Origin: Stakelama pacifica
Lineage (GTDB): Bacteria > Pseudomonadota > Alphaproteobacteria > Sphingomonadales > Sphingomonadaceae
DNA length: 64,000 bases
Direction of reading: 5' to 3'
Assembly: GCF_004361835.1 (NCBI RefSeq)
Contig: NZ_SNWD01000004.1
Location: 186,001-250,000 of the forward strand
Positions 1-64,000 of this stretch are shown here, in pieces; the first letter of the stretch is position 1, and the number at the start of each line of letters is the position of its first letter. The notes beneath the pieces are model-generated. The model saw only the letters and a list, made by a program, of their open reading frames with translations, ran no database searches and was not told the origin of the DNA. The position numbers and the translations under genes are program-made.

Positions 1-1496
1 CCTGGCTCGCCGAGCGCACCACCGCCGATATGCGCGTCGCGGTGCACGACAATCTGCTGCGCCTGCCCCCCAAATGGTTCGAGGTGAACCGCCCGTCCGA
101 AATCGCATCGCGCCTCACCTCCGACACTGCGATCGTCGAACAGGTGGTGGGGAGCACGATTTCGATCGCGCTGCGCAATTTCCTCGTCGGGGTGCTGGGC
201 GTCATCTATCTGTTCGTGCTCGCCCCGCGTATCGCCTTGTTCCTGATCATCGGCATCCCGCTGGTCGTGCTGCCGATCCTCTGGCTGGGCGGCAAGGTCC
301 GCAATCTGTCGCGCTCGACGCAGGACCGGATCGCCGATGTCGGGTCGATGGTGTCCGAAACGCTGGGCGCGATGCGGATCGTTCAGGCGTTCGGACAGGA
401 GCAGCGCGAGCGCAGCCGCTTCCGCGACGCCGTCGAAGCGGTATTTGCCACCTCCAAACGCCGCTTCGCGCTGCGCGCCGTCATGACTGCCTGCGTCATC
501 GCCTTGCTGTTCGGCGCGATCACGCTCATCATGTGGGATGCCGTGGCAGGCGTCGCGAGCGGGCGGATCACCGGCGGCGAAATCACCGCGTTCGTGCTGA
601 CCGCCGGGCTGGTCACGGGGTCGTTCGCCGCGCTGATCGAAGTCTATGGCGATCTGCTGCGCGCATCGGGCGCCGCCGCTCGCATGGCCGAATTGCTCGT
701 CGAACAGCCGGATATCGCCGCGCCTGCCAATCCGGTGCCGCTGCCCAGCCCGCCGCTGGGCGAAATCGCGTTCGACCATGTCACCTTTCATTACCCGACT
801 CGCCCCGAAGTCGCGGCGCTGCGCGATTTCACGCTGCATGTCGAAAGCGGGGAAACGGTGGCGCTGGTCGGCCCGTCGGGCGCGGGCAAATCGACGCTCT
901 TCGCGCTGCTCCAGCGTTTCTACGATCCGGAAAGCGGGACCGTCAGCCTCGACCGGGTGCCGCTCGCCAGCGCCGATCCCGCCGCCACCCGCGCTCGGAT
1001 CGCGATGGTGCCGCAGGAAACGGTGATGTTTGCAGCCTCTGCGCGCGACAATCTGCGCTACGGCAAATGGGAGGCGAGCGACGACGAAATCTGGCGCGCA
1101 GCCGAAGCCGCCAACGCCGCCGATTTCCTGCGCGCGCTTCCCGACGGTCTCGACACCTTTCTGGGCGAAGGCGGCGCGCGGCTCTCGGGCGGGCAGCGGC
1201 AGCGGATCGCGATCGCCCGCGCGCTGCTGCGCGATGCGCCGATCCTGCTGCTCGACGAAGCGACCAGCGCGCTCGATGCCGAAAGCGAGCGGCTGGTGCA
1301 GGATGCGCTCGAACGGCTGATGGCGAACCGCACCACGCTGGTCATCGCGCACCGCCTTGCCACGGTACGCGCGGCAAAGCGGATCGTGGTGATGGATGAA
1401 GGAAGAATCGTCGAAACCGGCACCCATGGCGAGCTGACCGCGCTGGGCGGCCTCTATTCCCGCCTTGCCAGCCTGCAATTCAACGAGGCCGGATAA
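1..1496 (+). CDS. ABC exporter, fused permease/ATPase (5' end outside window)
   Basis: This is the C-terminal ~497 residues of an MsbA/LmrA-type half-transporter: a membrane domain followed by an ATPase, acting in the inner membrane as a dimer to export a lipid or drug-like substrate. The reading frame is open from base 3, so the gene starts upstream of the window. The first ~225 visible residues contain hydrophobic helices and the exporter coupling region. The ATPase then shows Walker A (GPSGAGKST, about visible residue 290), the signature LSGGQRQRIAIARALL (about 394), Walker B ILLLDEATSA and the H-loop IAHR. All catalytic motifs are intact. The substrate cannot be told from sequence. It ends 28 bases before the next start codon and probably shares its transcript. 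Confidence 0.9.
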   Translation, partial: WLAERTTADMRVAVHDNLLRLPPKWFEVNRPSEIASRLTSDTAIVEQVVGSTISIALRNFLVGVLGVIYLFVLAPRIALFLIIGIPLVVLPILWLGGKVRNLSRSTQDRIADVGSMVSETLGAMRIVQAFGQEQRERSRFRDAVEAVFATSKRRFALRAVMTACVIALLFGAITLIMWDAVAGVASGRITGGEITAFVLTAGLVTGSFAALIEVYGDLLRASGAAARMAELLVEQPDIAAPANPVPLPSPPLGEIAFDHVTFHYPTRPEVAALRDFTLHVESGETVALVGPSGAGKSTLFALLQRFYDPESGTVSLDRVPLASADPAATRARIAMVPQETVMFAASARDNLRYGKWEASDDEIWRAAEAANAADFLRALPDGLDTFLGEGGARLSGGQRQRIAIARALLRDAPILLLDEATSALDAESERLVQDALERLMANRTTLVIAHRLATVRAAKRIVVMDEGRIVETGTHGELTALGGLYSRLASLQFNEAG

Positions 1497-1524
1497 GCGG
1501 CCCGAATCCGAAGGAGAGAGACTG

Positions 1525-2694
1525 ATGGCCGACCGGGAATTCGATATCATCGTCTATGGCGCGACCGGCTATACCGGAAAGCTCGTCGCCGAATATCTGA
1601 GCCGTCACTATGCCGATGGCAGCGTCCGATGGGCGCTGGCCGGACGCTCGCTCAGCAAGCTGGAAAGCGTGCGGGCCGAAATCGGTGCCCCCGCCGAGAC
1701 CGCGCTGATTACCGCCAATGCCGATGACCCGGCTTCGCTTACCGCGATGGTGAAGCGTGCTGAGGTCGTGCTGAGCACGGTCGGCCCCTATCAGCTTCAC
1801 GGCTCCGATCTCGTCGCTGCCTGTGTCGCGACCGGCACTGGCTATGTCGATCTGTGCGGCGAACCCAACTGGATGCGCGCAATGATCGACCGGCACGAAG
1901 CGGCAGCGAAGGCAAGCGGCGCGCGAATCGTCTTTTCGTGCGGCTTCGATTCGATTCCCTTCGACCTTGGCGTCTGGGCAGTGCAGCGCGCCGCCCGCGA
2001 ACGCACCGGCGCGCCCGCACCCCAGGTCAGGGGCCGGGTGAAAGCGATGAAGGGCACCTTTTCGGGCGGCACCGCAGCGAGCATGAAGGCGACCATGGCG
2101 GCGGGCGCGAAAGACCCGGCGATCTTTCGCCTGATGACCGATCCCTTCGCGCTGACCCCCGGCCATAAGGGCGCGGATCAGCCGAAAGGGCTGGTGCCGT
2201 ATCATGACGACAGCGTCGGGGCGTGGGTCGCGCCTTTCGTGATGGCGATCATCAATACCAAGAACGTCCATCGCACCAATTTCCTGTCAGGCATGCCCTA
2301 TGGCGCGGATTTCCGCTATGACGAGATGATGATGGTGCCGGGCCTCGGCGAAGTCGGAAAGGCAGCGGCAGAAGCGGTTGCGAAGATGAACCGGATGGGC
2401 GGCGAGGACGGCCCGAAACAGGGCGAAGGGCCGAGCCGCGAGGAACGCGAGGCGGGCTATTATGAACTGCTGTTCGTCGCGCTGTGCGAACATGGCGAAA
2501 CGATCACCGCGACGGTGAAGGGCGACCGCGATCCCGGCTATGGCTCCACGTCGAAGATGATCACCGAAGCGGCAATCTGCCTCGCCCGTGAAGCGCCGAA
2601 GACCGGCGGCATCTGGACAGCGGGCGCGCTGATGCCCGAAGCGCTGAAGCATCGGCTGGAGGCCAATGCGGGGCTGAGCTTCACGGTCGCCTGA
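1525..2694 (+). CDS. Saccharopine dehydrogenase-like NAD(P)-binding oxidoreductase
   Basis: A 389-residue protein with an N-terminal Rossmann fold (GATGYTGKLVAEYL from residue 12). It belongs to the saccharopine-dehydrogenase-like family that includes mycobacterial trans-acting enoyl reductases. The conserved stretches CGEPNWMR and FSCGFDSIPFDLG are typical of that family. The ATG at 1525 was chosen because AAGGAGAG lies just upstream; in-frame codons before it overlap the ABC gene. Substrate is unknown: the family is seldom true saccharopine dehydrogenase, and a role in lipid or polyketide double-bond reduction is possible. A strong intrinsic terminator follows directly. Confidence 0.85.
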   Translation: MADREFDIIVYGATGYTGKLVAEYLSRHYADGSVRWALAGRSLSKLESVRAEIGAPAETALITANADDPASLTAMVKRAEVVLSTVGPYQLHGSDLVAACVATGTGYVDLCGEPNWMRAMIDRHEAAAKASGARIVFSCGFDSIPFDLGVWAVQRAARERTGAPAPQVRGRVKAMKGTFSGGTAASMKATMAAGAKDPAIFRLMTDPFALTPGHKGADQPKGLVPYHDDSVGAWVAPFVMAIINTKNVHRTNFLSGMPYGADFRYDEMMMVPGLGEVGKAAAEAVAKMNRMGGEDGPKQGEGPSREEREAGYYELLFVALCEHGETITATVKGDRDPGYGSTSKMITEAAICLAREAPKTGGIWTAGALMPEALKHRLEANAGLSFTVA

Positions 2695-2700
2695 CGCAAA

Positions 2701-2731
2701 AAAGGGCGGTGGGTGAAGCCACCGCCCTTTT
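2701..2731 (+). terminator. Intrinsic terminator after the saccharopine dehydrogenase-like gene
   Basis: A 12-bp perfect stem with arms AAAGGGCGGTGG (2701-2712) and CCACCGCCCTTT (2719-2730) closes a 6-base GTGAAG loop. An A run precedes it and TTTT ends it, so it could work in both directions. It lies 7 bases after the stop codon. Confidence 0.9.
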
Positions 2732-2772
2732 GCCTGATGAAACGTCATTTCGACAGGTTCGCGTCACATCAT

Positions 2773-2862
2773 CGTCATTGCGAGCCTCGAAGGCGCGGCA
2801 ATCCAGAAGCGGTATGCACCAATACTCTGGATCGCTTCGTCGCTTCGCTCCTCGCGATGACG
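2773..2862 (-). repeat. Family A palindromic repeat, copy 1
   Basis: A 90-bp imperfect palindrome beginning CGTCATTGCGAGC and ending CTCGCGATGACG, with the inner marks GGCAATCCAG and CTGGATCGCTTCG. It is inverted relative to the copies at 10667, 46592 and 50817. The arms are conserved and the central ~20 bases vary. It fills most of the gap between 2731 and the small gene ending at 2899. Confidence 0.85.
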
Positions 2863-2898
2863 ATTTGCTCAGTGCTTCAGGCGCACTGCAATAGGCGA

Positions 2899-3219
2899 CT
2901 AATCCCGATCGAGTAGCGAGGATTGCTTGACCGCAGCGATCGTCGCGGCGATCGCGCCGGCACCGAGTGCGGCGGCAAGGCCGATGCGGCGAACCCGACG
3001 GCGGCGGAATTTCTTGTAATGCGGCACGTCGATGTAAAAGCCGCCCGCATTGTCCTGCTTGACGATTCCGCGCGCGCGCATCCGTTCGAAGATGCGGCGA
3101 TCGAGCGGGCGATCGGGCTCATAAGTGACCGCCCGGTCGCGCGCGACCGCGTCCTGACGCATGAAATGGGCAATGATCTCCTTGCGGCGGCGGATCACGA
3201 TATCGCGGGGTGTGGACAT
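2899..3219 (-). CDS. Small predicted DNA-binding-like protein with C-terminal membrane helix
   Basis: A 106-residue protein starting MSTPRDIVIRR. The ATG at 3219 has an excellent ribosome site (GAAGGAGGG) 6-7 bases upstream. Residues ~5-70 form a basic, helical region ending IVKQDNAGGFYIDVPHY, reminiscent of a winged-helix wing. Then comes a run of Arg and Lys and a hydrophobic Ala/Gly-rich segment (~85-100) that should be a membrane anchor. Its layout resembles the neighbouring gene at 3290-3580, and both lie downstream of rnr on the same strand. I do not recognise a named family; the function is unknown. Confidence 0.7.
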   Translation of the reverse strand: MSTPRDIVIRRRKEIIAHFMRQDAVARDRAVTYEPDRPLDRRIFERMRARGIVKQDNAGGFYIDVPHYKKFRRRRVRRIGLAAALGAGAIAATIAAVKQSSLLDRD

Positions 3220-3289
3220 GAATGTCCCTCCTTCGTTGCTTAAAGGGTTGCCAACAAAAAGCGCATGGTCGCCGTCTCGTTCCGTCGGG

Positions 3290-3580
3290 TCAGCGATAGA
3301 AAAGGATCGCCGCCAGCGCGATGGCGACAGCGATGCCGAGCCAGATCCACGCACGGCGTCGACGCGTTGCTGCGATATCGGCATCGAGCGCCGCGACATG
3401 GACATAATAACGGCCCGGCGCGCCCTCGCCAACAATGCCGTGCGCGATGAGATAATCGAGCGCCTCGCGCTCCTCGGCATTGGCGATCTTCACCGGCTCG
3501 GCATCGTCCGGCGACAAAGCGTGTCGGGCGAGCAGCGGCTGAACGACGCGCAGCCGCGTGGATTCGGGGAAGATGCTCAT
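3290..3580 (-). CDS. Small protein coupled to rnr, C-terminal membrane helix
   Basis: A 96-residue protein whose start codon overlaps the rnr stop by 4 bases (ATGA at 3577-3580), so its translation is probably coupled to RNase R. The N-terminal ~60 residues are soluble (ALDYLIAHGIVGEGAPGRYYVHV). They are followed by an RRRR stop-transfer cluster and one hydrophobic helix (WIWLGIAVAIALAAILFY). The pattern 'GIV...G.YY.V...RRRR...membrane helix' is shared with the gene at 2899-3219, which suggests old paralogues. No family name is recognised. Confidence 0.75.
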   Translation of the reverse strand: MSIFPESTRLRVVQPLLARHALSPDDAEPVKIANAEEREALDYLIAHGIVGEGAPGRYYVHVAALDADIAATRRRRAWIWLGIAVAIALAAILFYR

Positions 3581-5961
3581 CGTTTCTTGCCCTGATGCCG
3601 GATATTGCCGGGACGGCCGCGCCGTTTGACGATCCGCTTGGGCTTGCCCTTATGGCGGAATTCGCCGCCGCCCGCCGATCCCTTGCCGTCGGGCAGTTCA
3701 AAGCGAAGCGCGCCCGATACCGGATTGGCCTCGACCAGTTTCAGCGGCAACCGTTGGCCCAGCGTGAAGCGCTCACCGCTATGATCGCCGATCAGGCTGT
3801 GGCTCGTTTCGTCATAGCGGAAATATTCGGTGCCAAGGTCGCGCGCCGGGACCAGTCCGTCGCCGCCGATCCCGTCGACGGTCGCGAAAAAGCCGAAGCT
3901 CTGCACGCCGGTGATCCGCGTCTCCATCACCTTGCCGACATGTTCGGACAGATAAGCCGCGACATAGCGGTCGACCGTGTCGCGCTCCGCCTCCATCGCG
4001 CGGCGTTCGAGCGAAGAGATCGTCTCGCCCACCCGCTCCATATTCGCCGCATCCTCGGCGCTCAGCGCGCCGGGGCCAAGGTCATAGGCAGCGACCAGCG
4101 AGCGATGCACGATAAGATCGGCATAGCGGCGAATGGGCGAGGTGAAATGCGCATAGCTGCCAAGGCTCAACCCGAAATGGCCGTGATTGGCCGGACCATA
4201 ATAGGCCTGGGTCTGGCTGCGCAGCACCTGCTCCATCACCTGCGGCCGGAAATCGGCATCGCCGACCCGGTCGAGCACGCGGTTGAAGGTAGCCGGTTTG
4301 ATGACCTGCCCCAGCGCGAATTCCACATCGAAAGTCTTGAGATAATCCTGAAGCGCGACCAGCTTTTCGCGGCTCGGCGTTTCGTGGATGCGGTACATGA
4401 CCGGCGCTTTCTTTGCCTCCAGCGCCTTTGCGGCCGCGACATTGGCGGCGATCATATAATCCTCGATCAGCTTGTGCGCGTCCAGCCGTTCGCGCGGCGC
4501 GACCGACATGATGCGGCCCTTTTCATCGAGCACGATCCGCCGTTCGGGAATGTCGAGGTCAAGCGGCTCGCGCCGCTCCCGCGCCGCGTACAGCGCCTTC
4601 CAGCAATCCCAGAGCGGTTTGAGCGCGGTATCGACGAGGTCGCCGAGCCCGTCGCGCCGGCGCAGGCCGGGGCCGTCAGCGTCTGCCGCAACCGTTGCGT
4701 CGCTATCCTCCGGCGGCCCCGGGCTGCGCCGGGGCAACGTCTGCTCCTCCGCAGCATCGATCGCTGCCTGCGCATCCTCATACGCTATATTCGCCGCGAT
4801 CCGCACCACCGCCCGCGAGAAGCGCCACGCCCTGATCGCGCCGTCCGGGCCGATGGTAAGGTGGCACGCCATCGCCGCGCGATCTTCGCCTTCTTTCAGC
4901 GAACAAATATCCGCCGACAGCGTTTCGGGCAGCATCGGGACGACGCGATCCGGGAAATAGACACTGTTGCCACGCCGACGCGCCTCGCGATCCAGCGCCG
5001 ATCCGGGGCGGACATAGAAGCTGACATCGGCGATCGCGACGATCGCTTTCCACCCGCCCTTATTGGCCGGATCGTCGTCAGGCGTGGCCCAGACGGCATC
5101 GTCATGGTCGCGCGCATCGGCCGGATCGATCGCGACGATCGGAAGCGCGCGCAGATCCTCCCGCCCCTGCCAGCCTTTTTCTTTGGAAGCCGTTGCCGCC
5201 TGTCCCATCGGCACGAACTGGCCAAGCGGCTGCTTCGCGACGCGCTCCGCCTCTTCCAGCACGTCCTCGCCGAAGATATGCGGGATTTCGTGTTTGTGGA
5301 TCGCGATCAGCGAAAAGCTCTTCGCCTCGAACGGATCACCCAGTCGCTGCACCACTTTCGCGGTAATGCGCGGCGGTCGCCCGGCCTTTTCCGCCATCAC
5401 CAGATCGCCCGCCTGCGCCCCGCCGGTGTCCGACACGGGAAAGTCCCGCTTTTCCTTTTTCTCCAGCCCCTTCAGCCAGAATTTGCCGCCCTCTTCGTGC
5501 AGCACGCCCATCAGCGGTTCGGCCCCGCGCTGCAGCTTCTTCATCGGATGCGCGAGCCAGCCCTTCCCCGCTTCTTCGGTGCGCGAGAGGATGCGATCGC
5601 CGACGCCCAGCGCCCCGCTTTTCGACCGCTCGCGCACGCGAAGCCGGGGCGGCGGTGCGTCCTCGGCTTCCCAGCGCTCAGGCTCGGCCCAGACATTACC
5701 GCCTTCATCCACATCGACGATGCGCAGCACCGTCACTTTGGGCAGTCCGCCCATTTTGTGAAAGGCGCGGCCCGGCGCGCTGTCGATCAGCCCTTCATCG
5801 CCCATGTCGCGCAGCAATTTTTTGAGCGCGATCTTTTCCTGCCCCTTGATCCCGAAAGCGCGCGCAATCTCGCGCTTTCCCGCCGGTTGGTCGGAATCGC
5901 TTATGAAATCAAGAATTTGCTGGCGCGTTGGCAAGCCGGGCGGTTGTTCTTTTCTGGTCAT
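3577..5961 (-). CDS. rnr: Ribonuclease R
   Basis: A 794-residue 3'-to-5' exoribonuclease that degrades structured RNA and acts in RNA quality control. An N-terminal winged-helix (LPTRQQILDFISD) is followed by cold-shock/OB domains. The RNB catalytic domain has the metal-binding motif DPADARDHDDAV at about 279-290. An S1 domain (about 670-755, VQSFGFFATVDGIGGDGLVP) and a Lys/Arg-rich tail complete it. The ATG at 5961 (MTRKEQPPG) was chosen because upstream in-frame codons run into the divergent glpD promoter region. About residues 408-438 are unusual: they are encoded by a GC-rich palindromic repeat (family B, 4650-4739) inserted in frame in a loop of the RNB domain. The next gene overlaps the stop by 4 bases. 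Confidence 0.97.
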   Translation of the reverse strand: MTRKEQPPGLPTRQQILDFISDSDQPAGKREIARAFGIKGQEKIALKKLLRDMGDEGLIDSAPGRAFHKMGGLPKVTVLRIVDVDEGGNVWAEPERWEAEDAPPPRLRVRERSKSGALGVGDRILSRTEEAGKGWLAHPMKKLQRGAEPLMGVLHEEGGKFWLKGLEKKEKRDFPVSDTGGAQAGDLVMAEKAGRPPRITAKVVQRLGDPFEAKSFSLIAIHKHEIPHIFGEDVLEEAERVAKQPLGQFVPMGQAATASKEKGWQGREDLRALPIVAIDPADARDHDDAVWATPDDDPANKGGWKAIVAIADVSFYVRPGSALDREARRRGNSVYFPDRVVPMLPETLSADICSLKEGEDRAAMACHLTIGPDGAIRAWRFSRAVVRIAANIAYEDAQAAIDAAEEQTLPRRSPGPPEDSDATVAADADGPGLRRRDGLGDLVDTALKPLWDCWKALYAARERREPLDLDIPERRIVLDEKGRIMSVAPRERLDAHKLIEDYMIAANVAAAKALEAKKAPVMYRIHETPSREKLVALQDYLKTFDVEFALGQVIKPATFNRVLDRVGDADFRPQVMEQVLRSQTQAYYGPANHGHFGLSLGSYAHFTSPIRRYADLIVHRSLVAAYDLGPGALSAEDAANMERVGETISSLERRAMEAERDTVDRYVAAYLSEHVGKVMETRITGVQSFGFFATVDGIGGDGLVPARDLGTEYFRYDETSHSLIGDHSGERFTLGQRLPLKLVEANPVSGALRFELPDGKGSAGGGEFRHKGKPKRIVKRRGRPGNIRHQGKKR
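4650..4739. repeat. Family B palindromic repeat inside the rnr coding sequence
   Basis: Two inverted GC-rich arms, one containing GGCGCAGGCCGGGGCC and the other GGCCCCGGGCTGCGCCGGGG, separated by ~35 bases. The arms match the intergenic family B elements at 16454 and 48332. The unit is about 90 bp, a multiple of three, and keeps rnr open. Confidence 0.8.
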
Positions 5962-5988
5962 TGTCGAGCGCAAGATAGGGATGGTTCG

Positions 5989-6015
5989 TATCCGCGTCAC
6001 CCCGCAAGGCGGATA
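5989..6015. promoter_or_regulatory. Dyad in the divergent rnr/glpD intergenic region
   Basis: An exact 7-bp inverted repeat, TATCCGC (5989-5995) and GCGGATA (6009-6015), with a 13-base spacer. It sits in the 98-bp gap between the divergent starts of rnr and glpD, 45 bases before glpD. It may be an operator for a glycerol-responsive repressor. No regulator gene is visible nearby. Confidence 0.3.
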
Positions 6016-6059
6016 TGACGGCTTCAACCCGGCGAAGCGAAGCGGTAGAGGCCGACATA

Positions 6060-7532
6060 ATGATGTACGATCTTCTGGTTGTCGGCGGCGGGATCAACGG
6101 CTGTGCGATCGCGCGTGAGGCTGCGATCAACGGTCTTAGCGTGCTGTTGGTGGAAAAGGACGATATCGGCGCGCATACTTCGTCGGCGTCGAGCAGGCTG
6201 ATCCATGGCGGTTTGCGCTATCTGGAATATTATGAATTCCGGCTGGTGCGCGAAGCGCTGCGCGAGCGTGAGCGGTTGTTGCAGGCAGCGCCGCATCTGA
6301 TCCGGCCGCTCGAATTCGTCGTGCCGCAATCGGGGTCGCAGCGCCCGTCCTGGATGGTGCGCGCCGGGCTGTTCCTTTACGACTGGCTCGCAAGTTCCTC
6401 AATGCCGCGTTCGCGGCGACTGAATGCGAAGGACCGGCTGCTCCGGCTGGCGCTCAAGACCGCCGATAGCGGGTTCGTCTATTGGGACGCATGGACCGAC
6501 GATGCGCGTCTCACCCTCGCCAATGCGCTCGACGCCGCCGAACTGGGGGCAGAGGTCTGGACGCGCGCCGGGCTGGTATCTGCGCAGCGCGAGGGCGACC
6601 AATGGGAGGTAGCGCTCGATACCGGGCAGAGCGTGCGCGCCCGCGCGCTGGTCAATGCAGCCGGCCCATGGGTCAGCGAATTGCTCAACCGGATCGGCGT
6701 CACCACGAAATCGAAGGTCCGGCTGGTCAAGGGCAGCCATATCATGGTCAGCCGCCTCTATCACGGGCGTCAGGCCTATCTGTTGCAGCAGCCTGATGGC
6801 CGGGTCGTCTTTGCGCTTAATTATGACAGCGATTTCACCACCATCGGCACCACCGATGTTCCGGTCGACACGCCCGAAGACCCGCGGATCGGCGAGGATG
6901 AGATCGATTATCTGATCGGCGCGGCGAACCGGCATTTCCAATATCCGATCGGGCGGCACAATGTCGTGCACAGCTGGTCGGGCATTCGCGCGCTCTATGA
7001 CGATGGTGCCGACGATGCGAGCGCGGTGACGCGCGATTATGTGCTCGAACTCGATACCCACGGCCCCGCCGCACTGTCGATTTTCGGCGGCAAGATCACC
7101 ACGGCGCGCGCGCTTGCCGAGGATGCGATGGCGAAGCTCGCCCCCGTTCTGGGGCTGAGCAAGGTCAAAAACAGCCGGGGCCGCGCCTTTCCCGGCGGCG
7201 ATATCGGCGATTTCGACGCTTTTCTGGAACAAGTGCGCACCCGCTTCCCGTTCCTCGGCGATTCGCGTTCGCTGCGCATGGCGCGTGCTTATGGCTCGCG
7301 ATTGTTCGACATGCTCGACGGGGTGGAAAGCGAAGCGGCCATGGGCCGCGCATTCGGCGACGGCCTGACCGCGATCGAAGCGAAATGGATGCGCAGCCGT
7401 GAATGGGCATTGACGGCAGAGGATGCGCTGATGCGGCGAAGCAAATGCGCGGTGCACATGACCGAAGCCGAGCGCGAAGACTTCGTCCGCTGGTGGAACA
7501 GCGAGGATGGCGCGGTGGAACTGGAGATTTGA
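6060..7532 (+). CDS. glpD: Glycerol-3-phosphate dehydrogenase (FAD, aerobic)
   Basis: A 490-residue flavoprotein that oxidises sn-glycerol 3-phosphate to dihydroxyacetone phosphate at the inner membrane and passes electrons to ubiquinone. The N-terminal FAD site is YDLLVVGGGINGCAIAREA, followed by TSSASSRLIHGGLRYLEYYEF, a GlpD hallmark. Conserved NAAGPWV and the C-terminal FGGKITTARALAEDA segment are present. The length is usual. The start is one of two adjacent ATGs at 6060/6063. It is transcribed divergently from rnr and is followed after 5 bases by a secreted protein. No glpF, glpK or glpR is seen in the window. Confidence 0.96.
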   Translation: MMYDLLVVGGGINGCAIAREAAINGLSVLLVEKDDIGAHTSSASSRLIHGGLRYLEYYEFRLVREALRERERLLQAAPHLIRPLEFVVPQSGSQRPSWMVRAGLFLYDWLASSSMPRSRRLNAKDRLLRLALKTADSGFVYWDAWTDDARLTLANALDAAELGAEVWTRAGLVSAQREGDQWEVALDTGQSVRARALVNAAGPWVSELLNRIGVTTKSKVRLVKGSHIMVSRLYHGRQAYLLQQPDGRVVFALNYDSDFTTIGTTDVPVDTPEDPRIGEDEIDYLIGAANRHFQYPIGRHNVVHSWSGIRALYDDGADDASAVTRDYVLELDTHGPAALSIFGGKITTARALAEDAMAKLAPVLGLSKVKNSRGRAFPGGDIGDFDAFLEQVRTRFPFLGDSRSLRMARAYGSRLFDMLDGVESEAAMGRAFGDGLTAIEAKWMRSREWALTAEDALMRRSKCAVHMTEAEREDFVRWWNSEDGAVELEI

Positions 7533-7537
7533 CCGGC

Positions 7538-8071
7538 ATGCTACGGATCGCACTGACTGCCCTGCTCGCGCCGTTGCTCATGCCGTTGCCCGCACAGGCA
7601 GCGCCGCAGGACCCCATGACGATGCCGATCGAAAAGCTCGAAGACATCGCGCCCGATCAGCATCCTTCGGCCTATTTCATTCTCGCCCGGCGCGCATTCG
7701 AAGCGGGCAAAAAGGACGCGGCCGTGCGCTGGCTCTATGTGGGTCAGCTTCGCTGGCGCGTATATCTGAAGGCCAATCCCGACTTGCCGCCCGACGGCGA
7801 TCCGGCCCTGTTCGCGTCGATGATGGAGACCATCGGGCGTCCGATCAATGAATGGGCGGGCGGCAATGTCGGGCAATGGACGCAATCGCTCCAGGCCGCG
7901 CTCGACTGGGATGCCGAACATCCCAACGGCTTCACCCCGAAAGCGGAGCACAAGGCGGAATATGCGAGCGTCCGCAGCGGGTTGAGCGACTTCATCGCCA
8001 CGCTGCGCGAACAGCGTGACTCGATCGCGAGAAGCCGCGCGGAAAACAGCCTGATAAACCGCGCCGACTGA
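7538..8071 (+). CDS. Secreted hypothetical protein in the glpD transcript
   Basis: A 177-residue protein with a clear Sec signal peptide (MLRIALTALLAPLLMPLPAQA, cleavage after AQA about residue 21). The mature part is soluble, with Trp-rich helical segments (WLYVGQLRWRVYLKANPDLPPDG, INEWAGGNVGQWTQSLQAALDW). It begins 5 bases after glpD and should be co-transcribed. No enzyme motif is visible; I do not recognise the family. Confidence 0.75.
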   Translation: MLRIALTALLAPLLMPLPAQAAPQDPMTMPIEKLEDIAPDQHPSAYFILARRAFEAGKKDAAVRWLYVGQLRWRVYLKANPDLPPDGDPALFASMMETIGRPINEWAGGNVGQWTQSLQAALDWDAEHPNGFTPKAEHKAEYASVRSGLSDFIATLREQRDSIARSRAENSLINRAD

Positions 8072-8094
8072 ACCGTCCGGGCGCGACAGCGAAT

Positions 8095-8137
8095 GCGGGC
8101 GCGGTGAGCGGGAAAACCCCGCGCTGGCCGCGCCCGC
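8095..8137. terminator. Hairpin between convergent genes
   Basis: Perfect 10-bp arms GCGGGCGCGG (8095-8104) and CCGCGCCCGC (8128-8137), with an inner GGGAAAACCCC mini-stem. It lies between the stop of the secreted-protein gene and the stop of proS. There is no T run on either side, so it is a structural, possibly bidirectional terminator rather than a classical one. Confidence 0.5.
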
Positions 8138-8142
8138 GATGC

Positions 8143-9687
8143 TTAATATGCGCGGGCGACCAATATCCGTTCGACCGCCTTGTCACCGGTGAAGATGCAA
8201 TTGCCGTCGGCGGCGGGCGCATCCATCGGCACGTTGCGGATGGTGAGTTTCAGCGCTTTCAGCCGCTCGACCACGTTCGCGAGCGCCGCGCCGGTCGGGC
8301 GCGACCATTGCACCTCGACCCAGCCGGGATATTTGCCGCCTTCGTCGAAGAACTTCTCAAGCTCCCCGAACGTCTCGACGCCGCGCCGGATCGACCCGTC
8401 GAGACGCGAGCGAGCCTCATCATACAACGCCTGCTGAATCTCTTCGAGCATCGTCGCGGCGCGGTCCACAAAGTCGTGACGCTCCATGATCTCGCTGGCG
8501 AGCTTGCCGTCATCCTTATAGAGCGAAGTGCGGCGCAGTACCGACACATTGCCGCCCGCGACATCGCGCGCGCCGACTTCGACGATGATCGGTGCGCCCT
8601 TCTTCACCCAGCTCCAGCGCTTGGTCGCAGCCTTGACCGGCTTGGTATCGAGCAGCACGCGGACCGGCTCGTTGATCGCATTGAGCTGCGACAATTGCGC
8701 GCGCAGTTCGTGGCAATAGGACAGCACGCGCTCATCCTCATGCTGATCGCGCAGCATCGGCACGATCACGATCTGGTGCGGCGCGACGCGCGGCGGCACG
8801 CGCAGGCCATCATCATCGCCATGGACCATGATCATGCCCCCGACCATGCGCGTCGACATGCCCCAGCTCGTCGTATAGGCGAGCTGGAACTGGCCCTCGT
8901 CATTCTGGAAGCGGATATTCTGCGCTTCGGAGAAGGTCGTGCCCAGAAAGTGCGAGGTGCCCGCCTGAAGCGCCTTGCCGTCCTGCATCATCGCTTCGAT
9001 CGACCAGGTCGCGTCGGCGCCGGGAAAGCGTTCATTTTCGGACTTTTCGCCGGCGACCACCGGCATGGCGAGGCAATCCTCGGCGAAGCTGCGATAGACT
9101 TCGAGCATATGCATCGTCTCTTCGCGCGCGCCCTCTTCGGTGGCGTGCGCGGTATGGCCTTCCTGCCAGAGAAATTCGCTCGTGCGCAGGAACATGCGCG
9201 TGCGCATTTCCCAGCGGACGACATTCGCCCACTGGTTGATCAGCACCGGCAGGTCGCGCCAGGATTTGATCCAGCGCGAGAAGGCCGCGCCGATCACCGT
9301 TTCGGAGGTGGGGCGCACGACCAGCGGCTCTTCCAGCTTCGCCTCGGGATCGGGCACCATCTTGCCGTCCTGCATGACAAGCCGGTGATGCGTGACGACC
9401 GCCATTTCCTTGGCGAAGCCGTCGACATGCTCGGCCTCTTTCTCGAAATAGCTCAGCGGGATGAAGAGCGGGAAATAGCAATTGTCGTGCCCCGTCGCCT
9501 TGATCCGGTCATCGAGCAGGCGCTGGATGCGTTCCCAGATGCCATAGCCCCATGGGCGAATGATCATGCACCCGCGCACGCCGGACTCTTCGGCAAGGTC
9601 AGCCTCGCTGATCACCTGCTGATACCATTGGGCGAAATCGTCCTCGCGGGTGACGGAAAGGGCGTGCTTGGGCATGGAAACTTTCAT
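8143..9687 (-). CDS. proS: Proline--tRNA ligase (short, archaeal/eukaryote-like type)
   Basis: A 514-residue class II aminoacyl-tRNA synthetase that charges tRNA-Pro in the cytoplasm. It begins MKVSMPKHALSVTREDDFAQ. Motif 2 is seen in VRWEMRTRMFLRTSEFLWQEGHTAH and motif 3 in GGMIMVHGDDDGLRVPPRVAP. It lacks the long editing insertion of the E. coli enzyme and has the C-terminal extension of the archaeal/eukaryotic type, as is usual in sphingomonads. It is divergent from the transporter gene at 9734, leaving only 46 bp for both promoters. Confidence 0.96.
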   Translation of the reverse strand: MKVSMPKHALSVTREDDFAQWYQQVISEADLAEESGVRGCMIIRPWGYGIWERIQRLLDDRIKATGHDNCYFPLFIPLSYFEKEAEHVDGFAKEMAVVTHHRLVMQDGKMVPDPEAKLEEPLVVRPTSETVIGAAFSRWIKSWRDLPVLINQWANVVRWEMRTRMFLRTSEFLWQEGHTAHATEEGAREETMHMLEVYRSFAEDCLAMPVVAGEKSENERFPGADATWSIEAMMQDGKALQAGTSHFLGTTFSEAQNIRFQNDEGQFQLAYTTSWGMSTRMVGGMIMVHGDDDGLRVPPRVAPHQIVIVPMLRDQHEDERVLSYCHELRAQLSQLNAINEPVRVLLDTKPVKAATKRWSWVKKGAPIIVEVGARDVAGGNVSVLRRTSLYKDDGKLASEIMERHDFVDRAATMLEEIQQALYDEARSRLDGSIRRGVETFGELEKFFDEGGKYPGWVEVQWSRPTGAALANVVERLKALKLTIRNVPMDAPAADGNCIFTGDKAVERILVARAY

Positions 9688-9733
9688 GACTAAAGGGTTT
9701 GTCGCCCGCTTACCGTCAACCTAAGGCAGGTCA

Positions 9734-10630
9734 ATGGCAAGCGTGCGCGGCAATCCGGATCATATATTGGGTGGAATAGGGCTGCGCCTGTTCGCGATTC
9801 TATGCCTCGCATCCATGGCGGCACTTATCAAGCTTGTCGAAGCGAGCGGCGCGAACCTTATCGAGACGCTGTTCTTTCGGCAGACCTGCGCGGTGCCGCT
9901 GGTCCTTGCCGTGATGGCGGCGGGGCCGGGGCTTGGCGCGATACGAACAAAGCGGCCGGGCGCGCATGCGCTGCGCACCGGAATCGGCCTGATGGGCATG
10001 TTCGCCAATTTCGGCGCGATCATGCTGCTGCCGCTTGCCGAAGCGCAGACGCTCGCCTTTACCGCGCCGATCTTCGCGACGATCCTCGGCGCGTTGGTGC
10101 TGCGCGAACCGACCGGGTGGCATCGCTGGGGCGCGGTGCTCGCGGGCTTTGCCGGGGTGCTGATCGTCGCGCGGCCGGGCAGCGGGCATATCCCGCTGGT
10201 CGGGGCGCTGGTAGGGCTGGCCGCTGCCTTCTTCGTCGCGCTGATCGCGATCCTGCTGCGCCAGATCGGCCGGACCGAGGGCGCGACCACGACCGTTTTC
10301 TGGTTTTCAACGCTTTCGGTGCCGCCGCTAGGCCTTGCCTATCTCTGGAATTATCAGCCGCACGATCCGCTGACCTGGGCAATGCTGATCGCCATCGGCC
10401 TGATCGGCGGCGCAGGCCAGCTGGCGCTGACCGCGGCGCTGCGGCTGGCGCCGGTATCGGTGGTGGTGCCGATGGACTATTCGGGGCTGATCTGGGCAAC
10501 GCTCTATGGCTATATGCTCTTCGGCATGTGGCCGACACAGGCAACCTGGCTGGGCGCGCCGATCATCATCGCCAGCGGCCTGTATATCGTCGCGCGCGAA
10601 CAGCGGCTCAAGCGGCTTCGCGCAGCGTGA
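9734..10630 (+). CDS. EamA (DMT family) membrane transporter
   Basis: A 298-residue inner-membrane protein with ten predicted helices in two EamA repeats (about 15-140 and 155-290). The family motif region PLAEAQTLAFTAPIFATILGALVLREP closes the first repeat, and PVSVVVPMDYSGLIWATLYGYMLFG is its counterpart in the second. This is typical of drug/metabolite exporters, for which the substrate cannot be read from sequence. It is monocistronic and is followed by a family A repeat. Confidence 0.9.
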   Translation: MASVRGNPDHILGGIGLRLFAILCLASMAALIKLVEASGANLIETLFFRQTCAVPLVLAVMAAGPGLGAIRTKRPGAHALRTGIGLMGMFANFGAIMLLPLAEAQTLAFTAPIFATILGALVLREPTGWHRWGAVLAGFAGVLIVARPGSGHIPLVGALVGLAAAFFVALIAILLRQIGRTEGATTTVFWFSTLSVPPLGLAYLWNYQPHDPLTWAMLIAIGLIGGAGQLALTAALRLAPVSVVVPMDYSGLIWATLYGYMLFGMWPTQATWLGAPIIIASGLYIVAREQRLKRLRAA

Positions 10631-10666
10631 CGGCATGTTGCAATGACTGTGCCTGACAGACGGAAA

Positions 10667-10757
10667 CGTCATCGCGAGAAGGGCGGCGACGAAGCGATCC
10701 GGAGCGATGGCGTGCGCCGCTCTGGATTGCCGCGCCCCTACGCGGCTCGCAATGACG
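10667..10757 (+). repeat. Family A palindromic repeat, copy 2
   Basis: A 91-bp imperfect palindrome, from CGTCATCGCGAG to GGCTCGCAATGACG, with inner GAAGCGATCC and CTGGATTGCCGCGCCCC. It matches the copies at 46592 and 50817 in the arms and differs in the centre. It lies between the EamA gene and the secreted protein gene at 10857. Confidence 0.85.
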
Positions 10758-10856
10758 ATCCTGTTCCGGGTTCGGATCGATTGCGGTCGGCATAAGCCTG
10801 CTTGACGGGCCACGCGATTTGTCCGCAGGATCGGCAATCGCAATCAGGAGAATGGC

Positions 10857-11333
10857 ATGACGATGTGGCGCATGGTGCTGGCCGGAGCGGCGCTCCTGAT
10901 AGCGACTCCCGCCATCGCGCAGGAGGATGCCGCGCGCTCGCCGCTTGCCGGGATGCTCGCCGCGCGCGAAACGGCCCTGGCACAGGCGCTCAACAGCGGC
11001 CATGTCGCCGACGCGGTCGATTTCTATGAAGACGATGCGCTGCTCCTCGCCCCCGGCGAACCGCCGATGCAGGGGGAGAAAGCAATTGCGAACGTGCTTG
11101 CCGGGTTCGCTGCGGGAATGCGCAATCTGTCGGTTACCCCTGCGCTGATCCGCCCGCTGGGCGATGACTATGCGCTGGTGCTGGGCATCCAGTCGTTCGA
11201 GCAGCCGGGCGAAAACGGCACGTCGGACGTAATCCGGATGAAATACCAGTCGATCTGGCATCGCGGTGATGACGGCGTCTGGCGGCTTGCCAGCGACATG
11301 ATGAACGCCATGCCCGATCAGCCCGCGCCCTGA
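10857..11333 (+). CDS. Secreted SnoaL/DUF4440-like protein
   Basis: A 158-residue protein with a signal peptide (MTMWRMVLAGAALLIATPAIAQ). The mature domain has the cone-shaped alpha+beta pattern of the NTF2/SnoaL/DUF4440 superfamily: an opening helix (LAARETALAQALNSGHVADAVDFYEDDALLL), then a strand-rich half ending SIWHRGDDGVWRLASDMMN. An AGGAG site sits 6 bases before the ATG. Such proteins may be small enzymes or ligand-binding proteins; no specific role is inferred. Its 3' end overlaps the convergent methyltransferase gene by 16 bases. Confidence 0.75.
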   Translation: MTMWRMVLAGAALLIATPAIAQEDAARSPLAGMLAARETALAQALNSGHVADAVDFYEDDALLLAPGEPPMQGEKAIANVLAGFAAGMRNLSVTPALIRPLGDDYALVLGIQSFEQPGENGTSDVIRMKYQSIWHRGDDGVWRLASDMMNAMPDQPAP

Positions 11334-11956
11334 CCCTTACGATAGATCAGCATCAGATTATTGGCGGGCATTGCCACTCGTTCGGCCCGCATAAAGCCAT
11401 TTTCACTGGCGAGCCTGTCGATATCGGCCGTGCTGCGCAGGCCCCATTCGGGGTTGCGCTGCCGTAACGCGCGGTCGAATTCCAGATTGGACGGCGCGGT
11501 TTCGATATGGGGCTCGATATACGGGCCGTAGAGGATCAGCGGCCCTCCGGAGGGGAGCAGCGCACCGCTCCCCCGAAACAGGCCTGTAGTCGCTTCCCGG
11601 CGGCTGATATGCACCATGTTGATGCACAGCACCGCATCGGCGCGATTGACCGGCCAGTCGGGCACCGACGCATCGAGCTTGAGCGGGCGCCGGACATTGG
11701 GCAGCCCCGCGCACCATGCTGCGATTGACGCCAGCGCGGTCTCATCCGGGTCGCCCGGCTGCCATGTCAGCGCCGGGAAGCGCCGGGCGAAACAGGCGCA
11801 ATGTTCGCCGCTGCCGCTCGCCACTTCGAGCACGGTGCCGCTATCGGGCAGATGCCGCGCGAGCACGTCGCCGATCGCATCGCGGTTGCGCAGCGTCGCG
11901 GGAGCGTGCTTGCGCGCCTCGCCCGGTTGTTCGCCCGCGATCCATGGCCCGATCAT
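11318..11956 (-). CDS. DUF938 family SAM-dependent methyltransferase-like protein
   Basis: A 212-residue protein of the DUF938 class. It has KHAPATLRNRDAIGDVL, the SAM-binding motif VLEVASGSGEHCACFARRFP, the family signature WQPGDPDETALASIAAW, and INMVHISRREATTGLFRGSGALL. The start at 11956 shares its A with the stop of the upstream gene (TGATG), so the two are translationally coupled. The open frame continues far upstream but there it only mirrors the other gene. The substrate is unknown. Confidence 0.85.
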   Translation of the reverse strand: MIGPWIAGEQPGEARKHAPATLRNRDAIGDVLARHLPDSGTVLEVASGSGEHCACFARRFPALTWQPGDPDETALASIAAWCAGLPNVRRPLKLDASVPDWPVNRADAVLCINMVHISRREATTGLFRGSGALLPSGGPLILYGPYIEPHIETAPSNLEFDRALRQRNPEWGLRSTADIDRLASENGFMRAERVAMPANNLMLIYRKGQGAG

Positions 11957-12486
11957 CAGCGGCGCGCCCGCGCATCCTCCAGCAGCCGCCGGGCGCGCAG
12001 ATACATTTCGATCCGCTGCGCCGAGAACATGCCGATGGCAAAGGCGATCAGCACATCGGTTACGACCAGCGGATCGACATGCATCTCTCCGCCATAGCCG
12101 CCCGGCCCCATGGCGATCCGCGCCCCCTGACGCACCAGGATCAGCGCGACGATGAACAACAGGCTGGCAGGTGATGCCTTTTGGTTGAGCGCATGGCTTT
12201 CGGGATCGACATGAATTTCCATCATCCGCCCCCGCTGCCAGCCCAAAGCCGCACCGAGCAGCAGGCCGACAGCGGCGAACAGCCAGCCCGCCACGGTCGG
12301 CGGATGGGTGGCGAACGCCATCGCGCCGAACAGCATATAGATCGCCGGGAGCAGCCAGAGCCGCTCGATCTTCAGCGGACGAAGCCGGTTCATCGACCGC
12401 AGGCGAAAGGCAAGGACGGCGAGCACCACCAGAGCGGTGATGCCATAGGAAATCCACATATTCGGCGATTGTGCTCCGGCGTCCAT
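11956..12486 (-). CDS. CcdC-like (DUF1453) membrane protein
   Basis: A 176-residue integral membrane protein with about five hydrophobic helices. The spacing of features (FRLRSMNRLRPLKIERLWLLPAIYMLFGAMAF, a basic segment GWQRGRMMEIHVDPE in the middle, IGMFSAQRIEMYLRARRLL at the end) resembles Bacillus CcdC and DUF1453 proteins. CcdC in Bacillus is linked by neighbourhood to cytochrome c biogenesis, but no cytochrome gene lies near here, so the role is open. Its stop overlaps the methyltransferase start. Confidence 0.7.
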   Translation of the reverse strand: MDAGAQSPNMWISYGITALVVLAVLAFRLRSMNRLRPLKIERLWLLPAIYMLFGAMAFATHPPTVAGWLFAAVGLLLGAALGWQRGRMMEIHVDPESHALNQKASPASLLFIVALILVRQGARIAMGPGGYGGEMHVDPLVVTDVLIAFAIGMFSAQRIEMYLRARRLLEDARARR

Positions 12487-12549
12487 CGTTAGCCCCCTCA
12501 GCCAGTATCGCTTTCGTGAATACTGCTCCGGGCGGCCGCGCGCAAATGC

Positions 12550-13434
12550 TCAGCGATGGATTTCGCGATGCACCTGCGCATGGGCGAGGAAGGTGAACAG
12601 CGCGGTGCCGCCGACGACGTTGCCGATCAGCGCGGGGAACAGGAAGCTGCCGATCGCCCATGGCAGCGATACCGTCCCGGCAATCACCAGCACCCATGCC
12701 TCGCACGATCCGGCAACGACATGCGCGAAGCCGCCCCATACGATCAGTCCGGTCAGCAGCATGATGATCCAGACGCGCTGCCCCGAAGAACTGGGCATCA
12801 GCCAGACGATCACCGCGAGCAGAAAACCGCTGGGAATGCCGGTCAGAAAGGTAGCCCATGCGTCATGTTCGAGGATCACTTTGCTCACCTCGACGATCGC
12901 GCCCTGCATCTCAGCGCCGCCGAAGCCGCCGATATGCGCGAACAGCGCAAAGGCGAAGGTGCCCGCCATATTCGCCGCCAGCACCAGCACCCATAGCCGC
13001 GCGGTGCGCCCCAGACTTGCCCAGCTCGGTTTTGTGGCAAGCGGCAGCACTGCGGTAATCGTGCTTTCGGTGAACAGCTGCAACCGGCCCAGAATGACGA
13101 TGACGAACCCGACGGTATAGCCGATGCCGACCAGAAACTCCTTGGCGGGCGATTCGGGCAGGCGGACCTTCAGGATCGCCTCGGCAAGGATCGACATACC
13201 GATCGCGACGCCGGCCACCAGTCCCGACCAGAGCAGCGATGCGGCGGGGCGTTCGAGTTCCTCGATCCCCTGCCGCCGGATCACCTCATGCACCACCTTG
13301 GCAGGGGGCGCGCGGCGCTCCTCGACCTCGACCTCTTCCTCCTCGGAAATATTGGTCGCCTGTTCCTCTGCCTCTGCGCCGAGTTCCTCGTCGGATAGCG
13401 CGCCTTCGCGCAGTTCGCGCTCACGCCGGCTCAC
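12550..13434 (-). CDS. Formate/nitrite transporter (FNT) family channel, YfdC-like
   Basis: A 294-residue protein with a highly acidic N-terminal tail (residues ~10-45, Glu-rich, EEEEVEVEERRAPP) followed by six helices of the FNT fold. The fold's Gly-rich half-helix region shows as GIGYTVGFVIVILGRLQLFTES and later FLTGIPSGFLLAVIVWLMPSSSG. The acidic cytoplasmic extension and lack of adjacent formate or nitrite enzymes are typical of the YfdC subgroup, whose substrate is not established. It is probably monocistronic. Confidence 0.85.
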   Translation of the reverse strand: MSRRERELREGALSDEELGAEAEEQATNISEEEEVEVEERRAPPAKVVHEVIRRQGIEELERPAASLLWSGLVAGVAIGMSILAEAILKVRLPESPAKEFLVGIGYTVGFVIVILGRLQLFTESTITAVLPLATKPSWASLGRTARLWVLVLAANMAGTFAFALFAHIGGFGGAEMQGAIVEVSKVILEHDAWATFLTGIPSGFLLAVIVWLMPSSSGQRVWIIMLLTGLIVWGGFAHVVAGSCEAWVLVIAGTVSLPWAIGSFLFPALIGNVVGGTALFTFLAHAQVHREIHR

Positions 13435-13523
13435 CGGGGCGCGCTCATACAGGGGATCGACCGAAGTTCATCGCGCTAGGACGCAGAGCCGCGCGCAAGG
13501 TTCCCCGGTCGATCGGCCGAATG

Positions 13524-15089
13524 CTATTCGGCAGCTTGTGCCAGTTCTGGCTCCTGCCACACCAGCACCGGCTTGCGTGCTGCTTGTGTCTCATCCAACC
13601 GGCGGCGCGGCGCGTGATAGGGCGCACCTTTCAGGCTTTCGTCGCCCGCCCGCGCCCGTTCGACCACCGAACGAAGCGCACCGATAAACTGGTCGAGATC
13701 GGCCTTCGACTCCGTTTCAGTCGGTTCGATCAGCATCGCACCATGGACCACCAGCGGGAAATACATGGTCATCGGGTGATAGCCCTCATCGATCAGCGCC
13801 TTTGCGATGTCGAGCGTGGATAGCCCCTCGGCAATACCGGCATCGCCGAACAGCGCCTCATGCATGCACGGGCCTTTGCCGAACGGCGCTTCGAGCACGT
13901 CCTCAAGGCTGCGCAGGATATAATTGGCGTTCAGCACCGCATCCTCGGCAACCTGACGCAGGCCGTCCGCGCCATGGCTCATGATATAGCTCAGCGCGCG
14001 CGTGAACATGCCCATCTGGCCGTGAAACGCGACCATGCGGCCGAACGACTGGCCGTGATGTTCGTCCGCCGTCTCTTCCTCGACAAGGTGGAACCCGTCG
14101 TCGCGCTTCTCGACAAAGGGAAGCGGGGCGAAGGGCGTAAGCGCCGCCGAAAACACCACTGGTCCCGACCCCGGCCCGCCCCCGCCATGCGGGGTCGAGA
14201 AGGTTTTGTGCAGGTTGATGTGCATCGCGTCGACGCCAAGGTCGCCGGGCCGCACCCGGCCGACGATCGCGTTGAAATTGGCGCCGTCGCAATAGACATA
14301 GCCGCCCGCTTCATGCACCGCGTCCGAAATCGCCTTCATATCGCGTTCGAACAGGCCGCACGTATTGGGGTTGGTAATCATCACCGCCGCGACGTCGGGG
14401 CCGAGCCGTTCCTTCAGCTTATCCAGATCGACGCGCCCGTCCGGCGTCACTGCAATCGCCTGCACCTTATATCCGGCAAAGGCGGCAGTGGCGGGGTTGG
14501 TGCCGTGCGCGCTTTCAGGCACCAGCACGACGTCGCGCTGTTCGCCTCGCGCCTCAAGCGCCGCGCGGATGGCAAGGATACCGCAAAGTTCGCCATGCGC
14601 ACCCGCTTTCGGGCTCATCGCGACCGAGCTCATATTGGTCAGCTTCACCAGCCATTCGGCCAGCTCATGAATGCATTCGAGCGCACCCTGAACGCTGTCG
14701 ACCGGTTGCAGCGGGTGAATATCGGCAAAGCCGGGAAGCCGCGCCATGCGTTCGTTCAGGCGCGGATTATGCTTCATCGTGCACGAACCCAGCGGGAACA
14801 GGCCAAGGTCGATCGCATAATTCTGGCGGCTGAGGCGGGTATAATGCCGCACCGTTTCGGGTTCGCTGAGGCCCGGCAGGCCGATATCCGACTGCCGTTC
14901 CAGACCGCCCAGCCGGGAAGCGGGCATATCCTCTTCGGCGAAATCGACGCCGGTGGTGCTGTTGTCCGCAATCTCGAAGATCAACGGCTCTTCGAGCATC
15001 AGCGCGCGATTGCCGGTAAAGGTCGGCGCGTCGTTGCTGCCCTGTGCGTCGCCCATTTCGGGACGCCATCCGCTCTGGTTGATGCTCAT
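13524..15089 (-). CDS. gcvPB: Glycine dehydrogenase (decarboxylating) subunit 2
   Basis: A 521-residue PLP enzyme, the second half of the split P protein, which decarboxylates glycine and loads the aminomethyl group onto lipoyl-GcvH. The PLP lysine lies in [18 protein letters not shown] (Lys295). [12 protein letters not shown] and [13 protein letters not shown] are conserved. Split P proteins pair as GcvPA-GcvPB heterotetramers. The start codon overlaps the gcvPA stop by 4 bases (15086-15089). It is the last gene of the riboswitch-controlled operon. Confidence 0.96.
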
Positions 15090-16444
15090 GCCAGCACCTC
15101 CTTCAGGCCATCGGCCAATGCTTGAATATCTTCCGCTTCGGCAGTTTCGGTGACCGCAACCACCAGCCCGTTGCCGAGCGCATCCTCCGCCGGATACAGC
15201 CGCCCCAGCGACACACCGGCCAGAATGCCGCGTTCGGCAAGTTCGCGCACAACCGGACGCGCCTCACGCGGCAACTTCACGGTGAATTCGTTGAAAAAGC
15301 TCTTGTTGACCAGCTCGACACCGGGGATCGCGGTCAGCGCCTCGGCGGCCTTTACCGCGCGGCCATGGTTGAGCGCGGCAAGCTTGCGCAGGCCAGACTC
15401 ACCCAGCAGCGTCATATGGATCGAGAAAGCAAGCGCGCACAGCCCCGAATTGGTGCAGATGTTCGACGTCGCCTTTTCGCGGCGGATATGCTGTTCGCGG
15501 GTCGACAGCGTCAGCACATAGCCGCGCTTGCCCTCGGCATCGACCGTCTCGCCGGCCAGCCGCCCCGGCATCTGCCGCACCAGCTTTTGCGAACAGCCGA
15601 ACAGGCCGACATAGGGACCGCCGAATTGCAGGCCGACGCCAAGCGACTGGCCCTCGCCCACCACAATGTCCGCGCCCATCTCGCCCGGCGATTTGATCGC
15701 CCCCAGCGCAACGGGTTCGGTAACCACCGCGATCAGCAACGCCTTTTTGGCATGCGCCGCCTCGGCCAGTTTCGACAGATCGCCGATCCGGCCCAGAATA
15801 TCGGGATATTGCACCACGACGCACGAGGTATGGTCGTCAATTTGTTCGATCAGCGAATCGGTGTCTGGTTCCGCCGTCAGCTCGGGCGCGCCGGTGACCA
15901 GCGTGTCGCCGGTGAACTTCGCCATCGTATTGGCGACCGACACATAATGCGGATGCAGCCCGGTCGACAGGATCGCGCGGCTACGCTTCGTCACGCGCCC
16001 CGCCATGACGATCGCTTCCCAGCATGCGGTCGAACCGTCATACATCGAGGCGTTGGCGACTTCGGTCCCGAACAGGCGCGCGACCTGCGTCTGGAACTCG
16101 AACAGCATTTGCAGCGTGCCCTGCGCGATTTCGGGCTGATAGGGCGTGTACGCGGTCAGAAATTCGCCGCGCTGGATGATGTGATCGACGCTCGCCGGAA
16201 CATGATGCTTATACGCACCGCAACCGAGGAAGAACGGCGCCTGCCCTGCCGTCAGATTCCTCGCCGCCAGCTTCGACAAATGGCGTTCGACCGCCATTTC
16301 GCTGGCATGCATCGGCAGGCCGGGGATCGCCCCGTTCAGCCGGGCAGCCTCCGGCACATCGACGAACAGATCGTCGATCGACTGCGCGCCGACCTTGGCA
16401 AGCATTGCCTGCCGGTCGTCCTGGGTTAGCGGAAGATATCGCAT
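15086..16444 (-). CDS. gcvPA: Glycine dehydrogenase (decarboxylating) subunit 1
   Basis: A 452-residue first half of the split P protein. It begins [32 protein letters not shown] and contains [41 protein letters not shown], a hallmark of glycine decarboxylases. The ATG at 16444 was chosen because the frame upstream is made of a family B palindromic repeat (16454-16530) that separates this gene from gcvH. It is coupled to gcvPB by an ATGA overlap. Confidence 0.96.
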
Positions 16445-16453
16445 GAGCATTCC

Positions 16454-16530
16454 CGTCGCCCCGACGGAGGTCGGGGTCGTTCCTGTGTGTCGCACATCAT
16501 TCAGCGGCCCCGGCCTCCGCCGGGGCGACG
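16454..16530. repeat. Family B palindromic repeat inside the gcv operon
   Basis: Inverted arms CGTCGCCCCGACGGAGGTCG (from 16454) and CGGCCTCCGCCGGGGCGACG (to 16530), around ~30 bases of spacer. It occupies nearly all of the 95-bp gap between gcvH and gcvPA and could form a large hairpin in the operon mRNA. Confidence 0.85.
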
Positions 16531-16539
16531 CCATGGGCT

Positions 16540-16911
16540 TTAGAGCTTCGCGATGAACGCGCTGTATTTCTCTTCGTCCATCAGACCTTCGAGCTCGCTC
16601 GCATCGGTCAGATCGATCTTGAAGAACCAGCCATCGCCCTCCGCATCGTCATTGACCAGCGCGGGCGTGTCTTCCAGTTCGCTGTTCAGTTCGACGACTG
16701 CGCCCGATACCGGCGAATATACGTCCGACGCTGCCTTAACCGATTCGACGACCGCCGCCTCATCGCCCTTTTCGAAGCGCTTGCCCTCTTCGGGCAGCTC
16801 GACGAACACGATGTCGCCAAGCTGGCCCTGCGCATAATCGGTGATGCCGACCGTCGCGGTGGTACCGTCGACGTCGATCCATTCATGGTCTTCAGTGAAA
16901 TAGCGGGTCAT
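16540..16911 (-). CDS. gcvH: Glycine cleavage system H protein
   Basis: A 123-residue lipoyl carrier that shuttles the aminomethyl intermediate between the P, T and L proteins. The lipoylation lysine is Lys59 in [16 protein letters not shown]. The N-terminal [12 protein letters not shown] and [19 protein letters not shown] are the family hallmarks. It starts only 3 bases after the gcvT stop. Lipoylation enzymes and the L protein are not in the window. Confidence 0.97.
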
Positions 16912-16914
16912 CGG

Positions 16915-18063
16915 TTATGCTCCTGCTCGAACATAGCGGTGGGGGATGAAGGGCATTGCGGTGACGGTCGCGTGATGGACCTTACCGCGCTGCGAAACGG
17001 TGATTTGGGTGCCGGGTTCCGCCATGGCGGTCGGCACATAGGCCATGGCGATCGGCTTGCCTACGCTCGGCGCGAACCCGCCCGAGGTGACACGGCCGAC
17101 CATGCTGCCCTCGGCATCAAGGACATCGGCGCCCTCGCGCACCGGCTGACGCCCGTCGATGATCAGCCCGACGCGCTTCTGGATCGCGCCCGATTCGCGT
17201 TCGGCAAGGATTCGTTCGGCTCCGGCGAACCCGCCCTCTTCGCGGCGGCGCTTCGACAGCGCAAAGCCGAGATCGGCAGCGACCGGGGTGGTTTCGGGAT
17301 CGAGGTCGTGGCCATACAGCGGCAGTCCTGCCTCAAGCCGGAGCGAATCGCGCGCGCCAAGGCCGATCGGCTTTACTTCGGGCTGTTCGATCAGCGCATC
17401 GGCGAGCAAAGCAACCGCCTCGCCGGGAATCGAAATCTCGAACCCGTCCTCGCCGGTATAGCCCGACCGGCTGATCCATAGCGACACACCCTGCCAGTCG
17501 AACGCACCCGCTCGCATGAACACCAGATCGGCAACACCGGGGATCAGCCGCGCCAGCGCATCGACCGCTTTGGGACCCTGCAGCGCCAGCAGCGCGCGGT
17601 CCTCCATATGGTTGATCGTGATATCGTCAGCGACATGTTCGCGCAGCGTGCCGATATCGTCGAATTTCACCGCGCCGTTGACGACCATGTACAGATCGTC
17701 CGCGCCCGCTTCACCGAACGGATGGCCTTCGGGAAGCCGCGTCACCATCAGATCGTCGAGAATGCCGCCCGATTCGCTCAGGAGCAGCGAATAACGCATC
17801 CGCCCTGCCTTCAGCGCCTTTACATCACCGGGAAGCAGCTTTTCGAGTTCGCCATCGGCGCCCTCGCCCGAAAAGACCAGCTGGCCCATATGGCTGACAT
17901 CGAACAGGCCCGCCGATTCGCGCGTCCATTGATGCTCGGCCATGATGCCTTCATATTGAACCGGCATTTCATACCCGGCGAACGGCACCATCCGCCCGCC
18001 CTGCGCGCGATGCCATGCATCGAGGGGCAGGCGTTCCAGTTGCTCTTCGGTAACGTCGCTCAA
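16915..18063 (-). CDS. gcvT: Aminomethyltransferase (glycine cleavage T protein)
   Basis: A 382-residue tetrahydrofolate-dependent enzyme that releases ammonia and forms methylene-THF. Seen are VPFAGYEMPVQYEGIMAEHQWTRESAGLFDVSHMGQ, the folate-binding region SRSGYTGEDGFEISIP, and the C-terminal T-protein domain (KRVGLIIDGRQPVREGADV, GRVTSGGFAPSVGKPIAMAYV). The preferred start is the TTG at 18063, which has CGGAG six to seven bases upstream; a TTG at 18087 would add eight residues. It is the first gene of the operon, 55 bases below the riboswitch. Confidence 0.95.
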   Translation of the reverse strand: MSDVTEEQLERLPLDAWHRAQGGRMVPFAGYEMPVQYEGIMAEHQWTRESAGLFDVSHMGQLVFSGEGADGELEKLLPGDVKALKAGRMRYSLLLSESGGILDDLMVTRLPEGHPFGEAGADDLYMVVNGAVKFDDIGTLREHVADDITINHMEDRALLALQGPKAVDALARLIPGVADLVFMRAGAFDWQGVSLWISRSGYTGEDGFEISIPGEAVALLADALIEQPEVKPIGLGARDSLRLEAGLPLYGHDLDPETTPVAADLGFALSKRRREEGGFAGAERILAERESGAIQKRVGLIIDGRQPVREGADVLDAEGSMVGRVTSGGFAPSVGKPIAMAYVPTAMAEPGTQITVSQRGKVHHATVTAMPFIPHRYVRAGA

Positions 18064-18116
18064 ATGGATTCTCCGAACTGACAGCAATGCGATGAAATGC
18101 CGGAAACCGGCGCTGT

Positions 18117-18305
18117 TCCATCGCCCCCTCTGTCACGGAACCTGAGAGCTTTCCCCCTTGCGAGGTTACCCCTTCGGTGGAGACGATGCACATGCACCGG
18201 CTCGCTTTCCAGAGTGTCATGGCCGCGCGGTCCCGTTGGCCTGAGAGATTCCGGGGCGGTTGCTCCTTCGGCGCCCCGGATTTTCATCCGGGGACTCTCC
18301 CGCGC
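18117..18305 (-). promoter_or_regulatory. Tandem glycine riboswitch upstream of gcvT
   Basis: Two glycine aptamers in series on the minus strand, in the leader of gcvT-gcvH-gcvPA-gcvPB. Aptamer 1 (about 18305-18230) has GGAGAG, CGCCGAAGGAGCAA and ATCTCTCAGGC. Aptamer 2 (about 18200-18117) has CACCGAAGGGGTAAC, AAAGCTCTCAGG and GACAGAGGGGG. These are the conserved internal loops of this class. In other bacteria such leaders switch on the glycine cleavage genes when glycine is abundant. A small GCCGG-TTT-CCGGC hairpin (18099-18111) lies between it and gcvT and could be part of the expression platform. Confidence 0.95.
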
Positions 18306-18332
18306 ATGCCCGAACCGGTTGCCCGGTTTCGA

Positions 18333-18369
18333 CATATAAAGTTTTCTACATATCCCGGTCGAAAGTCAA
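18333..18369 (-). promoter_or_regulatory. AT-rich candidate promoter for the gcv operon
   Basis: Directly upstream of the riboswitch lies the only AT-rich patch in the area. On the minus strand it holds TTGACT (18369-18364) and TTTATATG (18340-18333). The 23-base gap is too long for a normal sigma-70 pair, so one of the two boxes must be something else. The promoter is placed here by position rather than by a good motif. Confidence 0.3.
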
Positions 18370-18393
18370 TCGGGAACCGCTCGGCCGAACGGC

Positions 18394-19047
18394 TCAGCGT
18401 GTCATATTATAGCGAAGCTCTTCGCTGCTGAGCTGAAAACCGACCAGCGTTTCGAACGTCGCGCGGGTCACGGCCGCACGCACATCGGGCTCGTTCAGCG
18501 GGTCGATCGCGGCATTTTCATCGCCTGCCTTGCGCTTTTGCGTGATCTTGTCGCGAATTTCCTCAGGCAGCGTCGCTGCGGCGCGCGAAATCACGCTGCT
18601 TCCCTGTGCCGTGGTTTCAGCGCGTAGCTGACCCGCATCGAAATGCACCGTCGCCTGCGCGATTCGCTTGGCAGTCACGGCAGTCCCGCCGCGCACCACG
18701 GTAATGAAATAGGGGAAGCTGACATCGCGCGCCGCGGCCGAATCGCTGCGCCGCGCTTCGATTTTGAACGTCACATCGGTCATCACCTGATCGCTCGCAT
18801 CGTTGCAGGTCGATCGCACATCGGTGATCGTCGCGGTCACGTCGATCGCCGAAGCGCTATAATCGTTCGCGCGTTTGAACAGCGTGATATCGCCGGTCCC
18901 GGCGGGAACGCCGACTTGCGGGCAGGCGGACCGGACCGCGGTGATGCCGACGCCGCTCGATACGTCGATCTGCCCTTCCTTGGCGCACCCACTCGCCAGA
19001 GCCAGCGGCACGAGGGCGAAAAACATTCCGGTCTTGCGGGAGATCAC
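18394..19047 (-). CDS. Putative lipoprotein, unknown function
   Basis: A 217-residue protein; from the GTG at 19047 it reads MISRKTGMFFALVPLALASGC, a textbook lipoprotein signal with the lipidated Cys at position 21. The mature part has a two-strand repeat look (ITAVRSACPQVGVPAGTGDITLF; VTATITDVRSTCNDASDQVMTDVTFKI) with paired cysteines, then a Thr/Ala-rich helical C-terminus. A later ATG at 19026 would cut the signal short. It is divergent from ispH. No family name is recognised. Confidence 0.7.
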   Translation of the reverse strand: MISRKTGMFFALVPLALASGCAKEGQIDVSSGVGITAVRSACPQVGVPAGTGDITLFKRANDYSASAIDVTATITDVRSTCNDASDQVMTDVTFKIEARRSDSAAARDVSFPYFITVVRGGTAVTAKRIAQATVHFDAGQLRAETTAQGSSVISRAAATLPEEIRDKITQKRKAGDENAAIDPLNEPDVRAAVTRATFETLVGFQLSSEELRYNMTR

Positions 19048-19166
19048 GGTCGGGCACACCTTTCTGAACAAAGCGGCCGTGCCGGGTTCGGCACGGTCGC
19101 GGTAAGCGGCGCGCACCATAGGAACCGCCTTTCGCCCGTGCAAGCAATCGCGTAGAGACCGACCCC

Positions 19167-20114
19167 ATGGCCACCAAACCAGCAATCCAGCTTCTCATCG
19201 CCGCGCCGCGCGGATTTTGCGCCGGTGTCGACCGCGCCATCCAGATCGTCGAGATGGCGATCGAACGCTATGGCGCTCCGGTCTATGTCCGGCATGAGAT
19301 CGTTCATAACAAATATGTCGTGGACTCGCTTCGCGACAAAGGCGCCGTTTTCGTCGAAACGCTCGACGATGTACCCGATGGCGTGCCGGTGGTGTTTTCC
19401 GCGCATGGCGTGCCCAAGGCAGTACCGGCAAAGGCCGAATCGCGCGGCCTGACCTATGTCGATGCCACCTGCCCGCTGGTGTCGAAGGTGCATCGTCAGG
19501 CCGAGCGGCTGGTCGCGGCGGGCAAGCATATCCTTTTCGTCGGGCATCGGGGCCATCCTGAGGTCATCGGCACCTTCGGCCAGGTTCCGGAAGGCGGAAT
19601 GACGCTGGTCGAAACGGTCGCCGATGTCGAAGCGCTGTCGCCGGTCGATCCGGAGAATCTCGCCTTTCTGACGCAAACGACGCTGTCGGTCGACGATACC
19701 GCGTCGGTGGTCGCGGCGATGAAAGCGCGCTTCCCCAATATCGTCGCGCCCAAGGCGGACGATATCTGCTACGCCACGTCGAACCGTCAGGAAGCCGTGA
19801 AGGCGATTGCTTCCTCGGTCGATCTGATGCTGGTCATCGGCGCGCCCAATTCCTCCAACTCGCTTCGACTGGTCGAGGTCGCAGAGCGGCAGGGCACCGA
19901 TGCAAAGCTGGTGCAGCGCGCCGCCGATCTCGATTTCGCATGGCTCGAAGGGGTCGGTTCGCTCGGTATCAGCGCGGGCGCGTCTGCACCCGAAATTCTC
20001 GTTCGCGAACTGGTCGACCGGATCGCTACGCGGTTCGAGGTCGACGAGCGCGAAGTGCGCACTGCCGAGGAAAATATCACCTTCAAGCCGCCGCGCGGTC
20101 TGCAGGCCGCCTGA
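19167..20114 (+). CDS. ispH: 4-hydroxy-3-methylbut-2-enyl diphosphate reductase
   Basis: A 315-residue iron-sulfur enzyme that makes IPP and DMAPP in the last step of the MEP isoprenoid pathway. The three cluster-binding cysteines are Cys18 ([13 protein letters not shown]), Cys102 ([13 protein letters not shown]) and Cys201 ([14 protein letters not shown]). The [23 protein letters not shown] and [15 protein letters not shown] motifs are complete. It starts an ispH-thrB-rnhA gene group; thrB begins 21 bases downstream. Confidence 0.97.
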
Positions 20115-20135
20115 CCGGCGACAAAGGGGGATAGG

Positions 20136-21095
20136 ATGGCTGTCTATACGCAGGTTCCGGCGGAGACGCTGGCCGAATTTCTGACTCGATTCGATGTCGG
20201 CGAACTGGTTTCGGCCAAGGGCATTGCTGAGGGGGTAGAGAACAGCAATTTTCTGGTCGAAACCACCGGCGGCCGCTTCATCCTGACGCTGTATGAAAAG
20301 CGCGTGGCGGCGGACGATCTGCCCTTTTTCATGGCGCTGCTCGACCATCTCGCCGGAGAGGGGCAGCCAGTGCCGCCCGCCGTTCCGGATCGCAACGGGC
20401 GCGAGATTCACGAGCTTCAGGGACGCCCGGCCTGCCTCATCCAATTTCTGCCCGGCGTATCGGTCAGCCATCCCACCGCCGGACAGGCCCGCGCCGCCGG
20501 ACGCGCCATGGGGGCGATGCATGGCGCGCTGACCGGATTTTCGGGCTGGCGGCCCAATTCGATGGGCGTCGACAGCTGGAAACCGCTGTTCGAGCGCTGC
20601 GGCAGCGCGCTCGACCAGATTCGCCCCGGCCTGTATGGCCAGGCGGAGGCGATGGTCGACCATGTGCTTGGCCACTGGCCCAGCGCGGACGCCCTGCCCC
20701 GCGCGGCGATCCATGCCGATCTGTTTCCCGACAATGTCCTGATGCTGGGCGAAACGGTGACCGGTCTGATCGACTTCTATTTCGCATGCACCGATTTTCG
20801 TGCCTATGACCTTGCCGTCATGCACACGGCATGGAGTTTCGATGCCGATGGCCGAAACTGGTCGGCGGAAATCGGCGATTCGCTCGTTAAGGGCTATTGC
20901 GAGCGCTTTGCCCTCAGCGAAGCGGAACATGCCGCATTGCCGATCCTCGCGATGGGATCGTGCCTGCGCTTCTTTCTCAGCCGCGCCTGGGACTGGCTCA
21001 ACACCCCTGCCGATGCGATGGTGACCCGAAAGGACCCGATCGCCTATCTAAACCGCTATCGCCATTATGCCGAGGGGCGGGCGCGCTTCGCATGA
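20136..21095 (+). CDS. thrB: Homoserine kinase (APH-fold type)
   Basis: A 319-residue kinase of the aminoglycoside-phosphotransferase fold, the ThrB type of alphaproteobacteria and pseudomonads, which phosphorylates homoserine in threonine synthesis. It begins [39 protein letters not shown], a hallmark of this type. The catalytic loop [11 protein letters not shown] has the base Asp195, and the metal-binding [17 protein letters not shown] follows. The stop overlaps the rnhA start by 4 bases. No other threonine gene is nearby. Confidence 0.95.
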
Positions 21096-21535
21096 GCGAA
21101 CTTCCGCATGTCGAGATCGCAACCGACGGCGCGTGCAAGGGCAATCCCGGCCCCGGCGGCTGGGGCGTGCTGCTCCGATCGGGCGATACCGAAAAGGAAT
21201 TATCGGGCGGCGAGCGCAACACCACCAATAATCGGATGGAGCTGATGGCTGCGATTCAGGGGCTGAATGCGCTGAAACGCCCGTGCCGCGTTACGCTGTC
21301 CACCGACAGCAAATATGTGATGGACGGCCTGACCAAATGGATTCACGGCTGGCAGAAGAATGGCTGGAAAACCGCCGCGAAAAAGCCCGTGAAAAATGCC
21401 GAGCTCTGGAAGGAACTGCTGGCGGCGGCAAAACCGCACCGGGTCGAATGGAAATGGGTGAAGGGGCATGCCGGGGACCCCGACAATGAGCGGGCGGATA
21501 AGCTGGCCAGCGACGCGGCGATCGCCGCGCGCTGA
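21092..21535 (+). CDS. rnhA: Ribonuclease HI
   Basis: A 147-residue nuclease that cuts the RNA strand of RNA-DNA hybrids. The four acidic active-site residues are in place: Asp12 ([11 protein letters not shown]), Glu in NNRMELMAA, Asp in STDSKYV, and Asp in NERADKLA. The handle region [16 protein letters not shown] and the [13 protein letters not shown] loop are typical. It is coupled to thrB by ATGA at 21092-21095. Confidence 0.96.
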
Positions 21536-21572
21536 CCTGTCCGATTCGCGTTAGTCGCACCCCGCCGCAGGA

Positions 21573-21818
21573 TCAGTGGGCGGTGGAGCCGTAGCCCTCG
21601 GTACCGAATGCTGCGGAGACGCACGGACCGTCAGTCCGCTCAGTCATCGGGCAGCTGACACACACATTCCGGTCGCTCACCCGCTTGCTGCATTCCGAAA
21701 GATAGACCCGGGACAGCGTGGCGCGGATCAGCGCCTCTCGCGCCGATGCCGCGCAATTCGCTGCTTCCTGTTCTTCAAGCCCTCTGCGGACGAAGAAAGA
21801 ATGGTTGAGTCCGAACAT
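21573..21818 (-). CDS. Small Cys-containing hypothetical protein
   Basis: An 81-residue protein starting MFGLNHSFFVRRGLEEQEAANCAASAREALIRATLS. It has five cysteines, four of them in the second half (LSECSKRVSDRNVCVSCPMTERTDGPC). There is no signal peptide or membrane helix. An AGAGAGG site precedes the ATG by six bases, and it lies 20 bases after the gene at 21839-22078, so the two form a small unit. I do not recognise the family. Confidence 0.55.
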   Translation of the reverse strand: MFGLNHSFFVRRGLEEQEAANCAASAREALIRATLSRVYLSECSKRVSDRNVCVSCPMTERTDGPCVSAAFGTEGYGSTAH

Positions 21819-21838
21819 CGGCACCCTCTCTTTTCTTA

Positions 21839-22078
21839 TTATATCAGATCGACTCTCGCTTCGATGGCGTCGGCAAGACGACGAAAGCCCTCCTGCCGCA
21901 ATTCCTTCACCCATTCCCGAACCAATTCGGCGCTGACCATTCCGAGCCGCAATTCCAGCAGCACGAAATTGGCCGCCTCGCTTCCGGTAATGTCCGACGG
22001 CAGCGCGTTATTTGCCCATAGGGACGGCGCGGCAGCATCTGCTGCGTGCGGTACAGACATGTCAGCGGAACGATACAT
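21839..22078 (-). CDS. Small hypothetical protein, partner of the next gene
   Basis: A 79-residue protein (MYRSADMSVPHAADAAAPSLW...). The N-terminal half is low-complexity and the C-terminal half is a helical, amphipathic region (FVLLELRLGMVSAELVREWVKELRQEGFRRLADAIEARVD). GGAGG lies 4 bases before the ATG at 22078; an upstream start at 22126 is possible. It is downstream of the aldo/keto reductase gene, beyond a perfect dyad and an AT-rich stretch. The function is unknown. Confidence 0.55.
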   Translation of the reverse strand: MYRSADMSVPHAADAAAPSLWANNALPSDITGSEAANFVLLELRLGMVSAELVREWVKELRQEGFRRLADAIEARVDLI

Positions 22079-22168
22079 CCGGCCTCCGGGAAGCTTGGTG
22101 ATGTCCCCAAATACCAGTCCGCACACAGCCGATAAATTACGTATTACTACGCTCGACCGGCTTTCGCG

Positions 22169-22187
22169 ATGATCCGTAATGGATCAT
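22169..22187. promoter_or_regulatory. Perfect 7-bp dyad upstream of the small gene pair
   Basis: ATGATCC (22169-22175) and GGATCAT (22181-22187) flank GTAAT. It lies 20 bases after the aldo/keto reductase stop (minus strand) and about 90 bases before the small gene at 22078. An AT-rich run containing TACGTA (22130-22150) sits between. It could be an operator or a weak terminator; there is no T run. Confidence 0.35.
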
Positions 22188-22206
22188 TTCATTCCGCACC
22201 GCAGCA

Positions 22207-23268
22207 TCATTTTGTCGGTAGCTCCTCGATAGTCGAAGACACTTTCCATTTGTCGATACCGCTCTCATTGGCGTGCTTGTCGATTTCGGCGAGTTCCTCA
22301 GCGCTGAACGAAAGATTATGAAGCGAATCGAGCGAATTATCGAGCTGCTCGACGGTGCGCGCGCCGATCAGCGCGCTGGTCACGCGCGGATCGCGAAGCA
22401 CCCATGCGATCGCCATCTGGGCAAGCGTCTGGCCGCGTTTTTCGGCGATCGCATTCAAGGCGCGCAGCCGTTCGATATTTTCATCGCTCAGCATTTCGCG
22501 ATCAAGCGAACCCGCTTTCGCCGCGCGCGAATCCTCGGGCACGCCGTTCAGATATTTGCTCGTCAACATCCCCTGCGCCAGCGCGGAGAAAGCGATGCAG
22601 CCGGTGCCGAGATCGTCGAGCGTATCGAGCAACTCGTCCTCGATCCAGCGATTGAGCATCGAATAGCTCGGCTGATGGATCAGCAACGGCACCTTATATT
22701 CGGCAAGGATCGCCGCCGCCTTGCGCGTCAGTTCGGGCGAATAGCTGGAGATGCCGATATACAGCGCCTTGCCCTGCGCATGGATATGCGCGAGCGCGCC
22801 CATCGTCTCTTCGAGCGGCGTTTTGGGGTCGACGCGATGCGAATAGAAGATATCGACATAATCGAGGCCCATTCGGCGAAGGCTCTGGTCGCACGACGCG
22901 ATCAGATATTTGCGCGACCCGCCGACATCGCCATAGGGGCCGGGCCACATATCCCATCCCGCCTTGGACGAGATGATGAGTTCGTCGCGATGCGCGGCGA
23001 AATCCTTCGCCATCACCCGGCCGAAATTCTCCTCTGCCGACCCGTAAGGCGGGCCGTAATTATTGGCGAGGTCGAAATGGGTAACGCCCCGGTCGAACGC
23101 GCGGCGCAGCATCGCGCGGCCGGTTTCGAACACATCCTCGCCGCCGAAATTCTGCCACAGGCCAAGGCTGATCGCGGGAAGATCGAGGCCCGATCGGCCG
23201 CAGCGGCGATAGGGCATGCGCCCGTCATAACGGTCGGGATCAGCGGTATAGGCTTGCGGAAAGGCCAT
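22207..23268 (-). CDS. Aldo/keto reductase, YghZ/GPR-like
   Basis: A 353-residue NADPH-dependent reductase of the AKR14 type, whose E. coli member reduces L-glyceraldehyde 3-phosphate and methylglyoxal. It starts MAFPQAYTADPDRYDGRMPYRRCGRSGLDLPAISLGLWQNFGG. The catalytic tetrad is visible: Asp and Tyr in HFDLANNYGPPYGSAEENFG, Lys in ELIISSKAGWDMWPGPYG, His in IFYSHRVD. It lies 14 bases upstream of nothing else on its strand except the FAD enzyme at 23283, which precedes it. Confidence 0.9.
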   Translation of the reverse strand: MAFPQAYTADPDRYDGRMPYRRCGRSGLDLPAISLGLWQNFGGEDVFETGRAMLRRAFDRGVTHFDLANNYGPPYGSAEENFGRVMAKDFAAHRDELIISSKAGWDMWPGPYGDVGGSRKYLIASCDQSLRRMGLDYVDIFYSHRVDPKTPLEETMGALAHIHAQGKALYIGISSYSPELTRKAAAILAEYKVPLLIHQPSYSMLNRWIEDELLDTLDDLGTGCIAFSALAQGMLTSKYLNGVPEDSRAAKAGSLDREMLSDENIERLRALNAIAEKRGQTLAQMAIAWVLRDPRVTSALIGARTVEQLDNSLDSLHNLSFSAEELAEIDKHANESGIDKWKVSSTIEELPTK

Positions 23269-23282
23269 GCGGGCGCTCCTCT

Positions 23283-24404
23283 TTATCGTTGGATTCGAAA
23301 ACGTTCAGGGGCGTAACGCGCGACATCCACGTTCTGCACCATCGCGGGAAGCGGCGTATCGAGCAGCAGCGCAGCGCCGATCCACGCCGCTGCCGGCGCG
23401 GTCTGAATGCCGAAACCGCCCTGCCCCGCAAACCAGAAGAAATCACGGCAATCGGGCGCGAACCCATAGACCGGCAGACGGTCGGGCGCGAAGCTGCGCA
23501 GCCCCGCCCATTTGCGCTCCACCGCCGCGATCCGCCAATCGACCACCTGTTGCAGCCGGTCGATCGCCAGCGCGACGTCGATCTCGTCAGGCGCGACGTC
23601 TCCGGGCGCCATCGGCGTTTCGTCGTGCGGTGAGAGCCATAACCTGCCGCCCGGCTCGGGCTTGAAATAGAAACCCCCATGCGCGTCCTGCACCAGCGGC
23701 AGCGAATCGGGGGCCGGCGGATCGACCCGCAATTGCAGTACGGTGCGGCGATAGGGCCGGATGCCGAGCGGCGACGCGCCTGCGATTGCCGCCACCGGGT
23801 CCGCCCATGCGCCCGCAGCATTGACCAATATGGCCGCCTCCAGCACTTCGCCGCGCCCCAGCGTGAGCCGCCAGCCGCTCGCTGCCCGCCGCTCCGCCGC
23901 GACCAGCGGCGAATCGCAGCGAAGCTCAGTGCCCGACCGCCGGGCGACCTTCAGAAATGCCTGATGCAGCCGCGCGACATCGATATCGGTGCAGCTCGGC
24001 ACGAACAGGCCTTCGCTCCAGTCGGGCCGGATTCCGGACACCATCGCGCCGGGGGCGCGACGCTCCATCGCGACTTCGCTATCAGCGAATTCGCTTTCCA
24101 GCGAATCGAGCGGCGTGGAATCCCCTGCCCGCGCGATCCATAATTCGCCGCGCGGGACCAGAAAGCTCTCGGCGCCATAATCGGCCGGAGGATCGCGCAG
24201 AAACGGCCCCGATGCGGTGGTCAGCGGCTGTACCCCCGGCCCCCCATAGATTTCCGACCAGAACGCCGCCGATCGGCCGGTGGCGTGATAGCCGGGATGC
24301 GCCTCCGCCTCGATCAGCGCGACCCGCGCGCGCGTTCCGATCGCGGCGGCAAGGCTCGCCCCGGCCATACCGGCGCCGATAATCGCAATATCGCAGCCAG
24401 TCAT
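23283..24404 (-). CDS. FAD-dependent D-amino-acid dehydrogenase, DauA-like
   Basis: A 373-residue flavoenzyme of the DAO family. The FAD site is CDIAIIGAGMAGASLAAAIG. The stretches HPGYHATGRSAAFWSEIYG, VNAAGAWADPVAAIAG, WAGLRSFAPDRLPVYGFAPD and FFWFAGQGGFGIQTAPA match the pattern of Pseudomonas D-arginine dehydrogenase (DauA). Oxidation of a D-amino acid, probably basic, is therefore the best guess. Its start overlaps the stop of the hydrolase gene by 4 bases, and the aldo/keto reductase follows after 14 bases. Confidence 0.85.
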   Translation of the reverse strand: MTGCDIAIIGAGMAGASLAAAIGTRARVALIEAEAHPGYHATGRSAAFWSEIYGGPGVQPLTTASGPFLRDPPADYGAESFLVPRGELWIARAGDSTPLDSLESEFADSEVAMERRAPGAMVSGIRPDWSEGLFVPSCTDIDVARLHQAFLKVARRSGTELRCDSPLVAAERRAASGWRLTLGRGEVLEAAILVNAAGAWADPVAAIAGASPLGIRPYRRTVLQLRVDPPAPDSLPLVQDAHGGFYFKPEPGGRLWLSPHDETPMAPGDVAPDEIDVALAIDRLQQVVDWRIAAVERKWAGLRSFAPDRLPVYGFAPDCRDFFWFAGQGGFGIQTAPAAAWIGAALLLDTPLPAMVQNVDVARYAPERFRIQR

Positions 24405-25351
24405 TCGGTCGGTACGCGCTCGTTGAGGAAGGATTCGATGGCCGCGATCGCGCGCGAGCGAACCGAATCTTCCTCACGCAGGATTTCATGCGCCGATTCC
24501 GGGCCGAAGCGCTCCACCTGAGCATCCGGCAGCTCCGCAGCAATCGCCCGCGCCGCAGCGGGATCGACCAGCCCGTCGGCATCGGCAAGCAGCATCAGGA
24601 TCGGCGTCGATATCCGGCGCAGCGAATCGACATCTTTGCGCAACCTGCGGCACGAAGCGAATGCCTCCACCAGCCAGTTCCAGCTCGGCGGCCCGGTCAG
24701 CAATTCGGGCTGCGCCTGCTGCCAGAATAATTCGTCGCTATACCGGTCTGCATCATGCGTCAGCAGCGATTGCCGGGTCTCGGTCGTATTGGGTTTTTCA
24801 TTGCCCTTCCACGCCGGTCGGGCGGGATTGCCGAGCCGCCGCATGATCCGCGCCGCAATCTCGGTCAGCCGCGCACCGACCGGGGTCTTCAGCCCCAGCA
24901 TCGGCGCGATCAATATCGCTGCATCGGGCGCGATCCCCGATTCAGCGATGGCGCGAAGCACCAGATGGCCGCCCATCGAATGGCCCATCACCACATGCGG
25001 CCCGGGAGTCTTCGCCTTCCAGTCAGCGAAAAACGCGTTCAGATCGCCGATATACGTGCCGAAATCATCAATATGGCCGCAATGGGGATTGTCGGACATC
25101 CGGCCCGATCCGCCCTGACCGCGCCAGTCGAACGCAGTCACTGACCAGCCGCTGCGATGCAGACGCGAGAAGAGTTCGAGATATTTTTCGAACACATCGC
25201 CGCGCCCGGTCTGGAACAGGATCGAGCCGCGCTGCGCCGCCCCCTCGACCGGCCAGGCGAAGGTCCGCAGCGGCCATCCGTCCGGCGTCCGCCACATGGA
25301 TATGCGCGCCGAAGCCGGGATCGCGCGCCGGTACAATATGGAAGATGCCAT
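24401..25351 (-). CDS. Alpha/beta hydrolase, lysophospholipase/monoglyceride lipase-like
   Basis: A 316-residue serine hydrolase. The nucleophile elbow is GHSMGGHLVLRAIAESG, with the FDWRGQGGSGRM strand before it; the catalytic Asp is probably in LMLLADADGLVDPAAA and the His in GPESAHEILREED. There is no signal peptide, so it acts in the cytoplasm. The start is uncertain; a second ATG at 25297 (MWRTPDGWPLR) is plausible. It is first in a coupled set with the D-amino-acid dehydrogenase. It diverges from the pilus operon. Confidence 0.85.
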   Translation of the reverse strand: MASSILYRRAIPASARISMWRTPDGWPLRTFAWPVEGAAQRGSILFQTGRGDVFEKYLELFSRLHRSGWSVTAFDWRGQGGSGRMSDNPHCGHIDDFGTYIGDLNAFFADWKAKTPGPHVVMGHSMGGHLVLRAIAESGIAPDAAILIAPMLGLKTPVGARLTEIAARIMRRLGNPARPAWKGNEKPNTTETRQSLLTHDADRYSDELFWQQAQPELLTGPPSWNWLVEAFASCRRLRKDVDSLRRISTPILMLLADADGLVDPAAARAIAAELPDAQVERFGPESAHEILREEDSVRSRAIAAIESFLNERVPTE

Positions 25352-25400
25352 GGTCCATGGTTACGGTTTGGAAAGCCGTTTCGTCTAGGGCATTGCGCCG

Positions 25401-25871
25401 ATGGCGAATATATTTGTTCCCGCACTGCTGGCTCTTCTGGTCGCCCTGCTGCTCTGGGCCGGGGTGGAGGATGTGCGCCGCCGCGAAATCGCCAACTGGA
25501 AGAATGCGGTCATCGCGCTGCTCGCCCCCTTATGGTGGGTCGCGCTTGGCCTGCCCCTCTGGCCAGCAATGGCGATCCAGTTCGCGCTGGGCGTCGTCGT
25601 CCTGCTGCTCTTCGGCCTTGCCTTCGCGCTGGGGCAGATGGGCGGCGGCGATGTGAAGCTGCTCGCCGCGCTGGCGCTGTGGCTGCCGCTTCGGCCGCTG
25701 ATATCGATGCTGGTGCTGATGGCGCTGATCGGCGGCGTACTGACACTGGCAATGATGGCCGGGCGCCATCTGCGCCGTTCCGAAGGTCCGCTGGAGGTTC
25801 CGTACGGCGTCGCGATCGTTCTGGCCTGCCTGATCACCCTGCGCGAACCGATTCTTAATCAGTTTTCGTAA
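25401..25871 (+). CDS. cpaA: Prepilin peptidase CpaA (TadV)
   Basis: A 156-residue inner-membrane aspartic protease that cleaves and may methylate Flp-type prepilins. Both active aspartates are seen: one in GVEDVRRREIANW after the first helix, the other in the GxGD-type motif GQMGGGDVKLLAA. It is the first gene of the tad/cpa pilus cluster; cpaB follows after 52 bases. Confidence 0.93.
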   Translation: MANIFVPALLALLVALLLWAGVEDVRRREIANWKNAVIALLAPLWWVALGLPLWPAMAIQFALGVVVLLLFGLAFALGQMGGGDVKLLAALALWLPLRPLISMLVLMALIGGVLTLAMMAGRHLRRSEGPLEVPYGVAIVLACLITLREPILNQFS

Positions 25872-25923
25872 TAACTAACGTCGATGAAACCAGATCTGGG
25901 TCTCCCGAGAGGCGCTTCGAGCA

Positions 25924-26931
25924 ATGGACGGACGTAAAATCACCCTGCTGGCCGGGGCGCTCATCGTGGCGGCGATCACCGCATTCATGGCGCGCAGCCT
26001 GATGGTGGGCAGCTCCGCACCGCCTGCGCAGGCACAGCTCGCCCCGGCCCAGCCGGTCGGTCCGCAGGTGCTGGTCGCAACGAAGGCGCTCGCCGTCGGC
26101 ACGATCCTCGACGGCAATGCGCTGAAATTCCAGCCATGGCCCGCCGATCTGGTGCAGGGCGCTTATTATGTGAAGGGCGAGGCCGATCTCACTGCGCTTC
26201 AGGGATCAGTGGTCCGATTCGCAATTCCGGCGGGTCAGCCGATCGTACAGGGCGCGATCGTGAAGCCGGGCGATCGCGGTTTTCTGGCCGCGGCGCTGGG
26301 GCCGGGCATGCGCGCCGTGACCGTCCCGGTATCGGCGCAAAGCGCGGTTGCGGGCTTTGTATTTCCCGGCGACCGGGTCGACCTGATCCTCACGCAGGAG
26401 GTTGCGGGCGGCGGCGATGGCCCCCCGCTGAAAGCATCCGAAACCGTGCTGCGCAATTTGCGCGTGCTCGCCACCGATCAGCGCACCTCGGCTGCGAAGG
26501 ACGATAAGGGCAACCCGATGGTCGCGCCCTATTCGTCGGTGACGGTCGAAACCACGCCGCGAATCGCGGAAAAGATCGCCGTGGCGCAGCAACTGGGGTC
26601 GCTGTCGCTGTCGCTGCGCTCGCTCGCCGACACCTCGCAGCAGCTCGAATCGCGAATCGCCGCGGGCGAGGTGACCGTCGGCGAAGACGGCGAGCTGGTC
26701 GGCGCTGATTCGATGCCGAGCGATGGTCAGCCGACCTATTCGACCGGTGCCGATGTCTCACGCTTCCAGCGCGGTACCGTGCCCGGAAAGGCCCCGGCCG
26801 CGCCGCAATATGCGGGGGGAATGCCGGGGCCGGTTCAGGATGGCGAGACGCAGCCGCAGGTTCGCGGGCCGAGCGTTCGCATAGCGCGCGGCACGACTGT
26901 CAGTGTGGTTCCGGTCACAGGAAAGAATTGA
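25924..26931 (+). CDS. cpaB: Flp pilus assembly protein CpaB (RcpC)
   Basis: A 335-residue periplasmic protein anchored by one N-terminal helix (ITLLAGALIVAAITAFMARSLMV). A SAF domain follows (VLVATKALAVGTILDGNALKFQPWP) and then the RcpC/CpaB region (GMRAVTVPVSAQSAVAGFVFPGDRVDLILT). The C-terminal ~70 residues are Pro/Gly-rich and look disordered. It works with the CpaC secretin. The cpaC start follows one base after the stop. Confidence 0.95.
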   Translation: MDGRKITLLAGALIVAAITAFMARSLMVGSSAPPAQAQLAPAQPVGPQVLVATKALAVGTILDGNALKFQPWPADLVQGAYYVKGEADLTALQGSVVRFAIPAGQPIVQGAIVKPGDRGFLAAALGPGMRAVTVPVSAQSAVAGFVFPGDRVDLILTQEVAGGGDGPPLKASETVLRNLRVLATDQRTSAAKDDKGNPMVAPYSSVTVETTPRIAEKIAVAQQLGSLSLSLRSLADTSQQLESRIAAGEVTVGEDGELVGADSMPSDGQPTYSTGADVSRFQRGTVPGKAPAAPQYAGGMPGPVQDGETQPQVRGPSVRIARGTTVSVVPVTGKN

Positions 26932-26932
26932 G

Positions 26933-28405
26933 ATGCTGCGCTTCAAACCCGGCCTGTCGCTGGCGCTTGCCTGTTCCGGCCTTATCCCCGCCGCCATGCC
27001 CGCAGTTGCGCAGACGCGCCCCGCCCCGTCCGACCTGATGGAGCTTTCCATCGGCCGGGGGCAGCTCGTCAACCTGCCCGCGCCGATCAGCGATATATTC
27101 GTGGCCAGCGACACCGTTGCCGATGTGTCGGTACGCTCGCCCACCCAGCTTTATGTTTTCGCCAAGGCAGCGGGCGAGACCAATATTTACGCGACCAGCA
27201 AATCCGGCGCGGTCGTTTATGCGGCAAAGGTCAGGGTCGGTCGGAATATCGATTCGATTTCCTCGATGCTCGCGCTTGCGATGCCCGAAGCGGATATCAC
27301 CGCGACGCCGATGAACGGGCTCGTCCTGCTGACCGGCACCGTCGCCAATCCGGAGGACGTTGCCGAAGCGAACACGCTGGTGCAGGCCTATGTCGGCGAG
27401 GGCATGAAGGTCATCACACGGTTGAAAACCGCGACGCCGCTTCAGGTCAATCTGCAGGTCCGCTTCGCCGAGGTCAGCCGGACCTTCGTCAAGAATATCG
27501 GTATCAATCTGGCTTCCTCCGACGCGAGCGGCGGGTTCAAATTCGGGATCGGACAGGGCCGCACCTTCTCCAACGGATATACGCCCGGCGGCCCGCTTGG
27601 CGTTAGCGGGACGGCAACCGGGAACGGCAGCGTGTCGGCAGCCGAATCGGCGACCTCGCTGTTCGGTGCCGGAAAGCTGCTCGGCCTCGATCTCCTCGGT
27701 GCGCTCGACCTTGGCGAGACGACCGGGCAGGTCAGCGTGCTCAACACCACCAACCTGTCTGCTCTTTCCGGCGAGACCGGATCGTTTCTGGCGGGCGGGG
27801 AAATCCCCATCCCGATCTCTCAGGGACTGGGCGCGGTGTCAGTTCAGTTCAAACAATATGGTGTCAGCCTTGCCTACACACCAACCGTCCTGTCCGACGG
27901 GCGGATTTCGCTGCGGGTACGCCCCGAAGTGTCGCAGCTTTCCAGCGCCGGTGCGGTCACCATCGACAATGTCCAGATCCCGGCGCTCACCACCCGGCGC
28001 GCCGAAACCACGGTCGAACTGGGATCCGGCCAGAGCTTCATGATTGCGGGCCTGCTGTCGAACAATCACCAGAACCAGATTCAGAAGGCGCCGGGCATCG
28101 GCGATATGCCGATCCTCGGCGCGCTGTTCCGGTCGAACGGGTTTCAGCGCAACGAAACCGAACTGGTCATCGTCATCACCCCCTATCTGGTGAAGCCGAT
28201 GGACAATAGCCGCGTCGCGCTGCCCACCGACGCCTATAGCGCGCCGACCGATCTGGGGCGGCTTGTGCTGGGCCAGATGCAGGGCAGCGGCCCGGTCGCC
28301 CCCCGCCCCGCGCCGCAAATGGCGCCGCAGGAAGCCCCTCCGCCCGAACGGCGCGAGCCGCCCGCGACCAATGGCGCTGCCGCGCCCGGTTTCAGCAATT
28401 ATTGA
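26933..28405 (+). CDS. cpaC: Pilus outer-membrane secretin CpaC (RcpA)
   Basis: A 490-residue secretin that forms the outer-membrane channel for the Flp pilus. It has a signal peptide (LALACSGLIPAAMPAVAQ), an N-terminal N0-like pilus domain (GRGQLVNLPAPISDIFVASDTVADV), a BON-like region (GLVLLTGTVANPEDVAEANTLVQAYVG), and the secretin core with the C-terminal signature (TVELGSGQSFMIAGLLSNN, GIGDMPILGALFRSNGFQRNETELVIVITPYLV). A Pro-rich tail ends the protein. ATG at 26933 is chosen as it gives the signal peptide directly. Confidence 0.96.
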   Translation: MLRFKPGLSLALACSGLIPAAMPAVAQTRPAPSDLMELSIGRGQLVNLPAPISDIFVASDTVADVSVRSPTQLYVFAKAAGETNIYATSKSGAVVYAAKVRVGRNIDSISSMLALAMPEADITATPMNGLVLLTGTVANPEDVAEANTLVQAYVGEGMKVITRLKTATPLQVNLQVRFAEVSRTFVKNIGINLASSDASGGFKFGIGQGRTFSNGYTPGGPLGVSGTATGNGSVSAAESATSLFGAGKLLGLDLLGALDLGETTGQVSVLNTTNLSALSGETGSFLAGGEIPIPISQGLGAVSVQFKQYGVSLAYTPTVLSDGRISLRVRPEVSQLSSAGAVTIDNVQIPALTTRRAETTVELGSGQSFMIAGLLSNNHQNQIQKAPGIGDMPILGALFRSNGFQRNETELVIVITPYLVKPMDNSRVALPTDAYSAPTDLGRLVLGQMQGSGPVAPRPAPQMAPQEAPPPERREPPATNGAAAPGFSNY

Positions 28406-28429
28406 CCGCCGCCTTTCAGGGATATGATC

Positions 28430-29071
28430 ATGGCAAAGCATCTCACGCTTCTGACCGGCCTGCTTCCCGCGATAGTGCTGGGCGGGTGCGGCGCACCCGG
28501 CGCGTATCGCGGGCTGGAAAGCGAGCATCAGCCGGTGGTGACGCGAAGCGAATATGCGCTCGACCTGCGCACCGCGCCTCAGGGCCTCGCACCGGGCGAA
28601 GCGGATCGACTCGCCGGTTGGATGGCATCGCTCAATCTCGGCTATGGCGATGCGGTGCGGATCGCGCCGGGCGAGACCACGAACGCGGTGCGCGCCGATA
28701 TCGCTGAGGCCGCCGCGCGGTTCGGCCTCAAACTGGCGAGCGGCGCGACGCCGGCTGCTACCGTGCAGGGCCCGGTGCGGGTTATCGTCGCCCGTTCGCA
28801 CGCCGTCGTGCCGGGCTGTCCGGCGACGACATCGCTCGATCAGCCCAATTTCGATTCGCACACCAGCGTGAATTTCGGCTGTGCGATCAATTCCAATCTC
28901 GCCGCGATGATCGCCCGCCCCGAAGATCTTGTTCAGGGCCGGTCGGGCGACGGCCTTGCCGATCCCGACAGCGCGATCAAGGCGATCGACAGCTGGCGAA
29001 AACAGCCGCCCAGCGGCGAAGGCGGTCTGCCCTCGGTATCAACCCGAAGCGGCGGGGGGAGTTCGCAATGA
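28430..29071 (+). CDS. cpaD: Pilus biogenesis lipoprotein CpaD
   Basis: A 213-residue outer-membrane-associated lipoprotein that supports CpaC. The lipobox is IVLGGC with Cys20 (from the ATG at 28430). The CpaD family pattern is seen in GLAPGEADRLAGWMASLNLGYGDAVRIAPGE and CPATTSLDQPNFDSHTSVNFGCAINSNLAAMIARPEDL. AGGGA lies at good spacing for 28430; an ATG at 28424 would add two residues. Its stop overlaps cpaE by 4 bases. Confidence 0.93.
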   Translation: MAKHLTLLTGLLPAIVLGGCGAPGAYRGLESEHQPVVTRSEYALDLRTAPQGLAPGEADRLAGWMASLNLGYGDAVRIAPGETTNAVRADIAEAAARFGLKLASGATPAATVQGPVRVIVARSHAVVPGCPATTSLDQPNFDSHTSVNFGCAINSNLAAMIARPEDLVQGRSGDGLADPDSAIKAIDSWRKQPPSGEGGLPSVSTRSGGGSSQ

Positions 29072-30342
29072 ACGCGCCCTGGCGTAGCGGCCGGTCGGGC
29101 CAGCGCGAGACCTTTGCCGCCTTTGTCAGCGACGACCATTCGCTCGACGTGCTTCGCGCCTGCGCAGGCGAATCGGGCTGGGCGCCCGAACGCGCGGTCA
29201 AAGGCGGACTGCGCGAAGCGATTCGCGAACTCTCGGTATCGGCCAGTCCCAATATCCTGTTCATCGACCTTTCCGATTCGGCCGATCCGATCAGCGATAT
29301 TCATGCGCTTGCCGAAGTATGCGAACCGGGCACGGTCGTAATCACCGCAGGACAGCGCAACGATGTGCGACTGTATCGCGAGCTTCTTGCGAGCGGCATT
29401 CACGATTATCTGCTGAAACCGCTGCTGCCCGATCTGGTGAATGAAAGCCTTGCACAGGCACAGGCGATTCTTGCCGGACCGCGCGCCGAATCGCAGGGGC
29501 CGGAAAATCCCCATTGCGCGATCGCAGTGGTGGGGACGCGCGGCGGTGTGGGTGCATCGACCGTCACGACCTCGCTCGGCTGGCTGATCAGCGAGCGGCG
29601 CGGGCGGACGACGGGTATTCTGGACCTCGACCTGCATTTCGGAACCGCAGCGCTGTCGCTCGACCTCGATCCGGGCCGCGGGCTGACCGACGCGATCGAA
29701 AATCCCAGCCGCATCGACGGGCTGTTCATCGAACGCGCCATGGTGCGCGCCAACGAACGGCTGGCGATCCTGTCCGCTGAATCGCCGCTCGCCGCGCCGA
29801 TCCTTACCGACGGCACTGCCTTTTTCCAGCTGGAGGAGGAGCTGCGCGGCGCCTTCGAATGCACGCTGGTCGATATACCGCGCGATATGCTGATCCGGCA
29901 CCCGCATCTGGTGTCGGAGATGCAGCACGCCGTGATCGTCACCGAATTCACGCTGGCGGCGGCGCGCGACACCATCCGTCTATTGTCGTGGTTCAAAACC
30001 AATGCTCCGCATTGCGCGATTCTGATCGTCGCCAATCGGGTGCACCCGGCATCGCTGCTCGAAATCAGCCGCAAGGATTTCGAAACCTCGATCGAACGTT
30101 CGGTCGATCATATCGTCCCGTTCGACCAGAAGCTCGCGGCGCAGGCCGCGAAGCTCGGCAAATCGATTGCCGAGACCGGCGGGCGATCGAAGACGGTCGC
30201 ACCGCTGCTCGCGCTCGCGGAACAGGTGTCGAGCGTGGAAGATGACGCTGCCGGACGGAAAAAGACGGGGAATGAAGGTTCGCTGCTCGATAAGCTTTCC
30301 GTCCTGACCATGCGCAAGCCGGGCGGACCGAACCGAAAATGA
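29068..30342 (+). CDS. cpaE: Pilus assembly ATPase CpaE (TadZ)
   Basis: A 424-residue MinD/ParA-like protein that localises the Tad machine to its site in the cell. Residues ~15-145 form a degenerate receiver-like domain (NILFIDLSD, SGIHDYLLKPL). The deviant Walker A is GTRGGVGASTVTTSLGWLI (about 155), followed by GILDLDLHFGTAALSLD. The stop at 30340-30342 overlaps an unusual 19-codon frame that leads directly into tadB. Confidence 0.95.
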   Translation: MNAPWRSGRSGQRETFAAFVSDDHSLDVLRACAGESGWAPERAVKGGLREAIRELSVSASPNILFIDLSDSADPISDIHALAEVCEPGTVVITAGQRNDVRLYRELLASGIHDYLLKPLLPDLVNESLAQAQAILAGPRAESQGPENPHCAIAVVGTRGGVGASTVTTSLGWLISERRGRTTGILDLDLHFGTAALSLDLDPGRGLTDAIENPSRIDGLFIERAMVRANERLAILSAESPLAAPILTDGTAFFQLEEELRGAFECTLVDIPRDMLIRHPHLVSEMQHAVIVTEFTLAAARDTIRLLSWFKTNAPHCAILIVANRVHPASLLEISRKDFETSIERSVDHIVPFDQKLAAQAAKLGKSIAETGGRSKTVAPLLALAEQVSSVEDDAAGRKKTGNEGSLLDKLSVLTMRKPGGPNRK

Positions 30343-30398
30343 CGGCGAAGCTGCGCCCGTATCGGATGCTGCGCGTCGCGCGGATCGGGGCACCATGA
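30339..30398 (+). CDS. 19-codon micro-ORF bridging cpaE and tadB
   Basis: ATG at 30339 and TGA at 30396 enclose MTAKLRPYRMLRVARIGAP. The start overlaps the cpaE stop (ATGA) and the stop overlaps the tadB start (ATGA), exactly like true operon neighbours. The position is where cpaF lies in most tad operons. The peptide is basic and shows no CpaF motif. It may couple translation across the gap, or be a scar of a lost gene. It may also be chance. Confidence 0.4.
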   Translation: MTAKLRPYRMLRVARIGAP

Positions 30399-31363
30399 TG
30401 CTACCCGCGCTCATTCTGATCGGCGTGTTCACGATACTGGCCATGCTGGTGCTTGCGTTTTCCGGCCCCTCGCCGGCAAAGGCAGCGACTCGTCGGCTGT
30501 CGACGTTGCGCACCCGCCATTCGGAAACGGCGAGCGCGCGGGTAGAGGCGCAGTTGCGGCGGATTGCCGCCGGGCGGGCGAGCAAAATCGATCATGCCGC
30601 CTCGCGCCTGCTTCCCAACCCGACTGAACTTGCAAAACGGCTCGAACGCACCGGCAAGGGCTGGACGCTCGGCCAATATGCGATGGCATCGGCGGGCATT
30701 GCCGTGGTGACGATGGTGCTGCTGTGGCTGCGCGGTCTGCCGCTGCTGATCGCGCTGTTCGTCGGCATCTTTCTGGGCGCGGGGATTCCGCACAAAACGG
30801 TAGGATATCTGATCAATCGGCGGGTCAACCGCTTTACTGTGCAGTTTCCCGATGCGATCGACCTGCTGGTGCGCGGGCTGCGATCGGGTCTCCCGATCAC
30901 CGAGACGATCGGGGTGGTCGGTACGGAGGTTTCCGGCCCGACGGGAGAGGAATTTCGCTCGGTCGCCGACAAGATGAAGATCGGTCGCCCGCTCGACGCA
31001 GCGCTTCAGGAAACGGCAGATCGCCTCGGCACGCCCGAATTCCAGTTCTTCGTCATCACGATCCAGATTCAGCGCGAAACCGGCGGCAACCTCGCCGAAA
31101 CGCTCTCTAATCTCGCCGATGTGCTGCGCAAGCGCGCGCAGATGAAGCTGAAGATCAGGGCCATGTCGTCCGAATCCAAGGCATCCGCTTATATCGTCGG
31201 GTCGCTGCCCTTCATCGTGTTCGCGATGATCATGTGGCTAAGCCCCGATTATATGCTGCAATTCTTTCAAGATCCGCGCCTGATCGTCGCCGGGCTGGGC
31301 GGGATGATCTGGATGGCGATCGGCGCCTTCATCATGGCCAAAATGGTCAGTTTCGAAATTTAA
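30395..31363 (+). CDS. tadB: Tad secretion inner-membrane platform protein TadB
   Basis: A 322-residue T2SSF-family membrane protein, one half of the inner-membrane platform for Flp pilus assembly. It has two N-terminal helical segments (about 5-22 and 100-135), a cytoplasmic T2SF domain (FPDAIDLLVRGLRSGLPITETIGVV...QIQRETGGNLAETLSNLADVLR) and two C-terminal helices. The ATG at 30395 overlaps the micro-ORF stop; a second ATG follows it. tadC begins 10 bases downstream. Confidence 0.94.
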   Translation: MMLPALILIGVFTILAMLVLAFSGPSPAKAATRRLSTLRTRHSETASARVEAQLRRIAAGRASKIDHAASRLLPNPTELAKRLERTGKGWTLGQYAMASAGIAVVTMVLLWLRGLPLLIALFVGIFLGAGIPHKTVGYLINRRVNRFTVQFPDAIDLLVRGLRSGLPITETIGVVGTEVSGPTGEEFRSVADKMKIGRPLDAALQETADRLGTPEFQFFVITIQIQRETGGNLAETLSNLADVLRKRAQMKLKIRAMSSESKASAYIVGSLPFIVFAMIMWLSPDYMLQFFQDPRLIVAGLGGMIWMAIGAFIMAKMVSFEI

Positions 31364-31373
31364 TGGGGCGGGC

Positions 31374-32360
31374 ATGAACAGCAGCAACCCTACCCTGCTC
31401 GGCGTCGATATATATGCGGTCGCGACCTTATTGTCGGGTATCGCCGCCTTCGCGGTGCTGGTCGCGATCTATGCCGCGCTGACCGTCCGCGATCCCATGG
31501 CGAAGCGCGTGAAAGCACTGAACCGGCGCCGCGAACAGCTGAAGGCCGGGGTGGTCGCACCCGCCGCGAAACGGCGTGCGAAGCTCATCCAGTCGCGTGA
31601 GAGCACCGACCGGATGCGCCATTTCCTGCAATCGCTCAAAGTGCTTCAGGACGATCAGGTAAAGACCGTACAGGCAAAGCTGCTTCAGGCGGGTATCCGC
31701 AGCAGGGACCTTGCCTTTGCCGTCATTTTCGCTCGGCTGGTCCTGCCGGTCGTGCTCGGTGCGCTGGTCGGTTATATCGTCTATGGCACCGACGCGCTGG
31801 ATTGGGGTCCGCTGCAATCCTATGGCGCGGTCGCCGGCGCGCTGATCCTCAGCTACAAGGCCCCCGATCTGTATCTGAAAAACCGGATTCAGAAACGGAG
31901 CGCTGCGATCCGCAAGGGGCTGCCCGATGCGCTCGACCTGCTGGTCATTTGCGCTGAGGCGGGGCTGACGGTGGATGCCGCATTCCACCGGGTGGCGCGC
32001 GAGCTTGGCCGCGCTTATCCCGAACTGGGCGAGGAGTTCTCGCTCACCGCGATCGAACTCGGCTTTCTGACCGACCGGCGACAGGCATTCACCAATCTGG
32101 CGAGCCGGGTCGATCTGGAGGCAGTGAAGGGCGTAGTGACCACCATGATCCAGACCGAGAAATATGGCACGCCGCTCGCCTCCGCCCTGCGCACGCTGTC
32201 GGCAGAATTTCGCCATGAACGCATGATGCGGGCAGAGGAAAAGGCCGCGCGGCTGCCCGCGATCATGACGGTGCCGCTGATCCTGTTCATCCTCCCGACG
32301 CTGTTCATCGTGATCCTCGGCCCCGCCGCCTGCTCGATCAAGGACGCGCTGATCAAATAA
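31374..32360 (+). CDS. tadC: Tad secretion inner-membrane platform protein TadC
   Basis: A 328-residue T2SSF-family membrane protein, the partner of TadB. After an N-terminal helix (ATLLSGIAAFAVLVAIYAAL) come two more around 105-160 and the T2SF domain LPDALDLLVICAEAGLTVDAAFHRVARELG, with MIQTEKYGTPLASALRTLSAEFR. A final helix (PLILFILPTLFIVILGP) ends it. It is the last gene of this pilus cluster; no tadD, tadE/F/G or pilin gene follows. Confidence 0.94.
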   Translation: MNSSNPTLLGVDIYAVATLLSGIAAFAVLVAIYAALTVRDPMAKRVKALNRRREQLKAGVVAPAAKRRAKLIQSRESTDRMRHFLQSLKVLQDDQVKTVQAKLLQAGIRSRDLAFAVIFARLVLPVVLGALVGYIVYGTDALDWGPLQSYGAVAGALILSYKAPDLYLKNRIQKRSAAIRKGLPDALDLLVICAEAGLTVDAAFHRVARELGRAYPELGEEFSLTAIELGFLTDRRQAFTNLASRVDLEAVKGVVTTMIQTEKYGTPLASALRTLSAEFRHERMMRAEEKAARLPAIMTVPLILFILPTLFIVILGPAACSIKDALIK

Positions 32361-32422
32361 GCAGGTCGGAACGCTGTATCGACCGGATCGTTTACCCTGC
32401 GGAACAACGCCGGAGACAGGCT

Positions 32423-32695
32423 GTGAGCGAATTTCCCATTCATTCCGCGTCGCAGATTGCGATCCTGCTGCTCGTGCTGGTCGCGGGGTGGCTGTTCGGG
32501 CTGGCGAGCCATCCCGGCGGCAAACGGTGGAAGCAGCGCTATCGCGAACTGGAAGCCGAAACGCGCCCGCTTCGTGAGGAGCATCGCGCCGAAATCGCGG
32601 CGCGCGACCGGGAGATTGCGGAGCTGCGCGCCGAGCGTGACCGGCTGGCGCATGCCGCCGGCCGTCCTGTGACCACCGAACGCGACGCTATCTGA
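32423..32695 (+). CDS. Small membrane-anchored coiled-coil protein
   Basis: A 90-residue protein with a GTG start (32423) preceded by GGAGA. A helix (IAILLLVLVAGWLFGLA, about 11-27) is followed by a charged coiled coil (YRELEAETRPLREEHRAEIAARDREIAELRAERDRL). This looks like an inner-membrane protein with a cytoplasmic coiled-coil. It lies 62 bases after tadC but has its own ribosome site and no clear link to pili. Its 3' end overlaps the convergent gene at 32688 by 8 bases. Confidence 0.7.
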   Translation: MSEFPIHSASQIAILLLVLVAGWLFGLASHPGGKRWKQRYRELEAETRPLREEHRAEIAARDREIAELRAERDRLAHAAGRPVTTERDAI

Positions 32696-33218
32696 TCAGC
32701 GCGCCGTTAAGATAGGTTTCGACCACCTCGGCGAGCGGGACATTTCTGTCGCTCATCACCAGTGCGCTGTGGCGGAGCACCGCGCGCGGCGCTTTGCCTC
32801 GCCCGTCCCATAGACGCTCATGCGCCAGCGTCCGGCGATGCGGGTGGAGCGGCGCGATCACTGCGCCATAGGGCCGGGTTCCGCTATCGAGCGCCTTGTT
32901 CATCGCCGCAGTCAGCCGCCCGGGAACATACCAGTTCTCCGCCTCGGACAGGATGCGTTTGCCGCAGATCAGCCGCACCTTGCGATACCCCACCGGCTCT
33001 TCCGGCCCGACGCCGAGACGCTTGCGCTGCGCGGCGCTGGCCGGGCGGTGTGCGGTGCGATCGACCTCGACGCGCACCGGCACATCGCCGCAGCGGCGCT
33101 GCAATGCCGCCGTGGCGGTGGGACCGCGCAACAGGTCCGCGTCCAGAGACGCCACCAAATCCTTTTGCACGATCTCCATCACCATCGGCAGCGGCGCAGG
33201 CAGCGCCGCCACGATCAT
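32688..33218 (-). CDS. Chorismate-lyase-like fold protein coupled to ppdK
   Basis: A 176-residue protein whose pattern fits the UbiC/UTRA fold: a central strand pair VGYRKVRLICGKRILSEAENWYVPGRLT, then MNKAL....RPYGAVIAPLHPHRRTL, then VLRHSALVMSDRNVPLAEVVETYL, ending in the acidic position expected of a chorismate-lyase active site. 4-Hydroxybenzoate formation for ubiquinone is one possibility; a distinct ligand-binding role is another. The start overlaps the ppdK stop by 4 bases, so it is translated from the ppdK message. Confidence 0.55.
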   Translation of the reverse strand: MIVAALPAPLPMVMEIVQKDLVASLDADLLRGPTATAALQRRCGDVPVRVEVDRTAHRPASAAQRKRLGVGPEEPVGYRKVRLICGKRILSEAENWYVPGRLTAAMNKALDSGTRPYGAVIAPLHPHRRTLAHERLWDGRGKAPRAVLRHSALVMSDRNVPLAEVVETYLNGALIR

Positions 33219-35881
33219 CCTTTCGCCTTCAATGCCGCCTGCGCCGCGGCGAGCCGGGCGATCGGCACGCGATAGGGCGAAGCGGAGACATAATCGAGCC
33301 CGACCTTTTCACAGAAGGCGATCGAGGTTGGGTCGCCGCCATGTTCGCCGCAAATGCCGAGCTTGATATCGGGCCGGGTCTTGCGACCGCGTTCGGCGGC
33401 AATCTCGACCAGTTCACCCACGCCTTCCTCGTCCAGACTGACGAACGGGTCGCGGGCATAAATGCCCTTGTCGACATAGGTGCCGAGGAACCGGCCCGCA
33501 TCGTCGCGGCTGACGCCCAGCGTTGTCTGGGTAAGGTCGTTGGTGCCGAAGCTGAAAAACTCACCCGCCTCGGCAATTTCACCGGCTTTCAGCGCGGCGC
33601 GCGGAAGCTCGATCATCGTGCCGATCAGATAGGTGAGCGTGCGTCCCTTTTCCTCGAACACCGCTTTCGCCGCCTTTTCGACCACCGCGCGCATCAGTTC
33701 GAGCTCCTTTCTGGTCGCGACCAGCGGGATCATCACCTCAGGCGTCGGTGCATCGCCCGATTTCTCCGCGACATCGCACGCCGCCTCGAAAATCGCGCGC
33801 GCCTGCATTTCGTAGATTTCGGGATAGGTGACGCCAAGGCGGCATCCGCGATGGCCGAGCATCGGGTTGAATTCGTGCAGCTCGGCCGCACGCCGCTTCA
33901 GCTTTTCGACATCCATGCCGACCGCCTTCGCCACATCCTCGAACTCCGCATCTTCATGCGGCAGGAATTCGTGCAGCGGCGGATCGAGCAGACGGATGGT
34001 GCAGGGCAGCCCTGCCATCACCTCGAAAATCTCGGTGAAATCCTGACGCTGATGCGGCAGCAGCTTGTCGAGCGCGGCACGGCGGCCCTTCTCGTCCGAA
34101 GCGAGGATCATCTCGCGCACCGCGGTAATCCGGCCGGAATCGAAGAACATATGTTCGGTGCGGCACAGGCCGACACCCTCTGCCCCGAATTCGCGCGCAG
34201 TGCGGCAATCGGTCGGGGTTTCGGCATTGGCGCGAACCTTCAGCCGACGCCCCTTGTCCGCCCATTCCATCAGCTTTGCGAAATCGCCGGACAGTTCGGG
34301 CTTCACCGTCGGCACCGCGCCGACCATCACTTCGCCGGTCGCGCCGTCGATCGTGATGATTTCGCCCTCCTTCACCTCGCGCTGGCCGACGCGCATCACG
34401 CCTTCCTTCGCCTTGATCGAAAGCGTTCCCGCGCCGGAGACGCAGGCGCGCCCCATGCCGCGCGCCACCACGGCGGCGTGGCTGGTCATGCCGCCACGCG
34501 CGGTCAGGATACCGCGCGCCGCATGCATACCGTGAATGTCTTCCGGGCTGGTTTCGATACGGACGAGGATGACATCCTCGCCCGCCGCTGCCTGACGCTC
34601 CGCACTGTCGGCGTCGAACACCACCTTGCCGCTCGCCGCGCCCGGCGATGCGGGCAGCCCCTTGGTCAGCACATCGCGCTTCGCATCGGGGTCGAGCGTC
34701 GGGTGGAGCAACTGGTCGAGCGCCGAGGGATCGACGCGGATCACCGCCTCATCCTCGCTGATCAGCCCCTCGCCCGCCATATCGACCGCGATCTTCAGCG
34801 CGGCCTTTGCGGTACGCTTGCCCGTGCGGGTCTGGAGCATCCACAGCGTGCCGCGCTCGACCGTGAATTCGATATCCTGCATGTCGCGATAATGGAGTTC
34901 GAGCTTGTCGAAGACCCGCGCCAGCTCGGCAAAGGTCTCCGGCATCGCCTCTTCCATGCTCAGCGGCTTTGCTTCGGCATCCTCGCGCGCCTTTTTGGTG
35001 AGATATTGCGGCGTGCGAATGCCCGCCACCACATCTTCGCCCTGCGCGTTGATCAGGAATTCGCCATAATAGGCCCGCTCGCCGGTCGACGGGTTGCGCG
35101 TGAAGGCAACGCCGGTCGCCGATGTGTCGCCCATATTGCCGAACACCATCGCCTGAACATTCACGGCGGTGCCCCAGTCGCCGGGGATCGAATTGAGCCG
35201 GCGATAGACCTTTGCGCGTTCGACATTCCACGATCCGAACACCGCGCCGATCGCGGTCCAGAGCTGGTCCTTCACATCCTGCGGGAACGGCTTGCCCCAC
35301 ATTTCCTCGACCAGCGCCTTATATTCCGCCACCAGTGCCTTCAGGTCGGCAGCGGTCATTTCGGTGTCGAGGTCGTAGCCGCGATCTTCCTTCGCGATTT
35401 CCAGCGCTTCTTCGAACCGGCCATGGTCGAGGCCGAGCACGACATCGCAATACATCTGGATGAAGCGGCGATAGCTGTCCCAGGCGAAGCGTTCGTCATC
35501 CGCCTTTTTCGCCAGCCCTTCGACCGTATCGTCGTTCAGGCCAAGGTTCAGGACCGTGTCCATCATCCCCGGCATCGAAACGCGCGCGCCCGAGCGAACC
35601 GATACCAGCAGCGGGTCGGCAGCGTCGCCGAAGCGCTTTTCGGTCACGCCTTCGATATGCGCGACGCCGTTCGCCACTTCCTCATACAGGCTGTCGGGGA
35701 AGGTTTCGCCTTCCTCATAATAGCGCGTGCACATTTCGGTGCTGATCGTGAAGCCCGGCGGGACCGGCAGACCGATTGAGGCCATTTCAGCAAGGTTCGC
35801 GCCCTTGCCGCCAAGAAGGTTTTTATCTCCCTGGCCGCCATCGGAAATCCCGCCGCCGAAACGGTAGACATATTGAGTCAT
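33215..35881 (-). CDS. ppdK: Pyruvate, phosphate dikinase
   Basis: An 888-residue enzyme interconverting pyruvate, ATP and phosphate with PEP, AMP and pyrophosphate. The N-terminal ATP-grasp part begins TQYVYRFGGGISDGGQGDKNLLGGKGANLAEMASIGLPVPPGFTI. The central phosphohistidine domain has GGMTSHAAVVARGMGRACVSG with the catalytic His. The C-terminal PEP-binding TIM barrel has GLCRTEHMFF and FSFGTNDLTQTTLGVSRDD. The ATG at 35881 has AGGAA at suitable distance. It lies 117 bases after glyS on the same strand. Confidence 0.97.
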   Translation of the reverse strand: MTQYVYRFGGGISDGGQGDKNLLGGKGANLAEMASIGLPVPPGFTISTEMCTRYYEEGETFPDSLYEEVANGVAHIEGVTEKRFGDAADPLLVSVRSGARVSMPGMMDTVLNLGLNDDTVEGLAKKADDERFAWDSYRRFIQMYCDVVLGLDHGRFEEALEIAKEDRGYDLDTEMTAADLKALVAEYKALVEEMWGKPFPQDVKDQLWTAIGAVFGSWNVERAKVYRRLNSIPGDWGTAVNVQAMVFGNMGDTSATGVAFTRNPSTGERAYYGEFLINAQGEDVVAGIRTPQYLTKKAREDAEAKPLSMEEAMPETFAELARVFDKLELHYRDMQDIEFTVERGTLWMLQTRTGKRTAKAALKIAVDMAGEGLISEDEAVIRVDPSALDQLLHPTLDPDAKRDVLTKGLPASPGAASGKVVFDADSAERQAAAGEDVILVRIETSPEDIHGMHAARGILTARGGMTSHAAVVARGMGRACVSGAGTLSIKAKEGVMRVGQREVKEGEIITIDGATGEVMVGAVPTVKPELSGDFAKLMEWADKGRRLKVRANAETPTDCRTAREFGAEGVGLCRTEHMFFDSGRITAVREMILASDEKGRRAALDKLLPHQRQDFTEIFEVMAGLPCTIRLLDPPLHEFLPHEDAEFEDVAKAVGMDVEKLKRRAAELHEFNPMLGHRGCRLGVTYPEIYEMQARAIFEAACDVAEKSGDAPTPEVMIPLVATRKELELMRAVVEKAAKAVFEEKGRTLTYLIGTMIELPRAALKAGEIAEAGEFFSFGTNDLTQTTLGVSRDDAGRFLGTYVDKGIYARDPFVSLDEEGVGELVEIAAERGRKTRPDIKLGICGEHGGDPTSIAFCEKVGLDYVSASPYRVPIARLAAAQAALKAKG

Positions 35882-35998
35882 TATGTGCGTTCCTGCCCTT
35901 TCATCCAAACGGTTCCTGGGGAGGGAAACCCGTGGAAAGCGGTTTTGCTTCACATATTTCGCGCTGATTCCGGCATGAAATGCCGCTTTATCCGATAG

Positions 35999-38347
35999 TT
36001 ATCCTTCAATCCGCGAGAAATCGGCAACATTGTGCACCGCAGCGCGCATCCGGGCAAGCAACGCCAGCCGGGACTTGCGCTTTTCCGGGACAGAGTCGTT
36101 GACGGTGACGCTTTCGAAGAAATCGTCGATCGGCGCGCGAAGGCTGGCCAGCGCCGCCATCGCGCCCTCAAAATCCTCGCGCTCGATCGCTGCTGCCGCC
36201 TGCGGTTCCGCGGCATCGAGCGCAGCGATCAGCGCCGCCTCTGCCGGTTCGGGGGTATAGGACAGCGGTGTAGCGTCCCCGAACGTCGCTGCGGCGGAGG
36301 CCGCAGCCGCCTCGTTTTCGTCGCCAGCGGCCCCGGCCTGCGCCGGGGCGACCGGATAGTCTTCCTTCTTCAGAATATTCGCCGCACGCTTATACCCGGC
36401 GAGCAGGTTCTTCCCGTCCTCGGTCGTAACGAACGCCTGCAACGCCTTCACCCGCGCGAGCAGGCGAACCAGATCGTCCTCCCCGCCCAGCGCAAACACC
36501 GCATCGATCAGGTCGTGCCGGACGCCAGCTTCGCGCTGCTGGACCTTGAGGCGATCGGCAAAGAAATCGAGAATCTCTGACACCAACCGGTCTACGCCGT
36601 CGTCAAAGTCTGTTTCCTTCCACTCACTTTCTTCTCGGCCTTCAAGGCGTTCCGATATCCGACGGGCAGCTGTTGCCATAGTTTCAATAGCTTCACGCAC
36701 GTTCGGAATGACAGCGACCGAAATCACCGCCTCGCGTAAAAGTTTCTCAAGGTGAACACGCAGCCCGCCTTCCGTGACAAGGCGTATACTCGAAATAGCA
36801 GCACGCCGGAGAGCGAAGGGGTCTTTCGATCCGGTTGGTTTTTCATCGATTGCAAAGAACGCCGCAATCGTATCCAGCTTATCCGCCAGACTGACCGCGA
36901 CCGTTACCGGTGCGGTGGGCACATCGTCGCCCTGCCCGACCGGCTTGTAATGATCGCGGATCGCTTCGGCGACGCGGGCGTCTTCGCCCTGCGCGGCTGC
37001 ATAATAGCCGCCCATCAGCCCCTGAAGCTCAGGAAACTCCCCGACCATGCCGGTGACGAGATCAGTCTTGGCCAGCTTCGCCGCGCATTCGGCCAGCGCC
37101 GCGAGCTTTTCCTGCTCTTTGTCATTCCCGCGGACGCGGGAATCCAGAGCCTCGGGCGACTCCGCCTGATCGCTCTGGGTCCCCGCTTTCGCGGGGATGA
37201 CGGTTGCGGACGAACCGACAATCCCTTCTTCAACCAGCCAGCGGGCAAGCTGCGCCACGCGCTCGACCTTGTCCGCCACGGTGCGCAGCTTTTCGTGGAA
37301 CACGATCTTTTCGAGGTGGGGGCGCAAATCCTCCAGCTTCGTTTGGCGATCGGTTTCGTAGAAGAAACGCGCATCCGAAAGCCGCGCGGCAAGCACCTTT
37401 TCATTGCCCGCGACAATCTTGTCCCCGCCATCCTCGGCATCGACATTGGCGACGCAGATAAAGGCGTTGGCGAGTTTGCCGTCGCCATCCTCGCACACAA
37501 AATATTTCTGGTTCACGCGCGCGGTAAGCTGGATCACTTCCGGAGGCACCTCCAGAAACGCCTCGTCGAACCGGCCGAGCAGCGGCATCGGCCATTCGGT
37601 GAGCCCCGCATTCTCCTCCAGCAGGCCGTGATCCTCGATCAGCGTCAGCCCGGCACCCTGCGCCGCCATCTTGGAACCCAGCGCGATGGTGTTCCGCCGC
37701 TCATCCTGATCGACGATGACATGCGCCATGCGCAGCTTTTCGACATAATCGCCCGCCGACCCGATCGTGATCTGCCCCGGATGGTGGAAGCGATGGCCGA
37801 GCGTTGCGCTGCCCGATTTGATGCCCGCAATCTCGCAATCGACGACATCTTCGCCCAGCAGCGCGATAATGCCCTGCAACGGCCGTACCCAGCGAAGGCT
37901 CTCGGTCGAGCGTGACGCTTCGCCCCAGCGCATCGATTTGGGCCATGGGAAAGCGCGGATGACTGTCGGGATCGCCTCGGCCAGCACCGCCTTCGTCTCG
38001 CGACCCGGCGTGTCGATGACCGCGAAATAGGTCGCGCGGCCCTTTACCTCGCGCACCTCAAGCTGGTCGCGGGTGACGTTCGCCTTGCGACAAAACCCCT
38101 CGATCGCTGCATCGGGTGCGCCTTCGGGCGGGCCTTTCAGCTCTTCCGACACCGCCTCGGTCGCCAGCGGCAGGCCATGCGCGATCAGCGCGAGGCGGCG
38201 CGGCGTGGCGTAGCTCGTGTAGCGCTCCGCCTTCAGCCCCGCCTTTTCCAGTTCGGCGGCGAACAATCGCTCCAGATCGGCGCGCGCCTTTGCCTGCATC
38301 CGCGCAGGGATTTCTTCGCAGCGCAGTTCAAGAAGGAAATCGGTCAT
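35999..38347 (-). CDS. glyS: Glycine--tRNA ligase beta subunit
   Basis: A 782-residue beta subunit of the tetrameric bacterial GlyRS, which binds tRNA-Gly. It begins [32 protein letters not shown] and holds the HD-like domain (ARLSDARFFYETDRQ) and a C-terminal anticodon-binding domain (AREAGVRHDLIDAVFALGGEDDLVRLLARVKAL). The length exceeds the usual ~690. Two insertions are repeat-derived: residues 383-409 (VIPAKAGTQ...SRVRGND) come from an 81-bp family D palindrome, and about 666-675 (VAPAQAGAAG) from half a family B element. The frame stays open. The ATG overlaps the stop of the DUF559 gene (ATGA). Confidence 0.96.
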   Translation of the reverse strand: MTDFLLELRCEEIPARMQAKARADLERLFAAELEKAGLKAERYTSYATPRRLALIAHGLPLATEAVSEELKGPPEGAPDAAIEGFCRKANVTRDQLEVREVKGRATYFAVIDTPGRETKAVLAEAIPTVIRAFPWPKSMRWGEASRSTESLRWVRPLQGIIALLGEDVVDCEIAGIKSGSATLGHRFHHPGQITIGSAGDYVEKLRMAHVIVDQDERRNTIALGSKMAAQGAGLTLIEDHGLLEENAGLTEWPMPLLGRFDEAFLEVPPEVIQLTARVNQKYFVCEDGDGKLANAFICVANVDAEDGGDKIVAGNEKVLAARLSDARFFYETDRQTKLEDLRPHLEKIVFHEKLRTVADKVERVAQLARWLVEEGIVGSSATVIPAKAGTQSDQAESPEALDSRVRGNDKEQEKLAALAECAAKLAKTDLVTGMVGEFPELQGLMGGYYAAAQGEDARVAEAIRDHYKPVGQGDDVPTAPVTVAVSLADKLDTIAAFFAIDEKPTGSKDPFALRRAAISSIRLVTEGGLRVHLEKLLREAVISVAVIPNVREAIETMATAARRISERLEGREESEWKETDFDDGVDRLVSEILDFFADRLKVQQREAGVRHDLIDAVFALGGEDDLVRLLARVKALQAFVTTEDGKNLLAGYKRAANILKKEDYPVAPAQAGAAGDENEAAAASAAATFGDATPLSYTPEPAEAALIAALDAAEPQAAAAIEREDFEGAMAALASLRAPIDDFFESVTVNDSVPEKRKSRLALLARMRAAVHNVADFSRIEG
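36327..36353. repeat. Family B half-element inside glyS
   Basis: GCGGCCCCGGCCTGCGCCGG at 36327-36346, continuing into GGCGACC. It matches one arm of the family B elements at 16454 and 48332. It is read in frame on the minus strand as VAPAQAGAAG, inside an Ala/Glu-rich linker of GlyS. Confidence 0.75.
37121..37201. repeat. Family D palindromic repeat inside glyS
   Basis: An 81-bp palindrome from GTCATTCCCGCGGACGCGGG to CCCCGCTTTCGCGGGGATGAC (last 20 of the latter shared by the family), with inner GGAATCCAG and CTGGGT marks. It is exactly 27 codons long and is read as VIPAKAGTQ...LDSRVRGND. A fragment of the same family lies at 56905-56930. Confidence 0.85.
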
Positions 38348-38817
38348 CCTTCCTCCCCGGCACGGGGAGGGGGACCGCCAGCCGCAGGCTGGTGGTGGAG
38401 GGGGGCGTCCGCAAACGCAACAATAGCTTCAATCACCTGCTCTATACCGTCCAGAATTTCCTGCGCCCTTATGTGCAGCACGCGATAGCCATTCTCTTTC
38501 AGGAATTGATCGCGCATCGCATCGAACGCGGCCCGCTGCGGAACATCATGCGACTGACCGTCAACCTCGATCACCAGTCGCGCCGAGACGATATAGAAAT
38601 CCGCCACATAGGGACCGATCGGATGCTGTCGCCGCACTTTCACGCCCGCCTGAGCGCCGCGCAAGCGCTGCCATAAAAGAACTTCAGGCAACGACATCTG
38701 GCGCCGTAACTTTCGTGCCGTGGCAGTTTCCGGGCGCAGCGATCGGCGCGAGCCCCCTCCACCGCGCCTTGCGCGGTCCCCCTCCCCGTGCCGGGGAGGA
38801 TGTGACGATGCCATCAT
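38344..38817 (-). CDS. DUF559 (Vsr-like) endonuclease-domain protein between glyQ and glyS
   Basis: A 157-residue protein whose core (about 35-135) is the DUF559 domain, a PD-(D/E)XK/Vsr-like nuclease fold: [43 protein letters not shown], and [21 protein letters not shown]. The presumed metal ligands are Glu in PEVLLW, Asp in VADFY and Glu/Asp in IEVDG. The start (38817) overlaps the glyQ stop and the stop overlaps the glyS start, each by 4 bases. The first ~25 residues ([17 protein letters not shown]) and last ~18 ([17 protein letters not shown]) are encoded by inverted copies of palindromic repeat C. The function is unknown. Confidence 0.85.
38350..38402 (+). repeat. Family C palindromic repeat, left copy
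   Basis: CCTCCCCGGCACGGGGAGG forms hairpin 1; ACCGCCAGCC-GCA-GGCTGGTGGT forms hairpin 2; GGAGGGGG follows. It encodes the C-terminus of the DUF559 protein and touches the glyS start codon. It is inverted relative to the right copy at 38752-38801. Confidence 0.85.
38752..38801 (-). repeat. Family C palindromic repeat, right copy
   Basis: On the minus strand it reads CCTCCCCGGCACGGGGAGG, GGGACCGCGC-AAG-GCGCGGT, GGAGGGGG. Hairpin 1 is identical to the left copy. Hairpin 2 differs in sequence but keeps base-pairing. It encodes the N-terminus of the DUF559 protein. Confidence 0.85.
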
Positions 38818-39707
38818 ACGCTCCACCCCGGATATTTGGCTTCCCATTCGGGGGTCATTTTCTCGATCCAGGCCTGGCAGCTTCCTTTCGCAAGGTCGCG
38901 CACACGGCCCATATAGGCCTGACGCTCAGCGACGGAGATCACGCCGCGCGCCTGTAACAAATTGAAGATATGGCTTGCCTCGATCGCCTGTTCATAAGCG
39001 GGAATGGGCAGCTTGTTGGCGAGGCAGTTCTCGCACTCGGCCACCGCTTTTTTGAACAGGTCGAACAGCGCGTCGGTATCGGCGATCTCGAAATTCCATT
39101 TCGACATCTGCTTTTCGTTTTCGAGGAACACGTCGCCGTACGACACGCCCGCATCGTTGAAGGCAAGGTCGTACACGCTGTCGACGTCCTGAATATACAT
39201 GGCGAGGCGTTCCAGCCCGTAGGTCAGTTCGCCCGCGACCGGTTTGCAGTCGAACCCGCCCATTTGCTGGAAATAGGTGAACTGGGTGACTTCCATCCCG
39301 TCGCACCACACTTCCCAGCCAAGGCCCCAGGCCCCCAGAGTCGGGCTTTCCCAGTCATCCTCGACAAAGCGAATGTCATGTTTCGTAAAGTCGATGCCGA
39401 TCGCGGCAAGGCTGCCGAGATACAGTTCCTGAAGGTCGGCGGGGCTTGGCTTCAGGATCACCTGATATTGATAATAATGCTGCAACCGGTTCGGATTTTC
39501 CCCGTACCGCCCGTCGGTCGGGCGGCGACACGGCTGTACGAACGCGGCATTCCACGGCTCCGGCCCCAATGCGCGCAGCGTCGTCGCGGTGTGGAACGTG
39601 CCCGCACCGACGCGCATGTCATAGGGTTGCAGGATCAGGCATCCGCGCTCGCTCCAATAATCATGGAGGGTCAGGATCATGCGCTGGAAACTGGGGGCGT
39701 TGCTCAA
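38814..39707 (-). CDS. glyQ: Glycine--tRNA ligase alpha subunit
   Basis: A 297-residue catalytic alpha subunit of bacterial GlyRS. It shows [82 protein letters not shown], the class II core, and the [19 protein letters not shown] motif. The start is inferred as TTG at 39707 ([10 protein letters not shown]), with AAAAGG about seven bases upstream, since most GlyQ have several residues before SFQ; the first ATG is at 39680. It is separated from glyS by the DUF559 gene. Confidence 0.95.
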
Positions 39708-39810
39708 CGAACTGCCTTTTCGCCTTACGAAAACCAATAGTCTTTGCCGGGCTTTGGAACATGCGCGTCGGGGAATCAAGCGGCGCGCTAGGCACGCTTC
39801 GGCAGCCATG

Positions 39811-39841
39811 TTGCCACCGGTTAAGGTCGCGACGATATAAG
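39811..39841 (+). promoter_or_regulatory. Candidate promoter of the TraB/GumN pair
   Basis: TTGCCA (39811-39816) and TATAAG (39836-39841) with a 19-base spacer, 34 bases before the GTG start at 39876. The spacer is longer than ideal, so this is a weak prediction. Confidence 0.3.
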
Positions 39842-39875
39842 ACCCCCTCCCGTCCCGTTCGAAAGAGATTGCCCT

Positions 39876-40772
39876 GTGCTGAAAAAGATCATCGCGCCGT
39901 TTCTCGGCTTCGGCCTGCTGGCCTCGCCCGTACTGGCGAAGGAACCGGCGGCGAAGGTCAAGGATGCCGATCCGGCGCTGTGGGTCGTGAAGGACGACGA
40001 CACCACAATCTATCTGTTCGGCACCTTTCATGCGCTGACACCGGATCTCGGCTGGTTCGACGATGCGGTGCGCGAGGCGTTCGACAAATCGGACAAGGCG
40101 GTATTCGAACTCGATTCGAGCGACACTGCGACCATTCAGGCAGCGGCACGTCGGCATGGCTTTTCGAAAGGCCCGCAGCCCTTCACGGCTAAGATGAGCG
40201 CGAAGGACAAGGCCGCCTATGACGCCGCCATGGCGAAGCTCGGCCTGCCGCCGACCGCGTTCGACAGGCTGAAGCCCTGGCTCGCCGCCGTGACGCTGAC
40301 GACGCTGTCGGCGCAAAAGGCCGGGTTCGACCCGCAACAGGGGGCGGAAGCGACATTGATCGATGCCGCACGCAAGGCGGGCAAAAAGATCGGCACGCTG
40401 GAAACCGCAGAGGAGCAGCTCGGCTTTTTCGACGCGCTTACCGAAACGCAGCAGATCGAATTGCTCAATCAGGCGGTGGAGGAAGTCGAAAAGCCTTCCG
40501 ACACGCTCAACCGGATGATTACCTATTGGTCGGAAGGAAAGCCCGATGCGCTGGGCAAGCTGATTAACGAGGAACTGCTCGAAACGCCGGGCCTTGCCAA
40601 GACGATTCTGTTCGACCGCAACGAACGCTGGGCGAAGCAGATCAAGGCGATGCTGGATACGCCGGGAACGGTGTTCGTCGCGGTAGGTGCGGGCCATCTC
40701 GCCGGACCCAATGATGTGCAGGACGATCTGGCAAAGCTGGGCGTGAAGGCGGTTCGGGTTCAGTACGACTGA
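39876..40772 (+). CDS. TraB/GumN family protein, periplasmic
   Basis: A 298-residue protein with a GTG start and a signal peptide ([21 protein letters not shown]). The TraB/GumN domain shows its two signatures: [22 protein letters not shown] near the N-terminus, with the paired His/Glu region (KAVFELD), and [26 protein letters not shown] at the end. The fold (ChaN/TIKI-like) is related to metal-dependent proteases; a periplasmic peptidase or haem-related role is possible but unproven. The next gene is a paralogue 47 bases downstream. Confidence 0.88.
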
Positions 40773-40819
40773 GCGCCGGACGCACTTGCGCGTTCGGGAC
40801 GGGGCGGCGATGAGGGGCA

Positions 40820-41701
40820 ATGCGCCGCCTGATCGCCGCCCTTTTGCTATCGCTTTGCGCCACGCTGATCCCGGCATGCGGGCGCGATGCTCCGGTTGAA
40901 GCGAGACCGCCGCTCTGGCGGGTATCGGACGGCGACACCACCGTGTGGCTGCTGGCATCGATCCATATGCTGCCGCCGGGAACGCGCTGGCATGGACCGG
41001 CCGTGGCGAAGGCGATTGGCGAATCCCAAACGCTGATGCTCGAAATTCCGCCGGGAAACCCGTCCCAGGCGTCCGCTGTATTCCTTAAAGTTGCACGCGC
41101 ATCCGGCCTGCCGCCGGTCGCCGAGCGCCTGCGCCCCGAAATGCGCGCATTGCTTCCGGAAGCGGCTGCCAATGCCGGGGCGGAGATGCGCACGCTCGAC
41201 GGGCTTAAAAACTGGGGCACCGCACTCGTTCTCGCGGCGGGCGATGCGCGGCAATCGGGCGCTCGGGCCGAAGAGGGCGTCGAGGCGGCGCTGACCCGAT
41301 CCTTCCGCCAGCTTCATAAACCGATCGGCGCGTTCGAAACGCTGGGCGGACAATTCGCGATCTTCGATTCGCTTTCGCCTGCCGATCAGGCGCATCTGCT
41401 TGCCAATGCGGTCGCCGATGCCGCCGCGCCGGACATTGGCTATCACGCCGCCTTCTCGGCCTGGGCGGCGGGCGACACCGCAGCGCTGCAAAAGGCAGCC
41501 GATTCGCTGTTCACCGGTGCGCCGGGGCTGAAATCAGCGCTGCTCACCGATCGTAATGCGCGCTGGAGCCGCTGGATCGAACAACGCATGCAGCGCCCCG
41601 GAACGGTGCTGGTGGCGGTGGGCGCAGGGCATCTTGCCGGGCCGGACGGCCTGCCCGCGCGGCTCGCGGCGCAAGGATATAGCGTGAAGCGGGTGCAATA
41701 G
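40820..41701 (+). CDS. TraB/GumN family lipoprotein
   Basis: A 293-residue paralogue of the preceding protein but with a lipoprotein signal ([20 protein letters not shown], Cys20). It keeps [30 protein letters not shown], and the C-terminal [26 protein letters not shown]. The GTFH of the first copy is ASIH here, so the core His is retained. The pair should place one TraB domain free in the periplasm and one on a membrane. Confidence 0.88.
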
Positions 41702-41714
41702 CGTCACCCGCCGC

Positions 41715-41743
41715 TTGCCTTTGCGCGCACTCCCGCGTATAGG
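41715..41743 (+). promoter_or_regulatory. Candidate sigma-70 promoter for rplY
   Basis: TTGCCT (41715-41720) and TATAGG (41738-41743) with an ideal 17-base spacer, 83 bases before the rplY start. It is a good housekeeping-type promoter just after the stop of the TraB lipoprotein gene. Confidence 0.5.
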
Positions 41744-41825
41744 CGCGCGCTTGTTCGCACGGGGACATCCCTGGAGGCTCGTGCGGCAGACAATACGCAA
41801 TCAAGCGCATTCGGAGACAGATATT

Positions 41826-42482
41826 ATGAGCGATCAGCTTACGCTGTCGGCCGAGACGCGCGACCGGGTTGGCAAGGGAGCCTCCCGGGCGCTTCGTCGT
41901 GAAGGCCGAGTTCCCGCCGTTCTGTACGGCAACAAAAAAGAGCCCCTCCCGATCCATGTCGAGGAGCGTGCGCTGATGAAGTTGCTGAACACCGGGCATT
42001 TCATGAACTCGGTCGTGATGATCGACACCGGCGACGGCAAGCCCGTGCGCACCCTGCCCAAGGATGTGACACTGCACCCCGTCACCGATCGCCCGACGCA
42101 TGTCGACCTGCTGCGCATCGATGAGCATGCCAAGGTCCATGTGAACGTGCCCGTGACCTTCACCGACGAAGATCTGGCACCCGGCATCAAGCGCGGCGGC
42201 GTTCTGAACGTCGTTCGTCATGAGCTGGAACTGGTCGTCGATGCGGCGAACATCCCGGACGAGATTGAAATCTCGGTCAAGGGCTTCGACGTCGGCGAAT
42301 CGATCCATATCAGCCATGTGAAGCTGCCCAAGGGCGCGGAATCGGCGATCACGGATCGCGACTTCACCATCGCAACGCTCGTCGCCCCGTCGGCGATGAA
42401 GTCGAGCGAAGGCGAAGCCGGTGAAACCGAAGTCACCGAGCAGCACGCCGATACCGTCATGGAAGACGATAAGGGCGAATAA
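41826..42482 (+). CDS. rplY: 50S ribosomal protein L25 (long, CTC-type)
   Basis: A 218-residue 5S rRNA-binding protein. The N-terminal L25 domain ([45 protein letters not shown]) is followed by the TL5/CTC beta domain ([34 protein letters not shown]) and an acidic tail. The long form is usual in alphaproteobacteria. GGAGAC precedes the ATG. pth follows after 129 bases, the common rplY-pth order. Confidence 0.97.
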
Positions 42483-42611
42483 GCCCGCATTTCGCATCCG
42501 GGCGGACGGCGCTGCTCGACAGAGCCGCCCGCCCGCCCGGACCGCGTTCCCGTCGCCCCTTGCCCCTTTGCGGCGCGGCGCACGACCCGAACCCCGACCG
42601 GGAGAGCAGCG

Positions 42612-43181
42612 ATGCAGATCTGGGCTGGGCTGGGCAATCCCGGCGCGCAATATGCGATGCACCGGCACAATGTCGGCTTCATGGCGATCGACGCGATCGC
42701 CGAAGTGCATGGCTTTTCCCCGCCGAAAAAACAGTTTCAGGGCTGGACGCAGGAAGGCCGCATCGGCGGCGACAAGATCATCCTGCTGAAACCCGCCACG
42801 TTCATGAACGAAAGCGGCCGTTCGATCCGCGCGGCGGTGGATTTCTACAAGCTCGACGAAAGCGCAGTGACCGTCTTTCACGACGAACTGGACCTTGCCC
42901 CGTTCAAGGTGAAGGTGAAGACCGGGGGCGGTGCTGCCGGGCATAACGGCCTGCGTTCGACCGACAGCCATATCGGCAAGGAATATCGCCGGGTGCGAAT
43001 CGGGATCGGCCATCCGGGGCATAAGGACCGGGTCCACGGCTATGTCCTGGGCAATTACGCGAAAGCAGAGATCGAGGAACTGAGCGATCTGCTCGGCGCG
43101 ATCGCCGCCGAAGCCGAATGGCTGGCGCGCGGCGACGATCCGCGTTTCATGAACGAAATTGCGCTGCGGATACAGGGATAG
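42612..43181 (+). CDS. pth: Peptidyl-tRNA hydrolase
   Basis: A 189-residue enzyme that recycles tRNAs from dropped-off peptidyl-tRNA. Seen are GLGNPGAQYAMHRHNVGFMAID with the catalytic His, LLKPATFMNESGRS, VFHDELDLAPFKVKVKTGGGAAGHNGLRS and RVRIGIGHPGHKDRVHGYVLG. GGAGAGCAGCG precedes the ATG. It pairs functionally with rplY just upstream in translation. Confidence 0.97.
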   Translation: MQIWAGLGNPGAQYAMHRHNVGFMAIDAIAEVHGFSPPKKQFQGWTQEGRIGGDKIILLKPATFMNESGRSIRAAVDFYKLDESAVTVFHDELDLAPFKVKVKTGGGAAGHNGLRSTDSHIGKEYRRVRIGIGHPGHKDRVHGYVLGNYAKAEIEELSDLLGAIAAEAEWLARGDDPRFMNEIALRIQG

Positions 43182-43298
43182 CTGGCGGCGCAACGGCCGA
43201 TCGGTACCGGCAGCGCGATCGGCAACGGCCGGTCTTGTCCGCCCTGCCCGCCCGGATGGGGCATCCCGGGCATCAGGCATCAGCCTCATCATTACTCG

Positions 43299-43377
43299 TA
43301 TGCCGGGCCTGCCCCGGCATCCAGCGCCACGAATGCTGCGCCTTGATCCCTGGATGCCCGATCAAGCCGGGCATGAC
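43299..43377. repeat. Family F palindromic repeat
   Basis: Inverted arms GTATGCCGGGCCTGCCCCGG plus CATCCAG, and CTGGATGCCCGATCAAGCCG plus GGCATGAC, with ~25 bases between. It fills much of the 258-bp gap between pth and the fructosamine-kinase-like gene. The rest of the gap (43182-43298) shows only a shorter GC-rich inverted patch near 43250. Confidence 0.75.
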
Positions 43378-43439
43378 GGTGTGTGTGGAAAGGCGCGGCG
43401 GCGGTCGCAATCGGCGGTGGAGCTTCCCACATCGCGGGA

Positions 43440-44240
43440 ATGATCGATTTAGCCCGAACCGCAGCGCTGCTCGGCAGCGACATTCTTTCCGCGCGGCCGA
43501 TGTCGGGCGGCGATCTTTCGGAAGTGGTTGCGCTCGACCTGAAGGACGGGCGGCGCGTGGTTGCGAAGAACGGGAGAAGCGCGGAGAGCGAGGCGCAGAT
43601 GCTGCGCGCGATCCGGGCTGCGGGCGCGCCTGCGCCCGAGGCGCTGGGTGTTTCTGACAATCTGTTGCTGATCGAGCGAGTCGATTCAGACGGCAGCCCT
43701 GCAGGGGCGTGGGACGATCTGGCGGCGGTGCTCAATCGGCTGCATGGCGCGCATGGACAGAGTTATGGCTGGCACTGCGATCACGCCTTCGGATCGGTAA
43801 CGGTTGCGAATGGCCAGCGCGACGACTGGGCCAGCTTCTGGGCGGACAACCGCCTGCGCTGCCATAGCCCGCATATTGACGCGCCGCTCGCCCGGCGGCT
43901 CGAAGCGCTGGCCGACCGGCTGAGCGAGTATCTGCCGCGCGATCCCGCCCCGTCCCTGCTCCATGGCGATCTGTGGGGCGGCAATGTGCTGAGCGCCGGG
44001 GGAAAGGTGACCGCGCTGATCGATCCGGCCTGTTACCATGGCGACCGCGAAGTCGATGCCGCGATGCTCACCCTGTTCGATTCGCCACCCGATCGGTTTT
44101 TCAACGCACTCGGACTGGAAAGCGGGTGGCGCGAACGGCAGCCGGTGTATCGCCTCTGGCCGCTGCTCGTTCACCTGCGGCTGTTCGGATCGGGCTATCG
44201 CAGCGGTGTGGAGGATTGCCTGAACCGGCTTGGCGTCTGA
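43440..44240 (+). CDS. Fructosamine kinase-like (APH-fold) protein
   Basis: A 266-residue kinase-fold protein of the fructosamine/ketosamine-3-kinase family, which in other organisms phosphorylates glycated amines to start their removal. The catalytic loop is LLHGDLWGGNVLS and the metal Asp is in VTALIDPACYHGDREVDAAML. The N-terminal part has AARPMSGGDLSEVVALDLKDGRRVVAKNG with the ATP-binding Lys. The start is the ATG at 43440; the frame upstream lies in repeat F. Confidence 0.85.
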   Translation: MIDLARTAALLGSDILSARPMSGGDLSEVVALDLKDGRRVVAKNGRSAESEAQMLRAIRAAGAPAPEALGVSDNLLLIERVDSDGSPAGAWDDLAAVLNRLHGAHGQSYGWHCDHAFGSVTVANGQRDDWASFWADNRLRCHSPHIDAPLARRLEALADRLSEYLPRDPAPSLLHGDLWGGNVLSAGGKVTALIDPACYHGDREVDAAMLTLFDSPPDRFFNALGLESGWRERQPVYRLWPLLVHLRLFGSGYRSGVEDCLNRLGV

Positions 44241-44301
44241 TCGGGGTGCGCGCTATTCTCTCTGTGCCGGAGCGAGTCCCCGGATCAGGGAGCTTCCACG
44301 A

Positions 44302-44547
44302 ATGTCGCGCGCTTATCCTGCCTTTGCGATGCCGCTGCTGCTATGCGCCTGTGTTCAGCCCAGACCGGTCTCACTGCCCACCCCCACCGCAAATCCTGCC
44401 GATTCGCGCCCCCTGCCCGGCCGCGACGTGACCGTGAAGGACTGGACCCGCAAACAGCGCGGCTGCGAGGTGGGTGAACGCCATGACCAGCGCCGCTGCG
44501 TCATGGACTATCCCGGCGATCAGCCCGATCCCTATCGCAAATATTGA
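44302..44547 (+). CDS. Small putative lipoprotein
   Basis: An 81-residue protein with a short signal (MSRAYPAFAMPLLLCAC) whose Cys17 fits a lipobox. The mature part is Pro-rich, then RDVTVKDWTRKQRGCEVGERHDQRRCVMDYPGDQPDPY with two cysteines that may pair. Its start lies 61 bases after the kinase gene. The function is unknown. Confidence 0.6.
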   Translation: MSRAYPAFAMPLLLCACVQPRPVSLPTPTANPADSRPLPGRDVTVKDWTRKQRGCEVGERHDQRRCVMDYPGDQPDPYRKY

Positions 44548-44620
44548 CCGCGCCCGGTCGACAGGCGCTCCCCATTATGGCCTAACACTCCCTCCGCTTT
44601 GCATATCGGGGGTGTGATTG

Positions 44621-46564
44621 ATGACGAGACTGTTCGCGGCCTGTGCGCTGATGCTGACCGCAATGCCGGCCATGGCGCAGGATTATCAGCCGCGAGAGAC
44701 GTTCGCCCCGCTCGACCTTGGCCAGTCGGTCAATCGCTATCGCTCGGCCGACGGCATGCCCGGCCCCGATTACTGGCAGAACAAGGCGGATTATGCGATC
44801 CGCGCGACGCTGGATACCAAGGCCAAGGTTTTGCGCGGGTCGGAGCGGATCACCTATACCAATAACAGCCCCGATACGCTGCGTGTGCTGTGGCTGCACC
44901 TCGAACAGAATCTCTACAAACCCGAATCGCGCGGCCATATGGCGAGCGGCGGCGAACCGCGCGGCACCACCAGCGGCGACATCATCGATTCGGCCAGCAT
45001 TACGCTCGGCAAGGGCGCGGCACAGGCGGTCGAGCCGCTGATCGACGATACGCGAATGCAGATCCGTCTGCCCGCACCGCTGAAACCCGGCGAAAGCGTT
45101 AGCATCGATATCGCATGGCACTTCACCATTCCCGGCAAATTTGGCGGGCGCATGGCGTGGGGCACGTCAAAGGGCGGGGAGATTTACGACCTTGCCCAAT
45201 GGTATCCGCGCATGGCGGTGTATGACGATATTCGCGGCTGGGACGCGCTGCCCTATCTCGCGCAGGAATTTTACAGCGAATATGGCGATTTCGATTACTG
45301 GCTGACCGTGCCGAGCGACATGATCGTTGCAGGGTCGGGCGAGCTGATGAACCCGGACGAGGTGCTGACCGGCGAGCAGGTTCGCCGCCTGAAACAGGCA
45401 AAGGAATCGGACAAGACGGTGATGATCCGATCGCCGCAGGAAATCACCGACCCGGCCAGCCGCCCGAAGCGCGGGGGCACGCTGACCTGGCATTTCCGCA
45501 TGAAGGATACGCGCGATGTCGCATGGACGGCGTCGAACCAGTTTGCGTGGGACGCCGCGCGGATCAATCTGCCGGGCGGCAAGAGCGCGCTTGCCCAGTC
45601 GGTCTATCCCGCCGAGAGCGCCGGGGAAGATCGCTGGGGCCGCTCGACCGAATATGTGAAGGACACGGTCGAGCGTTTTTCGGCCAAATGGTTCCCCTAT
45701 CCCTGGCCCAATGCGATCAATGTGGCGGGTCCTGCCACCGGCATGGAATATCCGGGCATCGTGTTCGACGGGATCGACGACAAGGGCAAGGACCTGTTCT
45801 GGATCACCGCGCATGAGATCGGCCATAGCTGGTTCCCGATGATCGTCGGGTTCGACGAGCGGCGGCATGCGTGGATGGATGAAGGCTTCAACACCTTTAT
45901 CGACGTCTATCAGTCGGATGAGTTCAACAACGGCGAATATGGCCCGAAACGCGACGGCGAATATGCGCCGGGCGGCGGCAATCCGGTGAATGAGATTCTG
46001 CCGCTGCTCGCCGACCCGCAAGCCCCGCCGATCCTTGCCCGCGCCGATACGGTGATCGAGAAATATCGCCACCCGGTGACCTATTTCAAATCGGCGCTTG
46101 GCCTCATTCTGCTGCGCGAACAGATTTTGGGGCCGGAGCGGTTCGACGCCGCGTTCCGGCGCTTTACTGCGGCGTGGGCGTTCAAGCACCCGCAACCCGC
46201 CGATTTCTTCCGCGCAATGGCGAGCGATGCGGGCGAGGATTTGGATTATTGGTGGCGCGGCTGGTATTATAATAACTGGCAGATGGACCTTGCCGTTACC
46301 GGCATTTCCTATGTCGACAAAGACCCGGCAAAGGGCGCGCTGGTCAGTGTGACGTCAAAGGACAAGCTGGTCATGCCGGCAACGCTGCGCGTGACCTTTG
46401 CCGATGGCAGCGTGAAGAATATCCGCCTGCCCGCCGAAACCTGGATTTGTCAGGCGACCAGCGCAGTGCCGGTCGGCGGCACAGCCAAGGTGGTGAAGGC
46501 GGAAATCGATCCCGACCACAAGCTGCCCGACAAGGATCGCGGGAATAACAGCTTGAGCGGCTAA
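44621..46564 (+). CDS. Secreted M1-family zinc metallopeptidase
   Basis: A 647-residue aminopeptidase-like enzyme with a signal peptide (MTRLFAACALMLTAMPAMAQ). The zinc site is HEIGHSW (His398, His402) with the third ligand Glu in WMDEGFNTF. An N-terminal beta-sandwich (ITYTNNSPDTLRVLWLHLEQN, RLPAPLKPGESVSIDIAWHF) is the usual M1 domain I. The typical exopeptidase GAMEN motif reads as GMEYPG here, as in several bacterial M1 outliers. It probably degrades peptides in the periplasm. Confidence 0.92.
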   Translation: MTRLFAACALMLTAMPAMAQDYQPRETFAPLDLGQSVNRYRSADGMPGPDYWQNKADYAIRATLDTKAKVLRGSERITYTNNSPDTLRVLWLHLEQNLYKPESRGHMASGGEPRGTTSGDIIDSASITLGKGAAQAVEPLIDDTRMQIRLPAPLKPGESVSIDIAWHFTIPGKFGGRMAWGTSKGGEIYDLAQWYPRMAVYDDIRGWDALPYLAQEFYSEYGDFDYWLTVPSDMIVAGSGELMNPDEVLTGEQVRRLKQAKESDKTVMIRSPQEITDPASRPKRGGTLTWHFRMKDTRDVAWTASNQFAWDAARINLPGGKSALAQSVYPAESAGEDRWGRSTEYVKDTVERFSAKWFPYPWPNAINVAGPATGMEYPGIVFDGIDDKGKDLFWITAHEIGHSWFPMIVGFDERRHAWMDEGFNTFIDVYQSDEFNNGEYGPKRDGEYAPGGGNPVNEILPLLADPQAPPILARADTVIEKYRHPVTYFKSALGLILLREQILGPERFDAAFRRFTAAWAFKHPQPADFFRAMASDAGEDLDYWWRGWYYNNWQMDLAVTGISYVDKDPAKGALVSVTSKDKLVMPATLRVTFADGSVKNIRLPAETWICQATSAVPVGGTAKVVKAEIDPDHKLPDKDRGNNSLSG

Positions 46565-46591
46565 AGGGGCAAACGCATCAGGTCTTACTGT

Positions 46592-46679
46592 CGTCATCGC
46601 GAGGAGCGCAGCGACGAAGCGATCCACTGGGGCCAGCACTGAACTGGATTGCCGCGCCCCTGCGGGGCTCGCAATGACG
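46592..46679 (+). repeat. Family A palindromic repeat, copy 3
   Basis: An 88-bp element from CGTCATCGCGAGGAGCGCAG to GGCTCGCAATGACG. The arms match copies 2 and 4, with a different centre. It lies just after the M1 peptidase stop. Confidence 0.85.
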
Positions 46680-46697
46680 ACCTTGAGCTATTTCGCT

Positions 46698-47997
<1,300 letters not shown>

Positions 47998-48013
47998 GTT
48001 CTGGAGAGTGTCG

Positions 48014-48217
48014 ATGAGTGACCAGCCCGAAAACGAAATCACCGCAGCCGCGCGAGAGGCAAAGGCAGCACGCGACGGCGCCGGGACGGGTCCGGAACCG
48101 GGGCAGGATCGCAAGAAGAAGTGGCCGCTCGCGGCAGCCGGGATCGGCATCGGCGTGGGATCGGCAGCGCTTGCCGCAGCGGCGCTCTACGCCGCGACAT
48201 CCCGGCGCAAGGGCTGA
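48014..48217 (+). CDS. Small membrane protein downstream of tgt
   Basis: A 67-residue protein with a polar N-terminal half (SDQPENEITAAAREAKAARDGAG), a KKK cluster and one Ala/Gly-rich helix (PLAAAGIGIGVGSAALAAAALYAA) ending in SRRKG. GGAGAG precedes the ATG by ~7 bases, and it likely shares the tgt transcript. The function is unknown. Confidence 0.65.
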   Translation: MSDQPENEITAAAREAKAARDGAGTGPEPGQDRKKKWPLAAAGIGIGVGSAALAAAALYAATSRRKG

Positions 48218-48254
48218 TACAGAACGGCGCCGATCCGAACATGTCGCAGCAAGG

Positions 48255-48277
48255 TAAAGCGATCCGGAGCGGCGCAC
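48255..48277 (+). repeat. Possible left half of an interrupted family A repeat
   Basis: AAAGCGATCCGGAGCG at 48259-48274 matches the left half of repeat A copy 2. The right half occurs ~225 bases further on (48500-48536). Between them lies a family B element. Confidence 0.45.
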
Positions 48278-48331
48278 AGCCCGCAGTCTTGCATCGCGCC
48301 GCTCAGCGCAGCCATAGCGCCCCACGCCAAC

Positions 48332-48434
48332 GGCCCCGGCCTCCGCCGGGGCGACGCATGGGGTTAGCGGCTTGTATCACCGGCTTGTGTGCACCGCGAT
48401 TTCTACAATCGTCGCCCCGGCGGAGGCCGGGGCC
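48332..48434. repeat. Family B palindromic repeat, intergenic copy
   Basis: Nearly perfect 25-bp arms: GGCCCCGGCCTCCGCCGGGG-CGACG (48332-48356) and CGTCGCCCCGGCGGAGGCCG-GGGCC (48410-48434), with a 53-base spacer. It lies in the 401-bp gap between the small membrane protein gene and the gene at 48619. I see no gene in that gap. Confidence 0.85.
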
Positions 48435-48499
48435 GCTGCCGTTTGCCATCCCCATCCCGAAGCAGCCTTTACGAGCGATCGCCGACGCGCGCGTGCCGC

Positions 48500-48536
48500 G
48501 CTGGATTGCGGCGCCCCTTCGGGGCTCGCAATGACG
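48500..48536 (+). repeat. Family A palindromic repeat, right half only
   Basis: GCTGGATTGCGGCGCCCCTT continuing to GGGGCTCGCAATGACG, identical in most positions to the right half of copies 3 and 4. No matching left half is adjacent. Confidence 0.75.
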
Positions 48537-48618
48537 ATGTCGGGCTCGGTGGGGATCAACAGGTGGATATGACCGCAAAAGCCGCCCCCTGCCCTGCGGC
48601 TGGGGGCGGCGCGATAGG

Positions 48619-48942
48619 TTAGCGGCGATACACGGGCCGGCGATTATTGTCCTGCCGCTCGTACCGCACTTTCGCCTGCAATGCGGCATAGCGGCGGTCG
48701 AGATCGCGTGCTTCGGCTCGGCTGATGCCATGGCCGCTGCGGCGATAGCGATATTCGAGCTTAGCGATCCGGCTATATTCGGCCCGCAGCGCGCGCGCCT
48801 CGCGATGGCTCAGCGCACCGCGCTGGGCGCTGCGATCGATCTGGCGCTCGATGCCCGCACGATAGGGCGCGGCGGAGGCAGCGGCGGGCAGCATGGCGGT
48901 TGCAATGCCCAGCCCGGCGATGATCAGGGTGAATTTCTTCAT
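48619..48942 (-). CDS. Secreted Arg-rich hypothetical protein
   Basis: A 107-residue protein with a signal peptide (MKKFTLIIAGLGIATAMLPAAASA) and a highly charged helical mature part. In it two similar segments recur: QIDRSAQRGALSHREARALRAEYSRIAKLEYRYR and SGHGISRAEARDLDRRYAALQAKVRYE. AAGGAG lies ahead of the ATG. This kind of short 'Reg..L(S/T).EA..L...Y..I' repeat protein is common in sphingomonads; its role is unknown. Confidence 0.8.
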   Translation of the reverse strand: MKKFTLIIAGLGIATAMLPAAASAAPYRAGIERQIDRSAQRGALSHREARALRAEYSRIAKLEYRYRRSGHGISRAEARDLDRRYAALQAKVRYERQDNNRRPVYRR

Positions 48943-49093
48943 GGCGGCTACTCCTTCAACCCGCCGGAACGCTCCGGCATGAAGGTGAAGATGGGCGGCA
49001 CCTGTATCGCCGATATCTCCACAGCCGCCCGAAAGTGTCACCGATTGTAACGAAGCGGGAAAGTCCGTTCAGGAACGACACCCCGCCTCCGGA

Positions 49094-50713
49094 TCAGCCG
49101 CCGCCCGGCCCCTTGCTTTCCATCGGTGCGCGGCTCGGCACCTGCTGGCCGTCGGGCCGCGGCCCCTGTGTCCAGTCGATCCGGTACAGATCGAACCGGC
49201 GGTCGGTCAGGTTGCGCACCGTTCCTTCCGCACGTGCCCAGGTAAGGTCGGCGAGGTTCACGTCCGCGATCGTCAGCGCCTCGATATTCTCGCTCGCCTC
49301 CGCCGCGATGCCGTCGCGGGCAAAGGGGAAATCGCACGGCGTGATGATCGCGCTCTGGGCATATTGAATGTCCATATTGTCGACGCCGGGCAGATTGCCG
49401 ACATTGCCGCTCATCACCACGAAGCACTGATTTTCGATCGCGCGGGCCTGTGCGCAATAGCGCACGCGCATATAGCCCTGACGATTATCGGTGCAGAACG
49501 GCACGAAGATGATTCGCGCGCCTTCATCGACCAGCCGCCGGGCAAGCTCGGGAAATTCGCTGTCGTAACAGATCAGCACGCCGACCGGGCCGATATCGGT
49601 CTGGATCACATCGACGCTGTCGCCGCCCTTGATCTTCCACCAATAGGCTTCGTTGGGGGTGGGGTGCAGCTTTTCCTGCGCATGCACCGATCCGTCGCGA
49701 AGGCACACATAAGCGACATTCTGAATGTCGCCGTCATCGGTGCGCGTCGGATGCGAACCGCCGACGATGTTGATGTTATAGCGCAGCGCCATGTCGCTCA
49801 GTGCATCGACAAGCGGCTGGCGATGGTCGGTCAGCCGGTCGATCGCCTCCATCGGCGATAATTTCTTTCGCTCGAACGAGAGCAGCGAGAGCGAGCAAAG
49901 CTCCGGGAAGCAAATGAAATCGCATTCATAGCTCGCCGCGACATCGACGAAATATTCGACATTGCGGATGAATTCGTCGAAATCCTTAACCGCACGCGCC
50001 TGCAGCTGGCAGGTGGCGAGCCGGACGCTTTCGATATCGCGCGGTACGCGATGCGTCGGCGGCTCATCGGGATCGACATAGGGGTTGCGCCAGACCATGT
50101 GCGCCGCCATCGCCATCGACGCTTTGTCTTCAGGCAGATAATTTTCGAGCACGCCGATCGGTTCGAAGCCGTTGGAAAGCTGGAACCCTATGACGGGATC
50201 CTTGATCTTCCCCTCGCGCACCTTTTCGACATAGTCGACCGGTCCGTCGACTTTGTTCCGGTTGCGGCGATAGTTCGGCATCCGCCCGGCAAAGACGATG
50301 CCTTTCAACTCCAGCCGTTCGCAGAGCGCGCGGCGCGCTTCATACAGGCGCTTGCCGATGCGCAGACCGCGCTGCTTCGAATCCACCGCCATTTCATAGC
50401 CGTAGAGCCAGTCGCCGGTGGGATCATGGCGACTGCCGAACCCGTTGCCGGTGATGCTTTCCCAGTCATGGGGGGCAAGCGCGACATGCTCATCGATCCG
50501 GCTGGCAGCGCAATAGCCGACGACTTCGCCTTCATAGAGCGCGACGAACTGCCCGGCGGGGAAATTGTTGATCTGTCCCCGGATCATACCGGGGGTATAG
50601 TTTTCGACGCCCGGATATGCGGCATAGACCCTGCCGATCAGCGACAGGATGCCGGGAATATCCCCGGTGGTGGCGTTGCGGACTTCCAGTTTCGCCGGCG
50701 AGCGTGTCGACAT
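49094..50713 (-). CDS. GNAT acetyltransferase-carbon-nitrogen hydrolase fusion
   Basis: A 539-residue two-domain protein. Residues ~10-200 form a GNAT acetyltransferase (VRNATTGDIPGILSLIGRVY; GYEMAVDSKQRGLRIGKRLYEARRALCERL, the acetyl-CoA site). Residues ~228-515 form a nitrilase-superfamily amidase with all three catalytic residues: Glu in CFPELCS, Lys in AQEKLHPTPNE, and Cys382 in LICYDSEFPELARRL. Both domains look active. The combination suggests acylation and deamidation of related substrates, but the substrate is unknown. The C-terminal ~20 residues are Pro-rich. Confidence 0.9.
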   Translation of the reverse strand: MSTRSPAKLEVRNATTGDIPGILSLIGRVYAAYPGVENYTPGMIRGQINNFPAGQFVALYEGEVVGYCAASRIDEHVALAPHDWESITGNGFGSRHDPTGDWLYGYEMAVDSKQRGLRIGKRLYEARRALCERLELKGIVFAGRMPNYRRNRNKVDGPVDYVEKVREGKIKDPVIGFQLSNGFEPIGVLENYLPEDKASMAMAAHMVWRNPYVDPDEPPTHRVPRDIESVRLATCQLQARAVKDFDEFIRNVEYFVDVAASYECDFICFPELCSLSLLSFERKKLSPMEAIDRLTDHRQPLVDALSDMALRYNINIVGGSHPTRTDDGDIQNVAYVCLRDGSVHAQEKLHPTPNEAYWWKIKGGDSVDVIQTDIGPVGVLICYDSEFPELARRLVDEGARIIFVPFCTDNRQGYMRVRYCAQARAIENQCFVVMSGNVGNLPGVDNMDIQYAQSAIITPCDFPFARDGIAAEASENIEALTIADVNLADLTWARAEGTVRNLTDRRFDLYRIDWTQGPRPDGQQVPSRAPMESKGPGGG

Positions 50714-50816
50714 TCAATTCCCTCTTGTTCGTTGCCTATGCGAACCAATCGGGTGCGAGGGTGGTTCCGGAGATGGTGGAGACTTATACGATGCTGCCGC
50801 TCCCGGAGCGGATCGT

Positions 50817-50908
50817 CGTCATCGCGAGGAGCGCAGCGACGAAGCGATCCAGAGCGATGGCGCGTGTCGCTTCTGGATTGCCGCGCCCCTTCGGGGCTCG
50901 CAATGACG
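50817..50908 (+). repeat. Family A palindromic repeat, copy 4
   Basis: A 92-bp element from CGTCATCGCGAGGAGCGCAG to GGGGCTCGCAATGACG. It lies in the 234-bp gap between recN's stop and the start of the fusion gene on the minus strand. Confidence 0.85.
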
Positions 50909-50947
50909 TTGGTGCAACAGGCTCGGTCGCCGCAAAGCGCCTCGCGC

Positions 50948-52618
50948 TTATAGCAGCGAGGGTTCGAGCAGCCGTTTTGCCTGTGCGCGCGCTTCGTCGG
51001 TGATTTCGGCACCCGAAAGCATCCGGGCGATTTCCTCGCGCCGTTCCTTCGAGTCGAGCGGGGTGACACCGGTGCGCGTCACCGTGCCGTCATTCGATTT
51101 GGCGATCAGCATATGGCGATTGCCGCGCGCCGCGACCTGCGGGCTGTGCGTGACGACCAGCACCTGCGCGCTCTGGGCGAGCCGCGACAGACGCTCGCCG
51201 ATCGCGCTTGCCACCGCGCCGCCGACCCCGCGATCGATTTCGTCGAAAATCAGCGTCTGCGCCCCGCCCTTTTCGGCCAGCGCGACCTTCAGCGCGAGGA
51301 TGAAGCGCGACAATTCGCCGCCGCTGGCGATTTTCGCGAGCGGGCCGAAGGGCGATCCCGGATTGGTCGCGATCTCGAACTCCACCCGGTCGCTGCCGGT
51401 CGCCGACCATTGCGCCTCGGCAAGCGGCTCCACCGTGGTCCGGAATTTCGCGGCATCGAGCTTCAGCGGCTTCAATTCGCTCGCCACCGCCGCATCAAGC
51501 CGGGTCGCCGCGTCGATCCGCGCCCGGTGCAGCGAATCGGCCGCCTTGCGATAGGCGGCCTGCGCTTCGGCTGCGGCCTTTTCCAGTGCCTCAAGCTCCG
51601 CCCCGCCGCTTTCCAGCCGGGCGAGCCGTGCCGACAGCTGCTCGGCGAGCGCGGCGAGCTCATCGGGCTGCACGCGATGTTTGCGCGCAAGGCCGCGCAG
51701 TTCGAACAGCCGCGCCTCATCGGCTTCCAGCTGGACGGGATCGAAAGCGAGCGCTTCGGCCGCTGCATCGACCTTTTCCTGTGCGGCAGCGCCCTCGATG
51801 ATCGCGCGGTCGATCGCGGCGAGCGCTTCGCCCAGCGCCTCGTGATCCTCCGCCACGCGCTCCAGAATCCGCGCTGCCTGACGCAGCCGGGCGAGCCCGC
51901 CGTCCGATCCTTCGAGCAGATCGGCGATGCCTTGCAGGTCAGCGGCGATCTTCTCGCCGCGCTGCATTCCGGCGCGGCGTTCGGCGAGTTCCTCTTCCTC
52001 CCCGCCGCGCGGCGCGAATGCGGTCAGTTCGGCAACGGCATGTTCCAGCCATTCGCGATCGCGTTCGGCAGCGTCATGCGATTCGCGCGCCTCCTCCAGC
52101 GCAGCCATCGCGTCGCGCCAGCGGCGATGCGCAGCGGCCACGCCCGCGACATCGAGCTTGCCGTAAATATCGAGCAGCTGGCGGTGGCCGCGTGCATTGA
52201 GCAGCCCGCGATCGTCGTGCTGGCCATGAATTTCGACGAGATGGCGCGATAATTCGCGCAGCAGCCCGGCAGAGGCCGGCTGATCGTTGACGAAGGCGCG
52301 GCTGCCGCCATCGGCCTTGACCAGCCGCCGGATCATCAGCGGTTCGCCCGGTTCGCGCGCTATGCCGTTTTCGTCGAGCAGCGCTGCGATCGCACTGCCG
52401 TCGTCCGGTGTCAGAAAGCTCGCCGTCACCACCGCCTGATCGGCACCGCTGCGCACCAGCGAAGTTTCGCCTCGCCCGCCCAGCGCAAGGCCGAGCGCGT
52501 CGAGCAGGATCGATTTGCCGGCCCCGGTTTCGCCGGTCAGCACGCCGAGACCGGGAGCGAAATCGAGGTCGAGCGCCTCGATCAGCACGACATCGCGGAT
52601 CGAAAGCCCGGTCAGCAT
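50948..52618 (-). CDS. recN: DNA repair protein RecN
   Basis: A 556-residue SMC-like ATPase that acts at double-strand breaks. The Walker A GETGAGKS is at residues 29-36 within LTGLSIRDVVLIEALDLDFAPGLGVLTGETGAGKSILLDALGLALGGR. A long coiled coil follows. The ABC signature ASGGELSRFILALKVAL, Walker B TLIFDEIDRGVGG and LVVTHSPQVAARG complete the head. It begins 28 bases after the bamD stop and is probably co-transcribed. No LexA-type box was found directly in front. Confidence 0.96.
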   Translation of the reverse strand: MLTGLSIRDVVLIEALDLDFAPGLGVLTGETGAGKSILLDALGLALGGRGETSLVRSGADQAVVTASFLTPDDGSAIAALLDENGIAREPGEPLMIRRLVKADGGSRAFVNDQPASAGLLRELSRHLVEIHGQHDDRGLLNARGHRQLLDIYGKLDVAGVAAAHRRWRDAMAALEEARESHDAAERDREWLEHAVAELTAFAPRGGEEEELAERRAGMQRGEKIAADLQGIADLLEGSDGGLARLRQAARILERVAEDHEALGEALAAIDRAIIEGAAAQEKVDAAAEALAFDPVQLEADEARLFELRGLARKHRVQPDELAALAEQLSARLARLESGGAELEALEKAAAEAQAAYRKAADSLHRARIDAATRLDAAVASELKPLKLDAAKFRTTVEPLAEAQWSATGSDRVEFEIATNPGSPFGPLAKIASGGELSRFILALKVALAEKGGAQTLIFDEIDRGVGGAVASAIGERLSRLAQSAQVLVVTHSPQVAARGNRHMLIAKSNDGTVTRTGVTPLDSKERREEIARMLSGAEITDEARAQAKRLLEPSLL

Positions 52619-52646
52619 AGGATGCGGCCCGTCACCGCGCGCCTGC

Positions 52647-53444
52647 TCAGGCCCCGGCGGCGGCCACCGCCGGCGCCTTATCCTCCATGAGCGTATAAGC
52701 GCGCTCATACCATTTGCTGCCCGGATAATTGGCGCCGAGCACGGCTGCGGTCTTTTTCGCTTCTTCGGGCAGGCCCATCGCCAGATAGGTTTCGGTAAGC
52801 CGCATCAGCGCTTCGGGCACATGAGTCGTGGTCTGATATTTATCGATGACCAGCTGGAACCGCTCGGTCGCGGCGAGCCAGTTGCCGCGCTGTTCATAGA
52901 AACGGCCGACTTCCATTTCCTTGCCCGCGAGATGATCCTCGACCAGATCGAGTTTCAGCCGGGCATCGGCGGCATAGCGCGTCTGCGGATAACGACGGGC
53001 GAGTTCGCCCAGTGCCGCCTTTGCCTGTTCGGTGATCTTCTGATCGCGATCGACATCGGCGATCTGCTCATAATAGCTCAGACCCACCAGATAATAGGCA
53101 TAAGGCGCGCTGGGGCTGCCCGGATGTTCGGCGATGAAGCGCTGTGCCGACTGAATCGACTGGGTATAATCGCGGTTCATATAATAGCTGAACGCGCCCA
53201 TCAGCTGCGCCCGGCGCGCCCAGACCGAAAAGGGATGCTGACGCTCCACCTCGTCGAACAGCTTCGCGGCGATTTCATACTGGCCGCGATCGAGCTTGTC
53301 CTTCGCCGCCGAATAGAGCGTGCCGACATCGCGCGCGACATAAGGCAGATCCTTGCTCGCCTTTGTCGAGGCGCAGCCGGCGGTGACCATCAGGCCGGCC
53401 AGAGACAGGCCGGTGACGAAAGAGCGGTACAGAGTCATACGCAT
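52647..53444 (-). CDS. bamD: Outer-membrane assembly lipoprotein BamD
   Basis: A 265-residue lipoprotein of the BAM complex that folds beta-barrel proteins into the outer membrane. The lipobox is VTAGC (Cys24). Five TPR-like repeats follow: TLYSAAKDKLDRGQYEIAAKLFDEVERQHPFSVWARRAQLMGAFSYY, then SAQRFIAEHPGSPSAPYAYYLVGLSYYEQI, and FYEQRGNWLAATERFQLVIDKYQTTTHVPEALMRL. The bamD-recN order is common in alphaproteobacteria. Confidence 0.95.
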   Translation of the reverse strand: MRMTLYRSFVTGLSLAGLMVTAGCASTKASKDLPYVARDVGTLYSAAKDKLDRGQYEIAAKLFDEVERQHPFSVWARRAQLMGAFSYYMNRDYTQSIQSAQRFIAEHPGSPSAPYAYYLVGLSYYEQIADVDRDQKITEQAKAALGELARRYPQTRYAADARLKLDLVEDHLAGKEMEVGRFYEQRGNWLAATERFQLVIDKYQTTTHVPEALMRLTETYLAMGLPEEAKKTAAVLGANYPGSKWYERAYTLMEDKAPAVAAAGA

Positions 53445-53520
53445 GATGCGTCCTTAGCCGAGCAGCGCAGGGACGAACAACGCTTTTCGTACCGGGTCGA
53501 AAATATCCGCCCTGATGCGG

Positions 53521-53742
53521 TCAGAAGATACCGCCGCCCAGCACCAGCCGGATCGCCGAAACGACCAGCACGAAGATGTTGAGATTGCGCCCCGCCGTCC
53601 CCGCCGACATCGCGCCGATCGCAGCGCCCACCACCGCCATCGGAATCACCAGCCAGTTGAGCCAGCCGAGCAACGGGATAAGTGCGACCAGCGCGAGAAC
53701 GAGCGTCATCAGCCCGGAGAGCACGGAAATAAGGTTCAGCAT
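53521..53742 (-). CDS. Small two- to three-helix membrane protein
   Basis: A 73-residue, almost wholly hydrophobic protein (MLNLISVLSGLMTLVLALVALIPLLGWLNW; IPMAVVGAAIGAMSAGTAGRNLNIFVLVVSAIRLVLGGGIF). It looks like an inner-membrane protein with three short helices and small-residue packing motifs. It has its own promoter region, shared with the divergent crcB. Its function is unknown. Confidence 0.7.
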   Translation of the reverse strand: MLNLISVLSGLMTLVLALVALIPLLGWLNWLVIPMAVVGAAIGAMSAGTAGRNLNIFVLVVSAIRLVLGGGIF

Positions 53743-53815
53743 GGCGATAAAGTGGGGTCGCGGGCGTGTGTTGTCAACATAATACAGCGGCGCGTTCGGA
53801 GCGCGGATTACGTTC

Positions 53816-53844
53816 AGCGCTTTTCCTTATGCACGTTAAGCGCT
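53816..53844. promoter_or_regulatory. Inverted repeat upstream of crcB
   Basis: AGCGCTT (53816-53822) and AAGCGCT (53838-53844) with a 15-base spacer, ending 11 bases before the crcB start. It could be an operator or a leader hairpin that covers the ribosome site. It is not a fluoride riboswitch. Confidence 0.3.
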
Positions 53845-53855
53845 AACGGCGGGGA

Positions 53856-54233
53856 ATGCCGCATCTACTTCTTGTCATGCTGGGCGGTGCCATCGGCGCT
53901 GCCGGGCGTCATCTTCTGGGCCGCGCCGCCCTTGCCCTGATGGGGCCGGGTTTTCCCTGGGGCACCATGGCCGCCAATATATTGGGCGGGCTGCTGATGG
54001 GTCTGCTGGTCGGAACGCTGTCGCGAATCTCTGCGCCGGGCGAGGGACTGCGCCTGTTTCTGGCGGTCGGCGTGCTGGGCGGGTTCACCACCTTTTCCTC
54101 CTTCTCGCTCGACACCGTCAATATGATCGAGCGCGGCCAGATGCTGCCCGCGCTTGTTTATGTGCTGGTGTCGGTGACCGTTTCCATCGCCGCCGTTGCA
54201 GGCGGCATGGCGATCGTTCGGAGCGTCGCATGA
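53856..54233 (+). CDS. crcB: Fluoride ion channel
   Basis: A 125-residue Fluc channel that lets toxic fluoride leave the cell. The four helices are seen with the GGAIGAAGRHLLGR start, GTMAANILGGLLMGLL with the central Asn, and GVLGGFTTFSSFSLDT, which lines the pore. It heads a run of five overlapping genes; its stop overlaps the pseudouridine synthase start by 4 bases. Confidence 0.95.
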   Translation: MPHLLLVMLGGAIGAAGRHLLGRAALALMGPGFPWGTMAANILGGLLMGLLVGTLSRISAPGEGLRLFLAVGVLGGFTTFSSFSLDTVNMIERGQMLPALVYVLVSVTVSIAAVAGGMAIVRSVA

Positions 54234-55327
54234 GCGGCGTCGCATCCGATGAAGTGCGCCAGTTCACCGTTTCGGCGGAGGACGACGGCATCCGGCTCGA
54301 CCGCTGGTTCAAACGGCATGTGCCTGACGCGAGCTTCAACATCGTGTCGCGCTGGTCGCGCACCGGGCAGTTGCGACTCGACGGCGCGCGGGCAAAACCG
54401 GGCGACCATGTGCAGGCGGGCCAGATCATCCGCGTGCCCCCCGCCGAAGCGCCCAGCGCTCCGCGCCCGCAGCGCCAGCGCAAAGCCCTGACGGCGGAAC
54501 AGGAGGAGTTCGCCCGCTCGCTGGTCATTCACAAGGATGATTCGGCGCTGGTACTCAACAAGCCGCCGGGGCTTGCGACGCAGGGCGGCACCAAGACGAC
54601 CGAGCATGTCGACGGGCTGCTCGATGCGCTCAGTTTCGAGCGCGAGGACCGGCCGAAGCTGGTCCACCGGCTCGACAAGGATACGTCCGGCGCGCTGCTG
54701 GTGGCACGCACGCCGCGCGCGGCGGGGCTGTTTTCGAAGAATTTCGCCGGGCGCACGGCCAAAAAGGTCTATTGGGCGCTGGTCGTCGGTGTTCCCGAAA
54801 TTTCGGACGGGCTGATCGAACTGCCGCTCGCCAAGCAACCCGGCACCGGCGGCGAGAAAATGCATGTCGATGAGGAAAATGGCCAGCCCGCAAAGTCGCG
54901 CTATCGCGTGATCGAGCGTGCGGGCAATCGCGCTGCCTTTGTCGAGCTGCAACCAATGACCGGGCGCACGCACCAGCTGCGCGTGCATCTGTCCGCGATC
55001 GGCCATCCGATCGTCGGCGACGGCAAATATGGCGGGCCGGAAGCGTTTCTGACCGGCGGGGTCAGCCGTAAGATGCACCTGCATGCCCGCCGCATCCGCG
55101 TCGATCATCCGGGCGGCGGCAAGCTCGACGTGACTGCCGAATTGCCGCAGCATTTCGCCGAATCGATGGAGATGCTGGGCTTCGACCCAGCAAAGGGCGA
55201 CGCGCTGCCGATCAGCGATGCCCCCCCGCCGCCCACCCGCGAGGAAAAGAAGATCAAGGCACGCCGCCATGCCAAGACGATCCGCAAGGAGCGCCGCGGC
55301 GAACGGCGCAAACGGGGCGGCAATTGA
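54230..55327 (+). CDS. RluC/RluD-family pseudouridine synthase
   Basis: A 365-residue enzyme that isomerises uridines in 23S rRNA or tRNA. An N-terminal S4 domain (residues ~10-70) is followed by the catalytic domain: HRLDKDTSGALLVAR with the catalytic Asp, and GRTHQLRVHLSAIGHPIVGDGKYGG. The C-terminal ~40 residues are Lys/Arg-rich and likely help RNA binding. RluC is the more likely member but RluD cannot be excluded. It is coupled to crcB by ATGA and to the HAD gene by TTGA. Confidence 0.92.
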   Translation: MSGVASDEVRQFTVSAEDDGIRLDRWFKRHVPDASFNIVSRWSRTGQLRLDGARAKPGDHVQAGQIIRVPPAEAPSAPRPQRQRKALTAEQEEFARSLVIHKDDSALVLNKPPGLATQGGTKTTEHVDGLLDALSFEREDRPKLVHRLDKDTSGALLVARTPRAAGLFSKNFAGRTAKKVYWALVVGVPEISDGLIELPLAKQPGTGGEKMHVDEENGQPAKSRYRVIERAGNRAAFVELQPMTGRTHQLRVHLSAIGHPIVGDGKYGGPEAFLTGGVSRKMHLHARRIRVDHPGGGKLDVTAELPQHFAESMEMLGFDPAKGDALPISDAPPPPTREEKKIKARRHAKTIRKERRGERRKRGGN

Positions 55328-55986
55328 CCAACCGGCTTGCGATTTTCGATTGCGACGGGACGCTGGCCGATAGTCAGGCCAATATCTGCCTTGCGATGGA
55401 GGAAGCGTTCAGCGGCGCGAAGCTTACCCCGCCCGAACGCTCGCTGATCCGGCGGATCGTCGGGCTGAATCTGGTCGAGGCCATGGCGCAGCTTCTGCCC
55501 GACGCGGATATGGCGATGCACCGGGTGCTGGCCGAATCGTACAAGGATTGTTTTCGCCGGATGCGCGTCGACGGCACGCTGCTCGCCGAACCGCTGTTCG
55601 ACGGAATTGCAGAGACGCTGGGCGCGCTGGAGGATGCGGGCTGGGTGCTGGGCGTCGCGACCGGCAAGTCGGATCGCGGGCTGCACCTGCTGCTCGACCA
55701 TCACGGCGTACGGCATCGCTTCGTGACGTTGCAGACCGCCGACCGGCATCCGTCCAAGCCGCACCCGTCGATGATCGAAGCGGCGATCGCCGAGGCGGGT
55801 GCCTCGCCCGAAACCAGCGTCATGATCGGCGATACCAGTTTCGACATGGCGATGGGTGTCGCGGCGGGGGTGCATCCGATCGGCGTCGGCTGGGGCTATC
55901 ATCCGCCAGAAGAACTGGTGGCCGCGGGCGCACGCACGGTGGCGAATGACACGCAGGCGATGCAGCACTATCTGGAGGCATTATGA
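55324..55986 (+). CDS. HAD-family hydrolase, phosphoglycolate-phosphatase-like
   Basis: A 220-residue phosphatase. Motif I is FDCDGTLADSQ with the nucleophile Asp; motif II lies in LGVATGKSDRG; motif III is a Lys in HPSKPHPSM; motif IV is IGDTSFDM. The four-helix cap (about 20-85) places it in subfamily IA like Gph. It begins with TTG at 55324, overlapping the upstream stop (TTGA). The substrate is unknown. Confidence 0.88.
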   Translation: MTNRLAIFDCDGTLADSQANICLAMEEAFSGAKLTPPERSLIRRIVGLNLVEAMAQLLPDADMAMHRVLAESYKDCFRRMRVDGTLLAEPLFDGIAETLGALEDAGWVLGVATGKSDRGLHLLLDHHGVRHRFVTLQTADRHPSKPHPSMIEAAIAEAGASPETSVMIGDTSFDMAMGVAAGVHPIGVGWGYHPPEELVAAGARTVANDTQAMQHYLEAL

Positions 55987-56204
55987 GCGATCCCGATTCC
56001 CGCGCGCGCAACCGCTATCTCGCGATGACCGGGGTTCGGATCGCCGGAGCGGCGGGTGCGGTCTTCGGGCTGGTGGTGCTGGCGCGCGGTCAGGATCTTA
56101 CGACGCGCATTCTCGGCGCGGCGATCGTGCTGTCGGCGCTGTTCATGATTGCAACGGTACCGCGCGCAATGGCGCGGCAATGGCGGACCCCGCCCGAATC
56201 GTGA
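55983..56204 (+). CDS. Small membrane protein in the crcB-ATP12 run
   Basis: A 73-residue protein with two helices (VRIAGAAGAVFGLVVLARG and RILGAAIVLSALFMIATVP) and a basic, Trp-containing end. ATGA overlaps join it to the HAD gene, and it overlaps the following ATP12 gene by GTGA. No family is recognised. Confidence 0.75.
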   Translation: MSDPDSRARNRYLAMTGVRIAGAAGAVFGLVVLARGQDLTTRILGAAIVLSALFMIATVPRAMARQWRTPPES

Positions 56205-56896
56205 AACGGTTCTGGAAAAGCGTGGAGGTCGTTGCCGAGGGCGAGCGCCATGGCATCGCGCTTGACGGGCGTCCGGTACGCACGCCCGGCCGCGTGCCGC
56301 TCGCGCTGCCGGGGCGAGCGCTGGCCGAGGGCATCGCTGAGGAATGGCGCGCGGTGGGCGAGACGATCGATCCTGCCGCCATGCCGCTCACCGGACTTGC
56401 CAATGCAGCGATCGATCGGGTGGGCGCGGACGCCGCCGGTTTTGCCGCGACGCTGGCGGCCTATGGCGAGAGCGACCTGCTTTGCTATCGCGCCGACCAT
56501 CCCGATGAACTGATCGCGCGGCAGGAAGCGGCATGGGAGCCGCATCTCAACTGGGCCGAGTCGCGCTATGATGTGCGCTTCGCGCGAACCTCGGGGGTGA
56601 TGCATGTCGCGCAGCCGGCCGAAACGCTGGCGCGCCTTTCCGACAGCGTGGGCAGCCGGTCAGCTTTCGAGCTGGCGGCGCTCTATCCGCTGGTGACGAT
56701 TACCGGATCGCTGGTGCTCGCGCTGGCGCTCGTTGAGAGAGCGACCGATGCCGATCGGGCATGGGCGGCAGCCAATCTCGACGAGGACTGGCAGGCCGAA
56801 CAATGGGGTGAGGACGATCTCGCCGCGAAGGCGCGCGCGCACAAGCGCAAGAGCTATGACGCGGCGATCCGGTTTCTGGAATTGCTGCGGGGTTAG
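56201..56896 (+). CDS. ATP12 family F1-ATPase assembly chaperone
   Basis: A 231-residue protein of the ATP12 family, known in mitochondria as the chaperone for the F1 alpha subunit and found in alphaproteobacteria. It shows HGIALDGRPVRTPGRVPLALPGRALAEGIAEEW, DPAAMPLTGLANAAIDRV and the ending YPLVTITGSLVLALALVE. The likely start is GTG at 56201 (read MKRFWKSVEVV), since ATP12 proteins normally begin there; ATG at 56180 would add seven residues and overlap more. No ATP synthase gene is nearby. Confidence 0.9.
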   Translation: MKRFWKSVEVVAEGERHGIALDGRPVRTPGRVPLALPGRALAEGIAEEWRAVGETIDPAAMPLTGLANAAIDRVGADAAGFAATLAAYGESDLLCYRADHPDELIARQEAAWEPHLNWAESRYDVRFARTSGVMHVAQPAETLARLSDSVGSRSAFELAALYPLVTITGSLVLALALVERATDADRAWAAANLDEDWQAEQWGEDDLAAKARAHKRKSYDAAIRFLELLRG

Positions 56897-56904
56897 ATGA
56901 AGCT

Positions 56905-56930
56905 CTGGATTCCCGCTTTCACGGGAACAG
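56905..56930 (+). repeat. Family D repeat fragment
   Basis: CTGGATTCCCGCTTTCACGG (56905-56924) continuing GAACAG matches half of the palindrome inserted in glyS. It forms a short hairpin, TTCCCG...CGGGAA, right after the ATP12 stop and may help end transcription. Confidence 0.55.
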
Positions 56931-56948
56931 GGCTCCGGACGCGTCGCA

Positions 56949-57599
56949 CTATTTCATCAATCCGCGCACAAAGCCGATCAGCCCGGTCTGGCGCGAGCGC
57001 TTCAGGCGCTCGGCGGCGAGAATCGTGCGCACCGATTCGAAACATTCCTCGACATCGTCATTGACCAGCACATAGTCATAGCTGTCCCAGTGACTTACCT
57101 CGCGCTCGGCGCGCGCCATACGGCGGTCGATGATATCCTGACTGTCGGTCGCGCGGCGTTCGAGCCGGTCGCGCAATTCCTCCATCGACGGCGGCAGGAT
57201 GAAGACGCGAACGACATCGCCGCCCGCAATCTGGAACAGCTGCTGCGCGCCCTGCCAGTCGATATCGAACAATACGTCCTGACCCGATTCGAGCATGTCA
57301 TAGACGGGCTTTTTGGGCGTACCGTAGCGGTGATCGAAGACATGCGCCCATTCGAGAAATTCATGGTCGCTGACCATCTGGCGGAATTTGTCGAGATGGA
57401 CGAAATGATAGTCCTTCCCGTCCGTCTCGCCCGGCCGGATCGGGCGAGTCGTGGCCGATACGGACATGCCGAGCTTCGGCTCCGCCGCCAGCAATTTGCG
57501 CGCAATCGTAGATTTGCCCGCGCCCGAAGGCGAGGACAGGACGAACAATACGCCGCGTCGTTTGAAACCATGCGGATCGGGGTCGCGCTCAAAAGCCAT
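56949..57599 (-). CDS. gmk: Guanylate kinase
   Basis: A 216-residue enzyme that converts GMP to GDP. The P-loop is SSPSGAGKST (22-31). The GMP-binding SATTRPIRPGETDGKDYHFV, EFLEWAHVFDHRYGTPKKPV and DIDWQGAQQL follow. The length and start (MAFERDPDPHGFKRRGVLFVL) are normal. It is convergent with the ATP12 gene. Confidence 0.96.
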   Translation of the reverse strand: MAFERDPDPHGFKRRGVLFVLSSPSGAGKSTIARKLLAAEPKLGMSVSATTRPIRPGETDGKDYHFVHLDKFRQMVSDHEFLEWAHVFDHRYGTPKKPVYDMLESGQDVLFDIDWQGAQQLFQIAGGDVVRVFILPPSMEELRDRLERRATDSQDIIDRRMARAEREVSHWDSYDYVLVNDDVEECFESVRTILAAERLKRSRQTGLIGFVRGLMK

Positions 57600-57638
57600 G
57601 GCCGCTAGTGGCGGAGCGAGCGCCCCTCCGTCAAGCGG

Positions 57639-57857
57639 TCACGCGTCGGCTTCGTCTCCGCCGAACAATTGATCGACGCCTTCTGAAATTCCGCGAAGCA
57701 CCATCCAGCCGACTGCATAGGTGACAGCAACCGGTACCGCGACCTTCAGGACATTGGCAGTGATCGCACCGATGATCGCGCCGTCCGCTGCGCTGTCCTC
57801 ACCGCTCATCGAATCGATTGCGCCGCCGATCAATGCGCCGATGGTGGTTGCACCCAT
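57639..57857 (-). CDS. Small glycine-zipper membrane protein
   Basis: A 72-residue protein with a glycine-zipper-like N-terminus (MGATTIGALIGGAIDSMSG; DGAIIGAITANVLK) and a helix (VAVPVAVTYAVGWMVLRGI), ending in acidic residues. GGAGAAACGAGC precedes the ATG at 57857. It lies 40 bases before gmk on the same strand. Its function is unknown. Confidence 0.6.
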   Translation of the reverse strand: MGATTIGALIGGAIDSMSGEDSAADGAIIGAITANVLKVAVPVAVTYAVGWMVLRGISEGVDQLFGGDEADA

Positions 57858-57956
57858 GCTCGTTTCTCCGAAAATCGCCCGGAACGGGCTTTGGGAGGGT
57901 AACCCGCGATGGCGGTTGCGGGTTCCGCGAAGAGGCGTGGCGAAGGCAGAAGACCG

Positions 57957-58033
57957 GTCCTTCGACAAGCTCAGGACAAACGTAGTGAGGGGGGAGCGAC
58001 CCGCGACCCGTTCGCGCTGCGCCTGTCGAAGCG
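57957..58033. repeat. Family E palindromic repeat, copy 2
   Basis: CTTCGACAAGCTCAGGACAA-ACG near its left end and CGTTCGCGCTGCGCCTGTCG-AAG near its right end, a degenerate version of the element at 46698. It lies between fumC's stop and the small membrane gene. Confidence 0.7.
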
Positions 58034-58060
58034 TCGCTCTTTTTCTTCGTCCCGAAGCGG

Positions 58061-59452
58061 TTACCGACCGACCATTGTTTCAGGGCGAACCACCCGGTCG
58101 AACGTATCCGAATCGACCAGCCCCAGATCAAGCCCGGCCTCTTTCAGCGTCATGTCATGCTGATGCGCGTGCTTGGCGATCTTTGCCGCATTGTCATAGC
58201 CGATTTCGGGAGCGAGCGCGGTGACCAGCATCAGCGAACGGTCGCGCAGCTCGGCAATTCGCTTCTCATTCGCCTCCATCCCCTCGACACAGCGTTCGGC
58301 GAAGCTGTCCATCGCGACGCTCAGCAGGTCGATCGAGCGCAGCACCGCCGCCCCGATCATCGGTTTGAACACATTCAGCTCCAGATGCCCCTGCAGCCCG
58401 CCGACGGTCACTGCCTGATGATTGCCGATCACCTGCGCCGCAACCATGGTCAGCATCTCGCACTGGGTCGGGTTGACCTTACCCGGCATGATCGAACTGC
58501 CCGGTTCATTGGCGGGAAGGTCAAGCTCGCCCAGACCGCAGCGCGGCCCCGATCCCAGCAGGCGAATGTCATTGCCGATCTTCGACAGCGCGACGGCAAG
58601 GCTGTTCAGCCGCCCGGAAAAATCGACCAGCGTGTCGTTCGATGCCAGCGCCTCGAACTTGTTCGGCGCGCTTTCGAAGGCGAAGCCGGTAATATCGCTT
58701 ACCTCTTTCGCGAACGCCTCGCCAAAGCCGTCCGGTGCATTCAGCCCGGTGCCGACCGCAGTGCCGCCCTGCGCCAGCCGGACAAGCGCATGCGCGACGA
58801 ACGGATCGATCCGCAGCTTTGCGAGATGCAGTTGCTCCGTATAGCCCGAAAATTCCTGCCCCAGCGTCAGCGGGGTCGCGTCCTGAAGATGGGTGCGCCC
58901 GATCTTGACGATATGGTCCCAGTCGCGCGCCTTTTGCTCCAGCGCATCTTTCAGCCGGTCGAGCGCGGGGAAGAGCTTGTCGCGCGCGGCAAGCACCGCG
59001 GCGATGTGCAGCGCGGTCGGAAAGGTGTCGTTCGAGCTTTGCGATTTGTTGACATGATCGTTGGGATGTACCGGCGATTTGCCGCCGCGCTTGCCCGTAA
59101 GCGCCTCGTTCGCGCGGCCGGCGATCACTTCATTGGCGTTCATGTTCGACTGGGTGCCCGACCCGGTTTGCCAGATGACCAGCGGAAACTGATCGTCGAG
59201 CGCACCGCTCGCCACCTCTCCGGCTGCCTTTTCGATCGCGTCGGCAAGGTCGCCGTCAAGGCCATGGCTGCGATTCACTCGCGCCGCCGCCTGCTTGACG
59301 ACCCCGAGCGCGTGGACGATTTCCACCGGCATCCGCTCGCGCGCGCCGAACGGGAAATTCTCGATGCTGCGCTGGGTCTGCGCACCCCAATAAGCGTCTG
59401 CGGGAACCTCGATCTCGCCGATCGAATCGCTTTCGGTACGGGTGTTCGTCAT
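58061..59452 (-). CDS. fumC: Fumarate hydratase, class II
   Basis: A 463-residue iron-free fumarase of the TCA cycle. The superfamily signature is [16 protein letters not shown]. Also seen are [37 protein letters not shown] and [20 protein letters not shown]. The ATG at 59452 ([17 protein letters not shown]) gives a normal FumC start. It could be aspartase-like by motif alone, but the length and the DSIGEIEVP start favour FumC. Confidence 0.95.
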
Positions 59453-59530
59453 GCGCTGCCTCTCCTTCCCGGCTTCAATCCCCGGGAAGTCGGGATGTTT
59501 CACCGGCAGCGCAAGAGGTGCAGGAAAGAA

Positions 59531-59552
59531 GGATCGGGCACGCGCCCGATCC
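59531..59552 (-). terminator. Intrinsic terminator after sspB
   Basis: A perfect 9-bp stem GGATCGGGC (59531-59539) and GCCCGATCC (59544-59552) around a 4-base loop. Read on the minus strand it is followed by TTCTTTCC. It lies 5 bases after the sspB stop. Confidence 0.75.
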
Positions 59553-59557
59553 CGCTT

Positions 59558-60043
59558 TTATTTCTTCCGCTTGAAATCCACCGCAACGACGTTCGACCCG
59601 TCCTCGGCACCCGGCAGCGACTTGTCGCCATCATTTTCGCCGTGATCGGTGGGTTCGGGCGTTTCGGGACCTTCCGTGGCCTGAAAGCGCAGTTCGAAAT
59701 TCACCGCAGGGTCGTGGAAACCGGTGATCGCGGAGAAGGGTATCACCAGCATCGACGGAATCTGATTGAAGCTCAGTCCAACCGAAAACCGTTCCGAATC
59801 GACCGTCAGATCCCAGTACCGATGCTGCATCACGATCGTCATTTCGTCGGGAAAGCGTTCGATCAGCCGGTCGGGAATATCGACGCCCGGCGCCTGTGTC
59901 TTGAACGTGATATAGAAATGGTGCTGGCCGGGAAGCGCCCCGCTTTCCTGCACCTGCCCCAAAACCCGGCCCACAACGGCGCGCAGGGCCTCCTGCACGA
60001 TATCGTCATAGGGAATCAAACTATCTGGCACGCTTTCGGTCAT
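59558..60043 (-). CDS. sspB: ClpXP adaptor SspB
   Basis: A 161-residue protein that brings ssrA-tagged proteins to ClpXP. It shows the alphaproteobacterial SspB pattern: DSLIPYDDIVQEALRAVVGRVLG, GQHHFYITFKTQAPGVDIPDRLIERFPDEMTIVMQHRYWDL, and VGLSFNQIPSMLVIPFSAITGFHDPAVNFELRF. The acidic linker (EGPETPEPTDHGENDGD) and the Lys-rich C-terminus (VVAVDFKRKK) match a ClpX-docking tail. The AAAGGAGG site lies 15 bases from the ATG at 60043, a long spacing. Confidence 0.95.
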   Translation of the reverse strand: MTESVPDSLIPYDDIVQEALRAVVGRVLGQVQESGALPGQHHFYITFKTQAPGVDIPDRLIERFPDEMTIVMQHRYWDLTVDSERFSVGLSFNQIPSMLVIPFSAITGFHDPAVNFELRFQATEGPETPEPTDHGENDGDKSLPGAEDGSNVVAVDFKRKK

Positions 60044-60116
60044 GAATGCGGTGACTAACCTCCTTTGGGCCATGGTCAAGATTGCATGACGCGTTCGCTA
60101 CGCTATGTGGACGTTC

Positions 60117-60710
60117 ATGCGCACCGCAAGCATCACGCGAAAGACCGCCGAAACGGCGATCGAAGTCACCGTCAATCTGGACGGTACGGGAAATTATTCG
60201 GTTTCGACCGGAATCGGCTTTCTCGATCATATGCTCGAACAATTATCGCGGCATTCGCTGATCGACCTTGCCTGCACGGTCGATGGCGACCTGCATATCG
60301 ACCAGCATCATACGGTCGAGGATTGCGGCATCGCGATCGGTGAAGCCGTGGCGAAGGCGCTGGGCGACAAGCGTGGCATCCGCCGCTATGGCGACGCCCT
60401 GTCCCCCATGGACGAAACGCTGACCCGCGTTGCCCTCGACATTTCGGGGCGGCCCTGGCTGGTGTTCAACACGCGCTTCACCCAGGTGAAGCTGGGCGAG
60501 ATGGACACCGAATTGTTCGAACACTGGTTCCACAGCTTCGCGCAGAATGCAGGGATCACCCTGCACATCGAAACGCTGTACGGTGCCAACAATCACCATA
60601 TCGCCGAAAGCGTGTTCAAGGGATTGGCCCGCGCGCTGCGCATCGCGACCGAGATCGACCCGCGCAAGGCAGATGCAATTCCGTCGACCAAGGGGACATT
60701 GGGTGGCTGA
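60117..60710 (+). CDS. hisB: Imidazoleglycerol-phosphate dehydratase
   Basis: A 197-residue enzyme for step 6 of histidine synthesis. Its two halves carry the manganese-binding motifs: [31 protein letters not shown] and the second-half [41 protein letters not shown]. The ATG at 60117 ([13 protein letters not shown]) is the normal family start; ATG at 60105 adds four residues. It overlaps the YciI-like gene by 8 bases. Confidence 0.96.
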
Positions 60711-61017
60711 TTCCTATCGTTCGTCGGGCGCGCTGTCGCTGATCCTGCTGACCTATGTCCGTCCGCTGGAAGACGTGGATGCGCAGATGAAGGCGCATGT
60801 CGAATTTCTTGAGCGCAACATGGCCGAGGGTGCGTTTCTCATCGCCGGACGGCGCGATCCGCGTACCGGCGGCGTAATCGTGGCGCGTGGCGATGCCAAA
60901 ACGGTTGAGGCGCTGGCCGGGCAGGACCCGTTCGTCACCAGCGGCGTTGCCGAATTCGAAGTGGTCGCTTTCAATATGAGCTTTGCCCAGCCGGAAATTG
61001 CGGGCCTGCTGGCGTGA
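60703..61017 (+). CDS. YciI-like protein inside the his operon
   Basis: A 104-residue protein of the YciI/ferredoxin-like fold. It starts GTG at 60703 ([43 protein letters not shown]), with the conserved His in KAHVEFL and the Asp in [18 protein letters not shown]. It overlaps hisB by 8 bases and hisH by 4 (GTGA), so it is clearly translated with the his genes. No role in histidine synthesis is known for the family. Confidence 0.88.
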
Positions 61018-61616
61018 CCATAGCGCTGATCGATTATGGCGCGGGCAATCTTCATTCGGTGCACAATGCGCTAAAAGCCGCCGGTGCGCGCGATATCGCG
61101 GTCACCGACGATCCCGAAACGGTGCGCGGTGCGGATCGGGTAGTGCTGCCCGGCGTCGGCGCTTTCGGTGCCTGTGCGAAGGGACTTCGCGCGGTGCCCG
61201 GCATGGTAGCGGCGATGGAGGAACGCGTACTTGAAGGCGGCGCGCCCTTCCTTGGCGTGTGCGTCGGCATGCAGTTGATGGCCGAAACGGGCGAGGAATT
61301 CGGCGAACATGCCGGGCTTGGCTGGATTGCGGGCACGGTCGCGGCGATCCCCCCTGCCCCCGGTCTGCGCGTGCCGCATATGGGCTGGAACGATGTCATC
61401 CCGTCCCGGCCCCATCCGCTGATCGAAGCGGGGGAAGCGTATTTCCTGCATAGCTTCGCCTTTTCGGGCGCGCATGTCATCGCGATCAGCGACCATGGCG
61501 GCCCGGTAACCGCCGCGATCGGCCGCGACAATATGGTCGGCGTGCAGTTTCACCCCGAAAAGAGCCAGCGCTACGGCATCGCATTGCTCGAAAGGTTTCT
61601 CGAATGGCGTCCCTGA
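61014..61616 (+). CDS. hisH: Imidazole glycerol phosphate synthase, glutaminase subunit
   Basis: A 200-residue class I glutamine amidotransferase that feeds ammonia to HisF. The nucleophile Cys is in FLGVCVGMQLM, and the His and Glu are in VGVQFHPEKSQ. The GTG start overlaps the preceding stop. hisA overlaps its end by 13 bases. Confidence 0.96.
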   Translation: MTIALIDYGAGNLHSVHNALKAAGARDIAVTDDPETVRGADRVVLPGVGAFGACAKGLRAVPGMVAAMEERVLEGGAPFLGVCVGMQLMAETGEEFGEHAGLGWIAGTVAAIPPAPGLRVPHMGWNDVIPSRPHPLIEAGEAYFLHSFAFSGAHVIAISDHGGPVTAAIGRDNMVGVQFHPEKSQRYGIALLERFLEWRP

Positions 61617-62338
61617 CCATCTTTCCCGCAATCGACCTGAAAGGCGGGTCGGTCGTCCGGCTGGCCGAGGGCGATATGGATCGCGCCACCATCTATGGCG
61701 ACGATCCGGCGGCGCAGGCAAAGCAGTTCGCGCAGGCGGGCGCCGATCACCTGCATGTCGTCGATCTCGACGGTGCCTTTGCCGGTGAATCGGTGAATGG
61801 CGGCGCGGTGGCCGGAATCGTAAAAGCGTTCCCCGGAAAAGTGCAGCTTGGCGGCGGCATCCGCAACCGCGCGGCGGTCGAGCACTGGCTCGATCTGGGC
61901 GTGGACCGGGTGGTGATAGGCACGGCGGCGCTCGAAAATCCCGACCTTGTGAAAGAAGCGGCATCGGCCTTTCCGGGCCGGGTGGTCGTTGCGGTCGATG
62001 CGAAGGGCGGCATGGTCGCTACGCGCGGCTGGGCGGACGTTTCGACCGTATCGGTGGCAGAGCTTGCCCGGCGGTTCGAGGATGCGGGCGTCGCTGCGCT
62101 GCTCTTCACCGATGTCGGGCGCGACGGGCTGCTCAAAGGCTGCAACGTCGAAGCGACCGTCGAACTGGCGCGTGCCGTGTCGATTCCCGTGATCGCAAGC
62201 GGCGGCGTCGCCGGAATCGGCGATATCGAGGCTCTGACCGCGCATGTCGATGACGGCGTCGAGGGCGTTATTACCGGCCGAGCGCTCTATGACGGCCGGC
62301 TCGATCTGGCCGAGGCGATCCGGGTCGCGGCGGCGTGA
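61604..62338 (+). CDS. hisA: ProFAR isomerase (HisA)
   Basis: A 244-residue TIM barrel that opens the ribose ring of ProFAR. The first catalytic Asp is in [21 protein letters not shown]; the half-barrel repeat and phosphate-binding loops ([35 protein letters not shown]) are present. The second Asp lies in [12 protein letters not shown]. The stop overlaps hisF by GTGA. Confidence 0.96.
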
Positions 62339-63099
62339 CCGTCCGGGCGCGCGTCATCCCCTGTCTCGACGTGGCGAACGGCCGGGTCGTGAAGGGCGTC
62401 AATTTCGTCGATCTGAAAGATGCGGGCGATCCGGTCGAACAGGCGCGTGCCTATGATGCGGCGGGCGCGGACGAGCTTTGTTTTCTCGACATTACCGCCA
62501 GCCATGAAGATCGCGGCACGATCCTCGATGTTGTGCGACGCACCGCCGAAGTGTGCTTCATGCCGCTTACCGTCGGCGGGGGCGTGCGCAGCGCGGAAGA
62601 TGCGCGCGCGCTGCTGCTCGCCGGAGCGGACAAGGTCGCAGTCAATTCTGCCGCGGTCGCCCGGCCGGAGGTCGTCGCCGATATCGCCGACAGGTTCGGC
62701 AGTCAGTGCATCACCGCCTCGATCGATGCGCGACGGGTGGGCGACCATTGGGAAATCTTCACCCATGGGGGTCGCCGCGAAACCGGAATCGACGCGATCG
62801 AACATGCGCTTCGTCTGGCAAAGCTTGGCGCGGGCGAATTTCTGGTGACGTCGATGGACCGCGACGGGACGCGTGACGGCTATGATATCGACCTGATCCG
62901 TACCATCGCCGATGCGGTGACGGTGCCGGTGGTGGCATCGGGCGGGGTCGGGTCGCTCGACCATCTCGTCGCCGGGATCAGCGAAGGGCATGCCAGCGCC
63001 GTGCTCGCAGCATCGATCTTCCATTTCGGCGAAGCCACGGTGGCGGACGCGCATGCGGCGCTGCGGGCGGCGGGGATCGCGGCGCGCAGCCCGGTCTAA
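62335..63099 (+). CDS. hisF: Imidazole glycerol phosphate synthase, cyclase subunit
   Basis: A 254-residue TIM barrel that forms imidazole glycerol phosphate using ammonia from HisH. The catalytic Asp are in [27 protein letters not shown] and in [15 protein letters not shown]. The phosphate loops [23 protein letters not shown] and [12 protein letters not shown] are intact. GTG start. After it the tight overlaps stop: 142 bases and two small exported proteins separate it from hisE. Confidence 0.97.
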
Positions 63100-63191
63100 G
63101 GACGTCAGATCTGTCGGAATATTTTACAAATTCATCCGGGGCATTGCTGCCGGTCGGGTAAAAGCAGCGATTCGTGAGTGTCTTGCGGCAT

Positions 63192-63209
63192 TTGGCATGC
63201 TGTTTGCTA
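63192..63209 (+). promoter_or_regulatory. Sigma-54 (RpoN) promoter upstream of the PEP-CTERM gene
   Basis: TTGGCATGCTGTTTGCTA at 63192-63209 carries the -24 GG (63194-63195) and -12 GC (63206-63207) with exactly 10 bases between them. Only one position of the TGGCAC-type element deviates. It lies 33 bases before the start codon at 63242, so a short leader is expected. In other bacteria PEP-CTERM genes can be controlled by RpoN with the PrsK/PrsR two-component system. Confidence 0.65.
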
Positions 63210-63241
63210 GCTAAGGCGGCAAAGAATAAACCGGGGAAATT

Positions 63242-63532
63242 ATGATGTTTGCACCGCTTCGTATTGCAATTGCTGCCTCTGCACTCTTGCTGCCCGCCGC
63301 TGCTTTGGCGATGGACACACCGCCACACAGCACGCCCGGCCATAGCGGATCGCCGCAAACGCCCGACAGCTGCGGGGCGAAATACACGCACGGCCATTGC
63401 GGTTCGCAGGGCGGAAATGGCAGCCCGACCAGTCCCACCTCGGTGCCCGAGCCCGGCGTGTTCGGCCTTTTCGCCGCAGGACTTGCCGGTGCCTACGCCG
63501 CTCGCCGGATGAAGAAGCGTCGCAAGAACTGA
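63242..63532 (+). CDS. Short PEP-CTERM domain exported protein
   Basis: A 96-residue protein with a signal peptide (FAPLRIAIAASALLLPAAALA) and a PEP-CTERM tail: SVPEPGVFGLFAAGLAGAYAARRMKKRRKN, with Pro69-Glu70-Pro71, a hydrophobic helix and a basic end. Exosortase would recognise and cut this tail at the inner membrane and the protein would be moved out. The ~44-residue core is Gly, Ser, Pro, His rich with two Cys and has no enzyme motif. It sits between hisF and hisE and has a sigma-54-type promoter; a start at 63245 is also possible. Confidence 0.88.
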   Translation: MMFAPLRIAIAASALLLPAAALAMDTPPHSTPGHSGSPQTPDSCGAKYTHGHCGSQGGNGSPTSPTSVPEPGVFGLFAAGLAGAYAARRMKKRRKN

Positions 63533-63551
63533 TCGGTCGAGGTTGTTAACC

Positions 63552-63568
63552 CCGCACTTGCGGTTTTT
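63552..63568 (+). terminator. Weak terminator-like hairpin
   Basis: CCGC-ACTT-GCGG followed by TTTTT, 19 bases after the PEP-CTERM gene's stop. The stem is only 4 bp but the T run is clean. Confidence 0.35.
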
Positions 63569-63583
63569 CGCTATGGTGCCGCC

Positions 63584-63781
63584 ATGCGATTTCTCTTCGC
63601 CCTGTTGACCGTGTCGGCCGCGCTTACATCCGCAGCCTCCGCCACCGCGCATTCGGGGGTGGTGGAGCGGCATGGCTTCGCGCCGTCCGATGTCGCGCTG
63701 TTTGTGTTCGCCGCGCTGGGCCTCTGGTTCGCCCGGCGGGCGCTGCGCGCGCGGTTCCGGCGGCGGGGTCGGCGGGATTGA
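63584..63781 (+). CDS. Very short exported protein with PEP-CTERM-like tail
   Basis: A 65-residue protein with a signal peptide (MRFLFALLTVSAALTSAASA), an ~12-residue middle, and a tail of FAPSDVALFVFAALGLWFARRALRARFRRRGRRD. The tail copies the PEP-CTERM layout (Pro-containing motif, helix, Arg cluster) but has APSD in place of a true PEP. It may be an exosortase substrate or a simple two-helix membrane protein. It is the second small gene between hisF and hisE. Confidence 0.65.
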   Translation: MRFLFALLTVSAALTSAASATAHSGVVERHGFAPSDVALFVFAALGLWFARRALRARFRRRGRRD

Positions 63782-63812
63782 CAAAGCGCGCATCCCTGCG
63801 ATGTGCAGCGTC

Positions 63813-64000
63813 ATGAGCCAAACCGATCCCCTGTCCGCGCTGGAATCCGTCATCCGCGAACGGATGCAGGCCGATCCCGACAGCTCCTATGTCGCGCGGC
63901 TGCATGCGAAAGGCCGGGCGAAGATCGCGCAGAAGGTCGGTGAGGAAGCGGTGGAAACCGTGATCGCTGCGATGGCGGGCAATGCCGAAGAGCTGACGAG
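63813..64000 (+). CDS. hisE: Phosphoribosyl-ATP pyrophosphatase (3' end outside window)
   Basis: The first 62 codons of HisE, which removes pyrophosphate from PR-ATP in step 2 of histidine synthesis. Seen are DPLSALESVIRERMQADPDSSYVARLHAKGRAKIAQKVGEEAVETVIAA, with the metal-binding EEAVE helix of the MazG-like fold. The start at 63813 (MSQTDPL) is preferred; ATG at 63801 adds four residues. The gene runs off the window. Confidence 0.93.
   Translation, partial: MSQTDPLSALESVIRERMQADPDSSYVARLHAKGRAKIAQKVGEEAVETVIAAMAGNAEELT

Follow-up and report, generated by a model that had tools for sequence, protein, structure and literature searches.

Why does a DUF559 nuclease gene lie between glyQ and glyS in Stakelama pacifica? 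The first-pass annotation proposed that it belongs to a small mobile unit, which is laid out like REP elements with their RAYT transposase and carries a nuclease of another fold. The window, that is, the whole stretch of DNA that was analysed, comprises 64,000 nt (GCF_004361835.1, contig NZ_SNWD01000004.1, positions 186,001-250,000), and all coordinates below are window positions.

The glyQ-glyS locus and the DUF559 protein

The relevant features are as follows.
35999-38347, minus strand: glyS, host gene for the glycyl-tRNA synthetase beta subunit (PF02092, E = 6.1e-186)
38344-38347, minus strand: ATGA overlap of the DUF559 stop and the glyS start (sequence)
38344-38817, minus strand: DUF559 (PF04480) nuclease gene (Pfam E = 2.4e-28), starting at the ATG of the glyQ overlap
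38344-38847, minus strand: DUF559 open reading frame, extending past the chosen ATG to 38847
38351-38378, plus strand: inverted-repeat arm at the gene stop (28 nt, perfect match), with hairpin 1 at 38352-38370
38374-38396, plus strand: hairpin 2 at the gene-stop end, other in sequence than the gene-start hairpin 2, with pairing kept
38397-38404, plus strand: third arm at the gene-stop end, mirroring the 3' arm of hairpin 1 (by reading)
38753-38760, minus strand: third arm at the gene-start end, mirroring the 3' arm of hairpin 1 (by reading)
38761-38777, minus strand: hairpin 2 at the gene-start end, paired in the fold
38773-38800, minus strand: inverted-repeat arm at the gene start (28 nt, perfect match), with hairpin 1 at 38781-38799
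38814-38817, minus strand: ATGA overlap of the glyQ stop and the DUF559 start (sequence)
38814-39716, minus strand: glyQ, host gene for the glycyl-tRNA synthetase alpha subunit (PF02091, E = 7.8e-145)

The analysis confirmed that the DUF559 gene separates glyQ from glyS, both of them essential genes, all three genes having Pfam matches, and that it overlaps both neighbours by the four bases ATGA, as the first-pass annotation had stated. The window protein scored 98.6 bits against the PF04480 profile (curated cut-off, 20.6). Around the gene stands an inverted repeat of 28 nt with 100% complementarity (38351-38378 and 38773-38800). As described earlier, hairpin 1 is identical in the two copies, and the hairpin 2 sequences differ yet pair. 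The third arm, which adjoins the gene at both ends of the unit, was absent from that description. Folded as single-stranded DNA, one end gave -19.3 kcal/mol (z = -3.1) and the other -19.5 kcal/mol (z = -3.9). No GTAG tag adjoining hairpin 1 was found by reading at either end of the window unit.

The repeats were also said to encode the termini of the DUF559 protein. This holds for the window and for many units, but not for all: both repeats lie wholly within the DUF559 frame in 72 of 104 two-repeat units, a layout that includes the window, and of 105 frames that take in the upstream hairpin, an in-frame ATG precedes it in only 44. Therefore, the repeat-encoded tails need not always be made.

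Ten residues are invariant among 46 DUF559 sequences, window included (L092, L096, L103, L107 and L123 were left out of the alignment for stops in their stretches). The invariant columns include R48, E55, W59, Q74, D83, E94, H100 and D109, which are putative active-site residues. Within one site group, 36 pairs gave a median dN/dS of 0.09. The fold matched NGO0050 of Neisseria gonorrhoeae (3hrl, a solved DUF559-like structure; Z = 15.4), the EDxHD homing endonuclease I-Bth0305I (3r3p; Z = 13.3 over 95 residues, Foldseek E = 5e-4), which is the closest fold with known activity, and Vsr (1cw0, Z = 11.6; 1vsr, Z = 10.9). A search of a defence-system library returned weak matches only (best E = 1.1e-4), and 3 of 50,697 phage records had a DUF559 match. 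DUF559 matches also occur in other phyla, among them Cyanobacteria and Deinococcus.

Repeats around DUF559 genes in other genomes

The repeats flanking DUF559 genes were counted, as the first-pass annotation had proposed. Among 160 distinct units, the repeat was present upstream in 128, downstream and inverted in 122, and on both sides in 104, rates that may be inflated because loci L048-L127 were selected for their similarity to the window protein and the remaining loci were the top Pfam matches by score. The corresponding counts in control windows were 14 and 9 of 463. The 160 units remained from 174 matches after removal of identical cores and short flanks, and L218-L226 (E. coli, Neisseria) were excluded from the set. 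An inverted-repeat score across the gene of at least 14 was obtained for 103 of 111 DUF559 loci versus 8 of 947 control windows (L071 excluded for a short flank). Within-locus controls ruled out chance pairing in GC-rich sequence. In a phylum-wide draw, only 12 of 30 DUF559 loci had the repeat at both ends, and 6 of 30 had it at neither.

The ends generally consist of an arm, an anti-arm, often a second hairpin, and then a mirror-image third arm. A mirror fitted the third arm better than a direct repeat in 131 versus 19 of 217 stems, which disfavours a simple direct repeat. The loops of the second hairpins are mostly C(GNA)G, which suggests that the ends may function as single-stranded DNA. 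The repeat sequence tracks the DUF559 subfamily (Mantel r = 0.63), and this match is also seen between different sites. The 160 units fall into 65 site groups, with 39 units at the pntA-pntB site. Several sites are common to many species; thus, much of the spread is old and vertical. Neighbours (pntA, pntB, yqeY, dnaG, IS110, portal and terminase) were named by eye from translations. DUF559 genes number 0 to 10 per genome within one genus. Across 61 genomes, repeat number correlated with DUF559 number (Spearman 0.71; control pattern, 0.24), phylogenetically independent pairs being too few to reach significance.

Comparable repeats occur outside this set. The BoxC/PIT/TM or "intrastrand triplex" repeats, with the E. 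coli BoxC consensus CCCTCNCCCN3-6GGGNGAGGGN3GGGNGAGGG, were surveyed in 2015, and that survey reports no mobility activity beside the E. coli sites (PMC4666352). We found that copies of these repeats adjoin the DUF559 gene ycjD in E. coli, and that a gonococcal record has related repeats flanking a DUF559 gene. In a literature search covering open publications, DUF559 was not found to be linked to these repeats. Two E. coli records with a diverged ycjD locus had few repeats. Three E. coli strains without ycjD carry an RND efflux operon in its place, namely eef, which one report describes as placed by lineage (PMC12817139). The E. coli population comparison is thus confounded, and E. coli was rejected as a clean population test of ycjD and the repeats (H99, a plasmid record, was left out of the comparison).

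Empty sites, copies and gene-less pairs

The glyQ-glyS junction was compared among relatives, as the first-pass annotation had also proposed. In 56 readable relatives, the junction was exactly empty in 20, held the unit in four and held gene-less repeat pairs in five; L228 (unusable) and G007 (a glyQ piece at a contig end) were left out. The exactly empty sites rule out an ordinary fixed operon gene. The pattern that the first-pass annotation had named as evidence against mobility, one gene at one position in every relative and DUF559 genes elsewhere devoid of repeats, was looked for and not found. The earlier suggestion that the unit keeps the host operon translated is only partly right: it concerns tight junctions, and most gene-less pairs at glyQ-glyS retain the ATGA bases as well. 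The ATGA may therefore reflect selection acting on the host genes.

One Caulobacter genome contains four copies of the DUF559 unit at unrelated sites. Two of them are 97.57% identical over 535 bp, with an ungapped identity of 23-32% outside, about chance level, and two further copies show 85-88%. The copies have their edges at the hairpins. The same genome contains 15 gene-less pairs whose ends match those of the DUF559 units, and 17 shorter gene-less pairs were found in the genus of the window. Gene-less pairs far outnumber DUF559 genes. By eye, no constant target-site duplication was seen at the Caulobacter copies and gene-less pairs. The bracketing, empty sites, copies and gene-less pairs together lend good support to the small mobile unit of the first-pass annotation, with its REP/RAYT-like layout and a nuclease of another fold. 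The putative mobile unit with the DUF559 gene at its core measures roughly 450 bases. The window feature probably belongs to a family of minimal mobile units, each with a single DUF559 nuclease gene between two inverted copies of a matching palindrome of the triplex type.

It is unlikely that DUF559 is a passenger or domesticated gene and that the repeats owe their movement to a different enzyme or to recombination by the host. Such a history would suit the repeat-bracketed unit L378, which carries a different small gene instead of DUF559, and an IS110-like frame found within repeat pairs at three sites. However, the hairpin sequence tracks the DUF559 subfamily. Moreover, with Y1 as the sole transposase family searched, 7 of 12 genomes had no Y1 match at E 1e-3, six of these seven having 140-256 repeats, and the motif stood on both sides of the Y1 gene in none of 8 Y1 loci scanned (L393, a piece of the gene of L387, was left out). 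A Y1/RAYT transposase is thereby ruled out as a necessary mover.

A homing-like process, in which the nuclease cuts empty chromosomal sites and homologous or microhomologous repair copies the unit into them, would make the repeats homology tracts or cut-resistant ends rather than transposon ends. It draws on the likeness to a homing endonuclease in fold and on apparent multiple entries into the glyQ-glyS junction (AU p = 0.041), but we consider it improbable, since the copies lie at unrelated sites with flanking identity about chance level, the gene-less pairs exceed the genes by far, and the mirror arms and GNA loops are left unexplained. Far less credible is the view that DUF559 acts in mismatch repair as a Vsr-type enzyme, in association with a cytosine methylase, and that the repeats are regulatory or incidental. 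The fold is indeed common to Vsr, and one report found that in Caulobacter the DNA damage response to loss of the methylase ScmA depends on VsrA, which is a DUF559 protein (PMC12907096). For a repair gene, however, inverted matching repeats, copy edges at hairpins and gene-less derivatives would be unexpected, as would the variation in gene number within one genus.

Possible mode of spread and comparison with known systems

For the preferred reading, a DUF559-bearing mobile unit, the loop type and mirror arms suggest that the ends would fold while the DNA is single-stranded, as it is during replication, and co-variation points to a nuclease of the matching subfamily that would recognise and nick its own end structure. 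The freed or copied unit might then be re-inserted elsewhere by break repair, with no constant target duplication and often between genes. We know of no nuclease of the Vsr/EDxHD fold that joins strands, so host repair must be assumed. Gene-less pairs, in which the same ends are observed, may spread likewise with the enzyme supplied in trans, and recombination between palindromic ends could leave a single hairpin, of which one case was seen. The glyQ-glyS copy would represent an insertion at a repeatedly hit junction, where the retained ATGA would let both host genes work. The mode of action would be that of REP/RAYT, carried out by an enzyme with the Vsr/homing-endonuclease fold; the likeness in layout is well supported, and the cutting of the ends by DUF559 is presumed.

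We lean slightly towards a wider view, in which BoxC/PIT/TM repeats and gene-less pairs across Pseudomonadota, E. coli and ycjD included, would have their missing source in a class of transposable elements with DUF559 as the only protein. The triplex-type ends of these elements, with their GNA mini-hairpins, would act on single-stranded DNA. If so, the REP/RAYT way of life gains an enzyme class, PF04480, a family of unknown function, gains a suggested role, and VsrA-dependent DNA damage in Caulobacter gains an alternative reading. The folded ends of the unit resemble a widespread bacterial repeat without known means of spreading, and a matching nuclease gene within BoxC/PIT-type repeats makes this spread a testable question in Caulobacter and E. 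coli K-12.

Among proteins of like fold, I-Bth0305I is the homing enzyme of an intron and, to our knowledge, has neither palindromic ends nor gene-less derivatives; unlike homing endonucleases, the DUF559 units are not confined to one allelic site. Vsr is a mismatch-repair enzyme and not mobile. NGO0050 resembles DUF559 in structure, and the gonococcal DUF559 gene lies amid related repeats. With insertion sequences and their MITEs, the units share terminal inverted repeats, gene-less derivatives with the same ends and, in Caulobacter, copies that lie at unrelated sites and are bounded by the inverted repeats; they differ in that the window unit has no known transposase domain and no constant target duplication was seen. 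As in REP/REPIN sequences with RAYT (in part after PMC3733652), inverted palindromes bracket a single gene, and dispersed, solitary inverted pairs are numerous where the gene is. However, the only gene is DUF559 and not a Y1 (HUH) transposase, the window hairpins lack the GTAG tag, and the ends have a mirror third arm. CGTC-tagged REPs, found mostly in Alphaproteobacteria as dimers and with copies inside genes, and reported to be without a dedicated transposase, are palindromic repeats like the DUF559 unit ends but of another sequence family (PMC3733652). As for BoxC/PIT/TM, the window repeat departs from the E. coli consensus in its shorter arms and in the hairpin that takes the place of the second loop, and the 2015 survey links no mobility gene to those repeats (PMC4666352). 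Both nevertheless have an arm, an anti-arm and a mirror third arm, many copies per genome, and inverted pairs.

The DUF559 unit at the glyQ-glyS junction

The first-pass annotation had placed a DUF559 nuclease gene between glyQ and glyS with ATGA overlaps on both sides, bracketed by inverted double-hairpin repeats. The gene and its overlaps were borne out by Pfam and by the sequence, in which ATGA joins the gene to both neighbours, and the repeats by a perfect inverted repeat and by folding:

38344-38847, minus strand: DUF559 (PF04480) open frame that passes the Pfam cut-off, flanked by glyQ and glyS
38351-38378 and 38773-38800: perfect inverted repeat of 28 nt bracketing the DUF559 gene

Such a gene with its inverted repeats is here called a unit. 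Both ends of the window unit consist of hairpin 1, hairpin 2 and a gene-adjacent third arm mirroring the 3′ arm of hairpin 1, and both folded well as single-stranded DNA (z = -3.1 and -3.9). In the predicted structure of the protein, the core has high confidence and the repeat-coded first 30 residues low confidence (pLDDT 50-57). The closest named relatives of the gene are from sphingomonads. The glyS gene itself contains two in-frame palindromes, inverted relative to each other, at 37120-37202; they resemble CGTC-tagged REPs.

A glyQ match was found in 58 genomes of the genus, of which 57 were fetched and 56 were readable at the glyQ-glyS junction. The clean empty sites that the annotation proposed to look for among relatives were present: 20 of the 56 junctions were exactly empty with a 4-base overlap. 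Gaps of other kinds, none longer than 35 bases, were seen in eight, a DUF559 unit in four, and an inverted repeat pair with unit-like ends and no DUF559 gene inside (gene-less pair) in five (loci L190, L196, L214, L227 and L253), while the remaining junctions had other spacers. The spacers of L189, L191-L193, L197-L199, L215 and L216 are quite different, several with other palindromes. The junction may be a hot spot for insertions in general. In the protein tree, six glyQ-glyS units fall among units located at pntA-pntB, and a single origin of the six was marginally rejected (AU test: p = 0.041); the alignment was short, and many branches of the tree were weak. Of 30 yqeY-dnaG loci, 6 contained a DUF559 unit (26 yielded both genes), and locus L306 keeps a single hairpin where its relative L297 holds a whole unit, likely reflecting loss of the unit by recombination.

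Repeats around DUF559 genes and their grammar

The sole other DUF559 match in the genome of the window is likewise flanked on both sides by a related hairpin in inverted copies. The window hairpin recurs exactly a third time (L005, 1501-1519), in frame within a uvrD-like gene; the alignment of the product of this gene with E. coli UvrD is broken at residues 484-521. When an inverted-repeat score was computed between the two 200-bp flanks, 103 of the 111 DUF559 loci with enough flank scored at least 14, compared with 8 of 947 control windows drawn from these loci; the proportion was 30/32 for the loci picked by the Pfam model in the same genome and the genus. Searching 160 distinct units with a finder for the full repeat grammar detected the motif upstream in 128, inverted downstream in 122, at both ends in 104 and at one end at least in 146. 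Control windows gave 14/463 (upstream) and 9/463 (downstream), and the opposite orientation gave 46/160 and 42/160. The annotation had proposed counting DUF559 genes with repeats on both sides, and such bracketing was far above controls. The rate was lower in a phylum-wide draw (at least one end in 24 of 30 loci, both ends in 12). Three Caulobacter genomes with 15 DUF559 matches had the motif upstream of 12, downstream of 14 and on both sides of 11. C. vibrioides G308 has three DUF559 genes (L319, L322 and L325), two bracketed by the motif and one with the motif downstream only; the three are candidates for VsrA. Far longer inverted ends occur at L135, L335 and L336 of one genome, where two copies share 86% identity over 589 bp, and at L042 a foreign palindrome is nested within the repeat of a unit.

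The third arm was closer to a mirror of the 3′ arm than to a direct repeat in 131 of 217 asymmetric stems, the reverse being true in 19. Many repeats contain a hairpin in the second loop; in second loops of 12-45 nt, the stem was longer than in shuffles in 148 of 162 cases. A C(GNA)G loop closed 96 of 121 second-loop hairpins whose perfect stem reached 5 or more, and 53 of 75 distinct hairpins compared with 37 of 5588 control hairpins. All these second-loop ratios overstate the evidence because related copies are not independent. GNA loops in DNA form mini-hairpins of unusual stability, according to PMC4686876. Since such loops are frequent here, we infer that the repeat structure matters as single-stranded DNA. 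The two ends carried different versions of hairpin 2 in 61 of 63 units; in 51 of these 63, each of the two stems had at least 5 pairs.

Hairpin 1 differed far less between the ends of one unit (distance 0.09) than between units (0.28), and in 96 of 104 cases the unit's own other end ranked within the closest tenth. Protein distance correlated with hairpin distance (Mantel r = 0.63, n = 104; within the genus r = 0.56, n = 37; P = 0.001). For pairs that occupy different sites on the chromosome, hairpin distance rose with protein distance, from a median of 0.15 to one of 0.33.

Copies at unrelated sites

The 160 units formed 65 site groups, 52 of them with a single unit; the biggest group (39 units) lies at pntA-pntB, its neighbour genes being identified by eye. 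One Caulobacter genome carries two copies that are 97.57% identical over 535 bp, with edges at hairpin 1 and only 23-32% ungapped identity outside. Two further copies are 85-88% identical to the first two and to each other, and all four directly follow the apparent stop codon of the upstream gene (by eye). Exact cognate hairpins number 56 in this genome (0 for the control), and 15 gene-less inverted pairs of 219-254 bp fetched from it have ends matching the unit. Ends of the same kind were seen in 17 gene-less pairs (about 100-150 bp) fetched from the window's genus. It is close to certain that the Caulobacter copies move or have moved, and very likely that units of the window's kind do so or have done so. 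The Caulobacter units at L093, L094, L096, L098, L112 and L126 share a site between terminase-like and portal-like genes, judged by eye to be those of a phage or gene-transfer agent.

The candidate mover and known repeat systems

The best-supported reading is that DUF559 is the mover of the units, for which it is a candidate. An alignment of 46 DUF559 sequences has ten invariant residues. The structural model matched gonococcal NGO0050 (3hrl; Z = 15.4), the homing endonuclease I-Bth0305I (Z = 13.3) and Vsr (Z = 11.6 and 10.9). Selection maintains the gene, as dN/dS values indicate: the median was 0.09 for 36 pairs from a single site group, and comparisons of the four Caulobacter copies gave 0.14-0.40. 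Across 61 genomes of the genus, those with more DUF559 matches tended to carry more repeats (Spearman 0.71; reversed-pattern control 0.24): the four genomes without DUF559 had 2-11 repeats, and the 16 with at least five had 42-256. These genomes are related, and a 30-genome tree gave six kinship-independent pairs, mostly agreeing, too few for significance. Most of the locus of the E. coli DUF559 gene ycjD, which is located between sapF and fabI with triplex-type motifs adjoining, was found in 3333 of 5426 genomes. Among the records listed, the median number of matching places was 13 with the locus (n = 37) and 4 without it (n = 22), and two records with a diverged locus had just 4-5; lineage is a confounder of this comparison because ycjD presence follows lineage, as stated in PMC12817139.

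Other frames within the repeats speak against a simple picture. At L378 (301-809), a repeat-bracketed 509-bp unit has another small frame instead of DUF559, a membrane protein by eye. In another Caulobacter genome, G310, repeat pairs at three sites (L383, L384 and L385) each contain one and the same 346-aa IS110-like frame, sitting around hairpin 2 and the third arm; here the repeat looks like an insertion target. As for a Y1 transposase, no match was found in 7 of 12 genomes searched, six of which carry 140-256 repeats, and none of eight Y1 loci scanned had the repeat motif on both sides.

The layout of the DUF559 units works like that of REP/RAYT, but they fall outside this system because its defining Y1 enzyme is absent. 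Their repeat grammar is common to BoxC/TM repeats, being that of the motif described as an intrastrand triplex, formerly called BoxC or PIT, in PMC4666352, the main text of which mentions neither ycjD nor any word starting with nuclease, DUF or Vsr. As far as the open literature searched shows, DUF559 is the first candidate enzyme for repeats of the BoxC/TM type.
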